Source: Balneola sp. (GTDB taxonomy: Bacteria; Bacteroidota; Rhodothermia; Balneolales; Balneolaceae). From it: a DNA stretch of 64,000 bases. The position numbers and the translations under genes are program-made. Position 1 is the first letter of the stretch. Every line of letters starts with the position of its first letter. The stretch lies in the NCBI GenBank assembly GCA_003712055.1, contig RHLJ01000004.1, forward strand, positions 372,001 to 436,000, in the 5' to 3' direction. The notes below the pieces were generated by a model that saw nothing but the letters and a program-made list of their open reading frames with translations, had not been told where the DNA came from and did no database searches. Positions 1-64,000 of the stretch are shown here, one piece after another.

Positions 1-91
1 TTTCTATAGCCTATATAGATCTGAAGCGAGCTCGTTTGTAGTTACCCTTAATTGTGCCAGTAGTTCGCGTAGCATTCATTTTTTACTGCCG

Positions 92-121
92 TTGTAAAAT
101 TCACAAACAAAGTTATCTTTG
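92..121 (+). promoter_or_regulatory. Bacteroidota-type promoter of the sensor kinase gene
   Basis: A TTG at 92-94 is followed after 19 bases by TATCTTTG at 114-121, which fits the Bacteroidota sigma-ABfr pattern (TTG, about 19-21 bases, TAnnTTTG). Transcription would begin around 127-130, so the TTG at 119 could not be the start codon of the kinase. This favours the in-frame TTG at 149. The rest of bases 1-91 shows no gene. Confidence 0.5.
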
Positions 122-148
122 ATCACAAATAAGGCTTATACAAGTATC

Positions 149-3040
149 TTGGTACAGAAAAAATTAGGGATCTTACTATTGTTTTTTTGCCTGAGTATTT
201 CATACTCAGCTAATGCTCAATACAATAAAAAAATCTTTACCGATGAGGATGGGTTGCCTGGTCTGGCAGCATATGATATCCTTCAAACAGAGGATGGATA
301 CCTATGGTTTGCTACCACAAATGGATTAGCTCGTTTCGATGGGGTCGATGTAACCGTTTACAATAAGGATAATACCGAAGCACTCAATTCCAGTGTTATT
401 CGAAAGCTTTATTTGGGGGATGACGGAACTCTTTGGATTGGAACATCAGGTGGAGGGGTGACTACCTACAAAGACAGAGAGTTTTCACGTCCTTTTGGAA
501 AATTAGGAGGCATCGATCAGTACATTGTTTCGTTTGCTGAAACATCGGATGGAGCATTTTGGGTTGGTACTGACGGAAGAGGATTATATAAAATAGTAGG
601 AGATTCAATTCGGCAGTTTACTGCTGAAAATTCAGAGCTATCTCAAAACCACATTTTTTCTTTATCTCCATACAAAGGAGACACTCTTGTAGTAGGTTTT
701 ATCGATTATGGGTTGCGCTATTTTAAAGACGATCGATTTATTGACTTTCCGCTTCCAAAAGAACTTGAAACTCCGGTTATATACAGCATTATCAATGAAT
801 CAGATTCTTTGTTTATTGGTAGCCGGTCAGGGGTATTTGTAATGTACGAAGGTGAGTACAAGCATTATCCGCTTACCGATCAGGGAGCGAATACCAGCTT
901 TGTGTTAGATCTTGCAAAAGATGGAAGCGCATTATGGGTTTCGACCTCAGAAGGTGTTCACCGATTAGATTTGATAACAGGAGAACTGGACAAAAATCTT
1001 GGATTGGAAAGCAAAGGCTCGTTAGCAGCACTAAAAGATAAAGAGGGTCATATCTGGATATTTAGCTATTTAGAAGGAGCCTACAGAATAAAAGAAACAA
1101 CCTTTAGTTCTTTTGGAAATGCAACCGCAGGAGCAATGGTAGAATCTACCCCCGGAACTTTTTGGGTAGTCTTAGATAGCAGGTTGACAAAAATTGAGGG
1201 TAATGATACGACTGTATTCGGTGCAAAAGACGGATTAATGACGGACTTAGCTGAAGCTATGATAGCAGATTCGCAAGGGCGGATTTTTGTGTCTAACAGT
1301 GCAGAAGAAGTAGGAATCGATGTAATCGATGGAAGAAGTATAAGGCCACTATCCGAGTTCAATTCTACCTTTGATTCGGAGGTAAACACTTTTTATGAAG
1401 ATGTAAATGGTCAGCTATGGGTAGGCCTTCAGGCAGGAATTGTAAAGTGGACGGGAAGAAATTCTTTGCATTATGATGACGCAGAAATGTCGAAAGGAGG
1501 GGTGCTTTCAATTACCAATGATAAATCTGAGGCTTTGTGGGTCGGGACTAATTATGGCCTCAATAAGCTGGTTGCCGATACTGTTCAATCTCAATATATC
1601 GAAGGTTCAGGTCTGTCTAATCCCATTATTAGTGCTCTTTATAATGACGAAGAAGATCGGCTTTGGATAGGTACATCCGGTGGTGGCTTAAATGTGAAAA
1701 TTGAGGAGAAATTCATACCTATTAAAACCAACCAGCTTCCTGCTGAAACTATAGGAGATATCATTGAGGATCATAATGGTTTCTTATGGATTTCTACCAG
1801 CAATGGAATTTACTATGTAGAAAAACAGCAGCTTCTTGAACATATCTCGGATACTACTAAACAGGTGTCTTACCGAAAGTTTACAACAGATGATGGTCTT
1901 CCTTCTAATACTATCATAGATGGATTAGTAACTAGTACCAATGAAATTTGGTTTTCTACCGGAGCAGGAATAGGGAAAGTAAACCCGGATAGAATCCTTA
2001 CCAATAGTAGTCCTCCACCTATTCTCATAGAAGAGATTCAGGTAGACAACGAAGAGGCACCCATTTTATCCATTATTGATATACCTCATGATAATAAGTC
2101 GATAGCCATCTATTATACTTCACCGAGTTTTATCGATTCTGAAGAGATAACCTTTCAATATAAACTGGAGCCCTTTCAAACAGAATGGGAAGAAGTTGGT
2201 ACAAGACGGGCGGCGTTTTATACCAATATTTCACCAGGAAATTATAGTTTTCATGTTCGGTCTATAACCAAAGACGGGATTATCAGTTCAGAAGCAGCGA
2301 CTCTATCTTTAAACTTCGAGTATGCCTATTACGAGACCTGGTGGTTCCGGATTTTAATAGTCGTTGTTTTGGTGAGTATTAGTGTTGGTTTTTACCAATA
2401 CCGAATGGCAAATGTGAAAAGAATGGAGCGTGTTCGGTTACAAATAGCGGGTGATCTCCATGATGAGATAGGAAGCAATTTGGGAAGTGTAATTCTCAAG
2501 AGTCAACTTCTTGAAAAGAAACTGGACTCATCGGATGAGGCAGTAACAATCGGGTTAGAGGAAATTCGATCCATCAGTAAGAACACTTCCCAGGCAATGC
2601 GCGATATCGTTTGGATGATTAATCCCAAGCATGATGTGGTGGAAGATTTGGTGCTCCAACTCAAGGAAATATCAGGAGCCATGCTTGAAAACATTAATTA
2701 TACCTTTGAATCGAATGTGGAATTCAGCGAGGAGGGGATGAATCCCGAAATACGACGAAATACGGTGCTGATTCTCAAAGAGTGTATCCATAATATCATA
2801 AAGCACTCTGAGGCTTCAGAAGTAGATATTTCATTTAAAAAAGCAGAGAATGAATTTACCCTCAGGGTTTTGGATGATGGTAAAGGCTTTGCTGTCAATG
2901 CTTTGGAAGGGAATAAGCATTACGGTCTGGAAGGAATGAAAAACAGAGCCAGAGAAATCAGAGGCTCGCTAAGCATAGATTCAGATTCTGAATCCGGAAC
3001 GGCGATATCGTTGTCATTTAAAAACTACGGGGGTACGTAG
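149..3040 (+). CDS. Two-component sensor histidine kinase with periplasmic beta-propeller and Y_Y_Y domains
   Basis: This is a membrane sensor kinase that probably phosphorylates the response regulator 34 bases downstream. An N-terminal signal segment (LGILLLFFCLSIS) is followed by many Reg_prop propeller repeats (LWxGTxxGGL type) over roughly residues 30-640, a Y_Y_Y domain, one membrane helix (WWFRILIVVVLVSISVGF), then a HisKA_3-type dimerisation domain with phospho-acceptor His in GDLHDEIG. The HATPase_c domain has HNIIKHS (N box), DDGKGF and GLEGMKNR. No REC or AraC domain is fused, unlike Bacteroides hybrid systems; the layout is closer to NarX/DegS-type kinases. The open frame extends to a TTG at 119, but a TAnnTTTG box overlaps that codon, so the TTG at 149 (VQKKLGILLL follows) is preferred. 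No in-frame ATG precedes the signal segment. The ligand is unknown. The stop codon lies inside a dyad shared with the region before the giant gene. Confidence 0.9.
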   Translation: MVQKKLGILLLFFCLSISYSANAQYNKKIFTDEDGLPGLAAYDILQTEDGYLWFATTNGLARFDGVDVTVYNKDNTEALNSSVIRKLYLGDDGTLWIGTSGGGVTTYKDREFSRPFGKLGGIDQYIVSFAETSDGAFWVGTDGRGLYKIVGDSIRQFTAENSELSQNHIFSLSPYKGDTLVVGFIDYGLRYFKDDRFIDFPLPKELETPVIYSIINESDSLFIGSRSGVFVMYEGEYKHYPLTDQGANTSFVLDLAKDGSALWVSTSEGVHRLDLITGELDKNLGLESKGSLAALKDKEGHIWIFSYLEGAYRIKETTFSSFGNATAGAMVESTPGTFWVVLDSRLTKIEGNDTTVFGAKDGLMTDLAEAMIADSQGRIFVSNSAEEVGIDVIDGRSIRPLSEFNSTFDSEVNTFYEDVNGQLWVGLQAGIVKWTGRNSLHYDDAEMSKGGVLSITNDKSEALWVGTNYGLNKLVADTVQSQYIEGSGLSNPIISALYNDEEDRLWIGTSGGGLNVKIEEKFIPIKTNQLPAETIGDIIEDHNGFLWISTSNGIYYVEKQQLLEHISDTTKQVSYRKFTTDDGLPSNTIIDGLVTSTNEIWFSTGAGIGKVNPDRILTNSSPPPILIEEIQVDNEEAPILSIIDIPHDNKSIAIYYTSPSFIDSEEITFQYKLEPFQTEWEEVGTRRAAFYTNISPGNYSFHVRSITKDGIISSEAATLSLNFEYAYYETWWFRILIVVVLVSISVGFYQYRMANVKRMERVRLQIAGDLHDEIGSNLGSVILKSQLLEKKLDSSDEAVTIGLEEIRSISKNTSQAMRDIVWMINPKHDVVEDLVLQLKEISGAMLENINYTFESNVEFSEEGMNPEIRRNTVLILKECIHNIIKHSEASEVDISFKKAENEFTLRVLDDGKGFAVNALEGNKHYGLEGMKNRAREIRGSLSIDSDSESGTAISLSFKNYGGT

Positions 3041-3042
3041 GT
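3020..3042 (+). promoter_or_regulatory. Candidate response-regulator binding dyad, copy 1
   Basis: TAAAAACTACG, six bases, then CGTAGGT. The inner inverted repeat is CTACG-N6-CGTAG. It overlaps the kinase stop codon and ends about 33 bases before the response regulator start. The same outer sequence recurs at 3776-3798. NarL/LuxR-type regulators often bind short inverted repeats like this; binding here is inferred. Confidence 0.45.
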
Positions 3043-3074
3043 GTTATGACTATAAAGGAAGTTTATCCTTAGTC

Positions 3075-3764
3075 ATGATTTTGAATAATGTCACACAGAT
3101 TTTAAATACCTATCCAATGCCAGAAAAAACGATTATTGATATTTGGCTAATAGAGGACAATGAAGTCTATCGTGAATCTATTTCTGATCTCGTAAATGAA
3201 TTGGATCAGGTTCAATGTTCAAGAAGGTTTACGACGGTAGAAGAAGCTATTTACGAACTAGATGCTTCTGAACCACCAAATCTAATCTTTTGCGATATCG
3301 GTTTGCCTGGAATGAGCGGTATCGAAGGAGTTCAGAAGTTTGGAGAACTTATTCCGGAAGTACCTGTTGTTATGATCACAAACTTTGATGGAGATCAACA
3401 AATTTTTGATGCTATTTGCGCCGGCGCGATTGGATATTTATTGAAAACAGCTTCTAATAAAGAGATTCAGGATGCCGTATTTGAAGCCGTGAATGGTGGC
3501 TCTCCCATCAATCCGAAGATTGCTCATAAAATCCTGAAGATGTTCAATAAATATACTCCAAAGAAGCAGGACTACAATCTGAGCAAAAGAGAGAAGGAGA
3601 TACTAGGCTTAGTTGTTAACGGGAAAACCTATGAAGCCATTGGTGAAGTGCTATTCATCAGCTACCATACAGTGGATTATCACATCCGGAATATTTACAA
3701 GAAACTTCAGGTTCACTCGAGAACGGATGCCGTTGCAAAAGCACTGAAAGAACAGCTTATCTAG
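3075..3764 (+). CDS. LuxR/NarL-family response regulator
   Basis: Residues about 20-135 form a receiver domain: acidic pocket EDN at 27-29, phospho-acceptor Asp74 in FCDIGLPGMSG, and the conserved Lys124 in LLKT. Residues about 165-229 form a GerE/LuxR helix-turn-helix (LSKREKEILGLVVNGKTYEAI, then HTVDYHIRNIYKKL). It is the likely partner of the HisKA_3 kinase just upstream. ATG at 3075 is used here; a second in-frame ATG at 3117 (MPEKTIIDIW) would give a more typical length and is a real alternative. A dyad lies before this gene and again between it and the giant secreted-protein gene, which suggests autoregulation and control of that gene (inference). Confidence 0.92.
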   Translation: MILNNVTQILNTYPMPEKTIIDIWLIEDNEVYRESISDLVNELDQVQCSRRFTTVEEAIYELDASEPPNLIFCDIGLPGMSGIEGVQKFGELIPEVPVVMITNFDGDQQIFDAICAGAIGYLLKTASNKEIQDAVFEAVNGGSPINPKIAHKILKMFNKYTPKKQDYNLSKREKEILGLVVNGKTYEAIGEVLFISYHTVDYHIRNIYKKLQVHSRTDAVAKALKEQLI

Positions 3765-3775
3765 CCATTTTTCTA

Positions 3776-3798
3776 TAAAAACTACGAACTCTCGTAGG
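3776..3798 (+). promoter_or_regulatory. Candidate response-regulator binding dyad, copy 2
   Basis: TAAAAACTACG, six bases, then CGTAGGT, matching copy 1 at 3020-3042 at every base outside the central six. It lies just after the response regulator stop and about 74 bases before the giant gene start. In this copy the arms (CTACGA/TCGTAG) could also form a 6-bp hairpin with a 4-base loop, but no T-run follows, so a terminator is unlikely. Confidence 0.45.
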
Positions 3799-3871
3799 TT
3801 CCAACCCGCCCTTCCTTTTATAGTTTGAAGGCAATCACCTTTAAACTCTTCAAAACTATATCGGGTAGAAA

Positions 3872-6800
3872 ATGAAAAGTCCAGGCTTTATAGGGGTATG
3901 TATTTTAATCTTCTCCATATTACCAAAACAGGGTTTTAGTCAAGTAGATCCAAGTATTAGTAATGAACCTCCAACAGAAAGTAGTGTATCACTTACTCTA
4001 ACTATTGGAGATAACTCCGATTATGGATACAACTTCGATATATATAGGGACGGGTCAATCATATACAGTGATCCTGGTTCATTCGCGACTTCTATAGATT
4101 TTGAAGATACGTCATTAGATCCAGGTACTACATATGATTACTACGGGGTGGTAACACTACTCGACTCATTTGGGGGAGATTCTACCTCGCAAACTTCTAC
4201 CACTATTCAGGTTACTACACTTCCCAAGCCATCCGTAGTATCGAATGTACAGGTAGACAGTTCAACCTATGGGCAAATAACCGTCATATGGGATCAGAAC
4301 TCGGAAAGTGATTTTATGTTCTATAATGTATACCGGGAAACTAGTTCCACATCATCTCCAGGTAATGTGCTTACTACTATTAACCTTAATACAACTACCA
4401 GCTATATAGATAATTCTGTAGCCGACGGAACGACCTACTTTTACTATGTAACGGTAGTAAATAATGATGGTGTTGAGGGCGATATTTCTAATGAGGCATC
4501 CACGACTTCTTTATATGGACTGAATTATATAACCAACTCAAGCAGCAGTTTTGCGGGGCTGTGGAGTCCTCTCACTCCAATCGATTACGACAATGATGGC
4601 GATCTGGATCTTTTTTATACCGGGATTCCCTCATCAGGAACTATCGCGTCCAAGCTTTATGATAATGACGGGAGTGGGACTTTTACTGAGAATACCAATC
4701 ACGGGTTGCCCGCTATACACAGCTACGTTAGCCAATATTTTGTGTGGGGGGATTACGACAACGATGGAGATCTTGACATAATTTTAGCCGGAGACAACAA
4801 TAGTGTTGCTACGGGAACTCGCCAAATACACTCCTATACGAACAATGGCGATGGAACCTTCTCTGCAAAAACTAATTTGGCTCTCATACCGGCCTGGTAC
4901 CCTGCTATGGATTTCGGGGATTACGATAACGACGGAGATTTAGACCTATTCGTAACCGGACAAACAGGTTCAGGGGTTTTGCAAGCTACCTTATATGATA
5001 ATGACGGAGACGGGAATTTTAGTGTGGGCTCACAATCATTTACAGGTGTAGAAACCGGTGCCGTTGAATGGGTAGATTATGATAATGATGGTGATCTGGA
5101 CTTGACCTATTTCGGAAACGATATAACCACCGGTAGCGCTGGAAGCTTCTTTTACATCAACAATGGAGATGGAACCTTTACGGAAGAAACGGTAAACAGC
5201 CCATTAAAGGAATTGCGGTTATCCGCCATAAGTTGGGCAGATTTCAACAATGATGGTTTTTACGATGTGTTTATCTCCGGTTTTCATGATGGAAACTCAC
5301 CGTCTCGGGTAAACCAGCTGTATAAAAATAATGGAGATGGAACCTTTAGCCTTTTTGCCGATGCTGTTTCCGGAATCGTAAATCAGACTACCATAAGTTG
5401 GGGAGATTATGATACCGATGGGGATTTGGATCTGCTGATAAGCGGCTACGATCAGATTGCAACAACCTATTCCGCCAAATTATTTGAAAACTCAGGAAGC
5501 AGCGGAGGTTATACCTTCTCTGAGAGTACTACGCTGCCGGGAGTTGAGGCCTATTCTAGTGCCTGGATTGATTTAGATGGCGATACGGATTTAGATGCGG
5601 TTTTCGCGATTTCTGATGGGGTAAATCCCTTTGAAATCCACCTATTTGAGAATCATTTAAATAAGACTTCAACTACTGCTGCACCTACCAATCTTAGTTG
5701 GACAGAGACGGCGGATTCTGTCACCTTTAGTTGGGATGCAGTAGCCGATCCTGATGGAGGGCCTGTTAGCTATAATCTGTATCTAACGGAAGAAAATCTC
5801 GCCAACAGAGAAGGGGTTCCGTCTCATTCCAATAATACCACTGGGGCAAGACGGCTATTCGAGCACGGGAATATGGGACTGAATACCAGTTTCACAATCA
5901 GTAAAGACAGTCTTCAAACAGCAATATATGAATGGGGGGTACAATCTGTAGATGCCACCTGGCAAGGCAGCAGTTTTACAACAGGAAGCGATTATTCTAT
6001 TACAGTAGCCAAACCGGCTAATCTTTCAGCTTTATTTACTTCTTCGTTAAACAAGGTAGACCTAAGCTGGGATGCCAATACAGAACCGGGAGTTCAGTAT
6101 GAGGTATACCGTATCGATGAGACAAATGCGACTACAACGAAAATCAGTACCACCAGCAGTACGTCATTGAGTGATTATCCTCCCGCTCCCAATAATTACA
6201 CTTACTTTTTAAAAGCAGTAGTAGCTGTTGGGATTGAAAGTGTTACTTCAGACAGTGCCATCGTTGCAGCTTATCCGGATGCTACCACCCCGAGTGCATT
6301 AGATACAACCAGTACAAGCATCAGTCAGGTTGTGCTGGAATGGAGCCAGACAGGAAACGAGCCAGCCACAGGGGAAAACTACTCCTTCGACTTAGACAAG
6401 TTTGAAGTATACCGGGATAGCGGAGCTATTGGCACGGGAACAATGTTACTAGCCAACCCCACAAGTCCTTCTTATACCGATAATTCTGTGACAGCGGGTG
6501 CGACCTACTATTACTATGTTAGGGCGCTAGAGCCAGTTACTCCTGATACGTCTGGTTTCAGTGATACATTGGTGGTTACGCTATCCTTGCCTGCCGCACC
6601 TACAGCACCAACCAATCTTGTAGCATCTAAAAACCTTTACAATAATGTCACACTAAGTTGGGATGCCTCAACAAGTGAAGCTAATATCGAATACGATGTA
6701 TATAGAACGGATGCAGGGCTTATTGGAACTACGTCAAACACCAGTTTTGCAGATGGCACGGTAGCTTCAAATACTGCCTATGAGTATTCTGTAAAGGCTA

Positions 6801-9800
6801 AAGATGAGTTCAATCAGGAAAGTGCGAGTAGCAATACCGTTAATGTAACCACTCCCTCATTTATTATTGCAGATGGCAGCATAAGCGGGTTAACCGCAGC
6901 CTATGGCTCAGATGCCGAAACCGCAGATTTCGATGGTGACGGAGACTTAGATATTGTGCTCGCGGGGTATAATAATGGCACAGTTGGTGGAGTATATTTG
7001 AACGATGGAACAGGAGCATTTGCTACCCCCATTGCCTTACCAACTTTTTATTGGGATGATAACTCAAGATTTGATCCAGCCGATTATGATGGCGACGGTG
7101 ATATTGATCTTGCCAGTACATATCGAAATTCTGGTGATGGGTCGAAAAGTGTATTCATATTAAATAATAATGGTTCAGGAAGCTTTAGTTATTCAGGAAT
7201 AGGGTTTACCGAATTTAATACTGGAGATCCTTCCTGGGGTGATGTAGACAATGATGGAGATTTGGATTTGTTTATACCAGCTACAGAATCCAAACTATAT
7301 ATCAATAGTAACGGAACGTTTATAGATTCAGGTCAAAGTTTTAATTCTGCTTCCGATACTAAAGCACATTGGGCGGACTATAATAACGACGGTTACCAGG
7401 ATTTACTTTTAGTAGGAGGTACGTCTTTAAGCACGCTCTTATATGTTAACGACGGTAACGGGAATTTAAGCAACTCGGGTGAATCTATTGTTAGCTCCGG
7501 ATTCAGGGCTACCTGGAGAGATATTAATAACGACGGGTATCTGGACTTCGCGATTTCTACCATAAGTAGTGGAATTTTTATTTATGAAAATGACGGATCA
7601 GGCAATTTTACCGGATCTCAGCTGACAACATCGGCAACCTTAAATAATGCGGAAATAAGTTTCGAAGATTTCGATCACGATGGTGATGCTGACGCGTTCG
7701 TATTTGGATTAGTAGGAAGTGGAACGAGCGCGGTATATGAAAGTTATTATTTCGAGAATAATGGGGATGGAACATTTGCAGAATCCGAGTTAACCGCACC
7801 AGTAATTAACTTTGGAGCAACCATTCTTCTAAAGGGTGACTTCGATAATGACGGAGACCTGGATTTTGGCCTAACTGGTGTATTTTTCAATTATTCGACA
7901 TTCGCGTTTACATACACAGCCAAAAAGTATATAAACAATGTTTCTAATGATCTCACCAATACGAACCCAAGCGCTCCATCAAATTTAACTACATCATTGA
8001 ATGGCACAGAACGCACCTTAAGCTGGAATGAAAGTACGGATGCAGAAGGGGCTATTAGCAGCTATAATGTATTTATACAAGAGACTAGCAGTTCTGTAAT
8101 GCAAACACCAGCAAATAGTGATACCACTACGGGGTATCGAATGAGGGGAGAACCCGGAAATACAGGGTTAAATACCTCCTACATCATTGATGAAAATCTA
8201 TTGCCTTCCGGCACTTATTCCTGGGGAGTACAGGCACTGGATGGTTCCTATTTAGGAAGTGCTTTTACAAAAGGAACTAGTTTCACAGTCACCAATCCGG
8301 CTCCGGCAACTCCATCCGGGCTTACGGCTTCAAATATTGGATATACCACCGTGGATTTGAGTTGGAATGACATTAATGAAAGTGATGCATTCTATAACGT
8401 ATATCGCGAAACAGCCAGTACAGGTTCACCATCCAATTTGATCGCCACAACCACCGATACAACCTGGGCAGATTCCAGTCTCGCTGATGGTACTACGTTT
8501 TATTACTACATTCAGGCAGAAGATAAAGCCGGTCAGCTAAGTTCAGTTTCCTCAGAATTGTCAGTCGAAACCATTCTGCAAATATTCGCTGATTTAGGAA
8601 ACGCGGGAATACCTGCATTTATATATAGCGCAAAATCAGCATGGGGAGACTATGACAACGATGGGGATTTGGATCTTGCAATCACAGGTCATTTGAGTAA
8701 TATTAGTATCGCTAAGATTTACAAAAATCAGGGAAATGGCGTTTTCTCAGATTCAGGAATAAACCTGACCGGCGTAACTAGTGGGGAGATCAGTTGGGTG
8801 GATGTCGATAATGATGGAGACCTCGATCTATTTTTAAATGGAGACGGAACTGCCACCACCGCCTTATTATATAGAAATGATGGCGGAGATACATTTACCG
8901 AAATTAATACATCCATTGAAAAACTCACCAATAACACTGTCGAGTGGGCTGATTACAACAATGATGGGTATATAGATTTGTTGCTATACGGAGAGGGATT
9001 GGATGATAGCGGTGATATTAGCATGGCTACCATGTCTACTAGTATTTATTCTAATAATGGAGATGGAACCTTTCAGGTCGAATCTATTAATCTTCAAGAG
9101 GTTACTAATGGGTGTGCTCGTTGGTTGGATGTAGATTCCGATCATGATCTGGATATCATTCTATCTAGTGATGAAGGAGGGAAAATTTATGAAAACGATG
9201 GATTCGGAAGTTTTAACGAATCGGGAAAAAGTTTCCCAAGTTTGGACGAATGTACTTTGGATATTGCGGATTATGATCAGGATGGAGATATAGATGTATT
9301 AATTGCAGGTGAAAATAATATATCAAACCGACATGAAGCCAGCATCTACGTAAACGATGGAACCGGTAGTTTTAGTGACTCTGGAGTTAGTTTAGAGGGG
9401 GTTAACATGGGTAAGTGGGTAGATTTTGATAACGATGGAGATTTGGATGTCTTGTTATCGGGTCTTAATAATAGTAACACAAGAGCCACAAAAACCTATC
9501 TGAACGACGGAAATGGAAACTTCTCAGACGAACCAAACTTAGTTACCAATATAGATAATCTGGTACTACAGGATTTAGAAGTTGCTGATTTTGACAATGA
9601 CGGAGATTTGGACGCGTTTCTTCTGGGTTATTCCGAAAATAAATTTTTGGAAAATGTGTTATCGGAAAGCAATACAGCGCCCTCAATTCCAGCAAACCTT
9701 AGTGCCTCGGCCAATAGCCAGGATGTAATTATTAACTGGGATGCTTCCACCGATCCGGAGGGCTCCCCGGTTAGTTACAATGTATTTATTACAGAAGTAG

Positions 9801-11839
9801 ATTCCATCAATGCAATCGTTTCGGCTGCAAGCGATACGTCGAATGGATTTTACAGGCTCAATCAATTAGGAAATGCCGGAATAGCCAATACTTTCACAAT
9901 AAACCGTTCCAACGACTGGGAATTTCCACTTATTATCGGTGTTCAGGCCATCGATGCTTCCCAGCTGGCAAGTGATTTTACCTACATTTTGTACTATGGC
10001 TGGGATTTCATTCAAGCCAACAGCATGGAGATAATGGCTTATGATGACCTTATCTACACATTCGATATTAACGCACTACAGTTAATAAGCGGCTACTCTG
10101 ATAGTACATTTGAGGTTAGCCAGTCAGGATCACTGTCAGGAATATTTTTCAAAGATGTGAACAACAACCGAGCTTTTGATGGTTCATCCGATGTTATAGT
10201 TCAGAACGTTTCGAATATTACATTTTCACCTTCCAGTGGAGATACACTCCGGTATTTTTCATATGACCCTCGCATTGAATCTGCCTCATTAATATTCTCT
10301 ACTGCTCAGTATACCGATAGCCTCGAAATAGACATCAGAGCTGTAAAGGGTAATCCACAAATAGAAGGTAATAGTAATGAGAGTGGTTGGTATCTATTAT
10401 CTAATCCATTTACAACCACCATAGGTGAATTACTGGAGAACGTATGGACACAAGGAGCCATCAATTCGGATGCTCCTGATGGGGCATCAACCCTATATAT
10501 CTTCAATCAGGATAGTTCCATATATGAAGCAGTTACTACCGATCTGGATACCACCAAGTTGGCTGCAGGTCAGGGGTTGCTTGTATATCTATTTGAGGAT
10601 GACGATCTGGGAGATGGTGAAGGTGATATTGACGGAGGCTGGCCCAAAACACTATCCAATTACGGAGATCCATTCGGAGAGCAAGTCAGTGTAGAGATCA
10701 AGAATGTAGATCACGACGGATTTGCCGGAACTTCGGGAAGTGAAGGTTTTGCACTTATGGGGAACCCATATGGGTGGCACATTTCCGCAGATTCGGTTAT
10801 AGCTACGCTAAAACGGGAAGATCCATTCGCAAACAGCTATATCTATCGCTGGGATGCAGTTTCGAAGTTGTTCTATTTAACAACTTCAGGATCAATAGCT
10901 CCTTATGAGTCATTTTTCATAAGAACCATTACTTCAGGAACTATTGCTACTCTAACCTTGGATTATAGTGATCATGTGGAAGTGATAGATGAAGCTGATG
11001 AAGAAGGAGAAGAAGGCGGAGGTGCAGAAAAAGCAATTTCTGAGAAGAAACCGGTGATAGTATCTTTTAACCTTGGTTCTGAAGAGCACGAAACTACTTC
11101 GAGTTTTTACTTAAGGTTTGATGATGATGCTAATTCAAGTATCGATATAGATCCATTTGACGGATATTATCTTGGCTCATATGCATCTCAATATGCCAAC
11201 CTATATACCAAAATTGGGGATCAGGCTCTAAGTATAAATAATCTTCCAATTGGCTTAGATGAGCACTCCGAGTTCCCTCTATATATCGACGCTACATTAT
11301 CCGGGCCGTTTACACTAAACTGGGATGCTGGAAGATTTCCTGAAGATTGGAAATTCAGTTTAGAAGAATTAGCTACCGGAAGGGTGATAGATCTTATTGA
11401 AGAGTCAGGTTATAGTTTCGAAGCTACTCATAAATCTAAGTATGATAGTTCACTCAATCCAATGGTATTAGATAACACCCAGTCAAAACAGGAAGTAGCA
11501 AATACTCCGGTATTCATGCTAAGAATAGTCCCAGCAAATCTTGTCGGTACAGAAAACGGGTTTGGAATACCATTAGTGGTAGAGTTAGAACAGAACTACC
11601 CAAACCCATTCAACCCTAGTTCTGTGATCCGTTTTGGAGTACCCACAACCAGCGAAGTTAAACTAGAAGTATTCGATGTGCTCGGGAGAAGGGTAGCCAC
11701 TCTGGTTAATGGCGAAACCAAACAGCCGGGTAGATATAATATTCAATTTAACGCTCGTGATTTGTCCTCAGGGATGTACATCTATCGTCTCGTAATTGGT
11801 GATAAAGTGCTCACTAAAAAAATGACCCTTATTAAATAA
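3872..11839 (+). CDS. Giant secreted protein: three 7-bladed FG-GAP/VCBS propellers, fibronectin type III modules and T9SS sorting domain
   Basis: 2655 residues. Residues 1-23 are a signal peptide. Fibronectin type III-like modules (PxxVSNVQV...ITVIWD, NVYRET) alternate with three blocks rich in calcium-binding DxDxDGDxD motifs: about residues 215-595, 1000-1360 and 1570-1930. I count seven such motifs in each block, which fits three seven-bladed integrin-alpha-like propellers. Each block is followed by a longer Fn3-type module with the recurring words SYN-[LV]-[YF], TxGxR and GLNTS. Residues about 2040-2560 are a less repetitive beta-rich region with an acidic Glu/Gly stretch (EADEEGEEGG). 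Residues about 2570-2655 are a type A T9SS sorting domain (YPNPFNP, VFDVLGRRVATL, KMTLIK) that would direct export and surface anchoring. No catalytic motif was recognised; adhesion or matrix binding is a guess. It lies downstream of the two-component pair and upstream of the PID-CTERM gene. Confidence 0.93.
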   Translation: MKSPGFIGVCILIFSILPKQGFSQVDPSISNEPPTESSVSLTLTIGDNSDYGYNFDIYRDGSIIYSDPGSFATSIDFEDTSLDPGTTYDYYGVVTLLDSFGGDSTSQTSTTIQVTTLPKPSVVSNVQVDSSTYGQITVIWDQNSESDFMFYNVYRETSSTSSPGNVLTTINLNTTTSYIDNSVADGTTYFYYVTVVNNDGVEGDISNEASTTSLYGLNYITNSSSSFAGLWSPLTPIDYDNDGDLDLFYTGIPSSGTIASKLYDNDGSGTFTENTNHGLPAIHSYVSQYFVWGDYDNDGDLDIILAGDNNSVATGTRQIHSYTNNGDGTFSAKTNLALIPAWYPAMDFGDYDNDGDLDLFVTGQTGSGVLQATLYDNDGDGNFSVGSQSFTGVETGAVEWVDYDNDGDLDLTYFGNDITTGSAGSFFYINNGDGTFTEETVNSPLKELRLSAISWADFNNDGFYDVFISGFHDGNSPSRVNQLYKNNGDGTFSLFADAVSGIVNQTTISWGDYDTDGDLDLLISGYDQIATTYSAKLFENSGSSGGYTFSESTTLPGVEAYSSAWIDLDGDTDLDAVFAISDGVNPFEIHLFENHLNKTSTTAAPTNLSWTETADSVTFSWDAVADPDGGPVSYNLYLTEENLANREGVPSHSNNTTGARRLFEHGNMGLNTSFTISKDSLQTAIYEWGVQSVDATWQGSSFTTGSDYSITVAKPANLSALFTSSLNKVDLSWDANTEPGVQYEVYRIDETNATTTKISTTSSTSLSDYPPAPNNYTYFLKAVVAVGIESVTSDSAIVAAYPDATTPSALDTTSTSISQVVLEWSQTGNEPATGENYSFDLDKFEVYRDSGAIGTGTMLLANPTSPSYTDNSVTAGATYYYYVRALEPVTPDTSGFSDTLVVTLSLPAAPTAPTNLVASKNLYNNVTLSWDASTSEANIEYDVYRTDAGLIGTTSNTSFADGTVASNTAYEYSVKAKDEFNQESASSNTVNVTTPSFIIADGSISGLTAAYGSDAETADFDGDGDLDIVLAGYNNGTVGGVYLNDGTGAFATPIALPTFYWDDNSRFDPADYDGDGDIDLASTYRNSGDGSKSVFILNNNGSGSFSYSGIGFTEFNTGDPSWGDVDNDGDLDLFIPATESKLYINSNGTFIDSGQSFNSASDTKAHWADYNNDGYQDLLLVGGTSLSTLLYVNDGNGNLSNSGESIVSSGFRATWRDINNDGYLDFAISTISSGIFIYENDGSGNFTGSQLTTSATLNNAEISFEDFDHDGDADAFVFGLVGSGTSAVYESYYFENNGDGTFAESELTAPVINFGATILLKGDFDNDGDLDFGLTGVFFNYSTFAFTYTAKKYINNVSNDLTNTNPSAPSNLTTSLNGTERTLSWNESTDAEGAISSYNVFIQETSSSVMQTPANSDTTTGYRMRGEPGNTGLNTSYIIDENLLPSGTYSWGVQALDGSYLGSAFTKGTSFTVTNPAPATPSGLTASNIGYTTVDLSWNDINESDAFYNVYRETASTGSPSNLIATTTDTTWADSSLADGTTFYYYIQAEDKAGQLSSVSSELSVETILQIFADLGNAGIPAFIYSAKSAWGDYDNDGDLDLAITGHLSNISIAKIYKNQGNGVFSDSGINLTGVTSGEISWVDVDNDGDLDLFLNGDGTATTALLYRNDGGDTFTEINTSIEKLTNNTVEWADYNNDGYIDLLLYGEGLDDSGDISMATMSTSIYSNNGDGTFQVESINLQEVTNGCARWLDVDSDHDLDIILSSDEGGKIYENDGFGSFNESGKSFPSLDECTLDIADYDQDGDIDVLIAGENNISNRHEASIYVNDGTGSFSDSGVSLEGVNMGKWVDFDNDGDLDVLLSGLNNSNTRATKTYLNDGNGNFSDEPNLVTNIDNLVLQDLEVADFDNDGDLDAFLLGYSENKFLENVLSESNTAPSIPANLSASANSQDVIINWDASTDPEGSPVSYNVFITEVDSINAIVSAASDTSNGFYRLNQLGNAGIANTFTINRSNDWEFPLIIGVQAIDASQLASDFTYILYYGWDFIQANSMEIMAYDDLIYTFDINALQLISGYSDSTFEVSQSGSLSGIFFKDVNNNRAFDGSSDVIVQNVSNITFSPSSGDTLRYFSYDPRIESASLIFSTAQYTDSLEIDIRAVKGNPQIEGNSNESGWYLLSNPFTTTIGELLENVWTQGAINSDAPDGASTLYIFNQDSSIYEAVTTDLDTTKLAAGQGLLVYLFEDDDLGDGEGDIDGGWPKTLSNYGDPFGEQVSVEIKNVDHDGFAGTSGSEGFALMGNPYGWHISADSVIATLKREDPFANSYIYRWDAVSKLFYLTTSGSIAPYESFFIRTITSGTIATLTLDYSDHVEVIDEADEEGEEGGGAEKAISEKKPVIVSFNLGSEEHETTSSFYLRFDDDANSSIDIDPFDGYYLGSYASQYANLYTKIGDQALSINNLPIGLDEHSEFPLYIDATLSGPFTLNWDAGRFPEDWKFSLEELATGRVIDLIEESGYSFEATHKSKYDSSLNPMVLDNTQSKQEVANTPVFMLRIVPANLVGTENGFGIPLVVELEQNYPNPFNPSSVIRFGVPTTSEVKLEVFDVLGRRVATLVNGETKQPGRYNIQFNARDLSSGMYIYRLVIGDKVLTKKMTLIK
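4510..5660 (+). repeat. Propeller block 1 of the giant protein (7 FG-GAP/VCBS units)
   Basis: Seven units carry DxDxDGDxD-like loops: DYDNDGDLD (four times), DFNNDGFYD, DYDTDGDLD and DLDGDTDLD. They are followed by Gly/Ser loops and NNGDGTF strand signatures. The unit count suits a closed seven-bladed beta-propeller. Confidence 0.75.
6859..7950 (+). repeat. Propeller block 2 of the giant protein (7 FG-GAP/VCBS units)
   Basis: Seven units: DFDGDGDLD, DYDGDGDID, DVDNDGDLD, DYNNDGYQD, DINNDGYLD, DFDHDGDAD and DFDNDGDLD. The spacing is about 45-60 residues, as in block 1. Confidence 0.75.
8582..9660 (+). repeat. Propeller block 3 of the giant protein (7 FG-GAP/VCBS units)
   Basis: Seven units: DYDNDGDLD, DVDNDGDLD, DYNNDGYID, DVDSDHDLD, DYDQDGDID, DFDNDGDLD and DFDNDGDLD. 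The Fn3 module ahead of this block (FYNVYRETASTGSPSN) closely resembles the one ahead of block 1 (FYNVYRETSSTSSPGN), which suggests internal duplication. Confidence 0.75.
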
Positions 11840-11890
11840 TCGCTTACAGCATTTAATCTCGAATTTTGAATTCTTAATTCACGATCCATT

Positions 11891-12100
11891 ATGAACCAAA
11901 CACTTTTACTCTTTGTCACACTAGTCGTCATTGTATTAACCTCCGATATCATTCTGGCTCAAGGTTTACCCGGTCTTCCAGGTTTTCCCGATGATCCTGC
12001 TGCGGCTCCCATTGATGGAGGACTTGGGATTTTAGCTGCAGCAGGCGGGGCTTATGCCCTCAAAAAGCTACGTGATAAAAACAAAGAAGAAGAGACTTAA
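11891..12100 (+). CDS. Small PID-CTERM-type sorting-tag protein
   Basis: 69 residues in three parts. A signal peptide (residues 1-24, ending LAQ) leads to a short Pro/Gly-rich mature stretch. This is followed by a C-terminal tag made of PIDGGLG (40-46), a hydrophobic segment LAAAGGAYAL, and a basic end KKLRDKNK. This matches the PID-CTERM signal known from small Bacteroidota proteins, which resembles exosortase/archaeosortase tags in layout. Almost nothing lies between signal peptide and tag, so the mature protein would be very short. It starts 51 bases after the giant T9SS gene and is probably co-transcribed with it; a strong terminator follows at 12144. No exosortase gene is visible in the window. 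Confidence 0.75.
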   Translation: MNQTLLLFVTLVVIVLTSDIILAQGLPGLPGFPDDPAAAPIDGGLGILAAAGGAYALKKLRDKNKEEET

Positions 12101-12143
12101 TACATAGAATGCATCAAGAGAGGCTAGTCACGTACCTAAAACT

Positions 12144-12179
12144 AAGCCCTTCATAGTACTATGAAGGGCTTTTATTTTT
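12144..12179 (+). terminator. Rho-independent terminator after the PID-CTERM gene
   Basis: A long inverted repeat (arms AAGCCCTTCATAGT and ACTATGAAGGGCTT) is followed by TTTATTTTT. It sits between convergent genes. The A-rich left flank is short, so it serves mainly the rightward operon. Confidence 0.85.
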
Positions 12180-12227
12180 CTTATGTTTAAGGAGCTCATA
12201 AGCTCAATAAAATTTACATCCGAAATA

Positions 12228-12872
12228 CTAGATACTCTTTTCAATTATTTCATTTATCGAACTTATCTCATCCTCGTTTATAAGGTGTCCCATTCCCGGA
12301 TATAATTTCTTAATTACAGAAGCTCCGAGATGTTCAAAAACCTCAGCACTTTCATTAACTCGTTCTTTCGGGATATGAAAGTCTACATCGCTACACCCCA
12401 AAAAGATGGGAGTATTTTTTAAGTCGCCACTATAGTCGTTAAAATCGATAGATGGCCCGATCAATCCTCCGCTTAAGGCAAATAATCCGGCGTATTTTTT
12501 TGGGTTTCTAGCCACAAAATCACTGGCCAGGCACGCACCTTGTGAGAATCCAAGAAAGAAAATCTTATGATCGGGGATTCCCTGTGCATTAAGGTCAGAA
12601 ACAAGTGCCGAGATAACTTCCATTCCAGAATCAATACCTGGTTGATTCTGCTCTCTTGGAACAAGAAACGAATAGGGGTACCAGGTGTGATTTGATGCTT
12701 GTGGGGCCAAAAAAGTAATTTCATGGCGTTGATCTATTTCATTGGCCAGCGGTAAAACACTTTGAGCGGAAGCTCCACGGCCATGAATCATAATCATGAC
12801 TGCTTTAGCTTCTTCTAATTCAGCACCAGCCTTTATAACCGGCATTCCTTTGTGTGGGCTATTCATTACCAT
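12228..12872 (-). CDS. mhqD: Alpha/beta hydrolase of the phospholipase/carboxylesterase (MhqD-like) family
   Basis: 214 residues, a normal length for the family. The catalytic triad can be read as Ser110 in GFSQG, Asp162 or Asp164 in GCSDVDFHIP, and His196 in GMGH. MIHGRGASA at 28-36 supplies the oxyanion-hole HGRG motif. There is no signal peptide, so it is cytosolic. It starts one base after the dioxygenase gene stop, with a GGAGGG ribosome site inside the upstream coding end. In Bacillus subtilis the paired genes mhqE (dioxygenase) and mhqD (this hydrolase) respond to methylhydroquinone and catechol stress. The same pairing here supports a role in quinone or electrophile detoxification. 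The symbol rests on pairing and family, and the substrate is unknown. Confidence 0.85.
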   Translation of the reverse strand: MVMNSPHKGMPVIKAGAELEEAKAVMIMIHGRGASAQSVLPLANEIDQRHEITFLAPQASNHTWYPYSFLVPREQNQPGIDSGMEVISALVSDLNAQGIPDHKIFFLGFSQGACLASDFVARNPKKYAGLFALSGGLIGPSIDFNDYSGDLKNTPIFLGCSDVDFHIPKERVNESAEVFEHLGASVIKKLYPGMGHLINEDEISSINEIIEKSI

Positions 12873-12873
12873 T

Positions 12874-13803
12874 TTAACCCTCCAGGTTTGGTAAAATACT
12901 TTCTATTAATTCTCTGCGAGGTTCTAGCCAGGGAGTTAAGATTAGCTTTTCTCCTAAATGTTCGAAATCCTCATCTACATCGTATCCCGGATCATCCGTT
13001 GCTATTTCGAATAAAACCCCACCTGGTTCTCTGAAATAAATAGATCTAAACCAATGCCGATCGATTACTTCAGTAGGATGAAGTCCTTTGCTAAGTACCT
13101 TCTCACGAAGATCCTTAAGATCATCAAGATCTTTCGCGCGAAAGGCTACATGATGCACGATACCTCGTCCTCCATGACCCTGAGTGCCATTTTCCTCTTC
13201 TATAATAACCGAGCTACCGATATTTGCATCAGTTTGGAAGAGAGTAAGTTCTCCGCTTGATGATTCCTCTCCAAAACCCAGTACATTAGTTAATACATCA
13301 ACGGTGCCTTCGGGGTTGGCAACTTTCAAACGTGTAGAATCAAAACCCTGGATAGCATACTCATTTGGTACCGGGCTGTCATAGGAGCTTACCTGTTCTT
13401 TTGCCCCGCCGTCAAAAACCATATTCAATTCTAACCCGTCCGGATCCTCAAAACGAATAGTCTTCTTTCCAAATAATTCAAAGAAATCTGAATGCTTAAT
13501 ATCAAGATAATTTAAGTGCTCAATCCAGAAACCAACGGAGTCTTTCGGAACCCTAAACGCGACATTTACCGATTCACCAACTCCCGTAGTTCCTTTATGA
13601 GCTCTGGGCCAAGGGAAGAATGTTAAACTGGATCCCGGTGACGCAGCTTCATTTCCATAAAATAAATGATAGGTACTTGGGTCATCCTGGTTTACTGATT
13701 TCTTAACCATTCTCATCCCCAATCCCTTAGTATAGAAATCAAAATTTGATTGGGGATCTCCCGCAAGTACGGTAATGTGATGTAATCCTTTATTGTGTTT
13801 CAT
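12874..13803 (-). CDS. mhqE: Ring-cleaving dioxygenase of the vicinal-oxygen-chelate (glyoxalase) superfamily, MhqE/MhqO-like
   Basis: 309 residues with two VOC repeats. The first begins GLHHITVLAGD (His8/His9). The second carries GIVHHVAF (His217/His218) and GGVLFEIATDD with Glu266, the expected Fe(II) ligands of extradiol dioxygenases; His250 is a likely catalytic base. The family opens hydroquinone or catechol-type rings. AAGGAG just before the ATG is a clear ribosome site, strong for this genome. It is the first gene of a two-gene leftward operon with the MhqD-like hydrolase. A perfect 10-bp inverted repeat 34 bases upstream is a candidate MarR-type operator. No regulator gene is next to it. 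Confidence 0.88.
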   Translation of the reverse strand: MKHNKGLHHITVLAGDPQSNFDFYTKGLGMRMVKKSVNQDDPSTYHLFYGNEAASPGSSLTFFPWPRAHKGTTGVGESVNVAFRVPKDSVGFWIEHLNYLDIKHSDFFELFGKKTIRFEDPDGLELNMVFDGGAKEQVSSYDSPVPNEYAIQGFDSTRLKVANPEGTVDVLTNVLGFGEESSSGELTLFQTDANIGSSVIIEEENGTQGHGGRGIVHHVAFRAKDLDDLKDLREKVLSKGLHPTEVIDRHWFRSIYFREPGGVLFEIATDDPGYDVDEDFEHLGEKLILTPWLEPRRELIESILPNLEG

Positions 13804-13836
13804 AATAATCTCCTTTTTTTGCGGCCAAAGAATAAT

Positions 13837-13860
13837 AAATAGTTTAACATTAAACTATTT
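13837..13860 (-). promoter_or_regulatory. Candidate MarR-type operator before mhqE
   Basis: Perfect inverted repeat: arms AAATAGTTTA and TAAACTATTT around ACAT, 24 bases in all, ending 34 bases before the mhqE start. Its size and AT-rich symmetry resemble operators of MarR-family repressors, the family (MhqR) that controls mhq genes in Bacillus. The remaining part of the 13804-13995 gap shows no gene. Confidence 0.5.
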
Positions 13861-13995
13861 GAAATAATCTATCACCCGAATTGGTTCGAACGATTAGAAT
13901 TAACTTATTTCCGAAAAAGAGATGAATTTGGCTTTTTTTTTATTGTTATTGGTAGCGCTTTTATAATATTAACAATCGGGTATTGGGGACAAAAA

Positions 13996-14235
13996 ATGTG
14001 CAAGTGCGAAAGCTGCGGAGTGGAAGAGGGTCAATTAAGACCCATAGGTAAGTACATAGTTGAGCTACATCAACTTGAATACAAAGGGTCTAAGATGGAT
14101 TTATGCTTGACCTGTTACCGTCATTATAAAATGAAGCTCACAAGAGTGGCTGATAAAGAGCAACGTGGGTTTGATTTATATTCCAATTTTAAAAAGTTAT
14201 ATCAACAGGCATTTCATACTGAGCATAAAGATTGA
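13996..14235 (+). CDS. Small zinc-ribbon-like protein of unknown function
   Basis: 79 residues with Cys4-x2-Cys7 (CESC) and Cys37-x2-Cys40 (CLTC), plus Cys2. Two CxxC knuckles about 30 residues apart suggest a bound zinc ion. The C-terminal third is charged and probably helical (DLYSNFKKLYQQAF). GGGGACAAAAA precedes the ATG and gives a plausible ribosome site. It stands alone, divergent from mhqE and 44 bases before the M48 protease gene, so the two could be co-transcribed. I do not recognise a named family. Possible roles are a nucleic-acid-binding or protein-interaction module, but nothing in the context decides. Confidence 0.65.
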   Translation: MCKCESCGVEEGQLRPIGKYIVELHQLEYKGSKMDLCLTCYRHYKMKLTRVADKEQRGFDLYSNFKKLYQQAFHTEHKD

Positions 14236-14279
14236 AAATGTTGTTATTTTATCACACCCGTGATTTAAAATAACTGCAT

Positions 14280-15521
14280 ATGAATGTTTTCACGATAATT
14301 ATACTGGCAGCACTGCTGGTAGATTATTTGCTTGATCTTGTAGCAAAAATCTTGAACCTGAAGGCGCTTTCTGAACAACTTCCAAATGAGTTTGAAGGAG
14401 TCTATGATTCAGAAACGTATAAAAACTCTCAGGACTATACCAGGGTCACAACAAGTTTTGGACTGAAGGTTACTTTATTCGATTTGCTGCTCTTACTTGC
14501 TTTTTGGTTTTCAGGAGGGTTTAACTGGTTAGATGAAGTTGTAAGAGAGTGGGGATTTTCAGAACTGGTTACAGGCCTTTGTTATATAGGACTTATTGTA
14601 GTTGCAAAATCAATGCTATCCATTCCTTTTAGTGCCTATTCTACTTTTGTTATTGAAGAGAGATTTGGGTTCAACAAAACAACCCCAAAGACGTTCCTTC
14701 TTGATCTATTAAAATCTTTACTTCTTAGTGCCTTGTTAGGTATCCCTTTGTTAGCAGGTATCCTTGCTTTTTTTATGTACTCCGGAGAATGGGCCTGGTT
14801 ATATGCCTGGATTGCAGTGACACTATTTACTTTGATCCTCCAATATGTGGCTCCAACCTGGATTATGCCGCTTTTCAATAAGTTTACACCTCTGGATGAA
14901 GGCGATCTGAAAACAGCAATTGATGATTATGCCACTGAGGTTGACTTTCCAATGAAAGGTACTTTTGTAATCGATGGTTCTAAGCGCTCAAGCAAGTCAA
15001 ACGCTTTTTTTACAGGTTTTGGTAAAAATAAACGAATTGCTTTATATGATACTCTTATTGAAAATCATACTACCGATGAACTTGTATCAGTACTAGCTCA
15101 TGAAGTAGGTCATTACAAAAAGAAACACATTTTAAAATCGATGATTATAGGGGTAGTCCATACCGGAGTGCTTTTCTTCTTGCTATCCATTTTTCTAAAT
15201 TCGGAGGGCCTTTTTGAGGCATTCTTCATGCAGAATATGTCGGTGTATGCCGGACTTATTTTCTTTGGAATGCTTTATGCTCCGGTAGAAATGATCTTAT
15301 CCATTTTTATGCAAATGTCTTCCAGAAAACATGAATACGAAGCAGATGAATATGCGGTAACTACCACAGGAAGAACAGACAGTATGATTTCGGCATTAAA
15401 GAAATTATCAAAAGACAATTTATCTAATTTGACTCCCCATCCTTTTTATGTTTTTTTGAATTACTCTCACCCACCGATTTTATTAAGAATAGAAGCGATA
15501 AGGCGTTTACATGGGAACTAA
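14280..15521 (+). CDS. M48-family (Ste24/CAAX prenyl protease-like) membrane zinc metallopeptidase
   Basis: 413 residues. The active site HEVGH has zinc ligands His274 and His278, and the third ligand is Glu354 in HEYEADEYA. An N-terminal peptidase_M48_N region has several membrane segments (residues about 1-20, 65-80, 100-125, 150-175, 180-200). Further hydrophobic segments at about 288-305 and 318-340 flank the active site, as in Ste24/HtpX enzymes. The substrate in bacteria without prenylation is unknown; membrane protein quality control is a usual guess. The stop codon overlaps the next gene by 11 bases, so the two are translated from one message. Confidence 0.9.
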   Translation: MNVFTIIILAALLVDYLLDLVAKILNLKALSEQLPNEFEGVYDSETYKNSQDYTRVTTSFGLKVTLFDLLLLLAFWFSGGFNWLDEVVREWGFSELVTGLCYIGLIVVAKSMLSIPFSAYSTFVIEERFGFNKTTPKTFLLDLLKSLLLSALLGIPLLAGILAFFMYSGEWAWLYAWIAVTLFTLILQYVAPTWIMPLFNKFTPLDEGDLKTAIDDYATEVDFPMKGTFVIDGSKRSSKSNAFFTGFGKNKRIALYDTLIENHTTDELVSVLAHEVGHYKKKHILKSMIIGVVHTGVLFFLLSIFLNSEGLFEAFFMQNMSVYAGLIFFGMLYAPVEMILSIFMQMSSRKHEYEADEYAVTTTGRTDSMISALKKLSKDNLSNLTPHPFYVFLNYSHPPILLRIEAIRRLHGN

Positions 15522-16644
15522 AAAGAAGATAGAAACACTCGCAATTCATGTTGGAACCAAGCATGGATCTGCATCTCGGGCGATAGCACCACCCTTAGAG
15601 TCTTCCACTACCTTTGAGCATGATGTAAAAGGCTATCAAGAAGGAGATTTTTCATATTCAAGGCATAGTAATCCAAATAGAAATCAACTGGAGCAGCTAT
15701 TAGCGGCTCTGGAGAAAGGGGAAGATTGTGCTGTATTCTCTTCTGGTATTGCTGCAATGAATGCAGTTTTAATGAGTGTTGATAAAGGAGGGCATGTACT
15801 TATTCCAGAGGACCTTTATCATGGTTCAAGGAACCTTCTCGAATTGTATAGCGAGCGTTGGGAGGTTACATATTCAGCTGTAGATACTACCGATTTGGAA
15901 GCCTATGCATCTGCATTTAAGGAAAATACTCAACTTGTTATTCTTGAAACCCCTTCAAATCCATTACTCTTAGTTACTGATTTGGAAAAAGCAATCAGAG
16001 TAGCACATAGTAAAGGAGCACTAGTTTGTGCAGACAATACCTTTGCCACTCCTTACAATACAAATCCTATCGAATATGGCGCCGACCTGGTTATGCATTC
16101 TACTAGTAAATACCTGGGTGGTCATTCCGATATTTTGGGCGGAGCTATCGTCACCAGGAAGCCAGATGACTTCTTTGACGGAATAAGAGCTATTCAAAAA
16201 AGCCAGGGCGCAGTACCTTCACCAAGAGATTGCTGGTTATTAAGTCGAAGCATTAAGAGCTTTCCAGTTAGGATGAGAGTGCATAATGAAAATGCCTTAA
16301 AAGTGGCTGAGTTTCTCGTCACGCAGAGGAGCATCGAGAAAGTGAATTACCCTGGGTTAACGAATCATCCAAATCATGAAATAGCTAAAGCTCAAATGAA
16401 AGGCTTTAGTGGCATGATTTCTTTCCTCTATAAAGGAAGTTTTGAAGAAACACTAAAAGTGGTAGCCAGTTCTAAGATAATCAGAAGAGCCACCAGTTTA
16501 GGAGGCATAGAAAGTCTTTGGGAGCATAGAAGGTCAAGTGAAAGTGAGACATCAACTACTCCGGAAAATTTGATAAGATTTAGTGTAGGGCTTGAGCATA
16601 TTGATGATCTAATCGGGGATTTAGATCAGGCGTTAAATCGGTAA
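15511..16644 (+). CDS. Trans-sulfuration PLP-dependent enzyme (cystathionine gamma-synthase/lyase family)
   Basis: 377 residues, Cys/Met metabolism PLP-dependent fold. The Schiff-base lysine is Lys200 in STSKYLGGHSD. Other family marks are YSRHSNPNRNQLE, SSGIAAMNAVL, ADNTFATPYN, and the C-terminal SLGGIESLWEHR and IRFSVGLEHIDDLI. The GIESL element is common to cystathionine gamma-synthase, gamma-lyase and methionine gamma-lyase, and sequence alone does not separate these. ATG at 15511 lies 11 bases inside the M48 gene, suggesting coupling. Two palindromes follow its stop. Confidence 0.88.
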   Translation: MGTKKKIETLAIHVGTKHGSASRAIAPPLESSTTFEHDVKGYQEGDFSYSRHSNPNRNQLEQLLAALEKGEDCAVFSSGIAAMNAVLMSVDKGGHVLIPEDLYHGSRNLLELYSERWEVTYSAVDTTDLEAYASAFKENTQLVILETPSNPLLLVTDLEKAIRVAHSKGALVCADNTFATPYNTNPIEYGADLVMHSTSKYLGGHSDILGGAIVTRKPDDFFDGIRAIQKSQGAVPSPRDCWLLSRSIKSFPVRMRVHNENALKVAEFLVTQRSIEKVNYPGLTNHPNHEIAKAQMKGFSGMISFLYKGSFEETLKVVASSKIIRRATSLGGIESLWEHRRSSESETSTTPENLIRFSVGLEHIDDLIGDLDQALNR

Positions 16645-16662
16645 CTTACTATATAGTAAGTT
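16643..16662. promoter_or_regulatory. Perfect 20-bp palindrome, copy 1 (operator or terminator)
   Basis: AACTTACTATATAGTAAGTT overlaps the stop codon of the PLP enzyme and is followed by TTT. It could end the upstream transcript as a hairpin. Alternatively, paired with the related element at 16681, it could be a TetR-type operator. Confidence 0.45.
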
Positions 16663-16680
16663 TTTCTGATTTTCGCGCTG

Positions 16681-16700
16681 AACTGACTAGTTAGTAAGTT
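16681..16700. promoter_or_regulatory. Related imperfect 20-bp palindrome, copy 2
   Basis: AACTGACTAGTTAGTAAGTT has the same ends as copy 1 and one unpaired position, and is also followed by T-rich DNA. It begins 38 bases after copy 1. The rest of the gap up to the E2 gene at 16825 holds no gene and probably the E2 promoter. Confidence 0.4.
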
Positions 16701-16824
16701 TTTAAAAGCGCTTTTTAGATATGATAGAAGGTGTTTCAATGTTTTGATCTGTTCGATTTTATCCAGAACTTTACACTCCTGTTTTTCAATAATAAAAGCC
16801 GCTCCGGCATAAAAGAATTTAACT

Positions 16825-18582
16825 ATGGCTAAGGTCGAAGTAGTAATGCCCCAGATGGGTGAATCAGTAATGGAAGGTACCGTTATTGAATGGTCAAAAA
16901 GTGTAGGGGATACAATAGAAGTAGATGAGACCTTGCTGGAAATCGCTACCGATAAAGTGGATAGTGAAGTGCCTTCTCCCGAAGCAGGTGTGTTAGTTGA
17001 GATTTTAGTAGAAGAAGGAGATACAATCGAAGTTGGTAAGCCAATTGCTATTATTGAAACAGATGCTAGTGCTGCCGAGCCTGTTGCTACTCCGGCACCC
17101 GAAGTAAAAGAAGAAGTCGTTGCTCCTGAAGCAGCACCAGCTGCTGTGGCTGTTCAGGAAGAGACGAAAGTAGAAGAGGTTCAAACTGAAACTGTTGTTG
17201 AAATTTCGGGTGGTGAACGGATTGAAGTAGTAATGCCTCAAATGGGAGAATCGGTAGTAGAGGCTACAGTGATCGAGTGGTCGAAAAATATTGGTGATTT
17301 GGTCGAAGAAGATGAAACCTTACTGGAAATCTCGACCGATAAAGTGGATAGTGAGGTGCCTTCACCTGCTGCAGGTACCCTCGTAGAGATTAGAGCAGAA
17401 GCTGATGAAACAATTGAAGTGGGTCAGGTAATAGCGGTAATTGCTACAGGAGAAGCTACCACAGTAAAAGCTCCTGCTCCAAAACAAGAAAATAAACCTG
17501 CAAAAGCTGCAATAACTAAAGAAGATGTAGCGCAAATGAGACCGGAAGACCTAATTGAAAACGGAGGCGGCGCTACTCCTGCAGGTGATATCCCAAGAGA
17601 AAGTAGTAGTGGTAAATTTTTCTCACCTCTTGTAAGATCTATTGCAAAAGAAGAAGGTATTTCTGTTCAGGAATTGGAATCTATTGAAGGAACAGGGCAG
17701 GGAGGTAGAGTATCGAAAAAAGATATTTTGGCCTATGTAAGTTCGAGAGGGAGCGCTATCAGCCAGCCTAAGCCAGCAGCAGCAAGTCAGCCAAAAACGG
17801 CTACTAAATCATCTGATGGTTCTATCCATGCAGGAGAACTAAATGTAAGTCATTCTCCAACTGGTGATGTAGAAGTAATCAAAATGGATCGTATGCGAAA
17901 GATGATCGCAGAGCATATGGTACGATCTAAGCAGACCTCAGCACACGTTACTACTTTTGCCGAAGTTGATGTTACCAACATGGTGAAATGGAGAAACGCC
18001 AACAAAAATAAATTTCTGGAGAAAACAGGGATCAAACTTACGTTTACTCCACTATTTGTAGAAGCCATCATCAAAGCTATGCTGGAATTTCCGATGATGA
18101 ACAGCTCAGTAGATGGTGACAATATTCTTCTAAAAAAGGACATTAACTTTGGTCTTGCAGTAGCATTAGGTACCGGAGGAGAAGGCGGGCTCATAGTTCC
18201 GGTAATTAAAAAATCACAGCAGAAAAATCTTGTCGGGCTGGCTGAATCAGTAAACGAAGTAGCTGCTAAAGCCAGAAGTAAAAAATTAAGCCCTGATGAT
18301 CTGGTTGGTGGTACCATCACCCTCACAAATTATGGAAGTGTTGGCAACCTGATGGGTACTCCTATCATAAATCAGCCGCAGGTAGCTATCATTGGTACAG
18401 GAGCAATTGTAAAGCGTCCGGTAGTTATCGAAACGAGTGAAGGTGATGTAATCGGAATTCGTCAGATGATGTTTCTGTCAATGAGTTACGATCACAGGAT
18501 AATTGACGGCGCCCATGGGGGGGCATTTGTAAATCGGGTAAAAGAAATACTTGAAAACTTTGACCTGGAACGTTCTGTATAA
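16825..18582 (+). CDS. Dihydrolipoamide acyltransferase (E2) of a 2-oxoacid dehydrogenase complex, two lipoyl domains
   Basis: 585 residues. Two lipoyl domains (about 2-77 and 131-208) carry lipoylation lysines in TDKVDSEVPSP at Lys44 and Lys173. They are separated by Ala/Pro/Glu-rich linkers. A peripheral subunit-binding domain (about 262-305, SPLVRSIAKEEG, GTGQGGRVSKKDIL) is followed by the catalytic domain (about 350-582) with active-site His557 and Asp561 in HRIIDG. Substrate choice between pyruvate, 2-oxoglutarate and branched-chain acids is unclear. The MPQMGESV lipoyl domain and sequence style are closest to the branched-chain/2-oxoglutarate group in Bacteroidota. No E1 or E3 gene lies nearby, so the complex is assembled from distant loci. 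A terminator follows. Confidence 0.92.
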   Translation: MAKVEVVMPQMGESVMEGTVIEWSKSVGDTIEVDETLLEIATDKVDSEVPSPEAGVLVEILVEEGDTIEVGKPIAIIETDASAAEPVATPAPEVKEEVVAPEAAPAAVAVQEETKVEEVQTETVVEISGGERIEVVMPQMGESVVEATVIEWSKNIGDLVEEDETLLEISTDKVDSEVPSPAAGTLVEIRAEADETIEVGQVIAVIATGEATTVKAPAPKQENKPAKAAITKEDVAQMRPEDLIENGGGATPAGDIPRESSSGKFFSPLVRSIAKEEGISVQELESIEGTGQGGRVSKKDILAYVSSRGSAISQPKPAAASQPKTATKSSDGSIHAGELNVSHSPTGDVEVIKMDRMRKMIAEHMVRSKQTSAHVTTFAEVDVTNMVKWRNANKNKFLEKTGIKLTFTPLFVEAIIKAMLEFPMMNSSVDGDNILLKKDINFGLAVALGTGGEGGLIVPVIKKSQQKNLVGLAESVNEVAAKARSKKLSPDDLVGGTITLTNYGSVGNLMGTPIINQPQVAIIGTGAIVKRPVVIETSEGDVIGIRQMMFLSMSYDHRIIDGAHGGAFVNRVKEILENFDLERSV

Positions 18583-18609
18583 GCATTACTGAACCTAAGC
18601 ATTGATTAT

Positions 18610-18637
18610 GAGACGTCGTCCTGACGTCTCTTTTTTT
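18610..18637 (+). terminator. Rho-independent terminator between E2 and panC
   Basis: Stem GAGACGTC/GACGTCTC with a GTCCT loop is followed by seven T. It overlaps the extended panC reading frame that starts with TTG at 18602, which argues that panC really begins at the ATG at 18644. Confidence 0.85.
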
Positions 18638-18643
18638 GATAAC

Positions 18644-19495
18644 ATGCATATAGTAAAAGAAATATCTGAAGTAAGAAGCCTGGTAAAAGCGTATCAAATG
18701 GCAGGCAAGACAATGGCATTCGTTCCTACTATGGGGGCTTTGCATCAAGGTCATTTATCTCTATTTCGGTTGGCAAAAGATTATGCAGATGAAGTAGTCG
18801 TTTCTATTTATGTGAATCCGGAGCAATTTGGACCTAATGAAGATTTTGGAAGCTATCCCCGAACGTTAGACCGAGACCTCACTTTTTGTGAAGAGGAAGG
18901 GGTGTCGATTGTATTTACTCCTTCCGATGAGATCATGTATGGTGCCGATAAAAAATATCTGAGTATCGAAATAGATGGACTCAACGATCACCTGGATGGG
19001 GGGAGCAGACCGGGATATTTTGAAGGTATTGTGCTGGTGGTAAATAAGTTATTCAATATTGTACAGCCGGATTATTCAGTATTTGGCCAAAAAGATTACC
19101 AACAGTTTTTGATTATAAACCAAATGGTTGAAGAGTTTAATCACAATTTAAAGCTTGTTATGGCTCCTATCGAGCGAGCTGAGGATGGATTGGCTTTAAG
19201 TAGTAGGAACGCTTATTTATCGGATCAAGAGAGAGAGAGGGCTCCAAAGATGTACGAATTAATGAAAATAGCAGTCAGGGAAATTAAGGCTGGATTGTTG
19301 GAGCCTAAATTAATGTTAGAGCAACAGCAAAACGAGCTAGAAGCATTAGGCTTTAAAAATGATTATCTTTGCGTTTATTCTATGGATAAACTTACTCCTG
19401 TTTCACAACTCAAAAAAGGAGAGACGTACCTAATTGCTGGTGCAGTTTATCTGGGTAAAACAAGGTTGATTGATAATATAATATTCGAGTGTTAG
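18644..19495 (+). CDS. panC: Pantothenate synthetase
   Basis: 283 residues. It joins pantoate and beta-alanine using ATP, the last step of vitamin B5 synthesis, in the cytosol. Family marks are FVPTMGALHQGHLSL (ATP-binding HxGH-type motif), VSIYVNPEQFGPNEDF, YPRTLDRDL, VFGQKDYQQ and LALSSRNAYLS (KMSKS-like). The frame stays open to a TTG at 18602, but that segment contains the terminator hairpin of the E2 gene, so ATG 18644 (MHIVKEISEV) is chosen. panD follows after 3 bases, so beta-alanine supply and use are encoded together. Confidence 0.95.
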   Translation: MHIVKEISEVRSLVKAYQMAGKTMAFVPTMGALHQGHLSLFRLAKDYADEVVVSIYVNPEQFGPNEDFGSYPRTLDRDLTFCEEEGVSIVFTPSDEIMYGADKKYLSIEIDGLNDHLDGGSRPGYFEGIVLVVNKLFNIVQPDYSVFGQKDYQQFLIINQMVEEFNHNLKLVMAPIERAEDGLALSSRNAYLSDQERERAPKMYELMKIAVREIKAGLLEPKLMLEQQQNELEALGFKNDYLCVYSMDKLTPVSQLKKGETYLIAGAVYLGKTRLIDNIIFEC

Positions 19496-19498
19496 GCA

Positions 19499-19909
19499 AT
19501 GAAGCTAACAATGTTCAAATCTAAATTGCACCAATTAAAGGTTACTGAAGCTAACCTTATGTATGAAGGTAGTATCACTATCGACCAGGACTTGTTGGAT
19601 GCAGCCAATCTTCTTCCTTATGAAAAAGTACAGGTACTAAATATTACCAACGGTAACCGTCTGGAAACGTATACGATACCGGGAGAGAGAGGAAGTCGAG
19701 TATGTTGCCTAAATGGTGCGGCAGCAAGACTTACTCAGGTGGATGATCGCATTATTGTAATAAGTTATGCGGAGATGTCTCCGGAAGAAGCAAGGGAGCA
19801 CAAGCCAAGAGTTGTGATTGTCGACGAGAATAATGACCCTAAATCAATTCTTGATTATTCTCAACCCGCAACGAAATATGATCTGGAAACGGGATTGCTG
19901 GATTTTTAG
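19499..19909 (+). CDS. panD: Aspartate 1-decarboxylase proenzyme
   Basis: 136 residues. This pyruvoyl enzyme makes beta-alanine from aspartate for PanC. The self-cleavage site is Gly24-Ser25 in YEGSITID; cleavage turns Ser25 into the pyruvoyl group. Tyr58 region ([11 protein letters not shown]) and the NGAAAR loop are conserved. ATG 19499 is used; ATG 19511 (MFKSKLH) is an alternative and is close to the usual family start. It forms an operon with panC. Confidence 0.95.
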
Positions 19910-19927
19910 TTTTTACTTTTTGTTACC

Positions 19928-19948
19928 AAAAGTTGTAAAACTTTTTTT
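19928..19948 (+). terminator. Weak AT-rich hairpin after panD
   Basis: AAAAGTT, loop GTAA, AACTTTT, then TTT. The stem is AT-rich and weak, but it sits 19 bases after the panD stop, where a terminator is expected. Confidence 0.4.
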
Positions 19949-20012
19949 GGTTGTCGGCCGTCTTCTTACAAATCGGCATATCTTAAGCTGTTAATAACTC
20001 ATTACTCTATCC

Positions 20013-21272
20013 ATGCAAAAGAAAATTATAATTCCAGTTATAATCGTTTTAGTCGTTACCACAGCCTGGTTTCTGACATCGAGAGATAACTCAGAAAATA
20101 CAGAGCTGTTCGCTACACCTACAGTAGGTGAATTTGTTGTAGATGTAACTACAACCGGAGAGCTTAGGGCAAAGAACTCTACAGAAATTAAAGGGCCCCA
20201 GGGTGTTCGAGATTTCAGAGTAAACAACATGAGGATACAGCGCCTCATTCCTGAGGGCACTATTGTTGAAAAAGGTGATTTTGTTGCCGAACTCGATCGC
20301 TCGGAGATTATGGGAAAGCTACAGGATGCTCAATTAGATCTTCAATCAGCTCAATCTCAGGTTACACAGGCTCAATTGGATAGTACCCTGGAACTTTCTC
20401 AAGCACGAGATAATCTTATAAATCTCGAATTTGCATTGGAAGAGCGGCAAATTGCCGTAGATCAGTCCAAGTATGAATCTCCTGCTGTACAAAGGCAGGC
20501 AGAAATTGATTTGGATAAAGCCACTCGGCAATTGGCTCAGGAACTTAAAAACTATGATACAAAGGTTAAGCAGGCCGAGGCCAAACTTAGAGAAGTAGAA
20601 ACAGAATTAACCAAAAAGCAGAACGAGATTAATAAAATTCGTGAGTTGATGGGTGAATTCACAGTATTTGCTCCGGATAAAGGGATGGTGATTTACAGAA
20701 GAAACTGGAATGGAGCCAAAATCACAGAGGGAGAACAAATCAGTGCATGGAGTCCGGTAGTAGCTGAACTTCCTGACTTCACTATTATGGAATCAGTTAC
20801 CTATGTAAATGAGGTAGATATCCAAAAAGTAGAAGTTGGTCAGATAGTGCAAATTGGGCTGGATGCAGTTCCTGATAAACGATTAACAGGAATTGTGACC
20901 GATGTTGCCAATATTGGAGAGCAAAGAAAGAACTATGATTCCAAAGTATTCGAAGTAACTATTGAGGTTAACGAAAGCGACAGCTTGCTTCGCCCCGCCA
21001 TGACGACGAGCAACAAGATTTTAATCGATCAAATTGAAGAAGTCTTACATGTCCCACTGGAAGCTGTACATGCTGTAGATTCACTAAGTTTTGTTTTTAT
21101 AAGAGATGGTATTTCTCCAGTAATGCAACAAGTGGAGCTTGGGCTTATAAATGACAACTCGGTGATTATACATCGGGGTGTTTCAACCGAAGACCAGTTA
21201 TTTTTGACGGTCCCAAGTGATACCTCAGGGATCAAAAGACTTATGCTGAGCGAACAAATCACCCAAAACTAG
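20013..21272 (+). CDS. HlyD/MacA-family periplasmic adaptor
   Basis: 419 residues. One N-terminal membrane anchor (IIIPVIIVLVVTTAWFL) is followed by a split biotinyl-lipoyl domain, a long coiled coil (about residues 105-215, QLDLQSAQSQVTQAQ through ETELTKKQNEINKIREL), and beta-barrel and membrane-proximal domains. It would join the inner-membrane FtsX-like permease to the outer-membrane TolC-type channel encoded directly downstream (gap 6 bases, then an 8-base overlap). This layout matches MacAB-TolC-type exporters of lipids, peptides or antibiotics. Confidence 0.88.
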   Translation: MQKKIIIPVIIVLVVTTAWFLTSRDNSENTELFATPTVGEFVVDVTTTGELRAKNSTEIKGPQGVRDFRVNNMRIQRLIPEGTIVEKGDFVAELDRSEIMGKLQDAQLDLQSAQSQVTQAQLDSTLELSQARDNLINLEFALEERQIAVDQSKYESPAVQRQAEIDLDKATRQLAQELKNYDTKVKQAEAKLREVETELTKKQNEINKIRELMGEFTVFAPDKGMVIYRRNWNGAKITEGEQISAWSPVVAELPDFTIMESVTYVNEVDIQKVEVGQIVQIGLDAVPDKRLTGIVTDVANIGEQRKNYDSKVFEVTIEVNESDSLLRPAMTTSNKILIDQIEEVLHVPLEAVHAVDSLSFVFIRDGISPVMQQVELGLINDNSVIIHRGVSTEDQLFLTVPSDTSGIKRLMLSEQITQN

Positions 21273-21278
21273 CGCTCA

Positions 21279-22640
21279 GTGTTACAAAAACTACTCTACA
21301 ATTTTGATATCGCCATTGAGGCAATACAGAGGAATAAACTGCGCGCTTTTCTCACTTCATTGGGAATTATTTTTGGTGTTGCCTCAGTAATCGCGATGCT
21401 TGCAATAGGTACGGGAGCTCAACAAGAGGTGCTGGCGCAAATGCAGTTGCTTGGAACCAACAATGTTATTGTACAGCCCGTGCTGGAGCAATTTGAAGGA
21501 TCCTTAACAGACGCAAATGAGGGAGAGAGCGATATCAAAAGGTATTCTCCCGGGCTTTCACTTCATGACTTGAACAGTATAAAAGAATATGTACCAGAAG
21601 TAGAATATGTAAGTCCTGAAATCATATTTGAGACAAATTTTATTCGGAATGCCAGAATGAGGAGTGGTAAAGTAGTTGGGGTAAATGACGAGTACTTCTT
21701 CATCAGCAATTTCGATATTCAGAACGGCAGCAATTTTTCGGACTTACAGATTCAGAACGCAGAGCCTGTTGCTATTATAGGCAGTGATGTTCGAACCAAA
21801 TTTTTTGCAGGAGAAGAGCCCATCGGGAAGAAAATTAAAGTTGGAAACCTCTGGCTTACTGTTATTGGAGTTCTCGAAAAAAAAGAGCTTTCAACTGAAA
21901 ACATCGAAAGCCTTGGTATCAGGAATTACAACCTGGATATATTTATGCCTGCTACAACACTCTTGCTTCGCTTCAAGAACAGAGCATTGGTTACTAAAGA
22001 TGATATAGATGCTAGTGCGGGCGGTTTTGGAGGACGTGTAATTATTTTTGGGGGGGCCGATGAGGAAGAGGAAGAAGGAGATGTGAACTATAATCAATTG
22101 GACAAGCTCATTGTTCGAGTTACTGATTCAAAATTTAGTGTTTCTATCGCCGATGTACTCTCCAGAATGTTAAAGAGGCGTCATAATGAGGTGGTTGATT
22201 TCGAGATCATTGTTCCTGAGCAACTACTACAGCAGGAGCAGAGAACAAAGCGAATTTTCAATATAGTGTTATCATCCATTGCGTCAATATCTCTGATTGT
22301 AGGCGGGATTGGAATCATGAATATCATGCTTGCCTCGGTAGTTGAACGTTATCGTGAGATTGGTGTAAGGATGGCAGTAGGGGCACAAAAGAAGGATATC
22401 GAACTTCAGTTTTTAACAGAGGCGCTAGCAATAAGTATAACCGGAGGGGTGCTCGGTATTATTCTTGGTATGGGCTTTAGCTTTGCAATTCAGCTCTCAG
22501 CCGAGATAGCAACAATAGTAACGCCTATGTCTATTGTAATTTCCTTTGGGGTAGCCCTCATCATTGGAGTAGTTTTTGGTTATTTCCCAGCAAAAAGAGC
22601 AGCACAACAAGACCCAGTACACGCATTACGCCATGAATAA
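21279..22640 (+). CDS. MacB/FtsX-type ABC transporter permease, without ATPase domain
   Basis: 453 residues, GTG start. One membrane helix at about 20-42 (AFLTSLGIIFGVASVIAML) is followed by a large MacB_PCD periplasmic domain (about 45-320) and three C-terminal helices (about 325-350, 370-400, 408-435). The FtsX signature GGIGIMNIMLASVVERYREIG lies at the first of these. No Walker A or B motif is present, so unlike Escherichia coli MacB it has no fused nucleotide-binding domain. No separate ATPase gene lies in this operon, so one must be supplied from elsewhere. It is the middle gene of an adaptor-permease-TolC operon. Confidence 0.88.
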   Translation: MLQKLLYNFDIAIEAIQRNKLRAFLTSLGIIFGVASVIAMLAIGTGAQQEVLAQMQLLGTNNVIVQPVLEQFEGSLTDANEGESDIKRYSPGLSLHDLNSIKEYVPEVEYVSPEIIFETNFIRNARMRSGKVVGVNDEYFFISNFDIQNGSNFSDLQIQNAEPVAIIGSDVRTKFFAGEEPIGKKIKVGNLWLTVIGVLEKKELSTENIESLGIRNYNLDIFMPATTLLLRFKNRALVTKDDIDASAGGFGGRVIIFGGADEEEEEGDVNYNQLDKLIVRVTDSKFSVSIADVLSRMLKRRHNEVVDFEIIVPEQLLQQEQRTKRIFNIVLSSIASISLIVGGIGIMNIMLASVVERYREIGVRMAVGAQKKDIELQFLTEALAISITGGVLGIILGMGFSFAIQLSAEIATIVTPMSIVISFGVALIIGVVFGYFPAKRAAQQDPVHALRHE

Positions 22641-24105
22641 ATCTGTATTACTAGTCACAATCTTACTTTTATTGGTAGTGCCAACCAGAAGTGTTGACGC
22701 TCAGCAGCAGGTACTTACTCTGGAACAGAGTATTGAGTATGCAAAGCAGAATAGTCCGCTTTCACGAGCAGCTCGATTTTCAATTTTGTCAGCCAAGTGG
22801 AGATATAAATCATTCAGGGCTGATTTATTACCAAGCTTCACATTAGCCGGAGATGCGCCAAATTATAATAAGTCTATCTTTTCTAATACTCTCGATGATG
22901 GTACAATTACCTTTTCTTCAAGAACTCAATCCGAAGCTTCAGCGGCCTTATCTATAAATCAAAGTATCCTTCCAACCGGGGGAAATCTCTCTCTTTCATC
23001 TGGAATAACACGTCTTGGAATTTTCCAAGATGAGAATACTTATTTGTGGCAAAGTACACCGCTTATCGCCAGTTTTCGTCAACCTATATTTCAATTTAAC
23101 TCATTAAAATGGAATAACAGAACCGAGCCACTTCGATATCAGATAGCTCAAAAGCAGTATATCGAGGATATGGAAACTATCGCTTTTACAGTGACCCAGA
23201 GTTTTTTCGATTTGTTGCTAGCTAAGATAAACGTAGAAGTTTCGGAGTTTAACGTTACAGTAAACGACTCTATATATAATATTTCACAAGGGCGCTTTCA
23301 GGTAGGTAACATTGCAGAAAATGAATTACTTCAAAGTGAGCTTGAGTATCGGAATGCAACTGCTTCATTAACTACCGCTCAGTTAAGTTATCTAAGAGCA
23401 GAGGAGAATTTTAAAGCACTACTTGGGATTGATGATAATGTAGAACTTGAAATTGTTGTGCCATCCGTTGCACCAATAGTTAACGTAGATGTTGATAAAG
23501 CATTAAACCTGGCTCTTGAGAATAATAGTGCGTCCCTGCAGTTTGAGTTAAATGAATTGCTCGCTGATCAGGCATATGAGCAAGCCAAAAGAAATACTGG
23601 GTTCTCAGCTACATTGAGAGCTGATTTTGGGTTAAACCAAACTTCCACTGAATTTTCAGAATTATACGAAGACCCTCAAAACCGACAATTTTTTACGCTT
23701 AGCTTTCAGATACCCTTGTTTAATTGGGGAAAGAACCTGGCCGAGATTCGATCAGCAAGAAACCTACAGCAAGAAACCGCTAACACTATTGCTTATGATA
23801 AGCTAAGGTTTGAGCTAAGTGTACAAAGTACGGTTCGCGAATTCCCTCAGCTTAGAGATCAGGTAGAATTGGCAAGGATCTCTGATGATATCGCAGCTAG
23901 GAGATATGATGTAGCCAAAAACCGATACCTGATCGGTAGAATTGATGTAACAGATCTGTTTATTGCTCAGAACCAGAAAGACAGCTCTAGAAGAAGCTAT
24001 GTTCAATCTCTGAGAAGCTATTGGGAAGGATACTACAACCTTCGAAGACTTACGCTGTATGATTTCGAAAGTGATCTACCAATCTTATATATGACGAATT
24101 TTTAA
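22633..24105 (+). CDS. TolC-family outer-membrane efflux protein
   Basis: 490 residues. A signal peptide (MNKSVLLVTILLLLVVPTRS...DAQ) is followed by two outer-membrane efflux protein repeats with long helices. ATG 22633 is chosen over the longer frame (22576) because it starts directly with the signal peptide and overlaps the permease stop by 8 bases. Its partners are the adaptor and permease upstream. Its TAA stop shares the 4-base TTAA with the stop of the convergent M20 gene. Confidence 0.9.
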   Translation: MNKSVLLVTILLLLVVPTRSVDAQQQVLTLEQSIEYAKQNSPLSRAARFSILSAKWRYKSFRADLLPSFTLAGDAPNYNKSIFSNTLDDGTITFSSRTQSEASAALSINQSILPTGGNLSLSSGITRLGIFQDENTYLWQSTPLIASFRQPIFQFNSLKWNNRTEPLRYQIAQKQYIEDMETIAFTVTQSFFDLLLAKINVEVSEFNVTVNDSIYNISQGRFQVGNIAENELLQSELEYRNATASLTTAQLSYLRAEENFKALLGIDDNVELEIVVPSVAPIVNVDVDKALNLALENNSASLQFELNELLADQAYEQAKRNTGFSATLRADFGLNQTSTEFSELYEDPQNRQFFTLSFQIPLFNWGKNLAEIRSARNLQQETANTIAYDKLRFELSVQSTVREFPQLRDQVELARISDDIAARRYDVAKNRYLIGRIDVTDLFIAQNQKDSSRRSYVQSLRSYWEGYYNLRRLTLYDFESDLPILYMTNF

Positions 24106-25475
24106 GAGCTAAACTCTGGGAGCAACTCAAAAAAGCGAGCAGAGGTTTTAATCCCTCTGTAAAAATCTTCTATTGAGAAATGTTCGTTAGGTGAATGTAT
24201 AGCATTGCTGGTAAGCCCAAAACCCATCAGGATTGACTCTACTCCTAATACTCGTTTAAAGTCAGCAACAATAGGGATTGATCCGCCTTCTCTGGAGAAT
24301 AGTACCTCTTTTTCATATACCTCTTCGAATGCTTTTGCACCGGCTTTTAATCCGTAAAAATCCAGATTCGTTATAGAAGCAAAGCCTCCATGGTGCTCTG
24401 TTACGGTAACTTTCACAGTTTCAGGTGCGATGCTTTCAAAGTATTCTTTAAACAATCGGGCAATCTCTTTTGGATGTTGATCAGGTACCAGTCGCATGCT
24501 GATTTTTGCTCCGGCTTTTGATGGGAGTACTGTTTTTGCTCCTTCTCCTTGGTATCCTCCCCATATTCCATTTACATCGAGAGTAGGACGTGCTGAAGCT
24601 CTTTCCAGGGTAGTATATCCACTTTCACCATGAACAGCTTCAATATCGAGTGATTTTTTATATGCTTCTTCATCAAAGGGAAGAGAGGCAGAAGCATCAC
24701 GGTCGGCTTGAGTTAGTGGGACTACAGAGTCATAGAAACCAGGAATTTGAATAACTCCGTTTTCGTCCTTCAATTTGGACACCATCTCACATAATACATT
24801 CAAAGGATTTTCTACAGCTCCACCATAAACTCCAGAATGCAAATCACGATTGGGGCCAATCACTTCTACCTCCATATAAGCCAGCCCTCGAAGCCCATAA
24901 GTAATAGATGGCTGATCTTTGCCAAACATGGCTGTATCTGAGATTAGCACCATATCACAAGCAAGCAACTCTTTATGGGTTTCGAGAAATGGAACGAGGT
25001 TTGGAGAACCGATTTCTTCTTCTCCTTCCAGGATAAACTTTACGTTTACTGGTATCGGATTTCCTGATTTTACAAAGGATTCTATTGCCTTTACATGAGT
25101 AAACGCCTGGCCCTTGTCATCACTTGCACCACGTGCATAGATATTCCCATTTTTTATGGTTGGTTCAAATGCTGGTGTATCCCAAAGTTCATCAGGATCA
25201 GATGGTTGAACATCGTAATGACCATATACTAAAACTGTTGGTCGGTCAGGGTAAGGACAGTGTTCACCATAAACAATAGGGTTTCCGGGAGTTTCGAAAA
25301 GTTCGACCCGACTCAATTCGAGTGAGTGGAGTTGTTCAATAAGGAAATTAGCTGCTTTTTGAATCGCTTCTTTCTTTGTTGAATCAGTACTTATACTGGG
25401 AATCCTGAGTAGGTCTAGTAGTTCTTCTAAAAATCTATCTTGGTTAGTTTCGATATATGCTTGAGGTGTACTCAT
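24102..25475 (-). CDS. M20-family dipeptidase/metallopeptidase
   Basis: 457 residues. Zinc-binding and catalytic marks are VYGHYDVQPSD (His and catalytic Asp), GASDDKGQ (bridging Asp), LEGEEEIGSPN (catalytic Glu-Glu), and REGGSIPIV and NAIHSPNEHF near the end. It matches cytosolic M20 dipeptidases (carnosinase/PepV-like). The frame extends to 25562, but ATG 25475 (MSTPQAYIETNQDRFL) fits the family and lies 10 bases after the batE stop, so it is likely the last gene of the leftward bat operon. A functional link with Bat proteins is not evident. Confidence 0.9.
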   Translation of the reverse strand: MSTPQAYIETNQDRFLEELLDLLRIPSISTDSTKKEAIQKAANFLIEQLHSLELSRVELFETPGNPIVYGEHCPYPDRPTVLVYGHYDVQPSDPDELWDTPAFEPTIKNGNIYARGASDDKGQAFTHVKAIESFVKSGNPIPVNVKFILEGEEEIGSPNLVPFLETHKELLACDMVLISDTAMFGKDQPSITYGLRGLAYMEVEVIGPNRDLHSGVYGGAVENPLNVLCEMVSKLKDENGVIQIPGFYDSVVPLTQADRDASASLPFDEEAYKKSLDIEAVHGESGYTTLERASARPTLDVNGIWGGYQGEGAKTVLPSKAGAKISMRLVPDQHPKEIARLFKEYFESIAPETVKVTVTEHHGGFASITNLDFYGLKAGAKAFEEVYEKEVLFSREGGSIPIVADFKRVLGVESILMGFGLTSNAIHSPNEHFSIEDFYRGIKTSARFFELLPEFSS

Positions 25476-25485
25476 AGTTTGTTCT

Positions 25486-26250
25486 TTATAAAATTTTGAC
25501 TCCTTGTGTATGTATCCATCCAAATTGGCCGTTGCCCAATCTAATATAAAGCCAATTATCATGCTCAGAACTCAATGATTCATCAACAGTTATTTCATAA
25601 CCTTCGTAAGCCAGGCTTACTAATTCAGAAGCATCATCAGGCCGCTGCCGAACCTGGATCTCATTCTCTATAATAACAGCCTGACTATATCTGTAATCAA
25701 CGTAGTCCACATAAAATGCGAGTAATACTAGCAACACTCCGGGTATTAGCATCGATAACAAAATGGCTCTATACCTCTTAGGATTTAGTGTGGTAAACCA
25801 CCGAAGAAGGATTAAGATTAGTGTGCAAAACAGAAGAATAAAGCCAATTAGAAAAACACCTGTAGAAGTGGGTTCTTCCTTTAGCCAGTCAACAGCACGG
25901 TCCCATGGTAGTTTTGGGAGCATTGCAGATTGTCTGCTGAATTGTGATTCAACATATTGTAATGCTTCAAGGGCAGAAGATTTTGTGGTTGGAAAAGAGC
26001 TAGCTTTTAGGAAGTAATATTTAGCAAGACCAATTGAATCTATTTGCGTGGCTGCAATTCCCATATTTAGGAATAATGCACCGGATACCATATTCATGGA
26101 TTCAATATTCCGGTATTGATTAAGTGCATCGTAGTACTCGCTTTCTTCGAGCAGAGTATTTGCCTGATCAAAGAGCAATTGGGCACTTTCCTGTGCCTTT
26201 CCTAATACCGTTATCATTAAACTCAAAAGAAGAATACTCAGCTTCTTCAT
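25486..26250 (-). CDS. batE: BatE-like TPR and SH3b membrane protein
   Basis: 254 residues: signal peptide 1-19, TPR-like helices about 22-105, two membrane helices about 130-150 and 162-182, and a C-terminal bacterial SH3 domain about 192-254 (VRQRPDDASELV, GWIHTQGVKIL). This domain order is that of BatE in Bacteroides/Leptospira-type aerotolerance loci. The ATG overlaps the batD stop by one base (TAATG), showing coupling. Confidence 0.82.
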   Translation of the reverse strand: MKKLSILLLSLMITVLGKAQESAQLLFDQANTLLEESEYYDALNQYRNIESMNMVSGALFLNMGIAATQIDSIGLAKYYFLKASSFPTTKSSALEALQYVESQFSRQSAMLPKLPWDRAVDWLKEEPTSTGVFLIGFILLFCTLILILLRWFTTLNPKRYRAILLSMLIPGVLLVLLAFYVDYVDYRYSQAVIIENEIQVRQRPDDASELVSLAYEGYEITVDESLSSEHDNWLYIRLGNGQFGWIHTQGVKIL

Positions 26251-27995
26251 TATAGCCCGCCTAATTTTTTGATAAGTTCTTCTGCTTTTTGAATGTCTAA
26301 TTCAAGATCATCCTGTGAGGTGTTAGGCGCATAAGCTATGGTATCACATTTTTCCAGGAGTCTTCTTATTTCGTTTGCCGAATCAGAGTCTCCCCGTTTA
26401 GAAATATGATCGCATAATTCTTGTATCGACAGTCCGGCGAGAGGAAGGTTGAGTTTATCAGCTATGAACTGATTGAGGGCCTTTTGTATATGGTTGTACC
26501 CTTGTTTGATATCGCTATTATTTTTCGCCAGATCGAGCTCTTCAACAGCCTTTTTGCGTGCTTTTTGAGATCGGGAAAAAGCAGTATCAGTGCTCATCTT
26601 CTCAGAATAAGTCTTAAGCAGAAATGCACCACCTAATAATAAAAAAGGAGAAAAAAGAAGTAACCATATCCAGGATTTGGTATGCAATCTTGCTTGCTCC
26701 ATGCTTGTCCAGTTTGCTAAACCGGTAATTGGATTTACATTAAAACGAAGTTCATTGGTAGAAATAGCTGTTGCCCGCGGGTCTCGTTCTGCTTCAAGAG
26801 TCAGCTCCGGTAAACTAATCGTATTATATCTGTTTGTCTCAGGATTAAAGTAAGCCATCCTTACTTCAGGTATTTTGAACGAACCCTCATTTCTCGCAAT
26901 AAGTATATCAGTAAATATTTTTGTTCCACCAATTTGTTGACCTGATCGTGTAATGGTAGAATTTTCCTGTGGATTGTAGAGCTCCAGGGTTTCAGGGTAT
27001 GAATACTCAGGTTTTACGATAAGCGGAATATTACCTTGTCCTGTAATAGTTGTGACTACTTCTACACTTTCTCCCACATATGCTTTTCCAGGATTTATAC
27101 TTCTTGTGATAGAAAAACTTCCAACACCTCCCAAAAAATCAGCATCATTAAGTTGGGGAAGTTGTTGAACTACAATATCAACAGGAAGGGTTTGGAGTTC
27201 TTTACGCTCCTGGCCAAGTCCAAAACTAAAGATATCCCGACGCCGGTTGCGTTGACGCACCTGAACTACCACTTCAAAAGGGCTAAGGGTTAATTCACCG
27301 GATTTAGTTGGAAAGATTGCATACTGAAGTAATACCGCTCTCTGATACCGAACGCCATTAATAATAGTAGTGGTAGTACGTGCCTGTTGCCTGTTTTCGA
27401 GTTCTTCCTTCCAGAAACCTTCTGCTTTCCAGCCAGGGGAAGCCTGGTAGGAAGACACTTCTACTTCCGATTTAAAATAAAGAACGATATCAGCGATTAC
27501 CTGTTCACCAACAACAGGGTTCTGAGTATTTGGCTCAAGCCTTAGATAAATTTCGGGAGATCGTTCTGCTTCGCCGGTATCAATCGTTTTAGGGTCCAGA
27601 ACTTCAAATGAAATCTCATTGGTTTGATAATTCTCTCCATTCACAGTAAACTCTAAAGCTGGCAGCGTATAATTTCCAGGAGCTTGGGCAATAAACTGAT
27701 AGCCATAGGTATAAGCCACAGAAGGTCGCCCATTTACATAAGAAAAATTTTGAGAGGTACTGGTGCTTCCACTTAGCCAACGCAAGCCATCTATATTGGG
27801 GATGGTAGGTCGGTTAATGGAATTGATGGATTGTCCGGATACCTTGATATCTAACCGAACATTTTCCCCAGAAAAAATCTTGGTTTGTGTAAGCGATGCA
27901 TCAATCGTTATATCCTGAGCAATAACTCTGGCTGACAACAGGAAGAGAAAAATATAAAACGATATGAAAAAGGTGCTTTTACCAGTCCTTATCAT
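26250..27995 (-). CDS. batD: BatD-like oxygen-tolerance protein
   Basis: 581 residues: signal peptide (about 1-26), a large periplasmic BatD domain of beta-sandwich repeats (about 30-430, with GENVRLDIKVSG, YVGESVEVVTTITG), one membrane helix at about 437-458 (SWIWLLLFSPFLLLGGAFL), and a helical cytosolic tail about 465-581. Bat proteins are tied to aerotolerance in Bacteroides fragilis, though the biochemical role is unsettled. It overlaps the upstream Gln-rich gene by 17 bases and batE by one base. Confidence 0.9.
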   Translation of the reverse strand: MIRTGKSTFFISFYIFLFLLSARVIAQDITIDASLTQTKIFSGENVRLDIKVSGQSINSINRPTIPNIDGLRWLSGSTSTSQNFSYVNGRPSVAYTYGYQFIAQAPGNYTLPALEFTVNGENYQTNEISFEVLDPKTIDTGEAERSPEIYLRLEPNTQNPVVGEQVIADIVLYFKSEVEVSSYQASPGWKAEGFWKEELENRQQARTTTTIINGVRYQRAVLLQYAIFPTKSGELTLSPFEVVVQVRQRNRRRDIFSFGLGQERKELQTLPVDIVVQQLPQLNDADFLGGVGSFSITRSINPGKAYVGESVEVVTTITGQGNIPLIVKPEYSYPETLELYNPQENSTITRSGQQIGGTKIFTDILIARNEGSFKIPEVRMAYFNPETNRYNTISLPELTLEAERDPRATAISTNELRFNVNPITGLANWTSMEQARLHTKSWIWLLLFSPFLLLGGAFLLKTYSEKMSTDTAFSRSQKARKKAVEELDLAKNNSDIKQGYNHIQKALNQFIADKLNLPLAGLSIQELCDHISKRGDSDSANEIRRLLEKCDTIAYAPNTSQDDLELDIQKAEELIKKLGGL

Positions 27996-28485
27996 GGGTA
28001 GCCGTTCCCTGCTTCTTTTTCTTTTTGAATTCCTTCAGTAACTCTTTCTCTTTTTGAGCTAAGGCTTGCAAGATTTTTTGAGCCTCTTCTTTCGTTATTT
28101 CCTTTGGCTCCTGAGGCTGCTGTTGCTGTTCTTCCTGAGGTTGCTCCTCTTGCTCATTTTCTTGTTGCTGATCATTCTGTTGTTGGTCTTCGTTTTGCTG
28201 TTCTTGCTGGTCCTGATTTTGCTCTTGTTGATCGTTTTGCTGCTGATCCTGGTTTTGCTGTTGCTGTTGTTGTTTCTCTTGTTCTTCTTCCAGTTTTTCT
28301 AGCAAGGCATTGAGTTTAGGGTCATTAGGGTATCGTGCCAAACCTTGTTGAGCTTGAGCAATTGCTCCCGGGAGGTCATAATTAATAAATGATTGTGCAC
28401 TACCGTGAAAATAATCATCTGCTGTTTGCGACTGGGCAGTGACAGAGATCATTAGAAAGGAAAAAAGTAGTAGTAAATACTTCAT
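27979..28485 (-). CDS. Glutamine-rich secreted or periplasmic protein of the bat locus
   Basis: 168 residues: signal peptide 1-19 (ending AQS), a short TPR-like part (about 22-62, INYDLPGAIAQAQQGLARYP), a Gln/Asn/Glu low-complexity tract about 65-130, and a Lys/Glu-rich helical end. Similar short TPR proteins with Gln-rich tails sit between BatC and BatD in Bacteroidota. It may be a split or duplicated BatC relative. It lies 5 bases after the batC-like gene. Confidence 0.75.
   Translation of the reverse strand: MKYLLLLFSFLMISVTAQSQTADDYFHGSAQSFINYDLPGAIAQAQQGLARYPNDPKLNALLEKLEEEQEKQQQQQQNQDQQQNDQQEQNQDQQEQQNEDQQQNDQQQENEQEEQPQEEQQQQPQEPKEITKEEAQKILQALAQKEKELLKEFKKKKKQGTATHDKDW
28096..28290 (-). 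repeat. Low-complexity Gln-codon tract
   Basis: Imperfect CAG/CAA repeats (read on the minus strand) encode the Gln-rich part of the bat-locus protein. The tract is prone to length change by slippage. The open frames on the opposite strand here are artefacts of this bias. Confidence 0.8.
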
Positions 28486-28490
28486 AGTCG

Positions 28491-29126
28491 TTAGGAGTCA
28501 ATTTGACTTACATCACTAATACGCTTGATGAAATCGTTAAAGTTTTGAACAGTAGGATCAGCATTTAGTGCTTCTTGCATGATCTTAAGAGCTTCCTGGT
28601 ACTTTCGCTCACCGACTAATTGTTCGGCTCTTTTTTTCATTGCCTTCGCATATTCACTGGGTGGTTCCTGATCCTGATTTTGTTGTTGCTCTTGCTGCTG
28701 TTGCTCATTCTGCTTACTCGATTCGATCATAGCTCTTTCAAAATTGTGCTTGGCTTCCTGATCGGTCGGATTAAGCTTAAGTGAATTTCGAAAGTGTTGT
28801 GAAGCAGGTTTCCATTGTTGACCCTGAGCTAGTACTGAACCGATGTTATATTCTGCCAACGCTTTCTTTTCAGGAGAATCGGCCATAGAGCGATATTCCA
28901 TGTAAGTTTGAATAGCTTCCTCTGTTTTCCCTTGTTTAGCTAGCGCATTAGCAAGATTAAAATAGACTTCCGCGTTTTCCGGGTCTGTTTCAATAGATGC
29001 CCTGTACAATTCTTCAGCTTTTGCGTAATCACCTTTTTCATATGCATCATTTCCTTTTTTAGCATCACTGTTACCAGGGTCGGCTAAAAGAAGAACTATT
29101 AATATATAAGCAAAAGAGATGTTCAT
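28491..29126 (-). CDS. batC: BatC-like TPR protein
   Basis: 211 residues: signal peptide about 1-17, then tandem TPR units about 22-130 (GNDAYEKGDYAKAEELYRAS, AEVYFNLANALAKQGKTEEA, AEYNIGSVLAQGQQW), a Gln-rich linker about 138-153, and a last TPR-like hairpin. It matches BatC in position (before batD) and layout. It follows yebC by 6 bases. The von Willebrand genes batA and batB that usually come first are absent here. Confidence 0.8.
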   Translation of the reverse strand: MNISFAYILIVLLLADPGNSDAKKGNDAYEKGDYAKAEELYRASIETDPENAEVYFNLANALAKQGKTEEAIQTYMEYRSMADSPEKKALAEYNIGSVLAQGQQWKPASQHFRNSLKLNPTDQEAKHNFERAMIESSKQNEQQQQEQQQNQDQEPPSEYAKAMKKRAEQLVGERKYQEALKIMQEALNADPTVQNFNDFIKRISDVSQIDS

Positions 29127-29132
29127 GTTCTA

Positions 29133-29888
29133 TTATAATTCCTCGGCAACCGCCAATGTTTCGTCATCCATTAACATATTAGTAAACACATTTGAAACGT
29201 CATCATTCTCTTCAAATTTTTCCATCATTTTAAAATTTGATAAAGCAGTTTCGGTGTCTACTTTTGTTTCTGTGGTTGCTTCTCTAATAAGTTCTGCAGA
29301 TTCAATGTTGAACCCCTTTTGCTCGAGAGTGTTTCGAACGTTAAAAAGCTCATTTCGTTCTGAATAAACAATGAAATAGTCATCTTCAGCTTTTACATCT
29401 TCAGCACCCACTTCAAGTGCTTCCATCATTAATTCATCTTCATCCACTCCCTCTGATGGGATTTGTATCATTCCTTTTTGCTCAAATAAGAAACCAACAG
29501 ACCCGTTCGTACCCATATTACCACCATGTTTAGTGAAAATGTGCCGAATTTCTCCAACGGTTCGGTTGTTGTTATCAGTTGCTGCTTCTATATAATAAGC
29601 AATTCCTCCCGGGCCATAGCCTTCAAATGTTACCTCTTCATAAGAGGAACCGTCATCCAGTTCACCGGCTCCACGCTTGATAGCGCGCTCCATGTTGTCT
29701 TTAGGTAAATTCGCTGCCTTGGCATTTTCGATAGCAAGGGATAGGCGAGGATTTCCCGATGGGTCGCTACCACCTTCCCTCGCAGAGATAGTGAGCTCCT
29801 TAATTATTTTTGTAAATACTTTTGAACGCTTGGCGTCTTCTTTTGCTTTCTTATGGCGAATGTTCGCCCATTTGGAATGTCCTGCCAT
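29133..29888 (-). CDS. yebC: YebC/PmpR-family DNA-binding or translation-associated protein
   Basis: 251 residues. The N-terminus MAGHSKWANIRHKK, then KVFTKIIKELTISAREGG and NMERAIKRG, is diagnostic. The frame stays open to 29921, but MAGHSKW at 29888 is the universal family start, and a TATATTTG promoter box at 29926-29919 would exclude the longer form. The family was described as transcription regulators and more recently linked to relief of ribosome stalling. It heads the leftward bat operon. Confidence 0.95.
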   Translation of the reverse strand: MAGHSKWANIRHKKAKEDAKRSKVFTKIIKELTISAREGGSDPSGNPRLSLAIENAKAANLPKDNMERAIKRGAGELDDGSSYEEVTFEGYGPGGIAYYIEAATDNNNRTVGEIRHIFTKHGGNMGTNGSVGFLFEQKGMIQIPSEGVDEDELMMEALEVGAEDVKAEDDYFIVYSERNELFNVRNTLEQKGFNIESAELIREATTETKVDTETALSNFKMMEKFEENDDVSNVFTNMLMDDETLAVAEEL

Positions 29889-29918
29889 GCATTTACTTAT
29901 AAATTTCAGTTTGGGAGG

Positions 29919-29926
29919 CAAATATA
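29919..29926 (-). promoter_or_regulatory. TAnnTTTG promoter box of yebC-bat operon
   Basis: TATATTTG on the minus strand, 31 bases before the yebC ATG. It agrees with the Bacteroidota -7 consensus. No clear -33 TTG was found. Confidence 0.45.
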
Positions 29927-30049
29927 AAGAATACAGGCACGGTTCGAAATATTTGTACGTTCATTGAGGTGTTAAAGGATGTTTTGAATGAGAATAATAA
30001 ACCTAAGAATCTTTATTTTTTTGGCTCATATTTAGTGGAGCATTAATAC

Positions 30050-31192
30050 ATGAATATTGGAATAGTTTGTTATCCTACTTTTGGGGGAAGCGGTGTGGTT
30101 GCCACAGAATTGGCAAAGGTACTGGCAATGAAAGGGCATAAAATTCATGTGCTCAGTTATGCACGCCCCGCCCGACTTGAGACCCTGGATACAAACATTA
30201 CTTATCATGAAGTATCTATAAATTCCTATCCATTGTTTGAATACCCGCCCTATGCACTAGCGCTGGCATCGCAAATGGTAAACTTGATCGAGTATGAAAA
30301 CCTCGATTTGCTTCACGTCCATTATGCTCTTCCGCATGCAACAAGTGCTTACCTGGCAAAGCAGATTATGATGGAAAAGGGCAAAACTGTGCCTATTGTT
30401 ACAACACTTCATGGCACAGACATTACCCTGGTTGGAAAAGACCCAAGCTATAAGCATGTGGTCGAGTTTTCTATTGACAAAAGTGACGGGGTAACGGCAG
30501 TTTCAGATTATCTGAGAGAAGAGACGTGCAAGAATTTTGAAATTGATCAGGACATTAGAGTAATTCCAAACTTTATAGATCTAAGCAGATTCAAGAAGTC
30601 TAACAAAAGCCATTTTAAAAAAGCTATCTGCCCTGATGGAGAGAAAGTAGTAGTTCATGTGTCCAATTTCCGAAGGGTAAAAAGAGTTCCGGAAGTAATT
30701 ACTGTGTTCTCTAAAATTCTCGAACATGGTATTGGAGCAAAGCTATTACTCGTTGGTGATGGACCAGATAGACAGAAAGCTGAGCAGCAGTGCCGTGAAC
30801 TCGGAATTTGTGAGCATACCCGTTTTTTAGGAAAACTGGACGAAGTAGAAGAAGTATTATCTATAGCTGACCTGTTTTTAATCCCCTCTGGTTCTGAAAC
30901 CTTTGGATTAGCTGCTCTGGAAGCAATGAGTTGTTCAGTACCCGTCATTAGCTCCAATATTGGTGGTCTTCCGGAAGTAAATGTGGATGGCGAAACTGGC
31001 TATTTATGTGATCTTGATGATACTCAATGTATGGCAGATTATGCTGTAAATATTCTTACGAACCCGGAATTACATGATACTCTATCAACAAATGCCCGAA
31101 AGAGAGCTGAGCTATTTAACCAGGACTTAGTGGTTGGAATGTATGAGAGTTTCTACCGTGAAGTAATGGATGGGGTGCTTCAGGTTCACTAA
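30050..31192 (+). CDS. bshA: N-acetyl-alpha-D-glucosaminyl L-malate synthase (bacillithiol synthesis)
   Basis: 380 residues, GT4 fold. It joins UDP-GlcNAc and L-malate in the first step of bacillithiol synthesis in the cytosol. BshA marks are CYPTFGGSGVVATELA at the start, THLHGTDITLVG-type (TTLHGTDITLVGKDPSYK), NFIDLSRF, and the donor-site PSGSETFGLAALEAMSC. The length is normal. It is a single gene divergent from yebC, with its own terminator. bshB and bshC are not in the window. Bacillithiol is the main low-molecular-weight thiol in this phylum. Confidence 0.95.
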   Translation: MNIGIVCYPTFGGSGVVATELAKVLAMKGHKIHVLSYARPARLETLDTNITYHEVSINSYPLFEYPPYALALASQMVNLIEYENLDLLHVHYALPHATSAYLAKQIMMEKGKTVPIVTTLHGTDITLVGKDPSYKHVVEFSIDKSDGVTAVSDYLREETCKNFEIDQDIRVIPNFIDLSRFKKSNKSHFKKAICPDGEKVVVHVSNFRRVKRVPEVITVFSKILEHGIGAKLLLVGDGPDRQKAEQQCRELGICEHTRFLGKLDEVEEVLSIADLFLIPSGSETFGLAALEAMSCSVPVISSNIGGLPEVNVDGETGYLCDLDDTQCMADYAVNILTNPELHDTLSTNARKRAELFNQDLVVGMYESFYREVMDGVLQVH

Positions 31193-31200
31193 ATAAAAAC

Positions 31201-31233
31201 AGCCCGACTTTTGGTCGGGCTGGTATTAATTTT
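31201..31233 (+). terminator. Rho-independent terminator after bshA
   Basis: Stem AGCCCGAC/GTCGGGCT with a TTTTG loop is followed by the broken T-run GGTATTAATTTT. Confidence 0.75.
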
Positions 31234-31326
31234 CGTCTTTCATTTGTTTGTGATTACTTAATATTTCCTTCGTCTTTCATAATTATATATACTTTATGTG
31301 GAAGCGGTAGGGACATAGATAATGAA

Positions 31327-32088
31327 TTAATTATTTACCGAATTTCCAAATTTTTCAAGAATATTTGGAATTAATCTTTCACTGAAACCTGATGTAGCAA
31401 TTAAAACAAGTACGAGCTCAATCTTATTTTCAGGGTTAATTATACTTTTCAAAACTAAACCGCTTTCTATGACATAAGAGGCTAAGAATCCAGAAATAAT
31501 AGAGATCATAATTCTCGTCATTCCGGTAATGAAATGGATATAATTATTTGCACTTTCTATATCAATCTCAATATTCTTCAAGTTAGTTGAAATAGATAGA
31601 AAGCCCCCTAAAACACTGAAAAGCATAATATGGAATAGAGTTATAGGTACTGTAGATTCGAACTGTAGAAGAGAACTTAAGACGACGATGAGTACTCCAA
31701 GGCATATGGATCCAAATAGATAAACTAGCCTACCTCTACGCACCTTATATTTAGCGATTGAACCTAATACATCTTCTATAATTATTTTTGAGGTTTTAAC
31801 TTCGTCATAAAATGCACACTTAATTGCAGCAGCTATTCGAGGATTGAAAATTTTTTTTTGGCTTTTACGACGAAGGAGCCCTTTAATTAAACTTAACTCT
31901 TTTTCTATTAATATTAAGTTTTTGGAATAGTGGCTATTGGGAATTGTATTGAATGAAACCAAATCTGATTTTTCAGTTTCATAAATAAGAAATTTTTTTT
32001 CTTTTCTGTGATAAACCTTAATAATTTTATCGCCAGATAAGTTTTTGCTTCCTACTTTCCACTTATCAAAATACGCTTCATTACCCAT
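31327..32088 (-). CDS. Orphan four-helix membrane protein, unknown function
   Basis: 253 residues from ATG 32088 (a TTG at 32115 would add 9). The N-terminal half is cytosolic and Lys-rich, with no signal peptide. Four membrane helices follow, at about residues 120-145 (YLFGSICLGVLIVVLSSLL), 148-170, 185-210 and 220-240, and the last is followed by GFSERLIPNIL. A helix plus a GFSER-(F/L)-(V/I)-P ending recurs in uncharacterised bacterial membrane proteins in my memory, but I cannot name the family. Composition is more AT-rich than bshA and sucC on either side and it is a single gene, so recent acquisition is possible. Small lone membrane genes like this are sometimes effectors of defence systems; nothing here proves it. 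Confidence 0.7.
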   Translation of the reverse strand: MGNEAYFDKWKVGSKNLSGDKIIKVYHRKEKKFLIYETEKSDLVSFNTIPNSHYSKNLILIEKELSLIKGLLRRKSQKKIFNPRIAAAIKCAFYDEVKTSKIIIEDVLGSIAKYKVRRGRLVYLFGSICLGVLIVVLSSLLQFESTVPITLFHIMLFSVLGGFLSISTNLKNIEIDIESANNYIHFITGMTRIMISIISGFLASYVIESGLVLKSIINPENKIELVLVLIATSGFSERLIPNILEKFGNSVNN

Positions 32089-32187
32089 TAATCTACTATT
32101 AGCAATTGTTTTCAACTATATAAAAAGGAAATAGGTGCTTAATAGCAAAAATGTATTTGTAAAGTGATTAATAGGTTTGTAAGAAAA

Positions 32188-33393
32188 TTAAGCCAGAACC
32201 TTAGAAACTTCTTCCGCGGCCTCTTTCAGTAGCACAGCTGAAATTACATTTAAGCCAGAGTTATCAATAATCTCTTTTGCTTCGGCTGCATTAGTTCCTT
32301 GAAGCCGTACGATGATAGGTACATTTTCCACTTTAGCTGCAATTTCGGGATCTTTTACTGCTTCGATAACTCCGTTTGCTACCCGGTCACAGCGAACAAT
32401 TCCACCAAAAATATTGATCAGAATTGCTTTCACATTTGGATCGTCCAGAATAATCCGGAAACCATTTTTTACGGTTTCAACATTAGCGCCCCCACCTACA
32501 TCCAGGAAGTTAGCAGGCTCTCCTCCCGAAAGTTTGATGATATCCATAGTAGCCATTGCTAATCCTGCTCCATTCACCATACACCCAACATTACCATCCA
32601 GTTTGATATAGTTGAGGTTGTACTTTTGAGCTTCTAATTCAAATGGATCTTCTTCCGACTCATCTTTCAACTCAGCTAAATCTTTGTGACGGAATAATGC
32701 ATTTCCATCCAAGGTGACTTTAGCATCCAGAGCAAGGATATCATTATCGGGGGTAAGGATAAGTGGATTGATTTCGAACATATCAGAATCGATTTCCAGA
32801 TAGGCATTATAGATAGCCATAATGAATTTGATCGCCTTCTTAAGTGCATCACCCTCTAAGCCAAGAGCAAAGGCCAAATGCCGGGCCTGGTTTACTTGCA
32901 AAGGCATTCCCGGTTCAACCCATTCCTTAATGATTTTTTCAGGAGTTTCTTCAGCAACTTTTTCGATTTCAACACCACCTTCGGTAGAAACCATAATCAC
33001 ATTTTTTGATACCCCACGGTCAAGCAGAATCCCTAAGTAGAATTCTTTTTCAATATCAACACCATCAGTTACATACAATCTCTGAACAAGTTGACCTTCC
33101 TCGCCTGTTTGGATAGTAACTAGTACATCTCCAAGAAGAGACTCAGCTGCTTCTTTTACTTCTTCAACCGATCTGCAAAGGATAACACCTTTGGCATTGT
33201 TCTTTTTAGTACGCCCTTTTCCCCGTCCACCAGCATGAATTTGAGCTTTTACAACAAAAAGAGTAGCACCGTCATCTTTCAAAGTTTCTGCGGCTTTTAC
33301 TGCTTCATCAACTGTTAATGCAGCAATACCATCAGGAACAGCTACGCCATAGCTTTTTAAAATTTCTTTGGCTTGATACTCGTGGATTTTCAT
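32188..33393 (-). CDS. sucC: Succinyl-CoA synthetase beta subunit (ADP-forming)
   Basis: 401 residues. It is the ATP-grasp subunit of the TCA-cycle enzyme that converts succinyl-CoA to succinate with nucleotide phosphorylation. The start MKIHEYQAKEILKSYGVAVP, the HAGGRGKGR loop, NPLILT, DAKVTLDGNALFRH and NIFGGIVRCDRVA are diagnostic. The length is normal. sucD (alpha subunit) is not adjacent, which is usual in Bacteroidota. Two tandem TATTTTTG boxes precede it. Confidence 0.96.
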   Translation of the reverse strand: MKIHEYQAKEILKSYGVAVPDGIAALTVDEAVKAAETLKDDGATLFVVKAQIHAGGRGKGRTKKNNAKGVILCRSVEEVKEAAESLLGDVLVTIQTGEEGQLVQRLYVTDGVDIEKEFYLGILLDRGVSKNVIMVSTEGGVEIEKVAEETPEKIIKEWVEPGMPLQVNQARHLAFALGLEGDALKKAIKFIMAIYNAYLEIDSDMFEINPLILTPDNDILALDAKVTLDGNALFRHKDLAELKDESEEDPFELEAQKYNLNYIKLDGNVGCMVNGAGLAMATMDIIKLSGGEPANFLDVGGGANVETVKNGFRIILDDPNVKAILINIFGGIVRCDRVANGVIEAVKDPEIAAKVENVPIIVRLQGTNAAEAKEIIDNSGLNVISAVLLKEAAEEVSKVLA

Positions 33394-33427
33394 GGAAAAA
33401 AAGTCGGTTTAAAAATTTAGGTTACTC

Positions 33428-33450
33428 CAAAAATAGGGAGCGCAAAAATA
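33428..33450 (-). promoter_or_regulatory. Tandem TATTTTTG promoter boxes before sucC
   Basis: On the minus strand TATTTTTG occurs at 33450-33443 and 33435-33428, both fitting TAnnTTTG. The nearer would give a leader of about 28 bases to the sucC ATG. No good -33 element was identified. Confidence 0.4.
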
Positions 33451-33492
33451 CCGAGAATGGCTGCGAAATGAAAGAAGCCTTCTGGCTTTTTA

Positions 33493-34302
33493 CTATTGTT
33501 GAAGTGATTCAGAAAGCTCACCAATATTGGTAAACAAAATGCCTCCCCTAGTATACCATCCCCGAAGAATAGTGAAGTAATAATCGGTAGCACCAGCAGG
33601 AATATCATCATTTGCAATGGTTATCGACCAATCTCCCGGTGAAACCTCTGTAAAGGTATCAAAACCAAAGAAATTTTGACCTATAGTTTCTTCGTTTTCG
33701 TTCAACCATGATAACACAAAGGTGTTGCTGGTAAACATTGTGTTGTAGATGGTAATGTTGAAGGGGATAGATCCACCATCATAAGGGGTATTGTAGAAGT
33801 CTAAAACAATATCGAAAGAAGAACCTGTCTCATTCTGGACAGTAGATGTTGCCGGGAGAGGAAAATTATTATCCAGTGTAAATCCTTTTTCTCTTACCAA
33901 ATTTCCATTTTCATCAAGAAATTGGGCTTTTAAAAGTCGGTTATTTATAGAATCAAATATCCGAAGTTCTAAATCTGAAAAAACCAGACTATGGTTTTCT
34001 TCATCATAAGCCGCACTTACTTCTGCTGTATTATACTCCCATCCTTCACCTTCTTCATCTACTATCTGGAATGCGTAAATATCTTCTTGATTAGTGTTTT
34101 CAGCAAGAAAAAACTCAAACGTAATAGTAGCACTAAACGCACTTTCCGGATTCGAGAAACTTCTTCCCAAATGGGAATTGTGAGTCATACCCAGAGCAAA
34201 CTGTTGGTTAATAATTCTCAGCTCGTCATCCGTTCCTGAACTGGATGAGTTGCAAGAGATCAAAAACAGAACTATTAAAAAGAGGTATACATTCAATTTC
34301 AT
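33493..34302 (-). CDS. Predicted lipoprotein of unknown function
   Basis: 269 residues. The signal peptide ends in lipobox LISC with Cys17, followed by a Ser-rich linker (NSSSSGTDDE). The mature part is beta-rich and acidic, with two Ig-like halves suggested by repeated patterns such as GWEYNTAEV and SPGDWSITIANDDIP. No known domain was recognised. Upstream it is divergent from the wecB gene. Downstream, sucC lies in the same direction after 100 bases but has its own promoter boxes. A role at the cell envelope is inferred only from the lipobox. Confidence 0.75.
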   Translation of the reverse strand: MKLNVYLFLIVLFLISCNSSSSGTDDELRIINQQFALGMTHNSHLGRSFSNPESAFSATITFEFFLAENTNQEDIYAFQIVDEEGEGWEYNTAEVSAAYDEENHSLVFSDLELRIFDSINNRLLKAQFLDENGNLVREKGFTLDNNFPLPATSTVQNETGSSFDIVLDFYNTPYDGGSIPFNITIYNTMFTSNTFVLSWLNENEETIGQNFFGFDTFTEVSPGDWSITIANDDIPAGATDYYFTILRGWYTRGGILFTNIGELSESLQQ

Positions 34303-34342
34303 GATTCAATTTAACGGTTATTTAAGAACAAATAACACTTTT

Positions 34343-34370
34343 TTGCCCATTGATTAATTCTTTACCTTCG
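34343..34370 (+). promoter_or_regulatory. Possible promoter of wecB
   Basis: TTG at 34343-34345 and TACCTTCG at 34363-34370 (one mismatch to TAnnTTTG), separated by 17 bases and ending 19 bases before the ATG. Confidence 0.35.
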
Positions 34371-34389
34371 TTCAATTTTATAATTGAAA

Positions 34390-35520
34390 ATGAACGCCGA
34401 AAAGTTACTTATCGTATTTGGTACCCGGCCTGAGGCCATTAAAATGGCTCCGGTAATTAAAGAGTTTAAGAAGTACCCTAAAGAGTTCGAAGTATTCGTT
34501 TGTGTAACTGCACAGCATCGGGAAATGCTGGATCAGGTGTTAGATTTTTTTAGTATCACCCCGGATTATGATTTAGACCTGATGATTCCTAATCAGCGTC
34601 TTGATCAATTGACATCCAAGATACTTGAAGGAGTAACTGGTGTTATTGATGAGGTAGATCCGGATTATGTATATGTACATGGAGATACTACTACCACATT
34701 AGCTGCATCATTAGCTGCTTTTTATAAGCAAATAAAGGTAGGGCATGTAGAGGCTGGTTTAAGGACGTTTAATAAATCAGCTCCATTTCCGGAAGAGATA
34801 AACAGGCAATTGACCAGTCGCCTTGCTGATTTGAACTTTGCTCCCACTCAACAAGCTAAGCAGAACTTACTTGATGAAGGTGTTGACCCCAATTCTATTT
34901 TTGTAACGGGAAATACCGTAGTAGATGCTCTTCATTACACACTTGAAAAAGTAAAGCTCGCTACTACTGACGAGATTAAAGAGCTACATGAATTAATAGA
35001 TACCGATAGCAAACTTGTTCTGGTAACCGGGCATCGAAGGGAAAATTTCGGTGAGGGTTTTAAGAATATTTGTGAAGCATTAAGGGAAGTAGCATCATTC
35101 AATCAGGTTCAGATTATTTACCCGGTGCACTTGAACCCTAATGTCAGGGAACAGGTATTAAAGCTACTCGGAGGGATCAATAATATTCACCTTATCGACC
35201 CACTTCCATATGAAGCATTCGTTTGGCTAATGAACGAATCTGATCTGATTATTACAGATAGTGGAGGTATACAGGAAGAAGCTCCAAGCCTTAAAAAACC
35301 CGTATTGTTGATGAGAGAAGTCACAGAACGTCCAGAAGTACTAAATGCAGGAGTAATTCTTGTTGGAGCAAAAAAGGAAAGGATTATTAGTGAGGCTGAT
35401 AGCCTGTTGAAGGAAGAAAAAACAGGAGAAGAACTCTATCCCCAAGAGCCTCTTTTTGGAGACGGAAATGCTGCAAAATTAATTGTCGAAAACCAGCGAA
35501 TTGCTCAAACTAAAAGCTGA
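34390..35520 (+). CDS. wecB: Non-hydrolysing UDP-N-acetylglucosamine 2-epimerase, first copy
   Basis: 376 residues. It interconverts UDP-GlcNAc and UDP-ManNAc to supply ManNAc for surface polysaccharide. Marks are GTRPEAIKMAPV at the start, CVTAQHREMLDQVL, VHGDTTTTLA, GHVEAGLRT, PFPEEINRQL, GHRRENFG and ITDSGGIQEEAPSL. ATG 34390 is preferred to the TTG six bases earlier. It opens the polysaccharide locus. pyrR follows after 60 bases with its own promoter. Confidence 0.94.
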   Translation: MNAEKLLIVFGTRPEAIKMAPVIKEFKKYPKEFEVFVCVTAQHREMLDQVLDFFSITPDYDLDLMIPNQRLDQLTSKILEGVTGVIDEVDPDYVYVHGDTTTTLAASLAAFYKQIKVGHVEAGLRTFNKSAPFPEEINRQLTSRLADLNFAPTQQAKQNLLDEGVDPNSIFVTGNTVVDALHYTLEKVKLATTDEIKELHELIDTDSKLVLVTGHRRENFGEGFKNICEALREVASFNQVQIIYPVHLNPNVREQVLKLLGGINNIHLIDPLPYEAFVWLMNESDLIITDSGGIQEEAPSLKKPVLLMREVTERPEVLNAGVILVGAKKERIISEADSLLKEEKTGEELYPQEPLFGDGNAAKLIVENQRIAQTKS

Positions 35521-35542
35521 TAATATTTTTCATAAAAGATTT

Positions 35543-35550
35543 TATATTTG
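35543..35550 (+). promoter_or_regulatory. TAnnTTTG promoter box of pyrR-pyrB
   Basis: TATATTTG ends 30 bases before the pyrR TTG start. The leader would be only about 25 bases, too short for a Bacillus-type PyrR attenuator. Confidence 0.5.
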
Positions 35551-35580
35551 TCCACCATTCAACGCATATAGATTACCCGC

Positions 35581-36129
35581 TTGGAGAAAGCATTAATCAT
35601 GACTGAAGAGGATTTAAATCGCACCTACTTGCGATTTGCTCATCAATTCCTCGAATCCTACGATGACCCTTCCAGACTCGCAATTATCGGGATGCAAACC
35701 CGGGGAGTTTACATGGGAAGGAGAATAATCGAGAGTATTAATAGCGAACTTGGTATAAAAATTGATTTTGGGGTACTCGATGTGACCTTTTATAGGGACG
35801 ACTTCCGGTCAAAATTGAAGATGCCAGAAGTAAAAGTGACCGAGATTCCTTTTGACTTGTATGATCGTGATGTTGTGCTCGTAGATGACGTGCTTTTCAC
35901 AGGACGAACAGTTCGTTCAGCAATGGATGCATTAATGGGCTATGGTCGTCCAAGAATTATCAGATTTTGTTGTATGGTAGACAGAGGGCACAGGGAGCTT
36001 CCCATCGCACCAGACTTTACGGGCATTTATGTGCCTACTCATTCAAAAGAAGAAGTAAGGGTGAAAGTAAAAGAACTTGATGGAGAAGATGCGGTTTACC
36101 TGGTTGATGCGGAGGTAGAAAATGAGTAA
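35581..36129 (+). CDS. pyrR: PyrR-type uracil phosphoribosyltransferase/pyrimidine regulator
   Basis: 182 residues, type I phosphoribosyltransferase fold. The PRPP-binding loop is VVLVDDVLFTGRTVRSAM; GMQTRGVYMGRRI and DVTFYRDDF are typical of PyrR. TTG at 35581 is kept because MEKALIMTEEDL aligns with the usual PyrR start (xxKAxIxxEExI); ATG 35599 is the alternative. In Firmicutes PyrR binds mRNA to attenuate pyr operons. Here the leader is too short for that, so the enzyme role (UMP salvage) may dominate. It overlaps pyrB by 8 bases. Confidence 0.93.
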   Translation: MEKALIMTEEDLNRTYLRFAHQFLESYDDPSRLAIIGMQTRGVYMGRRIIESINSELGIKIDFGVLDVTFYRDDFRSKLKMPEVKVTEIPFDLYDRDVVLVDDVLFTGRTVRSAMDALMGYGRPRIIRFCCMVDRGHRELPIAPDFTGIYVPTHSKEEVRVKVKELDGEDAVYLVDAEVENE

Positions 36130-37072
36130 GAGTTCCGGCAACTACCAGTTTGATCAGAAACACTTGCTTGGGTTAACCGATTATTCAAAAGAAGATATTT
36201 TATACGTATTAGATCAGGCTAAATCATTCCGGGAAATACTGGATCGGCCTGTTCCCAAAGTTCCTACCCTCAGAGACAAAACTATAGTAAATCTCTTTTA
36301 TGAGAATAGTACACGAACAAGGCTTTCATTTGAATTAGCTCAAAAAAGAATGGGAGCTGATGTAGTGAATTTTTCGGCAAGTACCTCAAGCACTAAGAAA
36401 GGGGAGTCCTTAAAAGATACTATTCAGAACATTAGCTCGATGAAAATTGATATGGTGGTAGTTCGGCATAAAAGTCCTGGAGTACCCCATTTTTTAACTC
36501 AATGTGTAGATGCTGCCATCTTAAATGCAGGTGACGGAGCGCATGAGCACCCAACCCAGGCGCTATTGGATATGTTTACAATGCAGCAGCTGCATCCGGA
36601 TCTTTCTGGCAAGAAAGTTGCGATTATCGGGGATATATCCCACAGCCGGGTAGTACGGTCCAATATTATCGGGTTAACCAAGGTAGGTGCTAAAGTAGTA
36701 CTCTGTGGCCCTAAAACTCTAATGCCGGTACATGTAAAAGATTTAGGAGTGGAAGTATCCTATAATCTGGAAGAGACGTTAGCTTGGTGTGATGTTGCCA
36801 TGGCCTTGCGAATTCAACTTGAAAGGCAAGACGAAGGAACAGAACTATTCCCATCTCTAAGAGAATATCATGAGCATTTTGGTATAAAGCTGAAGCATCT
36901 CGAAAAATACCCTGATTTTAGAATTATGCATCCGGGGCCTATTAACCGTGGAGTGGAAATGCAAAGCGAAGTGGCTGACAGCGAACGCGCTGTAATTTTA
37001 GATCAGGTTACAAATGGAGTAGCAGTACGAATGGCTGTTCTTTATCTATTAAGTGGTGGAATCAGAATTTGA
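36122..37072 (+). CDS. pyrB: Aspartate carbamoyltransferase catalytic subunit
   Basis: 316 residues. It makes carbamoyl-aspartate in pyrimidine synthesis. Marks are the carbamoyl-phosphate loop NSTRTRLSFELAQKRMG, GDGAHEHPTQALLD, IGDISHSRVVRSNI, and MHPGPINRGVEM. It begins inside the last 8 bases of pyrR, so the two are co-translated. No pyrI regulatory subunit is next to it. Position inside a polysaccharide locus is unusual but UTP/UDP-sugar supply gives a plausible link. Confidence 0.96.
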   Translation: MSKSSGNYQFDQKHLLGLTDYSKEDILYVLDQAKSFREILDRPVPKVPTLRDKTIVNLFYENSTRTRLSFELAQKRMGADVVNFSASTSSTKKGESLKDTIQNISSMKIDMVVVRHKSPGVPHFLTQCVDAAILNAGDGAHEHPTQALLDMFTMQQLHPDLSGKKVAIIGDISHSRVVRSNIIGLTKVGAKVVLCGPKTLMPVHVKDLGVEVSYNLEETLAWCDVAMALRIQLERQDEGTELFPSLREYHEHFGIKLKHLEKYPDFRIMHPGPINRGVEMQSEVADSERAVILDQVTNGVAVRMAVLYLLSGGIRI

Positions 37073-37134
37073 TACTGTTTTTATCACACCTTTAGTAAAT
37101 TCGCCTAATCAGATTAGAATAGAAAAGTAATTCC

Positions 37135-38202
37135 ATCACTCATTCAGACGAAATAACCTCTTTTCCAAGTGTAACTATTGGTATACCTGTACTAAATGAA
37201 GAGGCTCATATCGAAAGAGTTGTATCTGGTTTTCTCTCCTCTGAATATCCAAACCTTCTAGAGATTTTAATAGCAGATGGGGGAAGTACAGATAAAACCA
37301 GAGAGATAGTATTAGAGTTAGCAAGTAATGATCCAAGAATTAAATTGATCGAAAACCCTGATAAATACCAATCATTTGCACTGAATAGAATGATCAGTCT
37401 GGCTGAGGGTGAGGTTTTTTTACGTGCTGATGGACACTGTGTTTATAGCTCTGACTACTTAGAACAATGCATTGATACATTGATAAAAACAGGAGCAAGA
37501 AATGTGGGCGGTGCTCAAAGATATATGGCAAAGAACAGGGTACAGGCAGGAGTCTCACTTGCTACTAGAAGTTTCCTTGGAAACGGAGGGGCAAAGTATA
37601 TGTTAGAGGATTATGAAGGGTACGCCGATACCGTATTTTTAGGGTGCTTCTGGACAGAGGATTTGAAAAAGCTTGGTGGATTTAATACTGAAAATATAAC
37701 AAATCAAGATTCAGAATTTAACTTGAGACTTGTAGAGAATTTTGGCGAAAGTGTTTTTATCAGTCCTAAAATTAAGAGTTGGTACTATCCTAGAGATACT
37801 TTTTTTAAACTCTTTAAACAATACTTTAGGTATGGTAGGGGAAGGTTTTTGACCAGATTATTACATCCCAAAACCGGCCCAATTAGAGGTTTAATCCCCT
37901 TCATTTTCATACTATTGTTTTCTATATATTTAGCATTGGATTTGGGTCTAAATGTAAACCTTTACTCGCTAGAAATAACTATTCTTTTGTTGATTATTCT
38001 AGTTATAGAATCTTCAGTTTTGACTATCAAAAAATCGAAGTTGTTTAAGGGTGAAATCTGGCGTGGAGAAGCTAAGACTCCAGGAATGATATCCAATTTC
38101 ATTACAGTATTCATAAGTTTGCTATTAATGCAGCTTGGACATTTTAGTGGATTTCTATACCAATCCATAAAGAACAAAATCTTCAACCACTCTGGGTGGT
38201 AA
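37135..38202 (+). CDS. GT2-family glycosyltransferase (ExoA-like) with C-terminal membrane helices; start codon unresolved
   Basis: The frame reads a complete GT-A glycosyltransferase: PSVTIGIPVLNEEAHIERVV (from 37165), ILIADGGSTDKT, then IKLIENP, FLRADGH (metal site), GCFWTEDLKKLGGF, NQDSEFNLRL, and YYPRDTFFKLFKQYFRYGRGR before three C-terminal helices (about 37890-38180). The last upstream stop in this frame is TAG at 37120, yet no ATG, GTG or TTG occurs in frame until TTG 37345, which would cut away the whole nucleotide-binding part. I therefore mark ATC 37135 as a working start; ATA 37153 is equally possible. A rare start codon, a sequence error or a start-lost allele would explain this. 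It probably adds a sugar to lipid-linked polysaccharide. Confidence 0.8.
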   Translation: MTHSDEITSFPSVTIGIPVLNEEAHIERVVSGFLSSEYPNLLEILIADGGSTDKTREIVLELASNDPRIKLIENPDKYQSFALNRMISLAEGEVFLRADGHCVYSSDYLEQCIDTLIKTGARNVGGAQRYMAKNRVQAGVSLATRSFLGNGGAKYMLEDYEGYADTVFLGCFWTEDLKKLGGFNTENITNQDSEFNLRLVENFGESVFISPKIKSWYYPRDTFFKLFKQYFRYGRGRFLTRLLHPKTGPIRGLIPFIFILLFSIYLALDLGLNVNLYSLEITILLLIILVIESSVLTIKKSKLFKGEIWRGEAKTPGMISNFITVFISLLLMQLGHFSGFLYQSIKNKIFNHSGW

Positions 38203-38226
38203 ATTGAAAGGATTAATACTCAAAGC

Positions 38227-39291
38227 TTGAAAAAAATAATCTCTATTGTAGGAGCAAGGCCACAATTTGTTAAGCTCTCTCCCTTGTCGAAAATCTTAAG
38301 AGAAGATTTTAATGAAATTATCATTCACACAGGGCAGCACTTTGATGAGAATATGTCGAAGGTTTTTTTTGAAGAATTAGATATCCCCCTCCCAGATTAT
38401 AATTTAGGGGTTGGTTCTGGAAACCATGGTTGGCAGACCGCCCAGATGCTTATTGAGATAGAAGAGGTTTTGATTAAAGAAAGACCTGATTTGGTAATTA
38501 TTTTTGGGGATACAAACTCAACGCTAGCGGGTATTCTGGCATCATCAAAACTGAATATTGATACTGTACACATTGAAGCAGGTTTAAGAAGCTATAATAT
38601 GGAGATGCCCGAAGAACAGAATCGTATTGTTTCTGATCATCTAAGTAATCATTTATTTGCTCCTTCTAAAACTGCAGTAGCAAACCTAAAAAAAGAAGGG
38701 TTATATGAAAAAGCGTATTTAACTGGAGACATTATGGTTGATAGTGTTCTTAATAATGTGGAATTAGCAAAGGAGAAATCTAAGGTGGTTTATGATTTAG
38801 AATTAACTCCTGATGAGTATTACTTAGTCACGTTACACCGCCCTTATAATGTTGATGACCCAGATTCTCTAAAAAATATACTATCAGAATTGGGAAAGTT
38901 AGGCCATAAAGTAATTTTTCCGGTTCATCCAAGAACAAGAAAAATCATTGAAAAGAATAAGCTCAGTATTGCGAATAATATCAGATTAATAAATCCACAG
39001 GGCTATTTGGACTTTATAAACCTTCAAAAAAATAGTCTAAAAATTATAACTGATTCTGGAGGGATTCAGAAAGAAGCGTATATATTGAATAAACCATGTA
39101 TTACTTTGAGGTCTGAGACAGAATGGCTTGAAACCGTAGAATCAGGATGGAATTTACTAATTACTGATGCTGGAAGCTCAATGTTTAGTGAAGATATAAC
39201 AGGATTTCAACCGTTAGGTGAACAAGAAAAAGTGTATGGAGAGAATGTAGCGAATAGGATGAAAGATATAATTCATGATATGATTGCTTAA
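38227..39291 (+). CDS. wecB: Non-hydrolysing UDP-sugar 2-epimerase, second copy
   Basis: 354 residues, TTG start. Marks are VGARPQFVKLSPLSKIL, HTGQHFDENMS, IFGDTNSTLAG, HIEAGLRSYN, MPEEQNRIVSDHLS, TLHRPYNVDD and ITDSGGIQKEAY. It differs clearly from the wecB copy 3 kb upstream. The MPEEQNR form is also seen in epimerases acting on modified sugars such as diacetamido-uronic acids, so the substrate may differ from UDP-GlcNAc. Its stop overlaps the next ATG by one base. Confidence 0.9.
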   Translation: MKKIISIVGARPQFVKLSPLSKILREDFNEIIIHTGQHFDENMSKVFFEELDIPLPDYNLGVGSGNHGWQTAQMLIEIEEVLIKERPDLVIIFGDTNSTLAGILASSKLNIDTVHIEAGLRSYNMEMPEEQNRIVSDHLSNHLFAPSKTAVANLKKEGLYEKAYLTGDIMVDSVLNNVELAKEKSKVVYDLELTPDEYYLVTLHRPYNVDDPDSLKNILSELGKLGHKVIFPVHPRTRKIIEKNKLSIANNIRLINPQGYLDFINLQKNSLKIITDSGGIQKEAYILNKPCITLRSETEWLETVESGWNLLITDAGSSMFSEDITGFQPLGEQEKVYGENVANRMKDIIHDMIA

Positions 39292-40400
39292 TGGGAAAAC
39301 TTGTTCAACTATCTTCAGTTCATCACTCAAAAGATACAAGGATTTTCTACAAGATTTGTAAGTCACTCGTTAACCACGGATTCGAAGTTGATTTAATAAT
39401 CCAGCATCACAAAAGCGAAAAGAAAAACGGCATTAATATTGTAGCCTTACCAATTGCTACTCGCAAATTAGATCGACTAACCAAAATAATACCTAGGATT
39501 ATTTATAAGTCTTTTCAATATGATAAGGGTACAATTTTTCATTTCCATGACCCAGAGCTAATCCCAGTAGGGTTGTTGCTGAAGATGTTCGGGTATAAAG
39601 TAATTTATGATGTTCATGAAGATGTGCCCAAAACTATTCTAGAGAAAGAATGGATCCCTTTTTTTCTCAGAAAAACTATTTCGCTACTAGTAGGATTTAT
39701 AGAGAAGATTGGAAATAGGGCTTTTGATGCTACAATAGTAGTTACCAATTCAATTAGAAATAGATTTTCTCATCAAACGATACTGATACAAAATTATCCC
39801 ATAGTAAAACCTGAAAATAAAAGCTTAGAAGTCGAGAAGAGGCAGAGGGAAGATGTATTTTATGTAGGGAGCATTAGCTTTGTTAGAGGCATAAGAGAGA
39901 TAGTTAAGGCAATAGAATTATTAAATAGAGACAGAAGTATTCAATTAGTACTTGCGGGTACCTTCATAAACTCTGAAGTAGAAAAGCAGGTAAAATCTAT
40001 GGAAGGTTGGAAATACGTGAAATTCTTAGGACACATAGATCGGGAAGAACTAAAAAGAATTGCCGAATCTTGTTTGGCTGGATTGGTAATCTTTCATCCA
40101 ATTCCTAATCATATTGAAGCTCAGCCAAATAAGATTTTTGAATATATGGGATATGAGCTACCAGTAATTGGTTCAAACTTTAAGCTTTGGGAGGAAATAG
40201 TGGTGCAAAATGATTGTGGCATATTAGTGAATCCATTAGATCCTAATGAAATTGCAAAAGCAGTTGAACGAATTTATAACGATCCTATTGAGGGTGATAG
40301 AATGGGCAAGAGAGGGAAAAATGCAGTTTTGAGAAAATATATCTGGGAAAATGAGGAGAAAAAATTAATTCAGTTATATAATCAATTGCTCATTGATTAA
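39291..40400 (+). CDS. GT4-family glycosyltransferase
   Basis: 369 residues with a GT-B fold. LSSVHHSKDTRIFYKICKSL at the N-terminus is typical of a GT4 subgroup in capsule and exopolysaccharide loci; FHFHDPELIPVGLLL and YDVHEDVP follow. The donor site is marked by EAQPNKIFEYMGYELPVI and NPLDPNEIAKAV. ATG overlaps the epimerase stop (TAATG), so these genes are translated together. The acceptor and sugar are unknown. The region is noticeably AT-rich. Confidence 0.88.
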   Translation: MGKLVQLSSVHHSKDTRIFYKICKSLVNHGFEVDLIIQHHKSEKKNGINIVALPIATRKLDRLTKIIPRIIYKSFQYDKGTIFHFHDPELIPVGLLLKMFGYKVIYDVHEDVPKTILEKEWIPFFLRKTISLLVGFIEKIGNRAFDATIVVTNSIRNRFSHQTILIQNYPIVKPENKSLEVEKRQREDVFYVGSISFVRGIREIVKAIELLNRDRSIQLVLAGTFINSEVEKQVKSMEGWKYVKFLGHIDREELKRIAESCLAGLVIFHPIPNHIEAQPNKIFEYMGYELPVIGSNFKLWEEIVVQNDCGILVNPLDPNEIAKAVERIYNDPIEGDRMGKRGKNAVLRKYIWENEEKKLIQLYNQLLID

Positions 40401-40545
40401 TATCATTCGCGTGAAATCTTGTGGAACAATAAAGTAGATTTTATATATACTCTTTAATAAGGGTTAATTCTTTTGTAATCATTGATTTCATAAAGAAAAA
40501 TTCATAGAATCATTTTTTCTAAATTTAACTTAAAGAGAGCAACCA

Positions 40546-43161
40546 ATGAAAAAAACTATTTTATTTCTATTCATCCTTTTCCTTTTTACTACACATTCCT
40601 ATTCAAGGCAAACATCACACAATTTTCCAGTTGGGATTTTTAAAGTAACAGATGAAGCAGTGGGATTTATTCCAGGTACCCAATCATTTAACGACGCCTT
40701 GTCTGATTTAAAGAATGGAACAAGTAATTCTTATGAAGGCGTAAACTTGATTCAGGCATATCGCTATGCAGATGATAATAACTCTACAGCAAACAGCCTT
40801 TGGCAAAATATTCTTAGTCAAGCAAAACTAGAAGGACTTAAGGTGCTTGTGGATGTTAGGTTTGAGGTAATAGCAGGAAGTAATCTGATTATAGATGGAA
40901 CTGAGTTAACTAAATTCAGAGAAGATGTTCAATGGATTTTAGGTCATACTGAGACAGAAGCAATTGGGGGGTGGTATTTATCAGATGAGCCAGAAAATAA
41001 AGGTATAGCTGCAAGCGAATTAAATAAACTCTATACTGAATTAAAAGCAGTAGTTCCCAATGGCATAAATGAAGACGTATTTATTTCCCAGGGAGCAGCG
41101 TTTGCTAATCAAGCAACAATTAAACCCAATAACGATTATGGGGAATATTCAAATTCTTGGGATGTATTAATAGTAAATTATTATAACTATTCAGCAAACT
41201 TTGAAGACGATGATATAGAAGTATATAGTAATGTATGGTATCCTGAGACTAATCCTTTCAATTCAAATATAATTTCACATGGGTCTCTTAGAGCGTGGAG
41301 CTATATCTCACAAAAGCTTAGAGATGATCTGCAAGGTTTTCCTGGTAATCTAAGTAACAAAAAAGTATTTGCTAATCTTGTTCTGGGTGAAGAAATTCCT
41401 GTTCAATCATCGGTAATTTCGGGGTCAAACAGGTACAATACCTATAATGCAGATTTTTTGGCGTCTCATGAAATAACCCACGCAGCAATTAAGAAAGTGT
41501 ATGAGTTAGGTTTTGATGGAATCTTTTTTTATGACTATATCTCTTCCTATCCTTATCCAAGTGGAAGTCCCGAATATAGAGAAGATGCAAAGGGACACTG
41601 GTTAGTTAACGAAAACTACGCAGAGGCTGTAGAAACAGAAATTCATGATCGAGATTGGTTGGTTACAGCCCTTTCCAATTCAAGTGGAAGTGATAACAGA
41701 ACCTATTTAAGTAATAGGGGGAGTTCATTTTTGAATACAGCTAGCGGTCCATGCTATAATGTTACAGGACAGTGCCCTACTTCTGGTTATCACAAACCTA
41801 CAGGCGGTACAGTTGTAACCCATCTATCAACTGGTGATTTATGGGGAGAAGAAAGTAGTGACTACACATACGTAATTAATACAAATCAGGACAGAAAGAG
41901 TATTGCTGATGGTGATGATGAACTGGTTTGGGCTACAGAAGATAGGGACTTTTGGATATCGGAAGACGATCATGTAAACAGCTATTTTGATAATCAACTA
42001 AATTCTTTTCAAAACTTGAACTCAGATCAAAATGCAAATTCTAATGAAGAAATTACAGCACTAGCTACCGGAGATTTTGATGGGGATGGAGATTTTGAAG
42101 TTGTAACTGCTATTTACAAAATCTACTACATAGGCTCTACTCCTTATCATACCTCTTCCATATATGTAAGTAATGAGGGTCAGAACTTTAAACAAGGTTC
42201 TCCTATCTATTCTTATGCTGGTAATTTGTATACCGGCAATGTCCCAAAAATAACTGCTTTGGTTGCGGGAGATTTTGATGGTTCAGGAAGAGATAAATTG
42301 GTTACAGCAACATGGAATAGTGGTTTTTCGGATTTATATATTTATTTATCGGATATAGCCAAAGGAGAAAGCCCTGTTTTATCATCCAATGCACTTACAA
42401 TAAATACAAACTCCTCTACTTATGTATATGCTCTAGCTAAGGGTGATTTTGATGGGGATTTTAAAGATGATTTAGCTACAGTTGCAAGGCATAAAGCCAG
42501 TAACTGGAATGTACTTAGTATTTCTAAGCCTAAAGTCGGAGGGGGCACTGGTAATCCGCTACATAGTGATAACCATGTTTGGGATTCTTCTATCGAACAG
42601 TTAACAGCAATAACTGCAGGTGATTTTTATGGCGAAAGAAGAGATTACTTGATTACTGGCTTTTGGAATTCATCAACAAATAGATCCAATATATACCAAA
42701 GTAGACCTTCGTTTGATTCAGATGGTTACGGAGAAGGTGATCCAACAATAACTTCCAATTCAGAAACAACACATATATATGCCAATGGTACTTATTGGCA
42801 TCCAACAGCTATGACTGTAGCTAGTTTCCGTGAGTCCGGAACAGGGTTGAGTTCTAAAGTAAACCCGGGTAATCCAGATTTAACAGTTGAAGTACCAACA
42901 GAAGTAACCCTTTCTCAAAATTATCCAAACCCATTTAATCCAGTGACCACTATAAATTATACCATTAAGGATCGCTCAGAGGTGAGTATTGATGTATATA
43001 ACTTACTGGGAAGAAAGGTAGCCAGCCTGGTTAATGGGGTAAAAGAGCCGGGTACTTATTCAGTGAACTTTGATGCAAGTAACTTATCCTCAGGTATTTA
43101 TATCTACGAATTGAGATCAGGTACAACGGTTCTTAAAGAAAAAATGACTCTTATCAAGTAA
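40546..43161 (+). CDS. Secreted TIM-barrel-like (glycosidase-type) protein with FG-GAP repeats and T9SS sorting domain
   Basis: 871 residues. A signal peptide (about 1-20) is followed by a domain of about 28-370 that reads like a TIM-barrel glycoside hydrolase: VNLIQAYRYAD, LKVLVDVRFE, IGGWYLSDEPEN (an acid at a strand end), VLIVNYYNY and GFDGIFFYDYIS. Residues about 495-740 hold four FG-GAP-like units (GDFDGDGDFE, GDFDGSGRDK, GDFDGDFKDD, GDFYGERRDY). Residues about 780-871 are a T9SS type A sorting domain (YPNPFNP, VYNLLGRKVASL, KMTLIK) close to that of the giant protein. Placed within the polysaccharide locus, it may trim or bind the exported polymer; no CAZy family was assigned. An AAGAGAG ribosome site precedes the ATG. 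Confidence 0.85.
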   Translation: MKKTILFLFILFLFTTHSYSRQTSHNFPVGIFKVTDEAVGFIPGTQSFNDALSDLKNGTSNSYEGVNLIQAYRYADDNNSTANSLWQNILSQAKLEGLKVLVDVRFEVIAGSNLIIDGTELTKFREDVQWILGHTETEAIGGWYLSDEPENKGIAASELNKLYTELKAVVPNGINEDVFISQGAAFANQATIKPNNDYGEYSNSWDVLIVNYYNYSANFEDDDIEVYSNVWYPETNPFNSNIISHGSLRAWSYISQKLRDDLQGFPGNLSNKKVFANLVLGEEIPVQSSVISGSNRYNTYNADFLASHEITHAAIKKVYELGFDGIFFYDYISSYPYPSGSPEYREDAKGHWLVNENYAEAVETEIHDRDWLVTALSNSSGSDNRTYLSNRGSSFLNTASGPCYNVTGQCPTSGYHKPTGGTVVTHLSTGDLWGEESSDYTYVINTNQDRKSIADGDDELVWATEDRDFWISEDDHVNSYFDNQLNSFQNLNSDQNANSNEEITALATGDFDGDGDFEVVTAIYKIYYIGSTPYHTSSIYVSNEGQNFKQGSPIYSYAGNLYTGNVPKITALVAGDFDGSGRDKLVTATWNSGFSDLYIYLSDIAKGESPVLSSNALTINTNSSTYVYALAKGDFDGDFKDDLATVARHKASNWNVLSISKPKVGGGTGNPLHSDNHVWDSSIEQLTAITAGDFYGERRDYLITGFWNSSTNRSNIYQSRPSFDSDGYGEGDPTITSNSETTHIYANGTYWHPTAMTVASFRESGTGLSSKVNPGNPDLTVEVPTEVTLSQNYPNPFNPVTTINYTIKDRSEVSIDVYNLLGRKVASLVNGVKEPGTYSVNFDASNLSSGIYIYELRSGTTVLKEKMTLIK

Positions 43162-43181
43162 ACTACTGTAGTTCACAAAAG

Positions 43182-43207
43182 AGGCCGGGTTACCCCGGCC
43201 TTTTTTT
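43182..43207 (+). terminator. Rho-independent terminator after the secreted TIM-barrel gene
   Basis: Stem AGGCCGGG/CCCGGCCT with a TTAC loop and seven T from 43201. The rest of the gap to 43379 shows no gene and probably holds the promoter of the wzz-like gene. Confidence 0.88.
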
Positions 43208-43378
43208 ATAAAAATGATCTTCTTTGGTAAGAAACTCGAGTCTATATCTGTAATGCTCATTTTTATGCGTTACAATATGAAGAGCAGTACAACTTTTATT
43301 GCAAAGCTATACCTACTATAAGGGAGAATTGATTATTATGTCAGAATGAGTTAATAATCTTATCTATAGCAATATTTA

Positions 43379-44572
43379 ATGCACAAAAAATCCATTAATC
43401 TCATAGAGCTCTTGTTAAGCCTGTCATTGAGGAAAAGACTAATTATTTTGATGGTTTTATTTGCAACACTAATTGGTATTGGTGTTGCTATGTTATGGCC
43501 AAAAACATACAGGGCAGAGCTTTCATTTATCGTTACGGATGGAAATTCTCTTAATTTTTCGAGTGGGGGATTATTAAGTGGACTTGCAAATTTATCGGTA
43601 AGTGGAAGTAATGTTACTTCAGATCAGGCATTAGTTTTGATTCGAAGTAGGGAAATCCAAAATACTATTATTGAAGAGTTTGACCTTGAGGAAGTTTTTG
43701 GTACTTCAATTCCTGAAGCTCTTCGAAAGAAACTTGATACCAGAATTGAAGTTGTAGAGACCAGGGAAGCAGGACTAGGGTTTAATAACATCATTTCTAT
43801 CACTATGGCTTACAGTGATAAAGATCCTCAACGGGCATTTGAATTAATCAATGCTTACTACTCTGAGTTGGAAAGTAAAGTTGAAGGCCTTAATAAAAAA
43901 AATATTGAAGAAGGGTTTTTATTAATAGAAAATCGGTTAGCTCAAAATGAAGATGAGTTGAGAGAAGCAGAAGACAGCCTTGTCGCCTTTCAAACACGCT
44001 ATGGGATTTTGCAAGTAGAAGAACAAGCAAGGGCCCAGATAAGTGCTATAGCTGAATTAAGGACAGAAATAGTAAAGCTGGAAGTTGAGATTGGATACCT
44101 TACTCAGGTATTAGGAGAGTCAAATTCTAAAATTTCAGATTTAAAAACTCAGAAACAGCAGTTCGAAAACAAGTATGATGAACTACTAAATGGATTTGGC
44201 CAACAAGAAGGAGACTTTGAAATTTTTAGGGCAATTTCTGAAATGCCAGAGTTATTTCTTGAGTATTTGAGAAGATATAGGAATGTTGTAGTCCAGGAAG
44301 AAATCTATAAAGTGTTGTACCCACAATACGAACAACAGAAACTTAATTATGAGGAAGTTTCTTCTGGGTTATTGGTTATCGACCCCGCGTTAATCCCAAC
44401 TTATAAAGACAAACCAAAGCGTGCATATATCATTATAGCCTTTTTCTTTTTTGGGTTATTCTTTTCCGTTTTTTTAGTGCTTTTATTGGAATGGAGATCC
44501 AATCTTAAAGAAGGCAATCCGGAAGACTACGATCGATACAACAAGTTGATCCAATCTCTTACACGTTGGTGA
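43379..44572 (+). CDS. Wzz-type polysaccharide chain-length/co-polymerase protein
   Basis: 397 residues. Membrane helices at about 19-38 (RLIILMVLFATLIGIGVAML) and about 345-372 enclose a periplasmic region with long coiled coil (about 185-260, EGFLLIENRLAQNEDELREAE, ISAIAELRTEIVKLEVEIGYL). The Pro-rich LIPTYKDKPKRAY before the second helix is typical of the family. No cytosolic tyrosine kinase domain follows, so it is not a full Wzc. The next gene starts on its stop codon (TGATG). Confidence 0.88.
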   Translation: MHKKSINLIELLLSLSLRKRLIILMVLFATLIGIGVAMLWPKTYRAELSFIVTDGNSLNFSSGGLLSGLANLSVSGSNVTSDQALVLIRSREIQNTIIEEFDLEEVFGTSIPEALRKKLDTRIEVVETREAGLGFNNIISITMAYSDKDPQRAFELINAYYSELESKVEGLNKKNIEEGFLLIENRLAQNEDELREAEDSLVAFQTRYGILQVEEQARAQISAIAELRTEIVKLEVEIGYLTQVLGESNSKISDLKTQKQQFENKYDELLNGFGQQEGDFEIFRAISEMPELFLEYLRRYRNVVVQEEIYKVLYPQYEQQKLNYEEVSSGLLVIDPALIPTYKDKPKRAYIIIAFFFFGLFFSVFLVLLLEWRSNLKEGNPEDYDRYNKLIQSLTRW

Positions 44573-45840
44573 TGCAGGTCAACATCGCAAGCCCAAATAA
44601 GATTTACATAATCATCCCGATTATTATTGGGGCATATATGTCAGGTCTTGTTTACTTGTCTGAAGGTTCTGCTATTCCTCTCACAATATTCCAGCTAGCA
44701 TTAATAGCTGGTTTTGCTGTATTCGTTTTTTACATATTTGCTGTAAAAAATTTAGAGATCCAATTCTATGGTCTTGAAAAAGAGTATATTCTTTTTTTGA
44801 GTATCATTTTCTTTTCACTCATTTATAGCCCGGAAAGAGAGCAAGGTATTTTTTATGTGATAAGGTATATGGTACTTATCGGAATGACATACCTGATCTA
44901 TAATTGTATTGAAACTGCAAAAAACTTAAATGCTGCTATTAAGGTAATTATCGGAGCAGCCTTTTTACTCGCTCTTGGTAATATTTATCAGTTTTATATA
45001 AATCCGGAAGTAGCTGCATTTAATTATGTTAATCAGGGAGCAAGATTAATCCGTTCATCAGGTGCAGAGGCAGACCCTAATATTCTTGCCAGTAATTTCT
45101 TTATGCCAATAATGCTAGTGATAGTTTTTATCGGCAGGTTTAAAACGAAAAGGGCTCAATTATTGCTCTTTTCAATGGTAGGGGTAATGATTTTTTCGGT
45201 CTTGTTGACCTATTCCAGAAGTTCCTGGGTGGCTCTTTTTGTTGGTGTACTATTAGTATCATTAATTCAAAGAGATGGAAGATTTATCATTTTGAGCACC
45301 GTCATCTTTTTACTCTTATTCTTAGTTAGTGATAGTATTAGAACCATTTTCTTCAGCATTTTGGAAAGGTTGGGGGATGTTTTTGCTGGAACCTCCGATG
45401 ATTCCTCAAAATTTAGAATCATTCTTTTTCAAACTGCCATTCTGATGTGGCTAGATACATATACCTTTGGGATAGGATATCAGGGCTTTTCAACAGTGTT
45501 CAAAGAGTACCATCCCCCTCAGGAAACAGCTTGGATATATGAACCACATAATGAGTTTTATACTGTTTTGGCAGAACTTGGCACTATTGGTTTTGTGGTT
45601 TTTGTGTACCTGATACTAAAAATTTTAAAGAGAGGGTGGAACTCAGTAATGCTTCTTAAAAATTCAGGAAAAGACTATTCAATACAACTAGCTCTATTTG
45701 CCTCATTTATATGCTATCTGGTATTCTTTCAATTTTTGGGCGGGATGCAGTTACATAGTTTATATATGATTAATATCGGATTGCTATTCGCGAGTATAAA
45801 AATAGCTCATATTGAAGAAGGGCAGGCAGCTACATCATAG
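44572..45840 (+). CDS. Wzy/WaaL-type O-antigen polymerase or ligase
   Basis: 422 residues with about ten to twelve membrane helices and the O-antigen ligase/polymerase domain: TYSRSSWVALFVGVLL and IYEPHNEFYTVLAELGTIGF (PHNE-type periplasmic loop). ATG 44572 overlaps the wzz-like stop. It probably polymerises lipid-linked repeat units at the outer face of the inner membrane, with length set by its neighbour. Its 3' end overlaps the convergent GT4 gene by 11 bases. Confidence 0.88.
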   Translation: MQVNIASPNKIYIIIPIIIGAYMSGLVYLSEGSAIPLTIFQLALIAGFAVFVFYIFAVKNLEIQFYGLEKEYILFLSIIFFSLIYSPEREQGIFYVIRYMVLIGMTYLIYNCIETAKNLNAAIKVIIGAAFLLALGNIYQFYINPEVAAFNYVNQGARLIRSSGAEADPNILASNFFMPIMLVIVFIGRFKTKRAQLLLFSMVGVMIFSVLLTYSRSSWVALFVGVLLVSLIQRDGRFIILSTVIFLLLFLVSDSIRTIFFSILERLGDVFAGTSDDSSKFRIILFQTAILMWLDTYTFGIGYQGFSTVFKEYHPPQETAWIYEPHNEFYTVLAELGTIGFVVFVYLILKILKRGWNSVMLLKNSGKDYSIQLALFASFICYLVFFQFLGGMQLHSLYMINIGLLFASIKIAHIEEGQAATS

Positions 45841-46993
45841 CGTTGTATATCCGAGTTATACGATCTCGGAATGGTATTTTCCCAAATTTTGAAGTTACCG
45901 AGTGGTGAAGCATTTCAGGAGAGTAGTTTGAGAAGGTTTGGGACATTTTGATTATAGCGTCTGTCAATTCCGCCTGGTTTTTAGAAAGTAGTCCTGTTCC
46001 AAGTTCGATCACTTGCTTTGCACCACTTACATCTGAGCAAACTATTGGGATCCCACAGGCTGTAGCTTCCAAAATAGATACATTAAATCCTTCTCGACGG
46101 CTTGGAAGAATGTAAAAATCAGAAGCTCCATAATAGTTTAGTAGCTCATGGGGGGGCACAGGTTTATGTAGTTCTATATTGCCAAATGGGTTACTTGAGA
46201 TTGAGTTTTCAATCTCTTTTGAATGAGAAGAGTTTTCAGTATTCCCAATTATGTGAAAGATTACATCCCGCAGGTCTTCATTTTCATAAATAGAGCTTAT
46301 TAAACGGTCGATACCTTTCTCAGGCCTTAAATTTGCTATTGTTAGTGCATGTTTTTTAGGTGATTCCCAATTTAAAATGCTCCTGTTCTCCTCTTTTTCT
46401 ACTTCTGAAACAGGGCGATATACTTCGGGATCAACCATATTATATATGATGGTTGATTTTTCCTCGACTTCGGGAAACGCGTTGATTACATCATCACTAA
46501 TTTTAGGGCCAGAAAACAAAATCTTGTCCGTATGAAGGAGTACTTCTTGAATTAAACTCCTCATCTGCTTCACTGAATAGGATTGGTACCAATCGCTACC
46601 ATGAATTGTAAGAGCTATCTTAAATCCCATTTTTTTCAAAGCCGGAATCATCATTCCATCCGGGTATAGCCAATGGACATGAACTATATCATAGTCGGTT
46701 TGAGATAAAACATGAGCTGCCTTTCTTGAAAGTGAATTAGAAACAATGCCCGGGAACTTCTTTCTAGGAAAAGATAGATAGGTAAATCTGTTCTTAGTCG
46801 TACTCGGAGAAAGGAATGGACTTTGGTTTTTTTTATGTCTCTCGGTTCCGATTATAGAATAAGGAGTGGGTACAAATAAATCGGTTTCAAATTCATCGAG
46901 TTCGCTTAAGAGCTCAAATTGATCCTGAACAAATTTTCCGGATTTTGGATTGTAGATAGTAGGATAAGTATGGCTTATTAAAGCTAGCTTCAT
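45830..46993 (-). CDS. GT4-family glycosyltransferase
   Basis: 387 residues, GT-B. ALISHTYPTIYNPKSGKFVQDQ is the start typical of exopolysaccharide GT4 enzymes. VHVHWLYPDG-type (IVHVHWLYPDGMMIPAL), TIHGSDWY, IANLRPEKGIDRLI and LPSRREGFNVSILEATACG follow, the last being the donor site. It is in a leftward operon with the small ORF (4-base overlap), the Wzx-like flippase and the Wza-like protein. Confidence 0.9.
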   Translation of the reverse strand: MKLALISHTYPTIYNPKSGKFVQDQFELLSELDEFETDLFVPTPYSIIGTERHKKNQSPFLSPSTTKNRFTYLSFPRKKFPGIVSNSLSRKAAHVLSQTDYDIVHVHWLYPDGMMIPALKKMGFKIALTIHGSDWYQSYSVKQMRSLIQEVLLHTDKILFSGPKISDDVINAFPEVEEKSTIIYNMVDPEVYRPVSEVEKEENRSILNWESPKKHALTIANLRPEKGIDRLISSIYENEDLRDVIFHIIGNTENSSHSKEIENSISSNPFGNIELHKPVPPHELLNYYGASDFYILPSRREGFNVSILEATACGIPIVCSDVSGAKQVIELGTGLLSKNQAELTDAIIKMSQTFSNYSPEMLHHSVTSKFGKIPFRDRITRIYNAMM

Positions 46994-47178
46994 ACTTGAT
47001 TATTTAACTGTTCAAAGGATACAAATCTGGTATTTTTGCACCTATTTTTTTGTATGATGATAGTTAATTCCTTGTTCTCAATGATCCGGGCATCTTGCTC
47101 TTCATTGCGAAAGAATCGTTTGTAATGAAGAGCTTCAAAAGAGGGCTGAAGGTTTATAAAATCTTTGAATACTTCCAT
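46990..47178 (-). CDS. Small 62-residue protein between flippase and GT4, unknown
   Basis: The frame starts 3 bases after the flippase stop and ends with a 4-base ATGA overlap with the GT4 start, a spacing expected of a real operon member. The product is soluble, charged and aromatic-rich (FEALHYKRFFRNEEQDARI). No domain was recognised. It could also be the remnant of a larger lost gene. Confidence 0.5.
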   Translation of the reverse strand: MEVFKDFINLQPSFEALHYKRFFRNEEQDARIIENKELTIIIQKNRCKNTRFVSFEQLNNQV

Positions 47179-47181
47179 AAT

Positions 47182-48432
47182 TCATCTTCTAAGTAATGAA
47201 AAAAACCAGACGATTAGATAACTCTGAATCAAAGTTCCTACTATAGAATAGAGTAATAATGAAAGGAATACGCTACCGTAAATATAGCCTATGTAAATTG
47301 CAGAAACTCTGAGAATGAGATTTATAATTTCAATTGAGAAGGCGGCCTCTTGTTTTCCGAGTAGAAGTGGTACAAAAGAAAAAGGAGAGGTAATAAAAGA
47401 AAGGTAAAAATAAGGGACTAGGAATTGAATGTATTCTCCCGCCGTTGTCCAATCCGAGCCAAATAAAATTTTGATAATTGAGGGAGCAAAAAAGAAGAGA
47501 AGCAAAAAAGGAATAAAACCATAAACGGAAATTTTCCGGAGAATTCTAAGTGAATGCTGGTAAAGTTCCAAACCGTTATTATATCGCTCTGAAATATCCT
47601 GACTATATACCTGATACATTGAGTGCGAAATTAACTGAATTGGGGCGAAGCAAACCCTGTAGCTTAAACTATAGAACCCGGCAACGGCAGTACTAAAAAA
47701 GCTTACAAAGAGAAAATTTGGTGAATTGGACGATAACGTATTTAGCAAAGCGTGAGGTGAGGTTACAAAAGGGAATTTTTTGTATTCCTTTGCTTCTTTT
47801 AAAATGCCGGAACTTTTAAAAGGGGTGTTTCCAGATATATGTTTTCGAAGTAGCCATATAATAAATATTAAATTCAAGGCTTCTCCAAAGATCTTGCCAA
47901 TCATTAACCCAAAACCATATGCTTTCGAGAAGCCGAGTATTAACTGTCCTCCATTAATCCCCGAAGATTTGAAAACTCTGGTTGTAGATAGTTTGGAAAA
48001 TTGCTTCAACCTAATCATGACGCCGGATAAGATATTAGTCAGTGAAACTATTAAGACGGCAATTGGAAGACCATAAATAAATGCTGATGAATAGTTCTCC
48101 AAGTCAACAGATTCAAAAAAGCGGGCACCAAAAAAATACAGTATGATAAATAATACAGAGCTTACAACTATTGCTAAGCCTGTAGAAAAAGCAACGAGCG
48201 AAAACACTCTTCTTTTTTCCTTAGGTATGAGAAAAGCCAGTTCATATTTGCCGGTTGCTATAATTGTCATCACTGAGATTGAAGCTAAAAAGAACGCATA
48301 AGCACCAAACTCATCAGGAGTAAATATCCTGGTTAAGATTGGCGAAACAAGGAATGGGATAAGTTGAGCAACCCCGGTTCCCCCGACCATCTTTAAGAAA
48401 TTTTTGTAGAATGCAGGTAGACGTTCACTCAT
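47182..48432 (-). CDS. Wzx-type polysaccharide flippase (MOP superfamily)
   Basis: 416 residues with about 12 membrane helices. GGTGVAQLIPFLVSPILTRIF with FTPDEFGAYAFFLA is the typical first helix pair of O-antigen/exopolysaccharide flippases. FSTAVAGFYSLSYRVCFAPIQLIS lies mid-protein. It would move lipid-linked repeat units across the inner membrane for the Wzy-like polymerase. Confidence 0.9.
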   Translation of the reverse strand: MSERLPAFYKNFLKMVGGTGVAQLIPFLVSPILTRIFTPDEFGAYAFFLASISVMTIIATGKYELAFLIPKEKRRVFSLVAFSTGLAIVVSSVLFIILYFFGARFFESVDLENYSSAFIYGLPIAVLIVSLTNILSGVMIRLKQFSKLSTTRVFKSSGINGGQLILGFSKAYGFGLMIGKIFGEALNLIFIIWLLRKHISGNTPFKSSGILKEAKEYKKFPFVTSPHALLNTLSSNSPNFLFVSFFSTAVAGFYSLSYRVCFAPIQLISHSMYQVYSQDISERYNNGLELYQHSLRILRKISVYGFIPFLLLFFFAPSIIKILFGSDWTTAGEYIQFLVPYFYLSFITSPFSFVPLLLGKQEAAFSIEIINLILRVSAIYIGYIYGSVFLSLLLYSIVGTLIQSYLIVWFFSLLRR

Positions 48433-48501
48433 TTAGTTAAAAGAATGCGAGGCATAAAGAGCGATTTCTTTGTTATGCAATTCGCATAAAAGAACTCAGA
48501 A

Positions 48502-50211
48502 TTATAATGCCCCAATAGCAACAAGGGTTGTTATTATCCCAGTAATGGTAGTAATCCCTGTCATGATCAATTGAGTTCGTTGATTCCTTAATTGTTGTTT
48601 TTGAATCTCATAAGCCCTTAACGCATTTAATTCTTCTACAGGTTGTCTGTCTACATAGATCCTGTCTCCGGATTCCAAGGTAGTATCGCCCACTCTGTAC
48701 CAAGTAGAATTCCCTGCTTTTAGTATAAAAATCCTGTCCAGATCCGCAGAAAGGGCAAAGCCTCCCGCATCCACTATATAATCTCGTACAGATTTTTCAC
48801 TGTTGGTAAAAGGGAAGTAACCGGGATTATTTACTTGTCCAAATACGAATATGGTTTTAGAATCTTTAGGAATGTAAAGACGATCTCCATCCAAGAGTTT
48901 TAACTCTTGCATTTGTTCTTCATCAGTTAAGTCAATGTAGACCCTGTTTCTGCTTAATTGAGTTTCCGAATCTAGGTACTCTAATCCTTGAAGTACCTGA
49001 TCAGATGTTCTTTTCATTATTTCTGTATTGAACTCATTTGGAATCCTGTTCCTTTCTCCGCCCCTCATTAAATAGGCAGCGCTAGGTAATGCATCATTGG
49101 TCATTCCACCTGCAAGTTTCAGGAGTTCAAATGCGGTTGTTTGCCCGCTTTTAATAGGGAAATTACCAGGGATTTTAACTTCGCCGTTAACCCAGGCTGA
49201 TGCAGATGGATCAAAATATTCTCCTTGTAGCGCAATTATCCGGTCATTCGGCTGTAACTGAAAAGAGTCCCATTCACCGAATAATACCTCTACGGTATAA
49301 GTACCATCCTCAGTTTGTCTATAAACATGTAACCTTGAATTGTCTGCGATTACATCAAAGCCTCCTGCAATCTCAAGAAGGAGAGAAGGGGTATCACCTT
49401 CCCGATATTCGATTTCGTAAGCAGACTTAACTGCACCTGAGATACTAACTTTTGCAGCTTCTCTTTTAAGGGTTGTGATATTTATAGTATCACCATTTTT
49501 AAGAACAGGGTTAGATGATAGATCGCCAGTTCGGAAATAACTGACCAAGTCCGCTGTGGTGATAGTACTATCTGTATGAAGTATTGTAATGTTCCGGAGG
49601 GAATAATTTCCAGTCAATATTTGACTTGAATTTACTGTACTCCTACCCATGTTTCGGTTTCCATCGGTAAGGGAATTGAAAATTGCCTGATCCAATCTTG
49701 ACTGTGATGGAATAACATATTTACCCGGATGAGGTACGCCCCCTGAAATGTGGATAATATTTGGTCTGGGGTATTCTATAGTTATATCAACGATTGGATC
49801 ACGTAGCTGTCTGGAAGCTATTTCTGATATTTGCTCTTCTGCTTGCGGAATGGTAAGTCCTTCAAGCTTTACAGCGCCCATCATTGGTAAAACAACTTCT
49901 CCCTGTGGATTGACCAAAAGACCTCTTAAAAAAATAGGCTGGTTGGCTTCAATATTTATAGAGATCAGATCGTTTACACCTAGTTTATAGCTGTTTAAAT
50001 CAATATTCCCTTCAAATGGGATAAGCCTTCCTGAAAGTTGTGTGCCTAGTGGATCTTTATAATAAACACCTCCGAAAGTAGACGAAAAACCGACAGTCAT
50101 ATCTGCTTCTGTTGACTGATTCTGGGTTTCATCTTGTGCAAAAATAGTTTGGGCTGGTGTAGCCAGAAAAACTGATAAAAGTATCAGAAAAGGTAAGTGA
50201 CGAAATTTCAT
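48502..50211 (-). CDS. Wza-type polysaccharide export protein with SLBB domains
   Basis: 569 residues. Signal peptide to about residue 25 (QTIFAQ), a Poly_export domain (about 70-160, YKLGVNDLISINIEANQ, VNPQGEVVLPMMGAVKLEGLTI), and repeated SLBB domains (ISGGVPHPGKYVIP, VSISGAVKSAYEIEYREG, VNGEVKIPGNFPIKSG, FVFGQVNNPGYFPF). A C-terminal hydrophobic segment (about 548-569) may cross a membrane. There is no lipobox, unlike E. coli Wza. It is the first gene of the leftward export operon. Confidence 0.92.
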   Translation of the reverse strand: MKFRHLPFLILLSVFLATPAQTIFAQDETQNQSTEADMTVGFSSTFGGVYYKDPLGTQLSGRLIPFEGNIDLNSYKLGVNDLISINIEANQPIFLRGLLVNPQGEVVLPMMGAVKLEGLTIPQAEEQISEIASRQLRDPIVDITIEYPRPNIIHISGGVPHPGKYVIPSQSRLDQAIFNSLTDGNRNMGRSTVNSSQILTGNYSLRNITILHTDSTITTADLVSYFRTGDLSSNPVLKNGDTINITTLKREAAKVSISGAVKSAYEIEYREGDTPSLLLEIAGGFDVIADNSRLHVYRQTEDGTYTVEVLFGEWDSFQLQPNDRIIALQGEYFDPSASAWVNGEVKIPGNFPIKSGQTTAFELLKLAGGMTNDALPSAAYLMRGGERNRIPNEFNTEIMKRTSDQVLQGLEYLDSETQLSRNRVYIDLTDEEQMQELKLLDGDRLYIPKDSKTIFVFGQVNNPGYFPFTNSEKSVRDYIVDAGGFALSADLDRIFILKAGNSTWYRVGDTTLESGDRIYVDRQPVEELNALRAYEIQKQQLRNQRTQLIMTGITTITGIITTLVAIGAL

Positions 50212-50259
50212 TAACCGGTTTGACTAATTAAATAAATGGTAGCGGTGTCTCGAATAAGT

Positions 50260-51135
50260 CTATTTTCTGGTTAATACAAGACCAAGTATAACAAAACCGG
50301 AGCCAATATACTGCAATATTGTTAATGCTTCATCCAAAATAAACACCCCGAAAATTACTCCGAGTACTGGAACCAGGTTTTGATACATGGCAGTACGAAC
50401 CGCCCCGATCTTGATAATTCCATGATTCCAAATCAAGTAAGCAATGCCTACAGAGAGGAGGCCGCTATATAATAAACCTCCATATCCAATAGCTGAAACC
50501 TGGGTGAAATCAACCTTAACCAAAAAAGGTAAACCAACGGCTCCAAGTGTAATAATGCCTATAACCGACATAAATGCTGAATACTGAGTGGAGTTGTAGT
50601 ACTTAAGGTATTTTTTAGAAAGAATAGTATATATGGCCCATGAAATGGCCGCCATCAGTGCGATTAAATCTCCTATAAATGTTTCTGAAGCAAAAGAAAG
50701 ATTGTTGCTTCCCCCTGTAATTATCTTTGTTACACCAACAAAGGCAAGGGTTATTCCAATGACCTGATTCCGATTTAGCTTTTCGTCAGTAAATAGTTGG
50801 GATAGCAAGGCCACCCAGATAGGTATTGTACCTAACATTACTGCTGCATTTGCTGAAAAAGTAAGGTTGAGACCAATAATGAAAAGCATCTGATAAACGA
50901 GGTTACCGATAATACCTATGCCCAGTAACTTCCAGAAGTGTTCCCTTTTGACCATTATAGTAAAGCCCCTCAACTTGGCAGTACTAACAAGTAAGATCCC
51001 GGCTAAAAGGTATCGAAGAGCATTGAAGCTGTATGGATCAATTTCCTGAAGCGCAGTTTTAATAACGCTGAAATTAAGCGCCCAAACTATGGCAACTCCA
51101 ATCAGGCTAATATCGGTGAGGGAAAATTTTTTCAA
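50260..51135 (-). CDS. EamA/DMT-family transporter
   Basis: 291 residues, ten predicted membrane helices in two EamA repeats (about 8-135 and 152-288; VWALNFSVIKTAL and GDLIALMAAISWAIYTILSKKY). Members export amino acids or metabolites; the substrate here is unknown. It is divergent from the tetR gene. The 150-base gap between them may hold both promoters, so TetR control of this gene is possible. Confidence 0.88.
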   Translation of the reverse strand: MKKFSLTDISLIGVAIVWALNFSVIKTALQEIDPYSFNALRYLLAGILLVSTAKLRGFTIMVKREHFWKLLGIGIIGNLVYQMLFIIGLNLTFSANAAVMLGTIPIWVALLSQLFTDEKLNRNQVIGITLAFVGVTKIITGGSNNLSFASETFIGDLIALMAAISWAIYTILSKKYLKYYNSTQYSAFMSVIGIITLGAVGLPFLVKVDFTQVSAIGYGGLLYSGLLSVGIAYLIWNHGIIKIGAVRTAMYQNLVPVLGVIFGVFILDEALTILQYIGSGFVILGLVLTRK

Positions 51136-51269
51136 AGGTTTGAATCCGTAAGCGGGTTGAAGGTAGGAATTCCAGCCTCATAAAAGTGGATTTGTTTACC
51201 GATTGTTTACAAAGAAGTATTAGGAATTAAAGAAAAGCAACAGTACCTTTTTGACCCTAATTCAAAAAA

Positions 51270-51282
51270 TGACTGACAGTCA
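51270..51282 (+). promoter_or_regulatory. Candidate TetR operator before the efflux operon
   Basis: TGACTGACAGTCA is a perfect 13-base inverted repeat (TGACTG-A-CAGTCA), ending three bases before the tetR ATG. TetR-family repressors of efflux operons often bind TGACT/AGTCA-type palindromes next to their own genes. Confidence 0.6.
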
Positions 51283-51285
51283 AAA

Positions 51286-51993
51286 ATGGGAATTTCAGAA
51301 CGGAAAGAAAGAGAAAAAGAGCAGAAACGCGCATTGATGCTACAGGCGGCTGAAGCCTTAATCCTTGAAAAAGGACTTGAACAGCTTAATATGGATGAAG
51401 TAGCTGATCGTGCTGAGGTAAGCAAAGGTTCTCTCTACCAATATTTTAACAACAAAAATGACTTGGTATTGGGTATATGCGATAAGGCTACTACCATGCT
51501 GAATCAGGAGATTGCGAAAGTCCTCACCAAAGATTTACCTGGCCTAGACTTGGTACATCAAATTGGTGCTACTTTTATGAGTTTTGTGAACGATCACCCC
51601 GAGTTTTTTAGAGCGATGAGATTTCATGATAACTTGAAGGAGACAAATGCTTTAGAGGAAAGTGCATTTCTGGGTGCATGCCAGCATAATATGCAGAGTT
51701 CCTTTACCTATATGGTAAGGGCTATCCAAATTGGTATTCAGGATGGGAGCATAAATCCAATGTACGACCCAAAGGAGCTGGCTATTTTACTTTGGGGAAC
51801 TTCTCATGGAATGGTTAGCCTGGCTTATCAACATCAAAATACACAGCACTTTAACCTAATAGAAGAACTGGGAATCACTTTGAAGATGATGTTTGACGGA
51901 TATATGAAAATGATCGGATGCGGCATCGCAACCGAAGAGAGGAAAAAAGACTATGACTCCGAGTCATTTTTTGAAACCCAAGAGGTAGGTTAG
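51286..51993 (+). CDS. TetR/AcrR-family repressor
   Basis: 235 residues. The N-terminal helix-turn-helix (about 14-62) contains LNMDEVADRAEVSKGSLYQYF. The remaining helical domain (about 75-220) would bind an inducer. A perfect palindrome touches the start region, suggesting autoregulation. The TolC-adaptor-RND genes follow directly (gap 48 bases), so it most likely represses that operon and responds to a pump substrate. Confidence 0.92.
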   Translation: MGISERKEREKEQKRALMLQAAEALILEKGLEQLNMDEVADRAEVSKGSLYQYFNNKNDLVLGICDKATTMLNQEIAKVLTKDLPGLDLVHQIGATFMSFVNDHPEFFRAMRFHDNLKETNALEESAFLGACQHNMQSSFTYMVRAIQIGIQDGSINPMYDPKELAILLWGTSHGMVSLAYQHQNTQHFNLIEELGITLKMMFDGYMKMIGCGIATEERKKDYDSESFFETQEVG

Positions 51994-52041
51994 CGTACGG
52001 CGGCGGCGATTTTTTTAGAGTATGAAACAATAAACATAAAC

Positions 52042-53502
52042 ATGAACCAAACAAGAAAAATGAAACGAAGTTGGGTGATATTATTAGTGGGATTATTTGC
52101 TTTGCAAGCATCACTTTCTCATGCCCAAACTGCAAAGACAGAGTTTGTTCAGGATTTTGAGCTTACTCTGGACGAAGCTATTGAAATAGCGGTAGCTAAT
52201 AATCCACAAGTTAATCGGGCATTGCTCTCGGTAGATGATGCGGATGAGTTAGTGAAAATCGCATATAGTGAGATTTTTCCTGAAATAACCTCAAGCATAA
52301 GCTATACCCGAAACATGGAAATTCCCGTTACTTTTGTGCCAGGAGAATTTTTTGGCGGAGATCCAGGAACACTTATCCCAGTAGAATTTGGTACGGATAA
52401 CAACTGGCAGGGAGGTTTTACAGTTAACCAAACACTATTTCGAGGAGAAACTATTGTTGGTTTAAGTTCGGCTACCGTTTTTAAAACCGTTCAGGATGAA
52501 AACCTTCGTGCTACAACTCAACAGGTTGTTACTCAAACCCGAGTAGCTTATTACCAGGTATTGGCAGCATTGGAGCAACTCCGACTTCAGGAAATTCAAA
52601 TTGAGCGTTTGGAGCAAAACCTTAGGGAGAATGAAGCAAGGGAAGAAGCAGGGCTGGTAGACTCTTATGCTACCCTAAGTTTACGTGTTCAGCTAAGTAA
52701 TCAACGCCCTCAACAAATTGAGGCGGCCTATGCTGTTAATGAAGCATACCGTGTTTTAAAAATTACTCTTGGCGTACCTCTTCAACTTGATTTTGAAGTG
52801 AAAGGGGATTTAAATGAATATGATATCCTTTCAACATCAGCGGCGGGTTCTGATAATGATCATATATTCAGAATAGACCAAATGAATGCTTACACCTATG
52901 AAAATCAACAAGTAGATACTGCGGGGTTGGATTATAATAGGGGAGACTTAAGGGTTTTAGATGCAACTCTGGATTTAAGAGCTAAGGAATTAACAGCGGT
53001 AAAGAGCAGGTTCCTTCCTACCCTATCTGCAACCTATAATCTTCAGTGGAGTTCTGCTGAACCTGACGCCCCAAATTTTTTTGAAAATTCAGAGCGGTTT
53101 CAAACTTTGGGGTTCAATCTAAGTCTCCCTTTGTTTCAGGGCTTCGAAAGAGTAGCAGATGTTCAACGAGTAAAGATTCAGCAAAAAGATCTACAGGAAC
53201 AAAGAAGAGCAGCCATATTAAATGCTCAGAACGAAATAATTTCAGCAAGTGAAGATTTAAATCGGGCATTCGAAACTGCCGAAGGCCGTAAGATTGCACT
53301 TGAGCAAGCTACAGAAGGTTATGACCGCGCTCAAAAAAGATTAGAAAACGGGCTGGGTTCTCAGCTTGAGGTTACTGATGCTGAAGTTCAGGTCAGGCAG
53401 GCAGAACTGAATTATGCCCTCATGGTTTTTGAATATCTCAGCGCAAAAGCGACCTACGATTTAGCAACTGGTAGAGTACCCTATGTTGATATCGAATTTT
53501 AG
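52042..53502 (+). CDS. TolC-family outer-membrane channel of the RND efflux operon
   Basis: 486 residues. Signal peptide to about residue 29 (LFALQASLSHAQ), then two outer-membrane efflux protein repeats with long helices (LDEAIEIAVANNPQV, VTQTRVAYYQVLAALEQL, NAQNEIISASEDLNRAFETA). ATG 52042 is used; ATG 52060 (MKRSWVILL) is an alternative. It is the outer channel for the adaptor and pump downstream. Confidence 0.92.
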   Translation: MNQTRKMKRSWVILLVGLFALQASLSHAQTAKTEFVQDFELTLDEAIEIAVANNPQVNRALLSVDDADELVKIAYSEIFPEITSSISYTRNMEIPVTFVPGEFFGGDPGTLIPVEFGTDNNWQGGFTVNQTLFRGETIVGLSSATVFKTVQDENLRATTQQVVTQTRVAYYQVLAALEQLRLQEIQIERLEQNLRENEAREEAGLVDSYATLSLRVQLSNQRPQQIEAAYAVNEAYRVLKITLGVPLQLDFEVKGDLNEYDILSTSAAGSDNDHIFRIDQMNAYTYENQQVDTAGLDYNRGDLRVLDATLDLRAKELTAVKSRFLPTLSATYNLQWSSAEPDAPNFFENSERFQTLGFNLSLPLFQGFERVADVQRVKIQQKDLQEQRRAAILNAQNEIISASEDLNRAFETAEGRKIALEQATEGYDRAQKRLENGLGSQLEVTDAEVQVRQAELNYALMVFEYLSAKATYDLATGRVPYVDIEF

Positions 53503-53536
53503 AATGAAATTATTAATGAAAACACCATCCATAAAC

Positions 53537-54622
53537 ATGAAAAAGATAAACCTGTTTGCTTCACTGCTTATCCTTATTGCATTTGCAGCTTGTTCCGGAA
53601 GTGAAGAAACACAAACCACAACTGAAGAAGAACTGGTAAAATCAGTGAACGTGACGACACGTACGATTCAACCTTCAACTTTTGCGAGCTATGTGCGAGT
53701 AGTAGGTACCGTTGAGACTTCGAATGATATCATGATAGCTGCAGAAGTAAGCGGTCGTGTAGTTTCATATAGTGTTAAAGAGGGAGAAACAGTCCGAAAA
53801 GGTCAAAATATCCTTCGGATTGATGATTCTAAGCTAAAGCAGGAACAGGCACGTCTTGAAGCTATGACTGCCCAGGCAAAAGAAAGCTATGATCGACTTA
53901 AGAAAGTCTATGAAGAAGATGGGATCGGTTCAGAGCTTGATTACCTGAATGCGAAGTATGCTTATGAGCAAAGTAATTCTGCATTGGAATCCATAAACGT
54001 AGATTTGGCAAATACAGAAATAAAGGCGCCTTTCACTGGTGTTGTAGAAACAAGGTCAGTAGAAGTTGGAGAAATGGTTAGCCTGGGAATGCCTGTAGTG
54101 CGTTTAATCGGATCAAATGATTTTAAAGTTACGGCTGGTGTACCCGCAAGATATGCAGATGCTATTTCAACTGGTGATGATGTTGACATCTGGTTTGATA
54201 CTCAAAGCGGAGATACATTGTCTGGTACCATTGGCTTTACCGCAAGTAGTATAAATCCTCAGAACCGAACATTCCGAATTGAAGTTGAACTTCCGGGAAG
54301 TGCTGATCAATACAAAGTGGATATGATTGCAAATGTTCGTCTGAAAACAAATCAGCAAGAAGAGGTACTGGTAATAAGTGAGGAGTTTGTCTACTCAAAA
54401 GATAACAACTATGTAGTATATGTACTTGCGCAGGATGAAAGTGGAAATACAGTAGCTGAAGAGCGAAGAGTTACATTAGGCCTTTCCTACAAAACAGATG
54501 TAATTGTAGAAAACGGACTAAGAGAAGGTGACCGATTGATTACTCTGGGGTCTGCCTTTTTGGATGATGGAATGAGGGTGACACTCAAAGACGAGCCCTT
54601 CTCATCATTAGCTTCAAACTAA
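53537..54622 (+). CDS. RND-efflux periplasmic adaptor lipoprotein (HlyD/AcrA family)
   Basis: 361 residues from ATG 53537, chosen because MKKINLFASLLILIAFAAC gives a clean lipoprotein signal with Cys19. Earlier starts at 53504 or 53516 would add a polar tail before it. A lipoyl-type domain (AAEVSGRVVSYSVKEGETV, ...TEIKAPFTGVVETRSVEVGEMV) flanks a short coiled-coil hairpin, followed by the beta-barrel (VTAGVPARYADAI) and membrane-proximal domain. It links the RND pump to the TolC channel. The genes are 34 and 18 bases from their neighbours. Confidence 0.92.
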   Translation: MKKINLFASLLILIAFAACSGSEETQTTTEEELVKSVNVTTRTIQPSTFASYVRVVGTVETSNDIMIAAEVSGRVVSYSVKEGETVRKGQNILRIDDSKLKQEQARLEAMTAQAKESYDRLKKVYEEDGIGSELDYLNAKYAYEQSNSALESINVDLANTEIKAPFTGVVETRSVEVGEMVSLGMPVVRLIGSNDFKVTAGVPARYADAISTGDDVDIWFDTQSGDTLSGTIGFTASSINPQNRTFRIEVELPGSADQYKVDMIANVRLKTNQQEEVLVISEEFVYSKDNNYVVYVLAQDESGNTVAEERRVTLGLSYKTDVIVENGLREGDRLITLGSAFLDDGMRVTLKDEPFSSLASN

Positions 54623-54640
54623 TTTAATTCGGAAATCATT

Positions 54641-57600
54641 ATGAGTACCGAAATTCAACAAAACGGAAATCATACAAACGGAGCTGAGGCTTCAAAAAAG
54701 GGAACCGGGATTCGAAAAGAGTTCAAGATTTCATCCTTTTCTATCAACAACCGGATAAGTGTATTAGTACTGGTTGCATTGGTGGCAGTGATGGGTATCG
54801 TTTCGTATCTGACTATCCCAAAGGAAAGTTTTCCGAGTATCAATGTTCCTAACATTTTTGTGGTAACAGTTTATCCAGGTGTATCTCCCGAGGATATGGA
54901 AAGTCTGGTAACACGGAAGCTTGAAGATGAATTAGGGAATATCTCGGAAGTAAAAACGATGACCTCTACCTCTTCGGAAGGCTATTCAAATATCAACCTG
55001 GAATTCGACCCAAATGTTGATATCGAAGACGCTCTTCAAAAGGTGAGAGAAAAGGTTGATCTGGCTAAACCAGAACTACCTGAAGATGCAGAAGAACCTG
55101 TTGTTCAGGAGATCAACTTCTCGGAATTCCCCATCATGAATGTGAACCTTTCAGGTGAATATGATGAGGTAATCCTTAAAGAAATTGCGGAAGATTTACA
55201 GGATAAAATAGAAGCAATTCCTTCTGTATTAGGTGTAGATCTTACTGGTGGATTGGAACGAGAAGTTCAGGTTGATGTGGATCTTGCCAAGATGAAATAC
55301 TACGGAATCACTTTCGGGGACATCATTGGGGCTATTGCTCAGGAAAATGTGACTATTCCCGGTGGTGATATTTCTGTTGGTACCAAAAAATTCCTGCTTC
55401 GTGTTCCCGGGCAATATGATGATACTCAGCAACTGGAAGACATCGTAGTAAAAGGAGAATCCCAAAGCCCGATTTATATTCGTGACGTTGCCAGTGTAAC
55501 ATTCGGATTCAAAGACAGGGAAACCTATTCGGAATTAGAAGGGGCCCCGGTAATTACACTTGGTGTTAAAAAGCGAACAGGAGAAAACATTCTCGAAACG
55601 GCTCAGCGAACCAAAGCAATTCTGGATGAAGAACTAGCTGTTTTACCACCTACCACTACTTATAACATTACCAATGATCAAAGTATTGATGTAGTAAGTA
55701 TGGTGAGTAATCTGGAGAACAATATTATTTCAGGGTTAACCCTTGTTGTCGGTGTTCTGTTATTTTTTCTAGGGGTAAGAAACTCATCGTTTGTGGGTAT
55801 TTCTATTCCACTCTCCATGTTTCTTTCATTCATAATTCTGGGAGCGGTTGGTATTACCATGAACATGGTAGTATTGTTCTCACTAATTCTTTCACTTGGG
55901 ATGTTGGTAGATAATGCCATCGTGGTGGTGGAGAATATTTATCGTTATCTGGAAGAAGGATATGATAATTTTGAAGCAGCCAAGAAAGGAACCGGAGAGG
56001 TAGCCATACCGATTATTGCCGGAACCATGACCACCATTGCAGCTTTTGCACCGATGGTATTCTGGCCGGGTATTGTAGGTCAGTTCATGAGCTATTTGCC
56101 AAAAACTCTAATCATTACACTGGCGAGCTCTCTGGTAGTAGGTTTGGTCATCAACCCTGTGATTTGTGCGTTGTTCATGAGAGTAGATGGACAGGAAAAG
56201 AAAGCGCAGCTAACAAAAGGGGGTAAAAGGATACTGATTATTGGGTTCTCAATAATTGCATTACTGTTGTTGGCCTCAAGTTTTATTACCTGGGTAATGT
56301 TAATCGCGCTTGGTGCAATATTATGGTCGATTAATAAATACGCGCTTGAACCAGTTGGACGTTGGTGGCAAAGGGATGGATTAAACAAGCTAATTGCCAG
56401 ATATGAGAGAACGCTTACTTGGGCATTAAACCATCGCATAACTACTATTGGAATAGCGGTTATCATTCTTGTATCCAGTTTTATCCTACTTGATGCATTC
56501 AACCCTGGTACAGAATTCTTCCCGGAAGATATTCCTCCTCGTGATGTATATGTTCAAATTGAAACTCCAATCGGATCTGATGTTACCTATACAAAAGAGA
56601 TCATTGATGAGGTAAGAGACCGGGTTCAAAACCTCCCAAATATTGTGGATGTGAACAGTGTTTTAGCCACATCCGGCGCATTAATTACAGCTGATCCTGC
56701 TTCCAGTGGGGGAGGAAATACTCCAAATAGGGGAACTGTTGCGTTAAACTTTGTTGACTTTCAGGAGCGAGAAGGTGATGTATTTGATGCCATGGAATTC
56801 CTTCGTGATCATATGAGTGAAAATATTGTTGGAGCTAACATTACCGTTGAAATGCCGCCTAATGGACCTCCAACAGGAAAGCCAGTAAATCTTGAGATTT
56901 CTGGAAATGATATGGAGCAACTTGCTTTGATCTCAGACGATGTTCTTAAAATTCTTGAGGCCGATTCTGTTTTCGCAAAAATGGATGGACTTGAATCTGA
57001 TTTACCTGAGCCCCGACCAGAGGTAAGAGTGGAAGTGGATCGCGAAAAAGCGGCTCTTTACGAGCTTAACACCAATACTATTGGGATGACGATCAGGCAG
57101 GCCATTAATGGTGTAGAAGCATCTAAGTTCCGTGATGGAAAAGAGGAGTATGACATCATTGTAAGATTGAATGACGAGTATCGTGATGATATGAGTACCC
57201 TTGGTGATTTGACCATTTTCCATGAAGGGAATCAGATTCCGCTTTCAGAAGTGGCCACGTGGGAAGTAAAAGATGGTCTCGGAGGGATTAAACATAAAGA
57301 AGCCGAGCGTGTTATTACCATTAGTGCGGATGTACGTTCAGGATACCAGGCAAATGCCGTATTAGCTGAGGTACAGGGAGTACTGGCAACCTATCTTGAT
57401 AATTTGCCTCCTGGTTATACTCACGGCTGGACTGGCCAACAGCAGGAACAAGATGAATCATTTGAGTTTCTTGGAATAGCATTCTTGATCGCTCTTTTCT
57501 TAATCTCATTCATTCTTGTATCTCAATTCAATTCAGTTGCAAAACCATTGATTATCCTAAGCTCGGTAATTATGTCAATGGCCGGGGTTTTCTATGGATT

Positions 57601-58135
57601 GGTAAGTTTCCAAATGGCATTTGGACTCATGGCTTTCCTTGGTATCATTTCCTTGGCCGGAATTGTAGTGAATAACGCAATCGTATTGATTGACTACGTG
57701 GATATCCTAAGAGAACGAGATGGTCTTAGTCTTCGAGATGCCCTCATTCAAGGAGGTAAGGTACGTTTCCGTCCTGTAATTTTAACGGCAACTACAACGG
57801 CTTTAGGGTTAGTGCCACTAGCGGTTGGATTCAACTTTGACTTCATCGTGCTTGTAGCAAACCCTCTTGAATTCTTTTCTAACCTGAGTTCATATATCTA
57901 CATGGGTGGAGAACAGGCAGCCTGGTGGGGTCCAATGGCAATTGCTGTAATTGTAGGCTTATTATTTGCGACTGCTTTGACTCTTATTCTGGTGCCGGTA
58001 CTATACAGTATTATTGAGCGTACCCGAAGAAGTATTAATAGAGTAATGTTCGGTAAAGAAGAGCCGGGTCTTATTAAAGACCAAAGTTCACTTAACTCAG
58101 AAGAGCCTGAGTTACAACCCGAGCTAGCTCAGTGA
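54641..58135 (+). CDS. RND-family efflux pump (AcrB/HAE-type) with an extra hydrophobic insert
   Basis: 1164 residues, longer than the usual 1020-1050. An N-terminal cytosolic tail of about 35 residues leads to TM1 (ISVLVLVALVAVMGIVSYLTIP). The first periplasmic domain has YPGVSPEDMESLVTRKLEDE. TM4 carries SLGMLVDNAIVVVENIYRY, the proton-relay Asp region. The second half repeats this order (ISLAGIVVNNAIVLIDYVD). Two features stand out. Residues about 528-571 between TM6 and TM7 contain about 40 hydrophobic residues that could be two more helices. A loop of about 30 residues (FNFDFIVLVANPLEFF...) sits before the last helix. It pumps unknown toxic compounds from membrane or periplasm using the proton gradient. 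Confidence 0.93.
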   Translation: MSTEIQQNGNHTNGAEASKKGTGIRKEFKISSFSINNRISVLVLVALVAVMGIVSYLTIPKESFPSINVPNIFVVTVYPGVSPEDMESLVTRKLEDELGNISEVKTMTSTSSEGYSNINLEFDPNVDIEDALQKVREKVDLAKPELPEDAEEPVVQEINFSEFPIMNVNLSGEYDEVILKEIAEDLQDKIEAIPSVLGVDLTGGLEREVQVDVDLAKMKYYGITFGDIIGAIAQENVTIPGGDISVGTKKFLLRVPGQYDDTQQLEDIVVKGESQSPIYIRDVASVTFGFKDRETYSELEGAPVITLGVKKRTGENILETAQRTKAILDEELAVLPPTTTYNITNDQSIDVVSMVSNLENNIISGLTLVVGVLLFFLGVRNSSFVGISIPLSMFLSFIILGAVGITMNMVVLFSLILSLGMLVDNAIVVVENIYRYLEEGYDNFEAAKKGTGEVAIPIIAGTMTTIAAFAPMVFWPGIVGQFMSYLPKTLIITLASSLVVGLVINPVICALFMRVDGQEKKAQLTKGGKRILIIGFSIIALLLLASSFITWVMLIALGAILWSINKYALEPVGRWWQRDGLNKLIARYERTLTWALNHRITTIGIAVIILVSSFILLDAFNPGTEFFPEDIPPRDVYVQIETPIGSDVTYTKEIIDEVRDRVQNLPNIVDVNSVLATSGALITADPASSGGGNTPNRGTVALNFVDFQEREGDVFDAMEFLRDHMSENIVGANITVEMPPNGPPTGKPVNLEISGNDMEQLALISDDVLKILEADSVFAKMDGLESDLPEPRPEVRVEVDREKAALYELNTNTIGMTIRQAINGVEASKFRDGKEEYDIIVRLNDEYRDDMSTLGDLTIFHEGNQIPLSEVATWEVKDGLGGIKHKEAERVITISADVRSGYQANAVLAEVQGVLATYLDNLPPGYTHGWTGQQQEQDESFEFLGIAFLIALFLISFILVSQFNSVAKPLIILSSVIMSMAGVFYGLVSFQMAFGLMAFLGIISLAGIVVNNAIVLIDYVDILRERDGLSLRDALIQGGKVRFRPVILTATTTALGLVPLAVGFNFDFIVLVANPLEFFSNLSSYIYMGGEQAAWWGPMAIAVIVGLLFATALTLILVPVLYSIIERTRRSINRVMFGKEEPGLIKDQSSLNSEEPELQPELAQ

Positions 58136-58154
58136 TTCGAAACCAGGATCAAAT

Positions 58155-58187
58155 AAAAAAGCCCCGATCATATCGGGGCTTTTTTAT
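58155..58187 (+). terminator. Rho-independent terminator after the RND operon
   Basis: Stem GCCCCGAT/ATCGGGGC with a CAT loop, flanked by six A and by TTTTTTATTT. The A-run on the left could also serve a leftward transcript. Confidence 0.9.
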
Positions 58188-58227
58188 TTCCAAAAATCAA
58201 AGTGTCTAGAAATAAAGCCAAAAGCTT

Positions 58228-58235
58228 TATCTTTG
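58228..58235 (+). promoter_or_regulatory. TAnnTTTG promoter box of the DUF4293 gene
   Basis: TATCTTTG ends 28 bases before the TTG start, between the RND terminator and the gene. No clear -33 TTG. Confidence 0.45.
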
Positions 58236-58263
58236 CACTCAACTTGAACCTAATTGAAAAAGA

Positions 58264-58671
58264 TTGATTCAGCGTATTCAAACTGTTTTTTTGTCCCTGG
58301 TAGTGTTTTCTAATCTGGGAGTATATTTCACTCCAATTTATACCCATGCTATGAACGACCCCCAGCAGTGGATCGGTTTTGGGTTAGCTATTTCATTACT
58401 TATTTCTTCCCTACTTGCTGTGTACACAATTTTCTTATTTAAGAATAGGAGAAATCAAATTGCCTGGACTAAACGAACGGCATTTGTTCAGGTGATAGCA
58501 GTGGGTTTAGCGGTTGGTGTATTCTTTTCATTAGGAGGTATAGGAACCTACTTGTGGGATGAGGCCATTGGCACAGGATTGATTGTTTTAGGTATCATTT
58601 TTCTATTACTAGCTTTGCGCTCCATCAGTAAAGATGAAAAATTGGTAAAATCTATGGATAGGATTCGTTGA
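58264..58671 (+). CDS. DUF4293-family membrane protein
   Basis: 135 residues, TTG start. MIQRIQTVFLSL at the N-terminus and LVKSMDRIR at the C-terminus are the end signatures of this Bacteroidota family. Four membrane helices lie between (about 5-25, 36-58, 70-92, 98-117). The function is unknown. The stop TGA overlaps the next ATG (TGATG). Confidence 0.88.
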   Translation: MIQRIQTVFLSLVVFSNLGVYFTPIYTHAMNDPQQWIGFGLAISLLISSLLAVYTIFLFKNRRNQIAWTKRTAFVQVIAVGLAVGVFFSLGGIGTYLWDEAIGTGLIVLGIIFLLLALRSISKDEKLVKSMDRIR

Positions 58672-59585
58672 TGAGTACTCCAACTTCGGGAGCTTACTCC
58701 AAAACTAAAGTCTATTCTTTACTTATTTTTGGAATTACTGCAATTGGTTTTTCGCCGATTTTGGTAAAATTTGCTACCGGAGAGTCAGCGTTTATGGTAG
58801 CAGCCATTCGAACTGGTTTTGCCTTTTTGCTTTTGTTACCTCTTTATCTAGCAAAGAGACCTGAGCTAGATAAAAGAGAAGTCCCTAGAAAAGAGAAAAT
58901 AATGGTGGCTGCATCAGGGATTTTACTTGGAGTCCACCTTATCTGTTGGATCGCTTCGATCTATTATACCTCGGTAGCTTCTGCTTCAGTTCTTGTTACC
59001 ATTCACCCAATTGCTTTGATCGTTTTTGAGCGGTATGTCTACAAATTCCGTTTTCCAATAACGGTTTGGGTTGGCGTTATCACTGCTTTTGCCGGCTCTG
59101 TGGTATTAGGGTATTCAGATTTTGAGTCTGATTCTATTCACCAAAACCCTCTGCTGGGGAATAGCCTTGCTGCATTAGCGGCATTTATTTTTGCTGGCTA
59201 TTTCCTCATCGGAAATAAAGTTCGACAACACCGAAACTGGTTGGAATATGTTTTCCCAGTGTATGGCTGGGCAGCATTAACCTGTGCGGTCGCTTTATTT
59301 ATTATTGATGGTGTCCCAACTCATGTGAGTGGTTTAGTAGTTCTATTGGGTTTTGCACTCGCTGTTGGGCCACAAATAGCTGGGCACGGGTCGCTAAATT
59401 ATGCGGTCAAGTATGTTTCGCCTACACTAATAGCTACACTTATTTTATTCGAGCCAGTAGCATCTTCCGTAATGGCATTTATTTTTTTCGGAGAAATTCC
59501 CCTGCCTCTTTCTTTCGTAGGAATGGGTATTATCCTGGTAGGGATTTCTTTAACCTGGGCAAAAAAGTCCGATCAGAAAGAATAG
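58671..59585 (+). CDS. EamA/DMT-family transporter
   Basis: 304 residues with ten membrane helices and two EamA repeats (IGFSPILVKFATGE..., LAALAAFIFAGYFLIGNKVR). ATG 58671 overlaps the DUF4293 stop. Unlike the EamA protein at 50260, it has a polar tail and a different first repeat. Substrate unknown. It overlaps the convergent TonB-receptor gene by 13 bases. Confidence 0.9.
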   Translation: MSTPTSGAYSKTKVYSLLIFGITAIGFSPILVKFATGESAFMVAAIRTGFAFLLLLPLYLAKRPELDKREVPRKEKIMVAASGILLGVHLICWIASIYYTSVASASVLVTIHPIALIVFERYVYKFRFPITVWVGVITAFAGSVVLGYSDFESDSIHQNPLLGNSLAALAAFIFAGYFLIGNKVRQHRNWLEYVFPVYGWAALTCAVALFIIDGVPTHVSGLVVLLGFALAVGPQIAGHGSLNYAVKYVSPTLIATLILFEPVASSVMAFIFFGEIPLPLSFVGMGIILVGISLTWAKKSDQKE

Positions 59586-62017
59586 CTGACTGTAGCAGTA
59601 TAGTTTCTTCCCATTCCGTCCAGACTACTCGCATGTTCACGGTAAGCAGCATCGGTCAAATTATCCGCAATCAACTTTATTGAAAAATGATCAAGAGCTT
59701 TATAGTTGATAAAGAGCTGTAGGTTCACAAAGCCGTCCGTTCCGTTTTGCGAGATGCGGATATCACCAATCTCATCGGGAGAAATTCTCCGATGAGCAAA
59801 AGCATAACGTGCTTGTGGCCGAATAGACAGTTTTTTTACCGGAGAGTAATCAAGGTAGAAAATTCCATTAGCAGGAGGTACCCGGTCTGCTGGTTCAGAA
59901 GTGCCATTTTCGTTTGTTAGATTACCCCATGTATAGGTAAAAGTAAGACCACTTTTTAATGTCGGGTTCACCTGATAACTCCCACGGAATTCAATTCCTA
60001 ACAAGTCCATTGAATTGGCATTCTCATTAGTTACCTCATTATATACCGCAAAGGGATCCGGGCTTGTCGCTGGGTCTACCAGGTTTCCATATTCATCTAC
60101 AATATTACCGGTTTCAATGCGTGTAATCTTGTCAAAATAGTGCAGCCAGAACGCATACATCTCTGTAAAGAAACGATCACTCTGGTATTGAATTCCAATA
60201 TCAAAATTCCCTGTTTTTTCAGGTCTTAACTCCGTATTAGGGGTTTGAAACTGATCGCTACGTCGGATACCAACTTCAGATAAATCTGAGATATTCGGAG
60301 CTCTGAAACCTGAAGAAAGATTACTTAAGAAAATAATATCCTTACTTAGTTTGTAGGTTAGGCCAACAGAACCGGTTAATTGGCTATAACTGGCTGAATA
60401 GGGGTCATATCTTCGATCAGTCAAAATTCCTTCAAAAGGGATGCTTGCATAAGTCTGTGAGTAACGAACACCATATTCCATACTCAACTTTTCCGAAACT
60501 AATTGATCAATTTGAGCAAATAAGCCGGATAGTATATACACAGAGCCATCAGGGTAGCGGGGAAGCTGGACCTGACCCGTATTAGAATGCCTGCTACTTT
60601 GTACCCGATCAAAAGATACGTCGCCCCCCCATTTCAGATACATATTTTTCGATAAGGCAGAACGAATATCAACAGAGAAGTGGTACTGATTACTCGTATT
60701 TTGATCGAAATTGGTTGTATCACTAATCTCAAAGAGATAATCTCGTTCAGCGATATTTACTGAATATTCAGGGGCATTATTAAACGCGAAATCCTGTTCT
60801 TTTCTGAAATCTTTAAGTCTGAAATAGCCTCCTTTAATTCCGATTGATTCGAAGGCTTTACTAACCTTGGAGGTTCTAAATTCAACCGTATTTCCCCAGA
60901 AAAGGAGCGGCGAGGTATTGGAGTAGTATCCAAATTGTGGAGTGAGTTCAGATTCTTGTGCTTCGATGCTAAAACCCAAAGTGATTCGATCTAGCCGCGC
61001 TGCATCCGGAATTTCTCCATAATAACTCACAACGGTCAAATCAGATTCAGTGGAGGTCTTGATTTTAGATGAAAACTGCATTGACTTAAAAGAATAATCA
61101 GCATTGGAAAGCGTAGCATCGTAAGGGAACCAAAGAGCTTCTTCGGTACGTGAACTCATCTTATAATAGTCGAAATCTCTAAGGCTTCCTCCAAGAAAAA
61201 AAGATGCTTTTGGGGTTTGGTAAGCAAACTTTCCATGTACAGTTTTTTCGCCATTACCTTCAAAATTAAAGGTGCTTACTAAATCTCCGGATAGTTTTGA
61301 ATCTTCGGAGAAATCATAAATAATAGGGGAGATATTAACTCCACCAGATAATGCATCACTTCCGTAATAAACAGAAATTGGTCCTCGATAAACATCGAGT
61401 TTATTAATTAGAAGAGGATCAATAGCTCCGAAATATTGGTTCTGACCTGATCGTACAAACGAAGGGTTCATCCTCATACCATTAAAAAGATATAGTACGT
61501 CCCTTCCCGCTCTACCCCTAATATAGATACTTCCCTGTCCAACACTTGTTTGCTGTACGAAAACCCCACTCTCGGCACGCAAAAGCTCCACAGCAGTCAC
61601 AGTAGATTTATCAGAAAGCTGTTCTATAGTAACGGAACTACGTGCAATAGGAGATGTATTGGTAATAGGGTTTATTGTTCTGTCAGGCGCGATTACTATC
61701 TCATCGAGAGAAAGTACGGTGGGCTTCATAAAGAAGGCCAATGTGGAATCGGATCTGTAAACCTGTAGGGAGCGGCTTTCATATCCGAGCACACTTAGTT
61801 CAAGCGTAACCGGAAATGTAGAATATGGGAGGGAAAATCTACCATCCTGATCGGTATTTGTACCAAGGTCTGTCCCTACTATCGAAATGTGTACATCAGA
61901 GATAGGAGAAAAATTCTTAGAATCTTTTACAATACCGCCTATTTGCGCATTTGAAAGGGAATAAAAAAGCAAAGAAAACAAACACACAAAAACATAATAG
62001 TGCGCTGTTTTCATCAT
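59573..62017 (-). CDS. TonB-dependent outer-membrane receptor with carboxypeptidase-like N-terminal domain
   Basis: 814 residues. Signal peptide to about residue 24; a CarboxypepD_reg-like domain about 25-105 (GGIVKDSKNFSPISDVHISI, GRFSLPY); plug about 118-235 (VTIEQLSDKSTVTAVELLRAESGVFVQ, YIRGRAGRDVLYLFNGMRM); then a 22-strand barrel ending in the aromatic signature TATVSYSF. It imports an iron complex, cofactor or sugar using TonB energy. No SusD partner is adjacent, so a metal chelate or vitamin is more likely than a glycan, but this is inference. It is divergent from the mltF-like gene across a 177-base gap with no gene. Confidence 0.92.
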   Translation of the reverse strand: MMKTAHYYVFVCLFSLLFYSLSNAQIGGIVKDSKNFSPISDVHISIVGTDLGTNTDQDGRFSLPYSTFPVTLELSVLGYESRSLQVYRSDSTLAFFMKPTVLSLDEIVIAPDRTINPITNTSPIARSSVTIEQLSDKSTVTAVELLRAESGVFVQQTSVGQGSIYIRGRAGRDVLYLFNGMRMNPSFVRSGQNQYFGAIDPLLINKLDVYRGPISVYYGSDALSGGVNISPIIYDFSEDSKLSGDLVSTFNFEGNGEKTVHGKFAYQTPKASFFLGGSLRDFDYYKMSSRTEEALWFPYDATLSNADYSFKSMQFSSKIKTSTESDLTVVSYYGEIPDAARLDRITLGFSIEAQESELTPQFGYYSNTSPLLFWGNTVEFRTSKVSKAFESIGIKGGYFRLKDFRKEQDFAFNNAPEYSVNIAERDYLFEISDTTNFDQNTSNQYHFSVDIRSALSKNMYLKWGGDVSFDRVQSSRHSNTGQVQLPRYPDGSVYILSGLFAQIDQLVSEKLSMEYGVRYSQTYASIPFEGILTDRRYDPYSASYSQLTGSVGLTYKLSKDIIFLSNLSSGFRAPNISDLSEVGIRRSDQFQTPNTELRPEKTGNFDIGIQYQSDRFFTEMYAFWLHYFDKITRIETGNIVDEYGNLVDPATSPDPFAVYNEVTNENANSMDLLGIEFRGSYQVNPTLKSGLTFTYTWGNLTNENGTSEPADRVPPANGIFYLDYSPVKKLSIRPQARYAFAHRRISPDEIGDIRISQNGTDGFVNLQLFINYKALDHFSIKLIADNLTDAAYREHASSLDGMGRNYTATVSYSF

Positions 62018-62193
62018 GAATCGTAGATGTATATCAAATTGGTTTTTATTCGTTTATGGGAGAGTAGTATTAAGCTGGAAAAATTAATTGTTTTTAACGA
62101 ATACCTGAAGTATGATCAAATACACGTAAATTGAGATGCTTTAACGGAATTCTAGGAACATAATTTTGTTGTTCTAGAGGTTCTTGATGTTTT

Positions 62194-63705
62194 ATGGATG
62201 TAAAAGATAACATATCATTAAAACAAAGTAGAGTAGTAGTCATTTTTTCTTTGGCTCTCTTCTTAGTTAGTTGCTCATTAGATAAGGAGAAAGAGTATAA
62301 AACGATAGAGCCAGAACTTCTTACCACCACAGTTTATGAACCAGTTGATCGTGATCTGGCGCAAATAAAACAAAGTGGTGTGCTCAGAATGATTACTAGC
62401 TATAGCTCAGGATCTTATTTCTTGTATAGAGGGATTCAGGTAGGATTTGAGTACGAGCTGGTAAAAGAGTTTGCCCAAAAAAATGACATGGCTCTCGAAG
62501 TGATAATCCCTGCCGAAGGAGAAAATCCGTACGATCTTCTAAACAGTGGGGCAGGAGATTTGATTGCTGCAAATTATACCATCACTAACGAAAGAGAAGA
62601 GTTGGTAAATTTTACCCGTCCCTATAACCTGGTTAATCAAATTATAGTGCTTTCTGAAGGGCTGGGTGTAGAACCAGAAAGTATCTCTGAGCTTTCGGGG
62701 ATCCCTATCACGATTCGAAGGAATAGCTCATATTTTCAGGAATTAAAGAAGCTTCAGGATGAGGGGTTTGATATCCAAATAAATGTAGTTTCAGAGGATA
62801 TGGATACCGAAACCCTACTATTCCAGGTTGCGAATGGAGTGTATGAAGCTACTGTGGCTGATGATAATATTTTCTATGCCAGCAATAAATATATGAGTGG
62901 TTTGATAAGGGGACCTATAATTGCAGAAAACGATGAAATTGCATGGGCGGTTAGAAAAAACTCTTCGGATCTAACTACAAAGATGAACCAGTTCTTGTAT
63001 CAGCATTTTAAATATGCTGATAATGGAGTGCCAAAAAGGTCTGCATTTCTGAATGTGCTTAGGAAGAAGTACTATGAGGGTAGTTCTCAGATTGCTGATT
63101 ATTTTAGCCCTGAGTTTCAGAGTAATCAGTATGGATTGATATCTCCTTATGACAGCTTAATGCAGGTTGTAGCTAATGAATTTGATCTGGATTGGGTAAT
63201 GCTTACTGCCATAGCTGCTCAAGAATCCAGATTTGATCCAAGATCGGAAAGCTGGGCAGGAGCGATTGGTATTATGCAGGTTCTGCCAAGATTTTCAGAT
63301 GTCCCTTTCGATTCATTATTCGTTCCTGAACACAATATTCGTGAAGGCGCAAGAATTATAAAAGCGCACTTAGAGCATTATGCCTACATGGATTCTACAA
63401 ATCAATGGCAATTGGCGTTGGCAACTTATAATGCTGGTATGGGACACCTGGCAGATGCCCGCAGATTGTCGATAGATCAAAACTTAAATCCCAATGAATG
63501 GGAGAGTGTTTCAGAATCATTACTTAAGCTCATGCAGAGAAGGTATTATCAGCATGCTCGTTATGGCTTTTGTCGGGGTATCGAGACCGTTAGGTATGTG
63601 AATGAAATTATGAATCGCTATGGTACATACCAGGCTATTTTGGCTCTTAACAATTCCCGCCCAGCAAATATTCAGGGAGTATTTGGGATAAAAACCCTGA
63701 ATTAA
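62194..63705 (+). CDS. mltF: MltF-like membrane-bound lytic murein transglycosylase
   Basis: 503 residues. Lipoprotein signal with lipobox LVSC, Cys27. A family-3 solute-binding domain (about 55-290, LRMITSYSSGSYFLYRGIQVG, NEREELVNFTRPY) is followed by an SLT transglycosylase domain (about 325-490) with catalytic Glu344 in AAQESRFDPRS and GAIGIMQVLP, LATYNAGMGHL. It cleaves peptidoglycan glycan strands at the inner face of the outer membrane; the binding domain may sense muropeptides. Its stop shares TTAA with the convergent phosphatase gene. Confidence 0.92.
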   Translation: MDVKDNISLKQSRVVVIFSLALFLVSCSLDKEKEYKTIEPELLTTTVYEPVDRDLAQIKQSGVLRMITSYSSGSYFLYRGIQVGFEYELVKEFAQKNDMALEVIIPAEGENPYDLLNSGAGDLIAANYTITNEREELVNFTRPYNLVNQIIVLSEGLGVEPESISELSGIPITIRRNSSYFQELKKLQDEGFDIQINVVSEDMDTETLLFQVANGVYEATVADDNIFYASNKYMSGLIRGPIIAENDEIAWAVRKNSSDLTTKMNQFLYQHFKYADNGVPKRSAFLNVLRKKYYEGSSQIADYFSPEFQSNQYGLISPYDSLMQVVANEFDLDWVMLTAIAAQESRFDPRSESWAGAIGIMQVLPRFSDVPFDSLFVPEHNIREGARIIKAHLEHYAYMDSTNQWQLALATYNAGMGHLADARRLSIDQNLNPNEWESVSESLLKLMQRRYYQHARYGFCRGIETVRYVNEIMNRYGTYQAILALNNSRPANIQGVFGIKTLN

Positions 63706-64000
63706 TTCACTTTCAGTACGATCATAGTAATATCATCGTACTGAATATTATCAGAGAAAACGTTGATGTCTTCGATGATTGCCTGCATAATCTCTTCTGA
63801 AGACTTCCCTTTGTTTTTTTGGATACACTCTATCAGGCGTTCCTCTTCATACTCTTCTGTTTGATCGGGATTCATAGCCTCTGTTACCCCATCCGTAAAA
63901 AATACGAGCAAGTCACCAGATTGAAATTCTATTTCTGAACATTCATAAGGCATAAGGGTAGGCATTGCTCCAAGTATAACACCACCTTCTTCTAACAGAC
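63702..64000 (-). CDS. SpoIIE/PP2C-type serine phosphatase, C-terminal part (runs off the window)
   Basis: About 99 C-terminal residues are visible and the frame is open through base 64000. EEGGVILGAMP, GDLLVFFTDGVTEAMN (metal-binding Asp), and YDDITMIVLKV are classic for the PP2C_SIG/SpoIIE domain found in RsbU-like regulators of anti-anti-sigma factors. The sensor part lies beyond the right edge. The internal ATG at 63965 is not the start. Confidence 0.85.
   Translation of the reverse strand, partial: LLEEGGVILGAMPTLMPYECSEIEFQSGDLLVFFTDGVTEAMNPDQTEEYEEERLIECIQKNKGKSSEEIMQAIIEDINVFSDNIQYDDITMIVLKVN

Follow-up and report, generated by a model that had tools for sequence, protein, structure and literature searches.

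Inverted repeats flanking a LuxR-type response regulator gene of Balneola as putative NarL-type operators of the regulator and an adjacent giant secreted protein

NarL-family operators and the Balneola locus

The 7-2-7 operators of NarL in E. coli have been described at napF, yeaR, and frdA, with their geometry and an example site (PMC4549865). The positions given in that work place the dyad centres at -44.5 for napF and -42.5 for yeaR. Herein, we analysed a 64,000-nt window of the genome of Balneola sp. in which a dyad of similar build is repeated on both sides of the gene for a LuxR-type response regulator (RR). Written as CTACGnn-nn-nnCGTAG, this dyad consists of two inverted heptamers with a 2-bp spacer, as in the NarL operators, and its centre is placed near -43.5. 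The likeness extends to relatives of the RR with T189/K192, whose palindrome AATACC-N8-GGTATT equals TACCNNN-N2-NNNGGTA with flanking AA/TT. The locus differs from the NarL systems in its half-site, which is CTACG with extra AA/TT ends and not NarL's own TACC (where NarL has V189, the RR has Y), in its Bacteroidota-type -7 box, and in that the sites flank the RR's own gene.

In the RR, Response_reg and GerE both scored above the Pfam cut-off, and the chain matched VraR, DevR, and NarL; a receiver domain followed by a GerE/LuxR helix-turn-helix (HTH) assigns it to the NarL/FixJ family. This domain order is shared with RRs of the VraR/LiaR/DevR type, of which VraR is the closest solved full-length relative, whereas the propeller (Reg_prop/Y_Y_Y) sensor kinase and the giant T9SS-secreted neighbour set the present system apart from them. 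The adjoining kinase gene encodes HisKA_3 and HATPase_c domains. A propeller/Y_Y_Y sensor and control of adjacent genes are also known from hybrid two-component systems (HTCS), whose output domain is of the AraC type. In HTCS, a single protein combines the sensor, kinase, and receiver with the DNA-binding domain; in the present locus, two separate ORFs encode the kinase and the regulator, the kinase is devoid of a receiver or HTH, and the output domain is LuxR-type, not AraC-type. What the locus has in common with the HTCS of Bacteroides (PMC11253607) is the propeller/Y_Y_Y-type sensor and the control of adjacent genes, which is here a prediction. The first-pass annotation had read the three genes from the letters as encoding a propeller kinase, a receiver-LuxR regulator, and a giant secreted protein, and this domain reading was borne out by Pfam (Table 1).

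NarL-family operators are already known, but the specificity, layout, and covariation reported below appear undescribed: a literature search, which extended to few subscription papers, returned no description of RR-flanking operators with helix covariation. The present reading links an uncharacterised pair of sensor and regulator with a single giant T9SS-secreted protein, and supplies a putative operator that is directly testable. RR-flanking operators together with helix covariation would offer a route to the DNA specificity and targets of many Bacteroidota LuxR-type regulators, and, if the proposal is true, operator and adjacent target would be predictable from sequence alone for many uncharacterised systems.

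Table 1. Features of the locus, with positions in the window (G040, G045, and G048 are Balneolota genomes of another family)
Feature	Position	Strand	Description	Evidence
Histidine kinase	119-3040	+	Reg_prop propeller, Y_Y_Y, HisKA_3, HATPase_c	ORF; Pfam
Dyad 1	3019-3042		20-bp putative operator AACTACG-N6-CGTAGGT at 3023-3042	exact match; place conserved in G040, G045, G048
-7-like box 1	3064-3071	+	weak box TATCCTTA, 31 bp past dyad 1 centre; predicted start near 3076	family-wide peak at +30/31
RR	3075-3764	+	LuxR/NarL-family response regulator	ORF; Pfam Response_reg + GerE
Recognition helix	3660-3698	+	SYHTVDYHIRNIY of the RR	alignments; covariation
Dyad 2	3776-3799		20-bp putative operator AACTACG-N6-CGTAGGT at 3780-3799	exact match; place conserved in G040, G045, G048
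-7-like box 2	3821-3828	+	box TAGTTTGA, 31 bp past dyad 2 centre; predicted start near 3833	family-wide peak at +30/31
Predicted target	3872-11839	+	2655-aa protein, FG-GAP repeats, fn3, T9SS sorting tail	ORF; Pfam

Sequence, place, and conservation of the two dyads

The first-pass annotation had reported a repeated 24-base dyad around the RR gene. The 24-mer TAAAAACTACG-N6-CGTAGGT was found as two exact matches in the window, identical at all 18 fixed positions as had been claimed; the coordinates first given were off by one and spanned 23 bases. Dyad 1 lies before the RR gene and, as noted earlier of one copy, falls in coding sequence: it spans the end of the kinase gene, overlapping the last codons (C-terminus ..SFKNYGGT) and the stop codon. 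Dyad 2 begins 12 bp beyond the stop codon of the RR; from the centre of dyad 2 to the ATG of the 2655-codon ORF the distance is 82 bp. When up to 3 mismatches were allowed, shuffles led to an expectation of 0.05 matches in the window; 3 were found, one of them being copy 1 in reverse.

Across all 3,634,728 bp of the genome, the core CTACG-N6-CGTAG has exactly two occurrences, both beside the RR gene. The chance of two random sites falling within ~760 bp is near 4e-4 by an arithmetic estimate. The form AACTACG-N6-CGTAGTT had 8 genome sites with up to 2 mismatches; the one-mismatch sites numbered 3, namely both dyads, whose right arms end in GT and not TT, and one site inside a reading frame. 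Whether such sites cluster before T9SS genes, as in a wide regulon, had been named as a check. A wide regulon of this kind was rejected, since the genome scan gave strict sites at these two places only and the next best site lay within a coding frame; a broader regulon marked by the CTACG dyad is not supported. No dyad was found upstream of the kinase gene.

The nearest RRs, at ~50% identity, belong to three Balneolota genomes of another family (G040, G045, and G048), in all of which the gene order is ~975-aa propeller kinase, dyad, RR, dyad. The form common to these orthologous loci is AACTACG-N6-CGTAGTT, and the best single genome-wide match in each genome is an RR-flanking copy. Conservation in related genomes, named at the outset as a check on the motif, holds on both sides of the RR gene. 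Given that the kinase frame of G045 stops before the first dyad, coding constraint does not explain the dyad there. The giant gene, which had been put forward as the target, is absent downstream of dyad 2 in all three genomes; at the three nearest orthologous loci, the giant-protein target is not conserved with the RR.

In G040 and G048, dyad 2 is followed by a short conserved ORF, of 79 aa in one genome and present as a counterpart in the other. This ORF (MKHLNQYSLF...) lies at L048 12470-12709 and L047 5276-5515, on the minus strand in both, with its start ~89 bp past the centre of the downstream dyad by our own count, and more CTACG-like half-sites were seen between dyad and ORF. The only gene downstream in G045 is a convergent hemN-like one, beyond terminator-like sequence. 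Here (L049 12501-12700), the downstream dyad and a -7-like box are followed by a terminator-like hairpin within ~150 nt, and no convincing gene was seen between dyad and hairpin; this dyad may serve the expression of a small RNA or peptide, or may be a vestige.

An RR profile search of the genome contigs returned, beyond the three orthologues, mainly distant matches. Across the phylum, the perfect palindrome had 5 matches in 394 genomes, 2 of them at RR orthologues, indicating that the exact word belongs to the RR clade of the window.

Palindromes, promoters, and recognition helices across the family

Other RR loci carry different palindromes at the same two places. Palindromes of 20 bp (two 7-bp arms around a 6-bp spacer, with A/T ends and C6/G15) were scored in a sample of 148 distinct related RR loci without regard to which bases stood at positions 3-5 and 7. 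A score of at least 9.5 was reached in 19 of 147 upstream flanks, where dinucleotide shuffles predicted 1.0, and in 26 of 148 downstream flanks (0.4 expected), compared with 1 of 148 inside the RR gene (0.7 expected). Since the score was designed after examples had been seen, 60 fresh loci provide the cleaner test; these gave 8 sites upstream (0.4 expected), 7 downstream (0.2), and 3 inside the gene (0.3) relative to plain shuffles. Within one locus, the upstream and downstream copies were more alike than copies taken across loci. A site scoring at least 9 was lacking in roughly half of the RR loci.

With the dyad centre as the common reference point, a TAnnTT(T) box was found to start at +30/31, at upstream and downstream sites alike (z ~12), and no other offset was comparable; the fresh loci gave a z of 6.3 at +30. 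The -7 boxes of the window are imperfect. Of 45 strong sites, 30 have a G immediately following the right-hand TT, and for this reason the right arm probably overlaps the -33 TTG element of the promoter. Taken together with the Flavobacterium sigma-A box TAnnTTTG at -12 to -5 (PMC9723704), the box at +30/31 puts the dyad centre at about -43.5. The fixed distance between operator and -7 box, as looked for in an activator site near -41 to -45 of a sigma-A promoter, was thus present family-wide.

The distance from the downstream dyad to the next start codon is 67-100 bp in most loci with a co-directional neighbour, the 82 bp of the window included, whereas that to the RR stop ranges between 11 and 139 bp; the downstream dyad therefore looks like a part of the next gene's promoter. 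The next genes encode, among others, FG-GAP, LamG/T9SS, BNR/T9SS, Calx-beta, and AtuA proteins, as well as a ~460-aa group with no Pfam or NCBIfam match. Two genomes of the window's genus are without this RR but have a paralogous module of kinase, RR, dyad, and FG-GAP/T9SS gene, so systems of this kind are paired with a secreted FG-GAP protein more than once. The dyads of these modules (L279 10249-13596 and L280 4590-7908) are of the AATACCGG type. As a separate observation, RRs with the helix SIDTVRAHIRNIY (L036, L042, L182, L190, and L202) often have a next gene of ~430-466 codons, frequently cut by the end of the locus, that is preceded by a AATCACAT-type dyad; these genes had no Pfam match, and five had no NCBIfam match either.

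Residues 188, 189, and 192 of NarL contact bases. In matches to 1je8 and 1a04, these positions align with D201, Y202, and R205 of the RR, respectively. Mutual information linked residue 189 with half-site positions 3-4 (z 6.9 and 6.4), residue 192 with positions 4-5 (z 9.3 and 7.1), and residue 188 with position 7 (z 5.5); two earlier helix positions were also high (z 8.2 each), which is expected because clades differ at several residues. An aromatic residue 189 went with C3 in 15 of 16 distinct helices against 2 of 20 for the others, and K192 with AC at 4-5 in 11 of 16 cases against 0 of 23; D188 went with G7 in 30 of 34 half-sites, all under a rule derived from the same data set. The two exceptions for residue 189 (L070 and L066) are accounted for by residue 192, and the RR of the window (D, Y, R) is consistent with its site CTACG. 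In the fresh loci, the base at position 3 was predicted correctly for 46 of 58 half-sites (label permutation p 0.0002), comprising 38 of 40 for known helices and 8 of 18 for unseen ones. A complete residue-to-base code was rejected: it fails on unseen helices and, at position 7, in part of the R188/Y189 group. The covariation rests on few independent evolutionary changes, the tree having only about four aromatic/non-aromatic changes at 189, too few for an independence test. We regard it as evenly poised whether RR genes in the propeller-kinase two-component systems of Balneolota and Bacteroidota commonly have 7-2-7 operators of their own RR on either side, with a half-site readable from three helix residues (188, D with G7 and R mostly with A7; 189, aromatic with C3 and small with T3; 192, K with AC at 4-5 and R with xA).

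Proposed mechanism and alternative explanations

It is quite probable, in our judgement, that the two dyads are NarL-type 7-2-7 operators of the adjacent RR and that the RR activates itself and the giant T9SS/FG-GAP gene. The phosphorylated RR would bind each dyad as a dimer centred ~43-44 bp upstream of a sigma-A-type start, its right arm over the -33 region. It would activate, rather than repress, its own gene, by way of a promoter within the kinase gene's 3' end, and from dyad 2 the giant gene; the phosphorylation dependence and the signal of the RR are parts of this model that we infer. That the CTACG inverted repeat is a putative LuxR/NarL-type operator, as first surmised, is in keeping with orthologue conservation, enrichment, helix covariation, and the -7 box. 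The accompanying idea that kinase and regulator control the giant gene and themselves is supported for the giant gene, by the -7-like box and the distance to its start, and for the RR, and is not supported for the kinase, before whose gene no site was found. Predicted control by the RR of itself and of the giant T9SS/FG-GAP protein is well supported by computation.

The dyads might instead bind the RR and serve the RR alone, whether by feedback, by looping of the DNA between the two ends of the 700-bp gene, or by blocking read-through, with the giant gene as a bystander. Such an arrangement would suit G045, which keeps dyad 2 with no convincing same-strand gene downstream, and also G040 and G048, where no giant gene follows; however, it is unlikely, given that the distance of dyad 2 is kept to the next start codon and not to the RR stop, that a -7 box follows dyad 2, and that the conserved small ORF lies downstream at ~89 bp in G040 and G048. 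Assigning the sites to another regulator of the locus is quite improbable, because the half-site changes with the recognition helix of the adjacent RR itself and the dyad occurs only on either side of that RR gene.

The palindromes could also be RNA hairpins, either minus-strand intrinsic terminators or mRNA-stabilising stems around the RR message, and both copies do fit a minus-strand terminator (a stem and then T5; 2 against 0.8 in shuffles). This was rejected as highly improbable on three grounds: no minus-strand gene of the ORF list ends at the dyads, relatives often lose the T-run and keep the palindrome, and the imperfect pairs have no G-U bias (12 G-T, 9 A-C, and 49 other). Hairpins would, moreover, leave the helix covariation and the -7 box unexplained. 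A mere chance repeat is hardly credible at all; although the genomes of some relatives have roughly one chance occurrence of the bare core, in most cases away from such an RR, the conservation in another family, the enrichment, and the genome uniqueness all speak against it.

As for the RR gene itself, its start at 3075 may be too early, with homologues aligning from residue 15-21. Were Met15 (3117) the start, the leader downstream of the predicted transcription start would be ~41 nt long.
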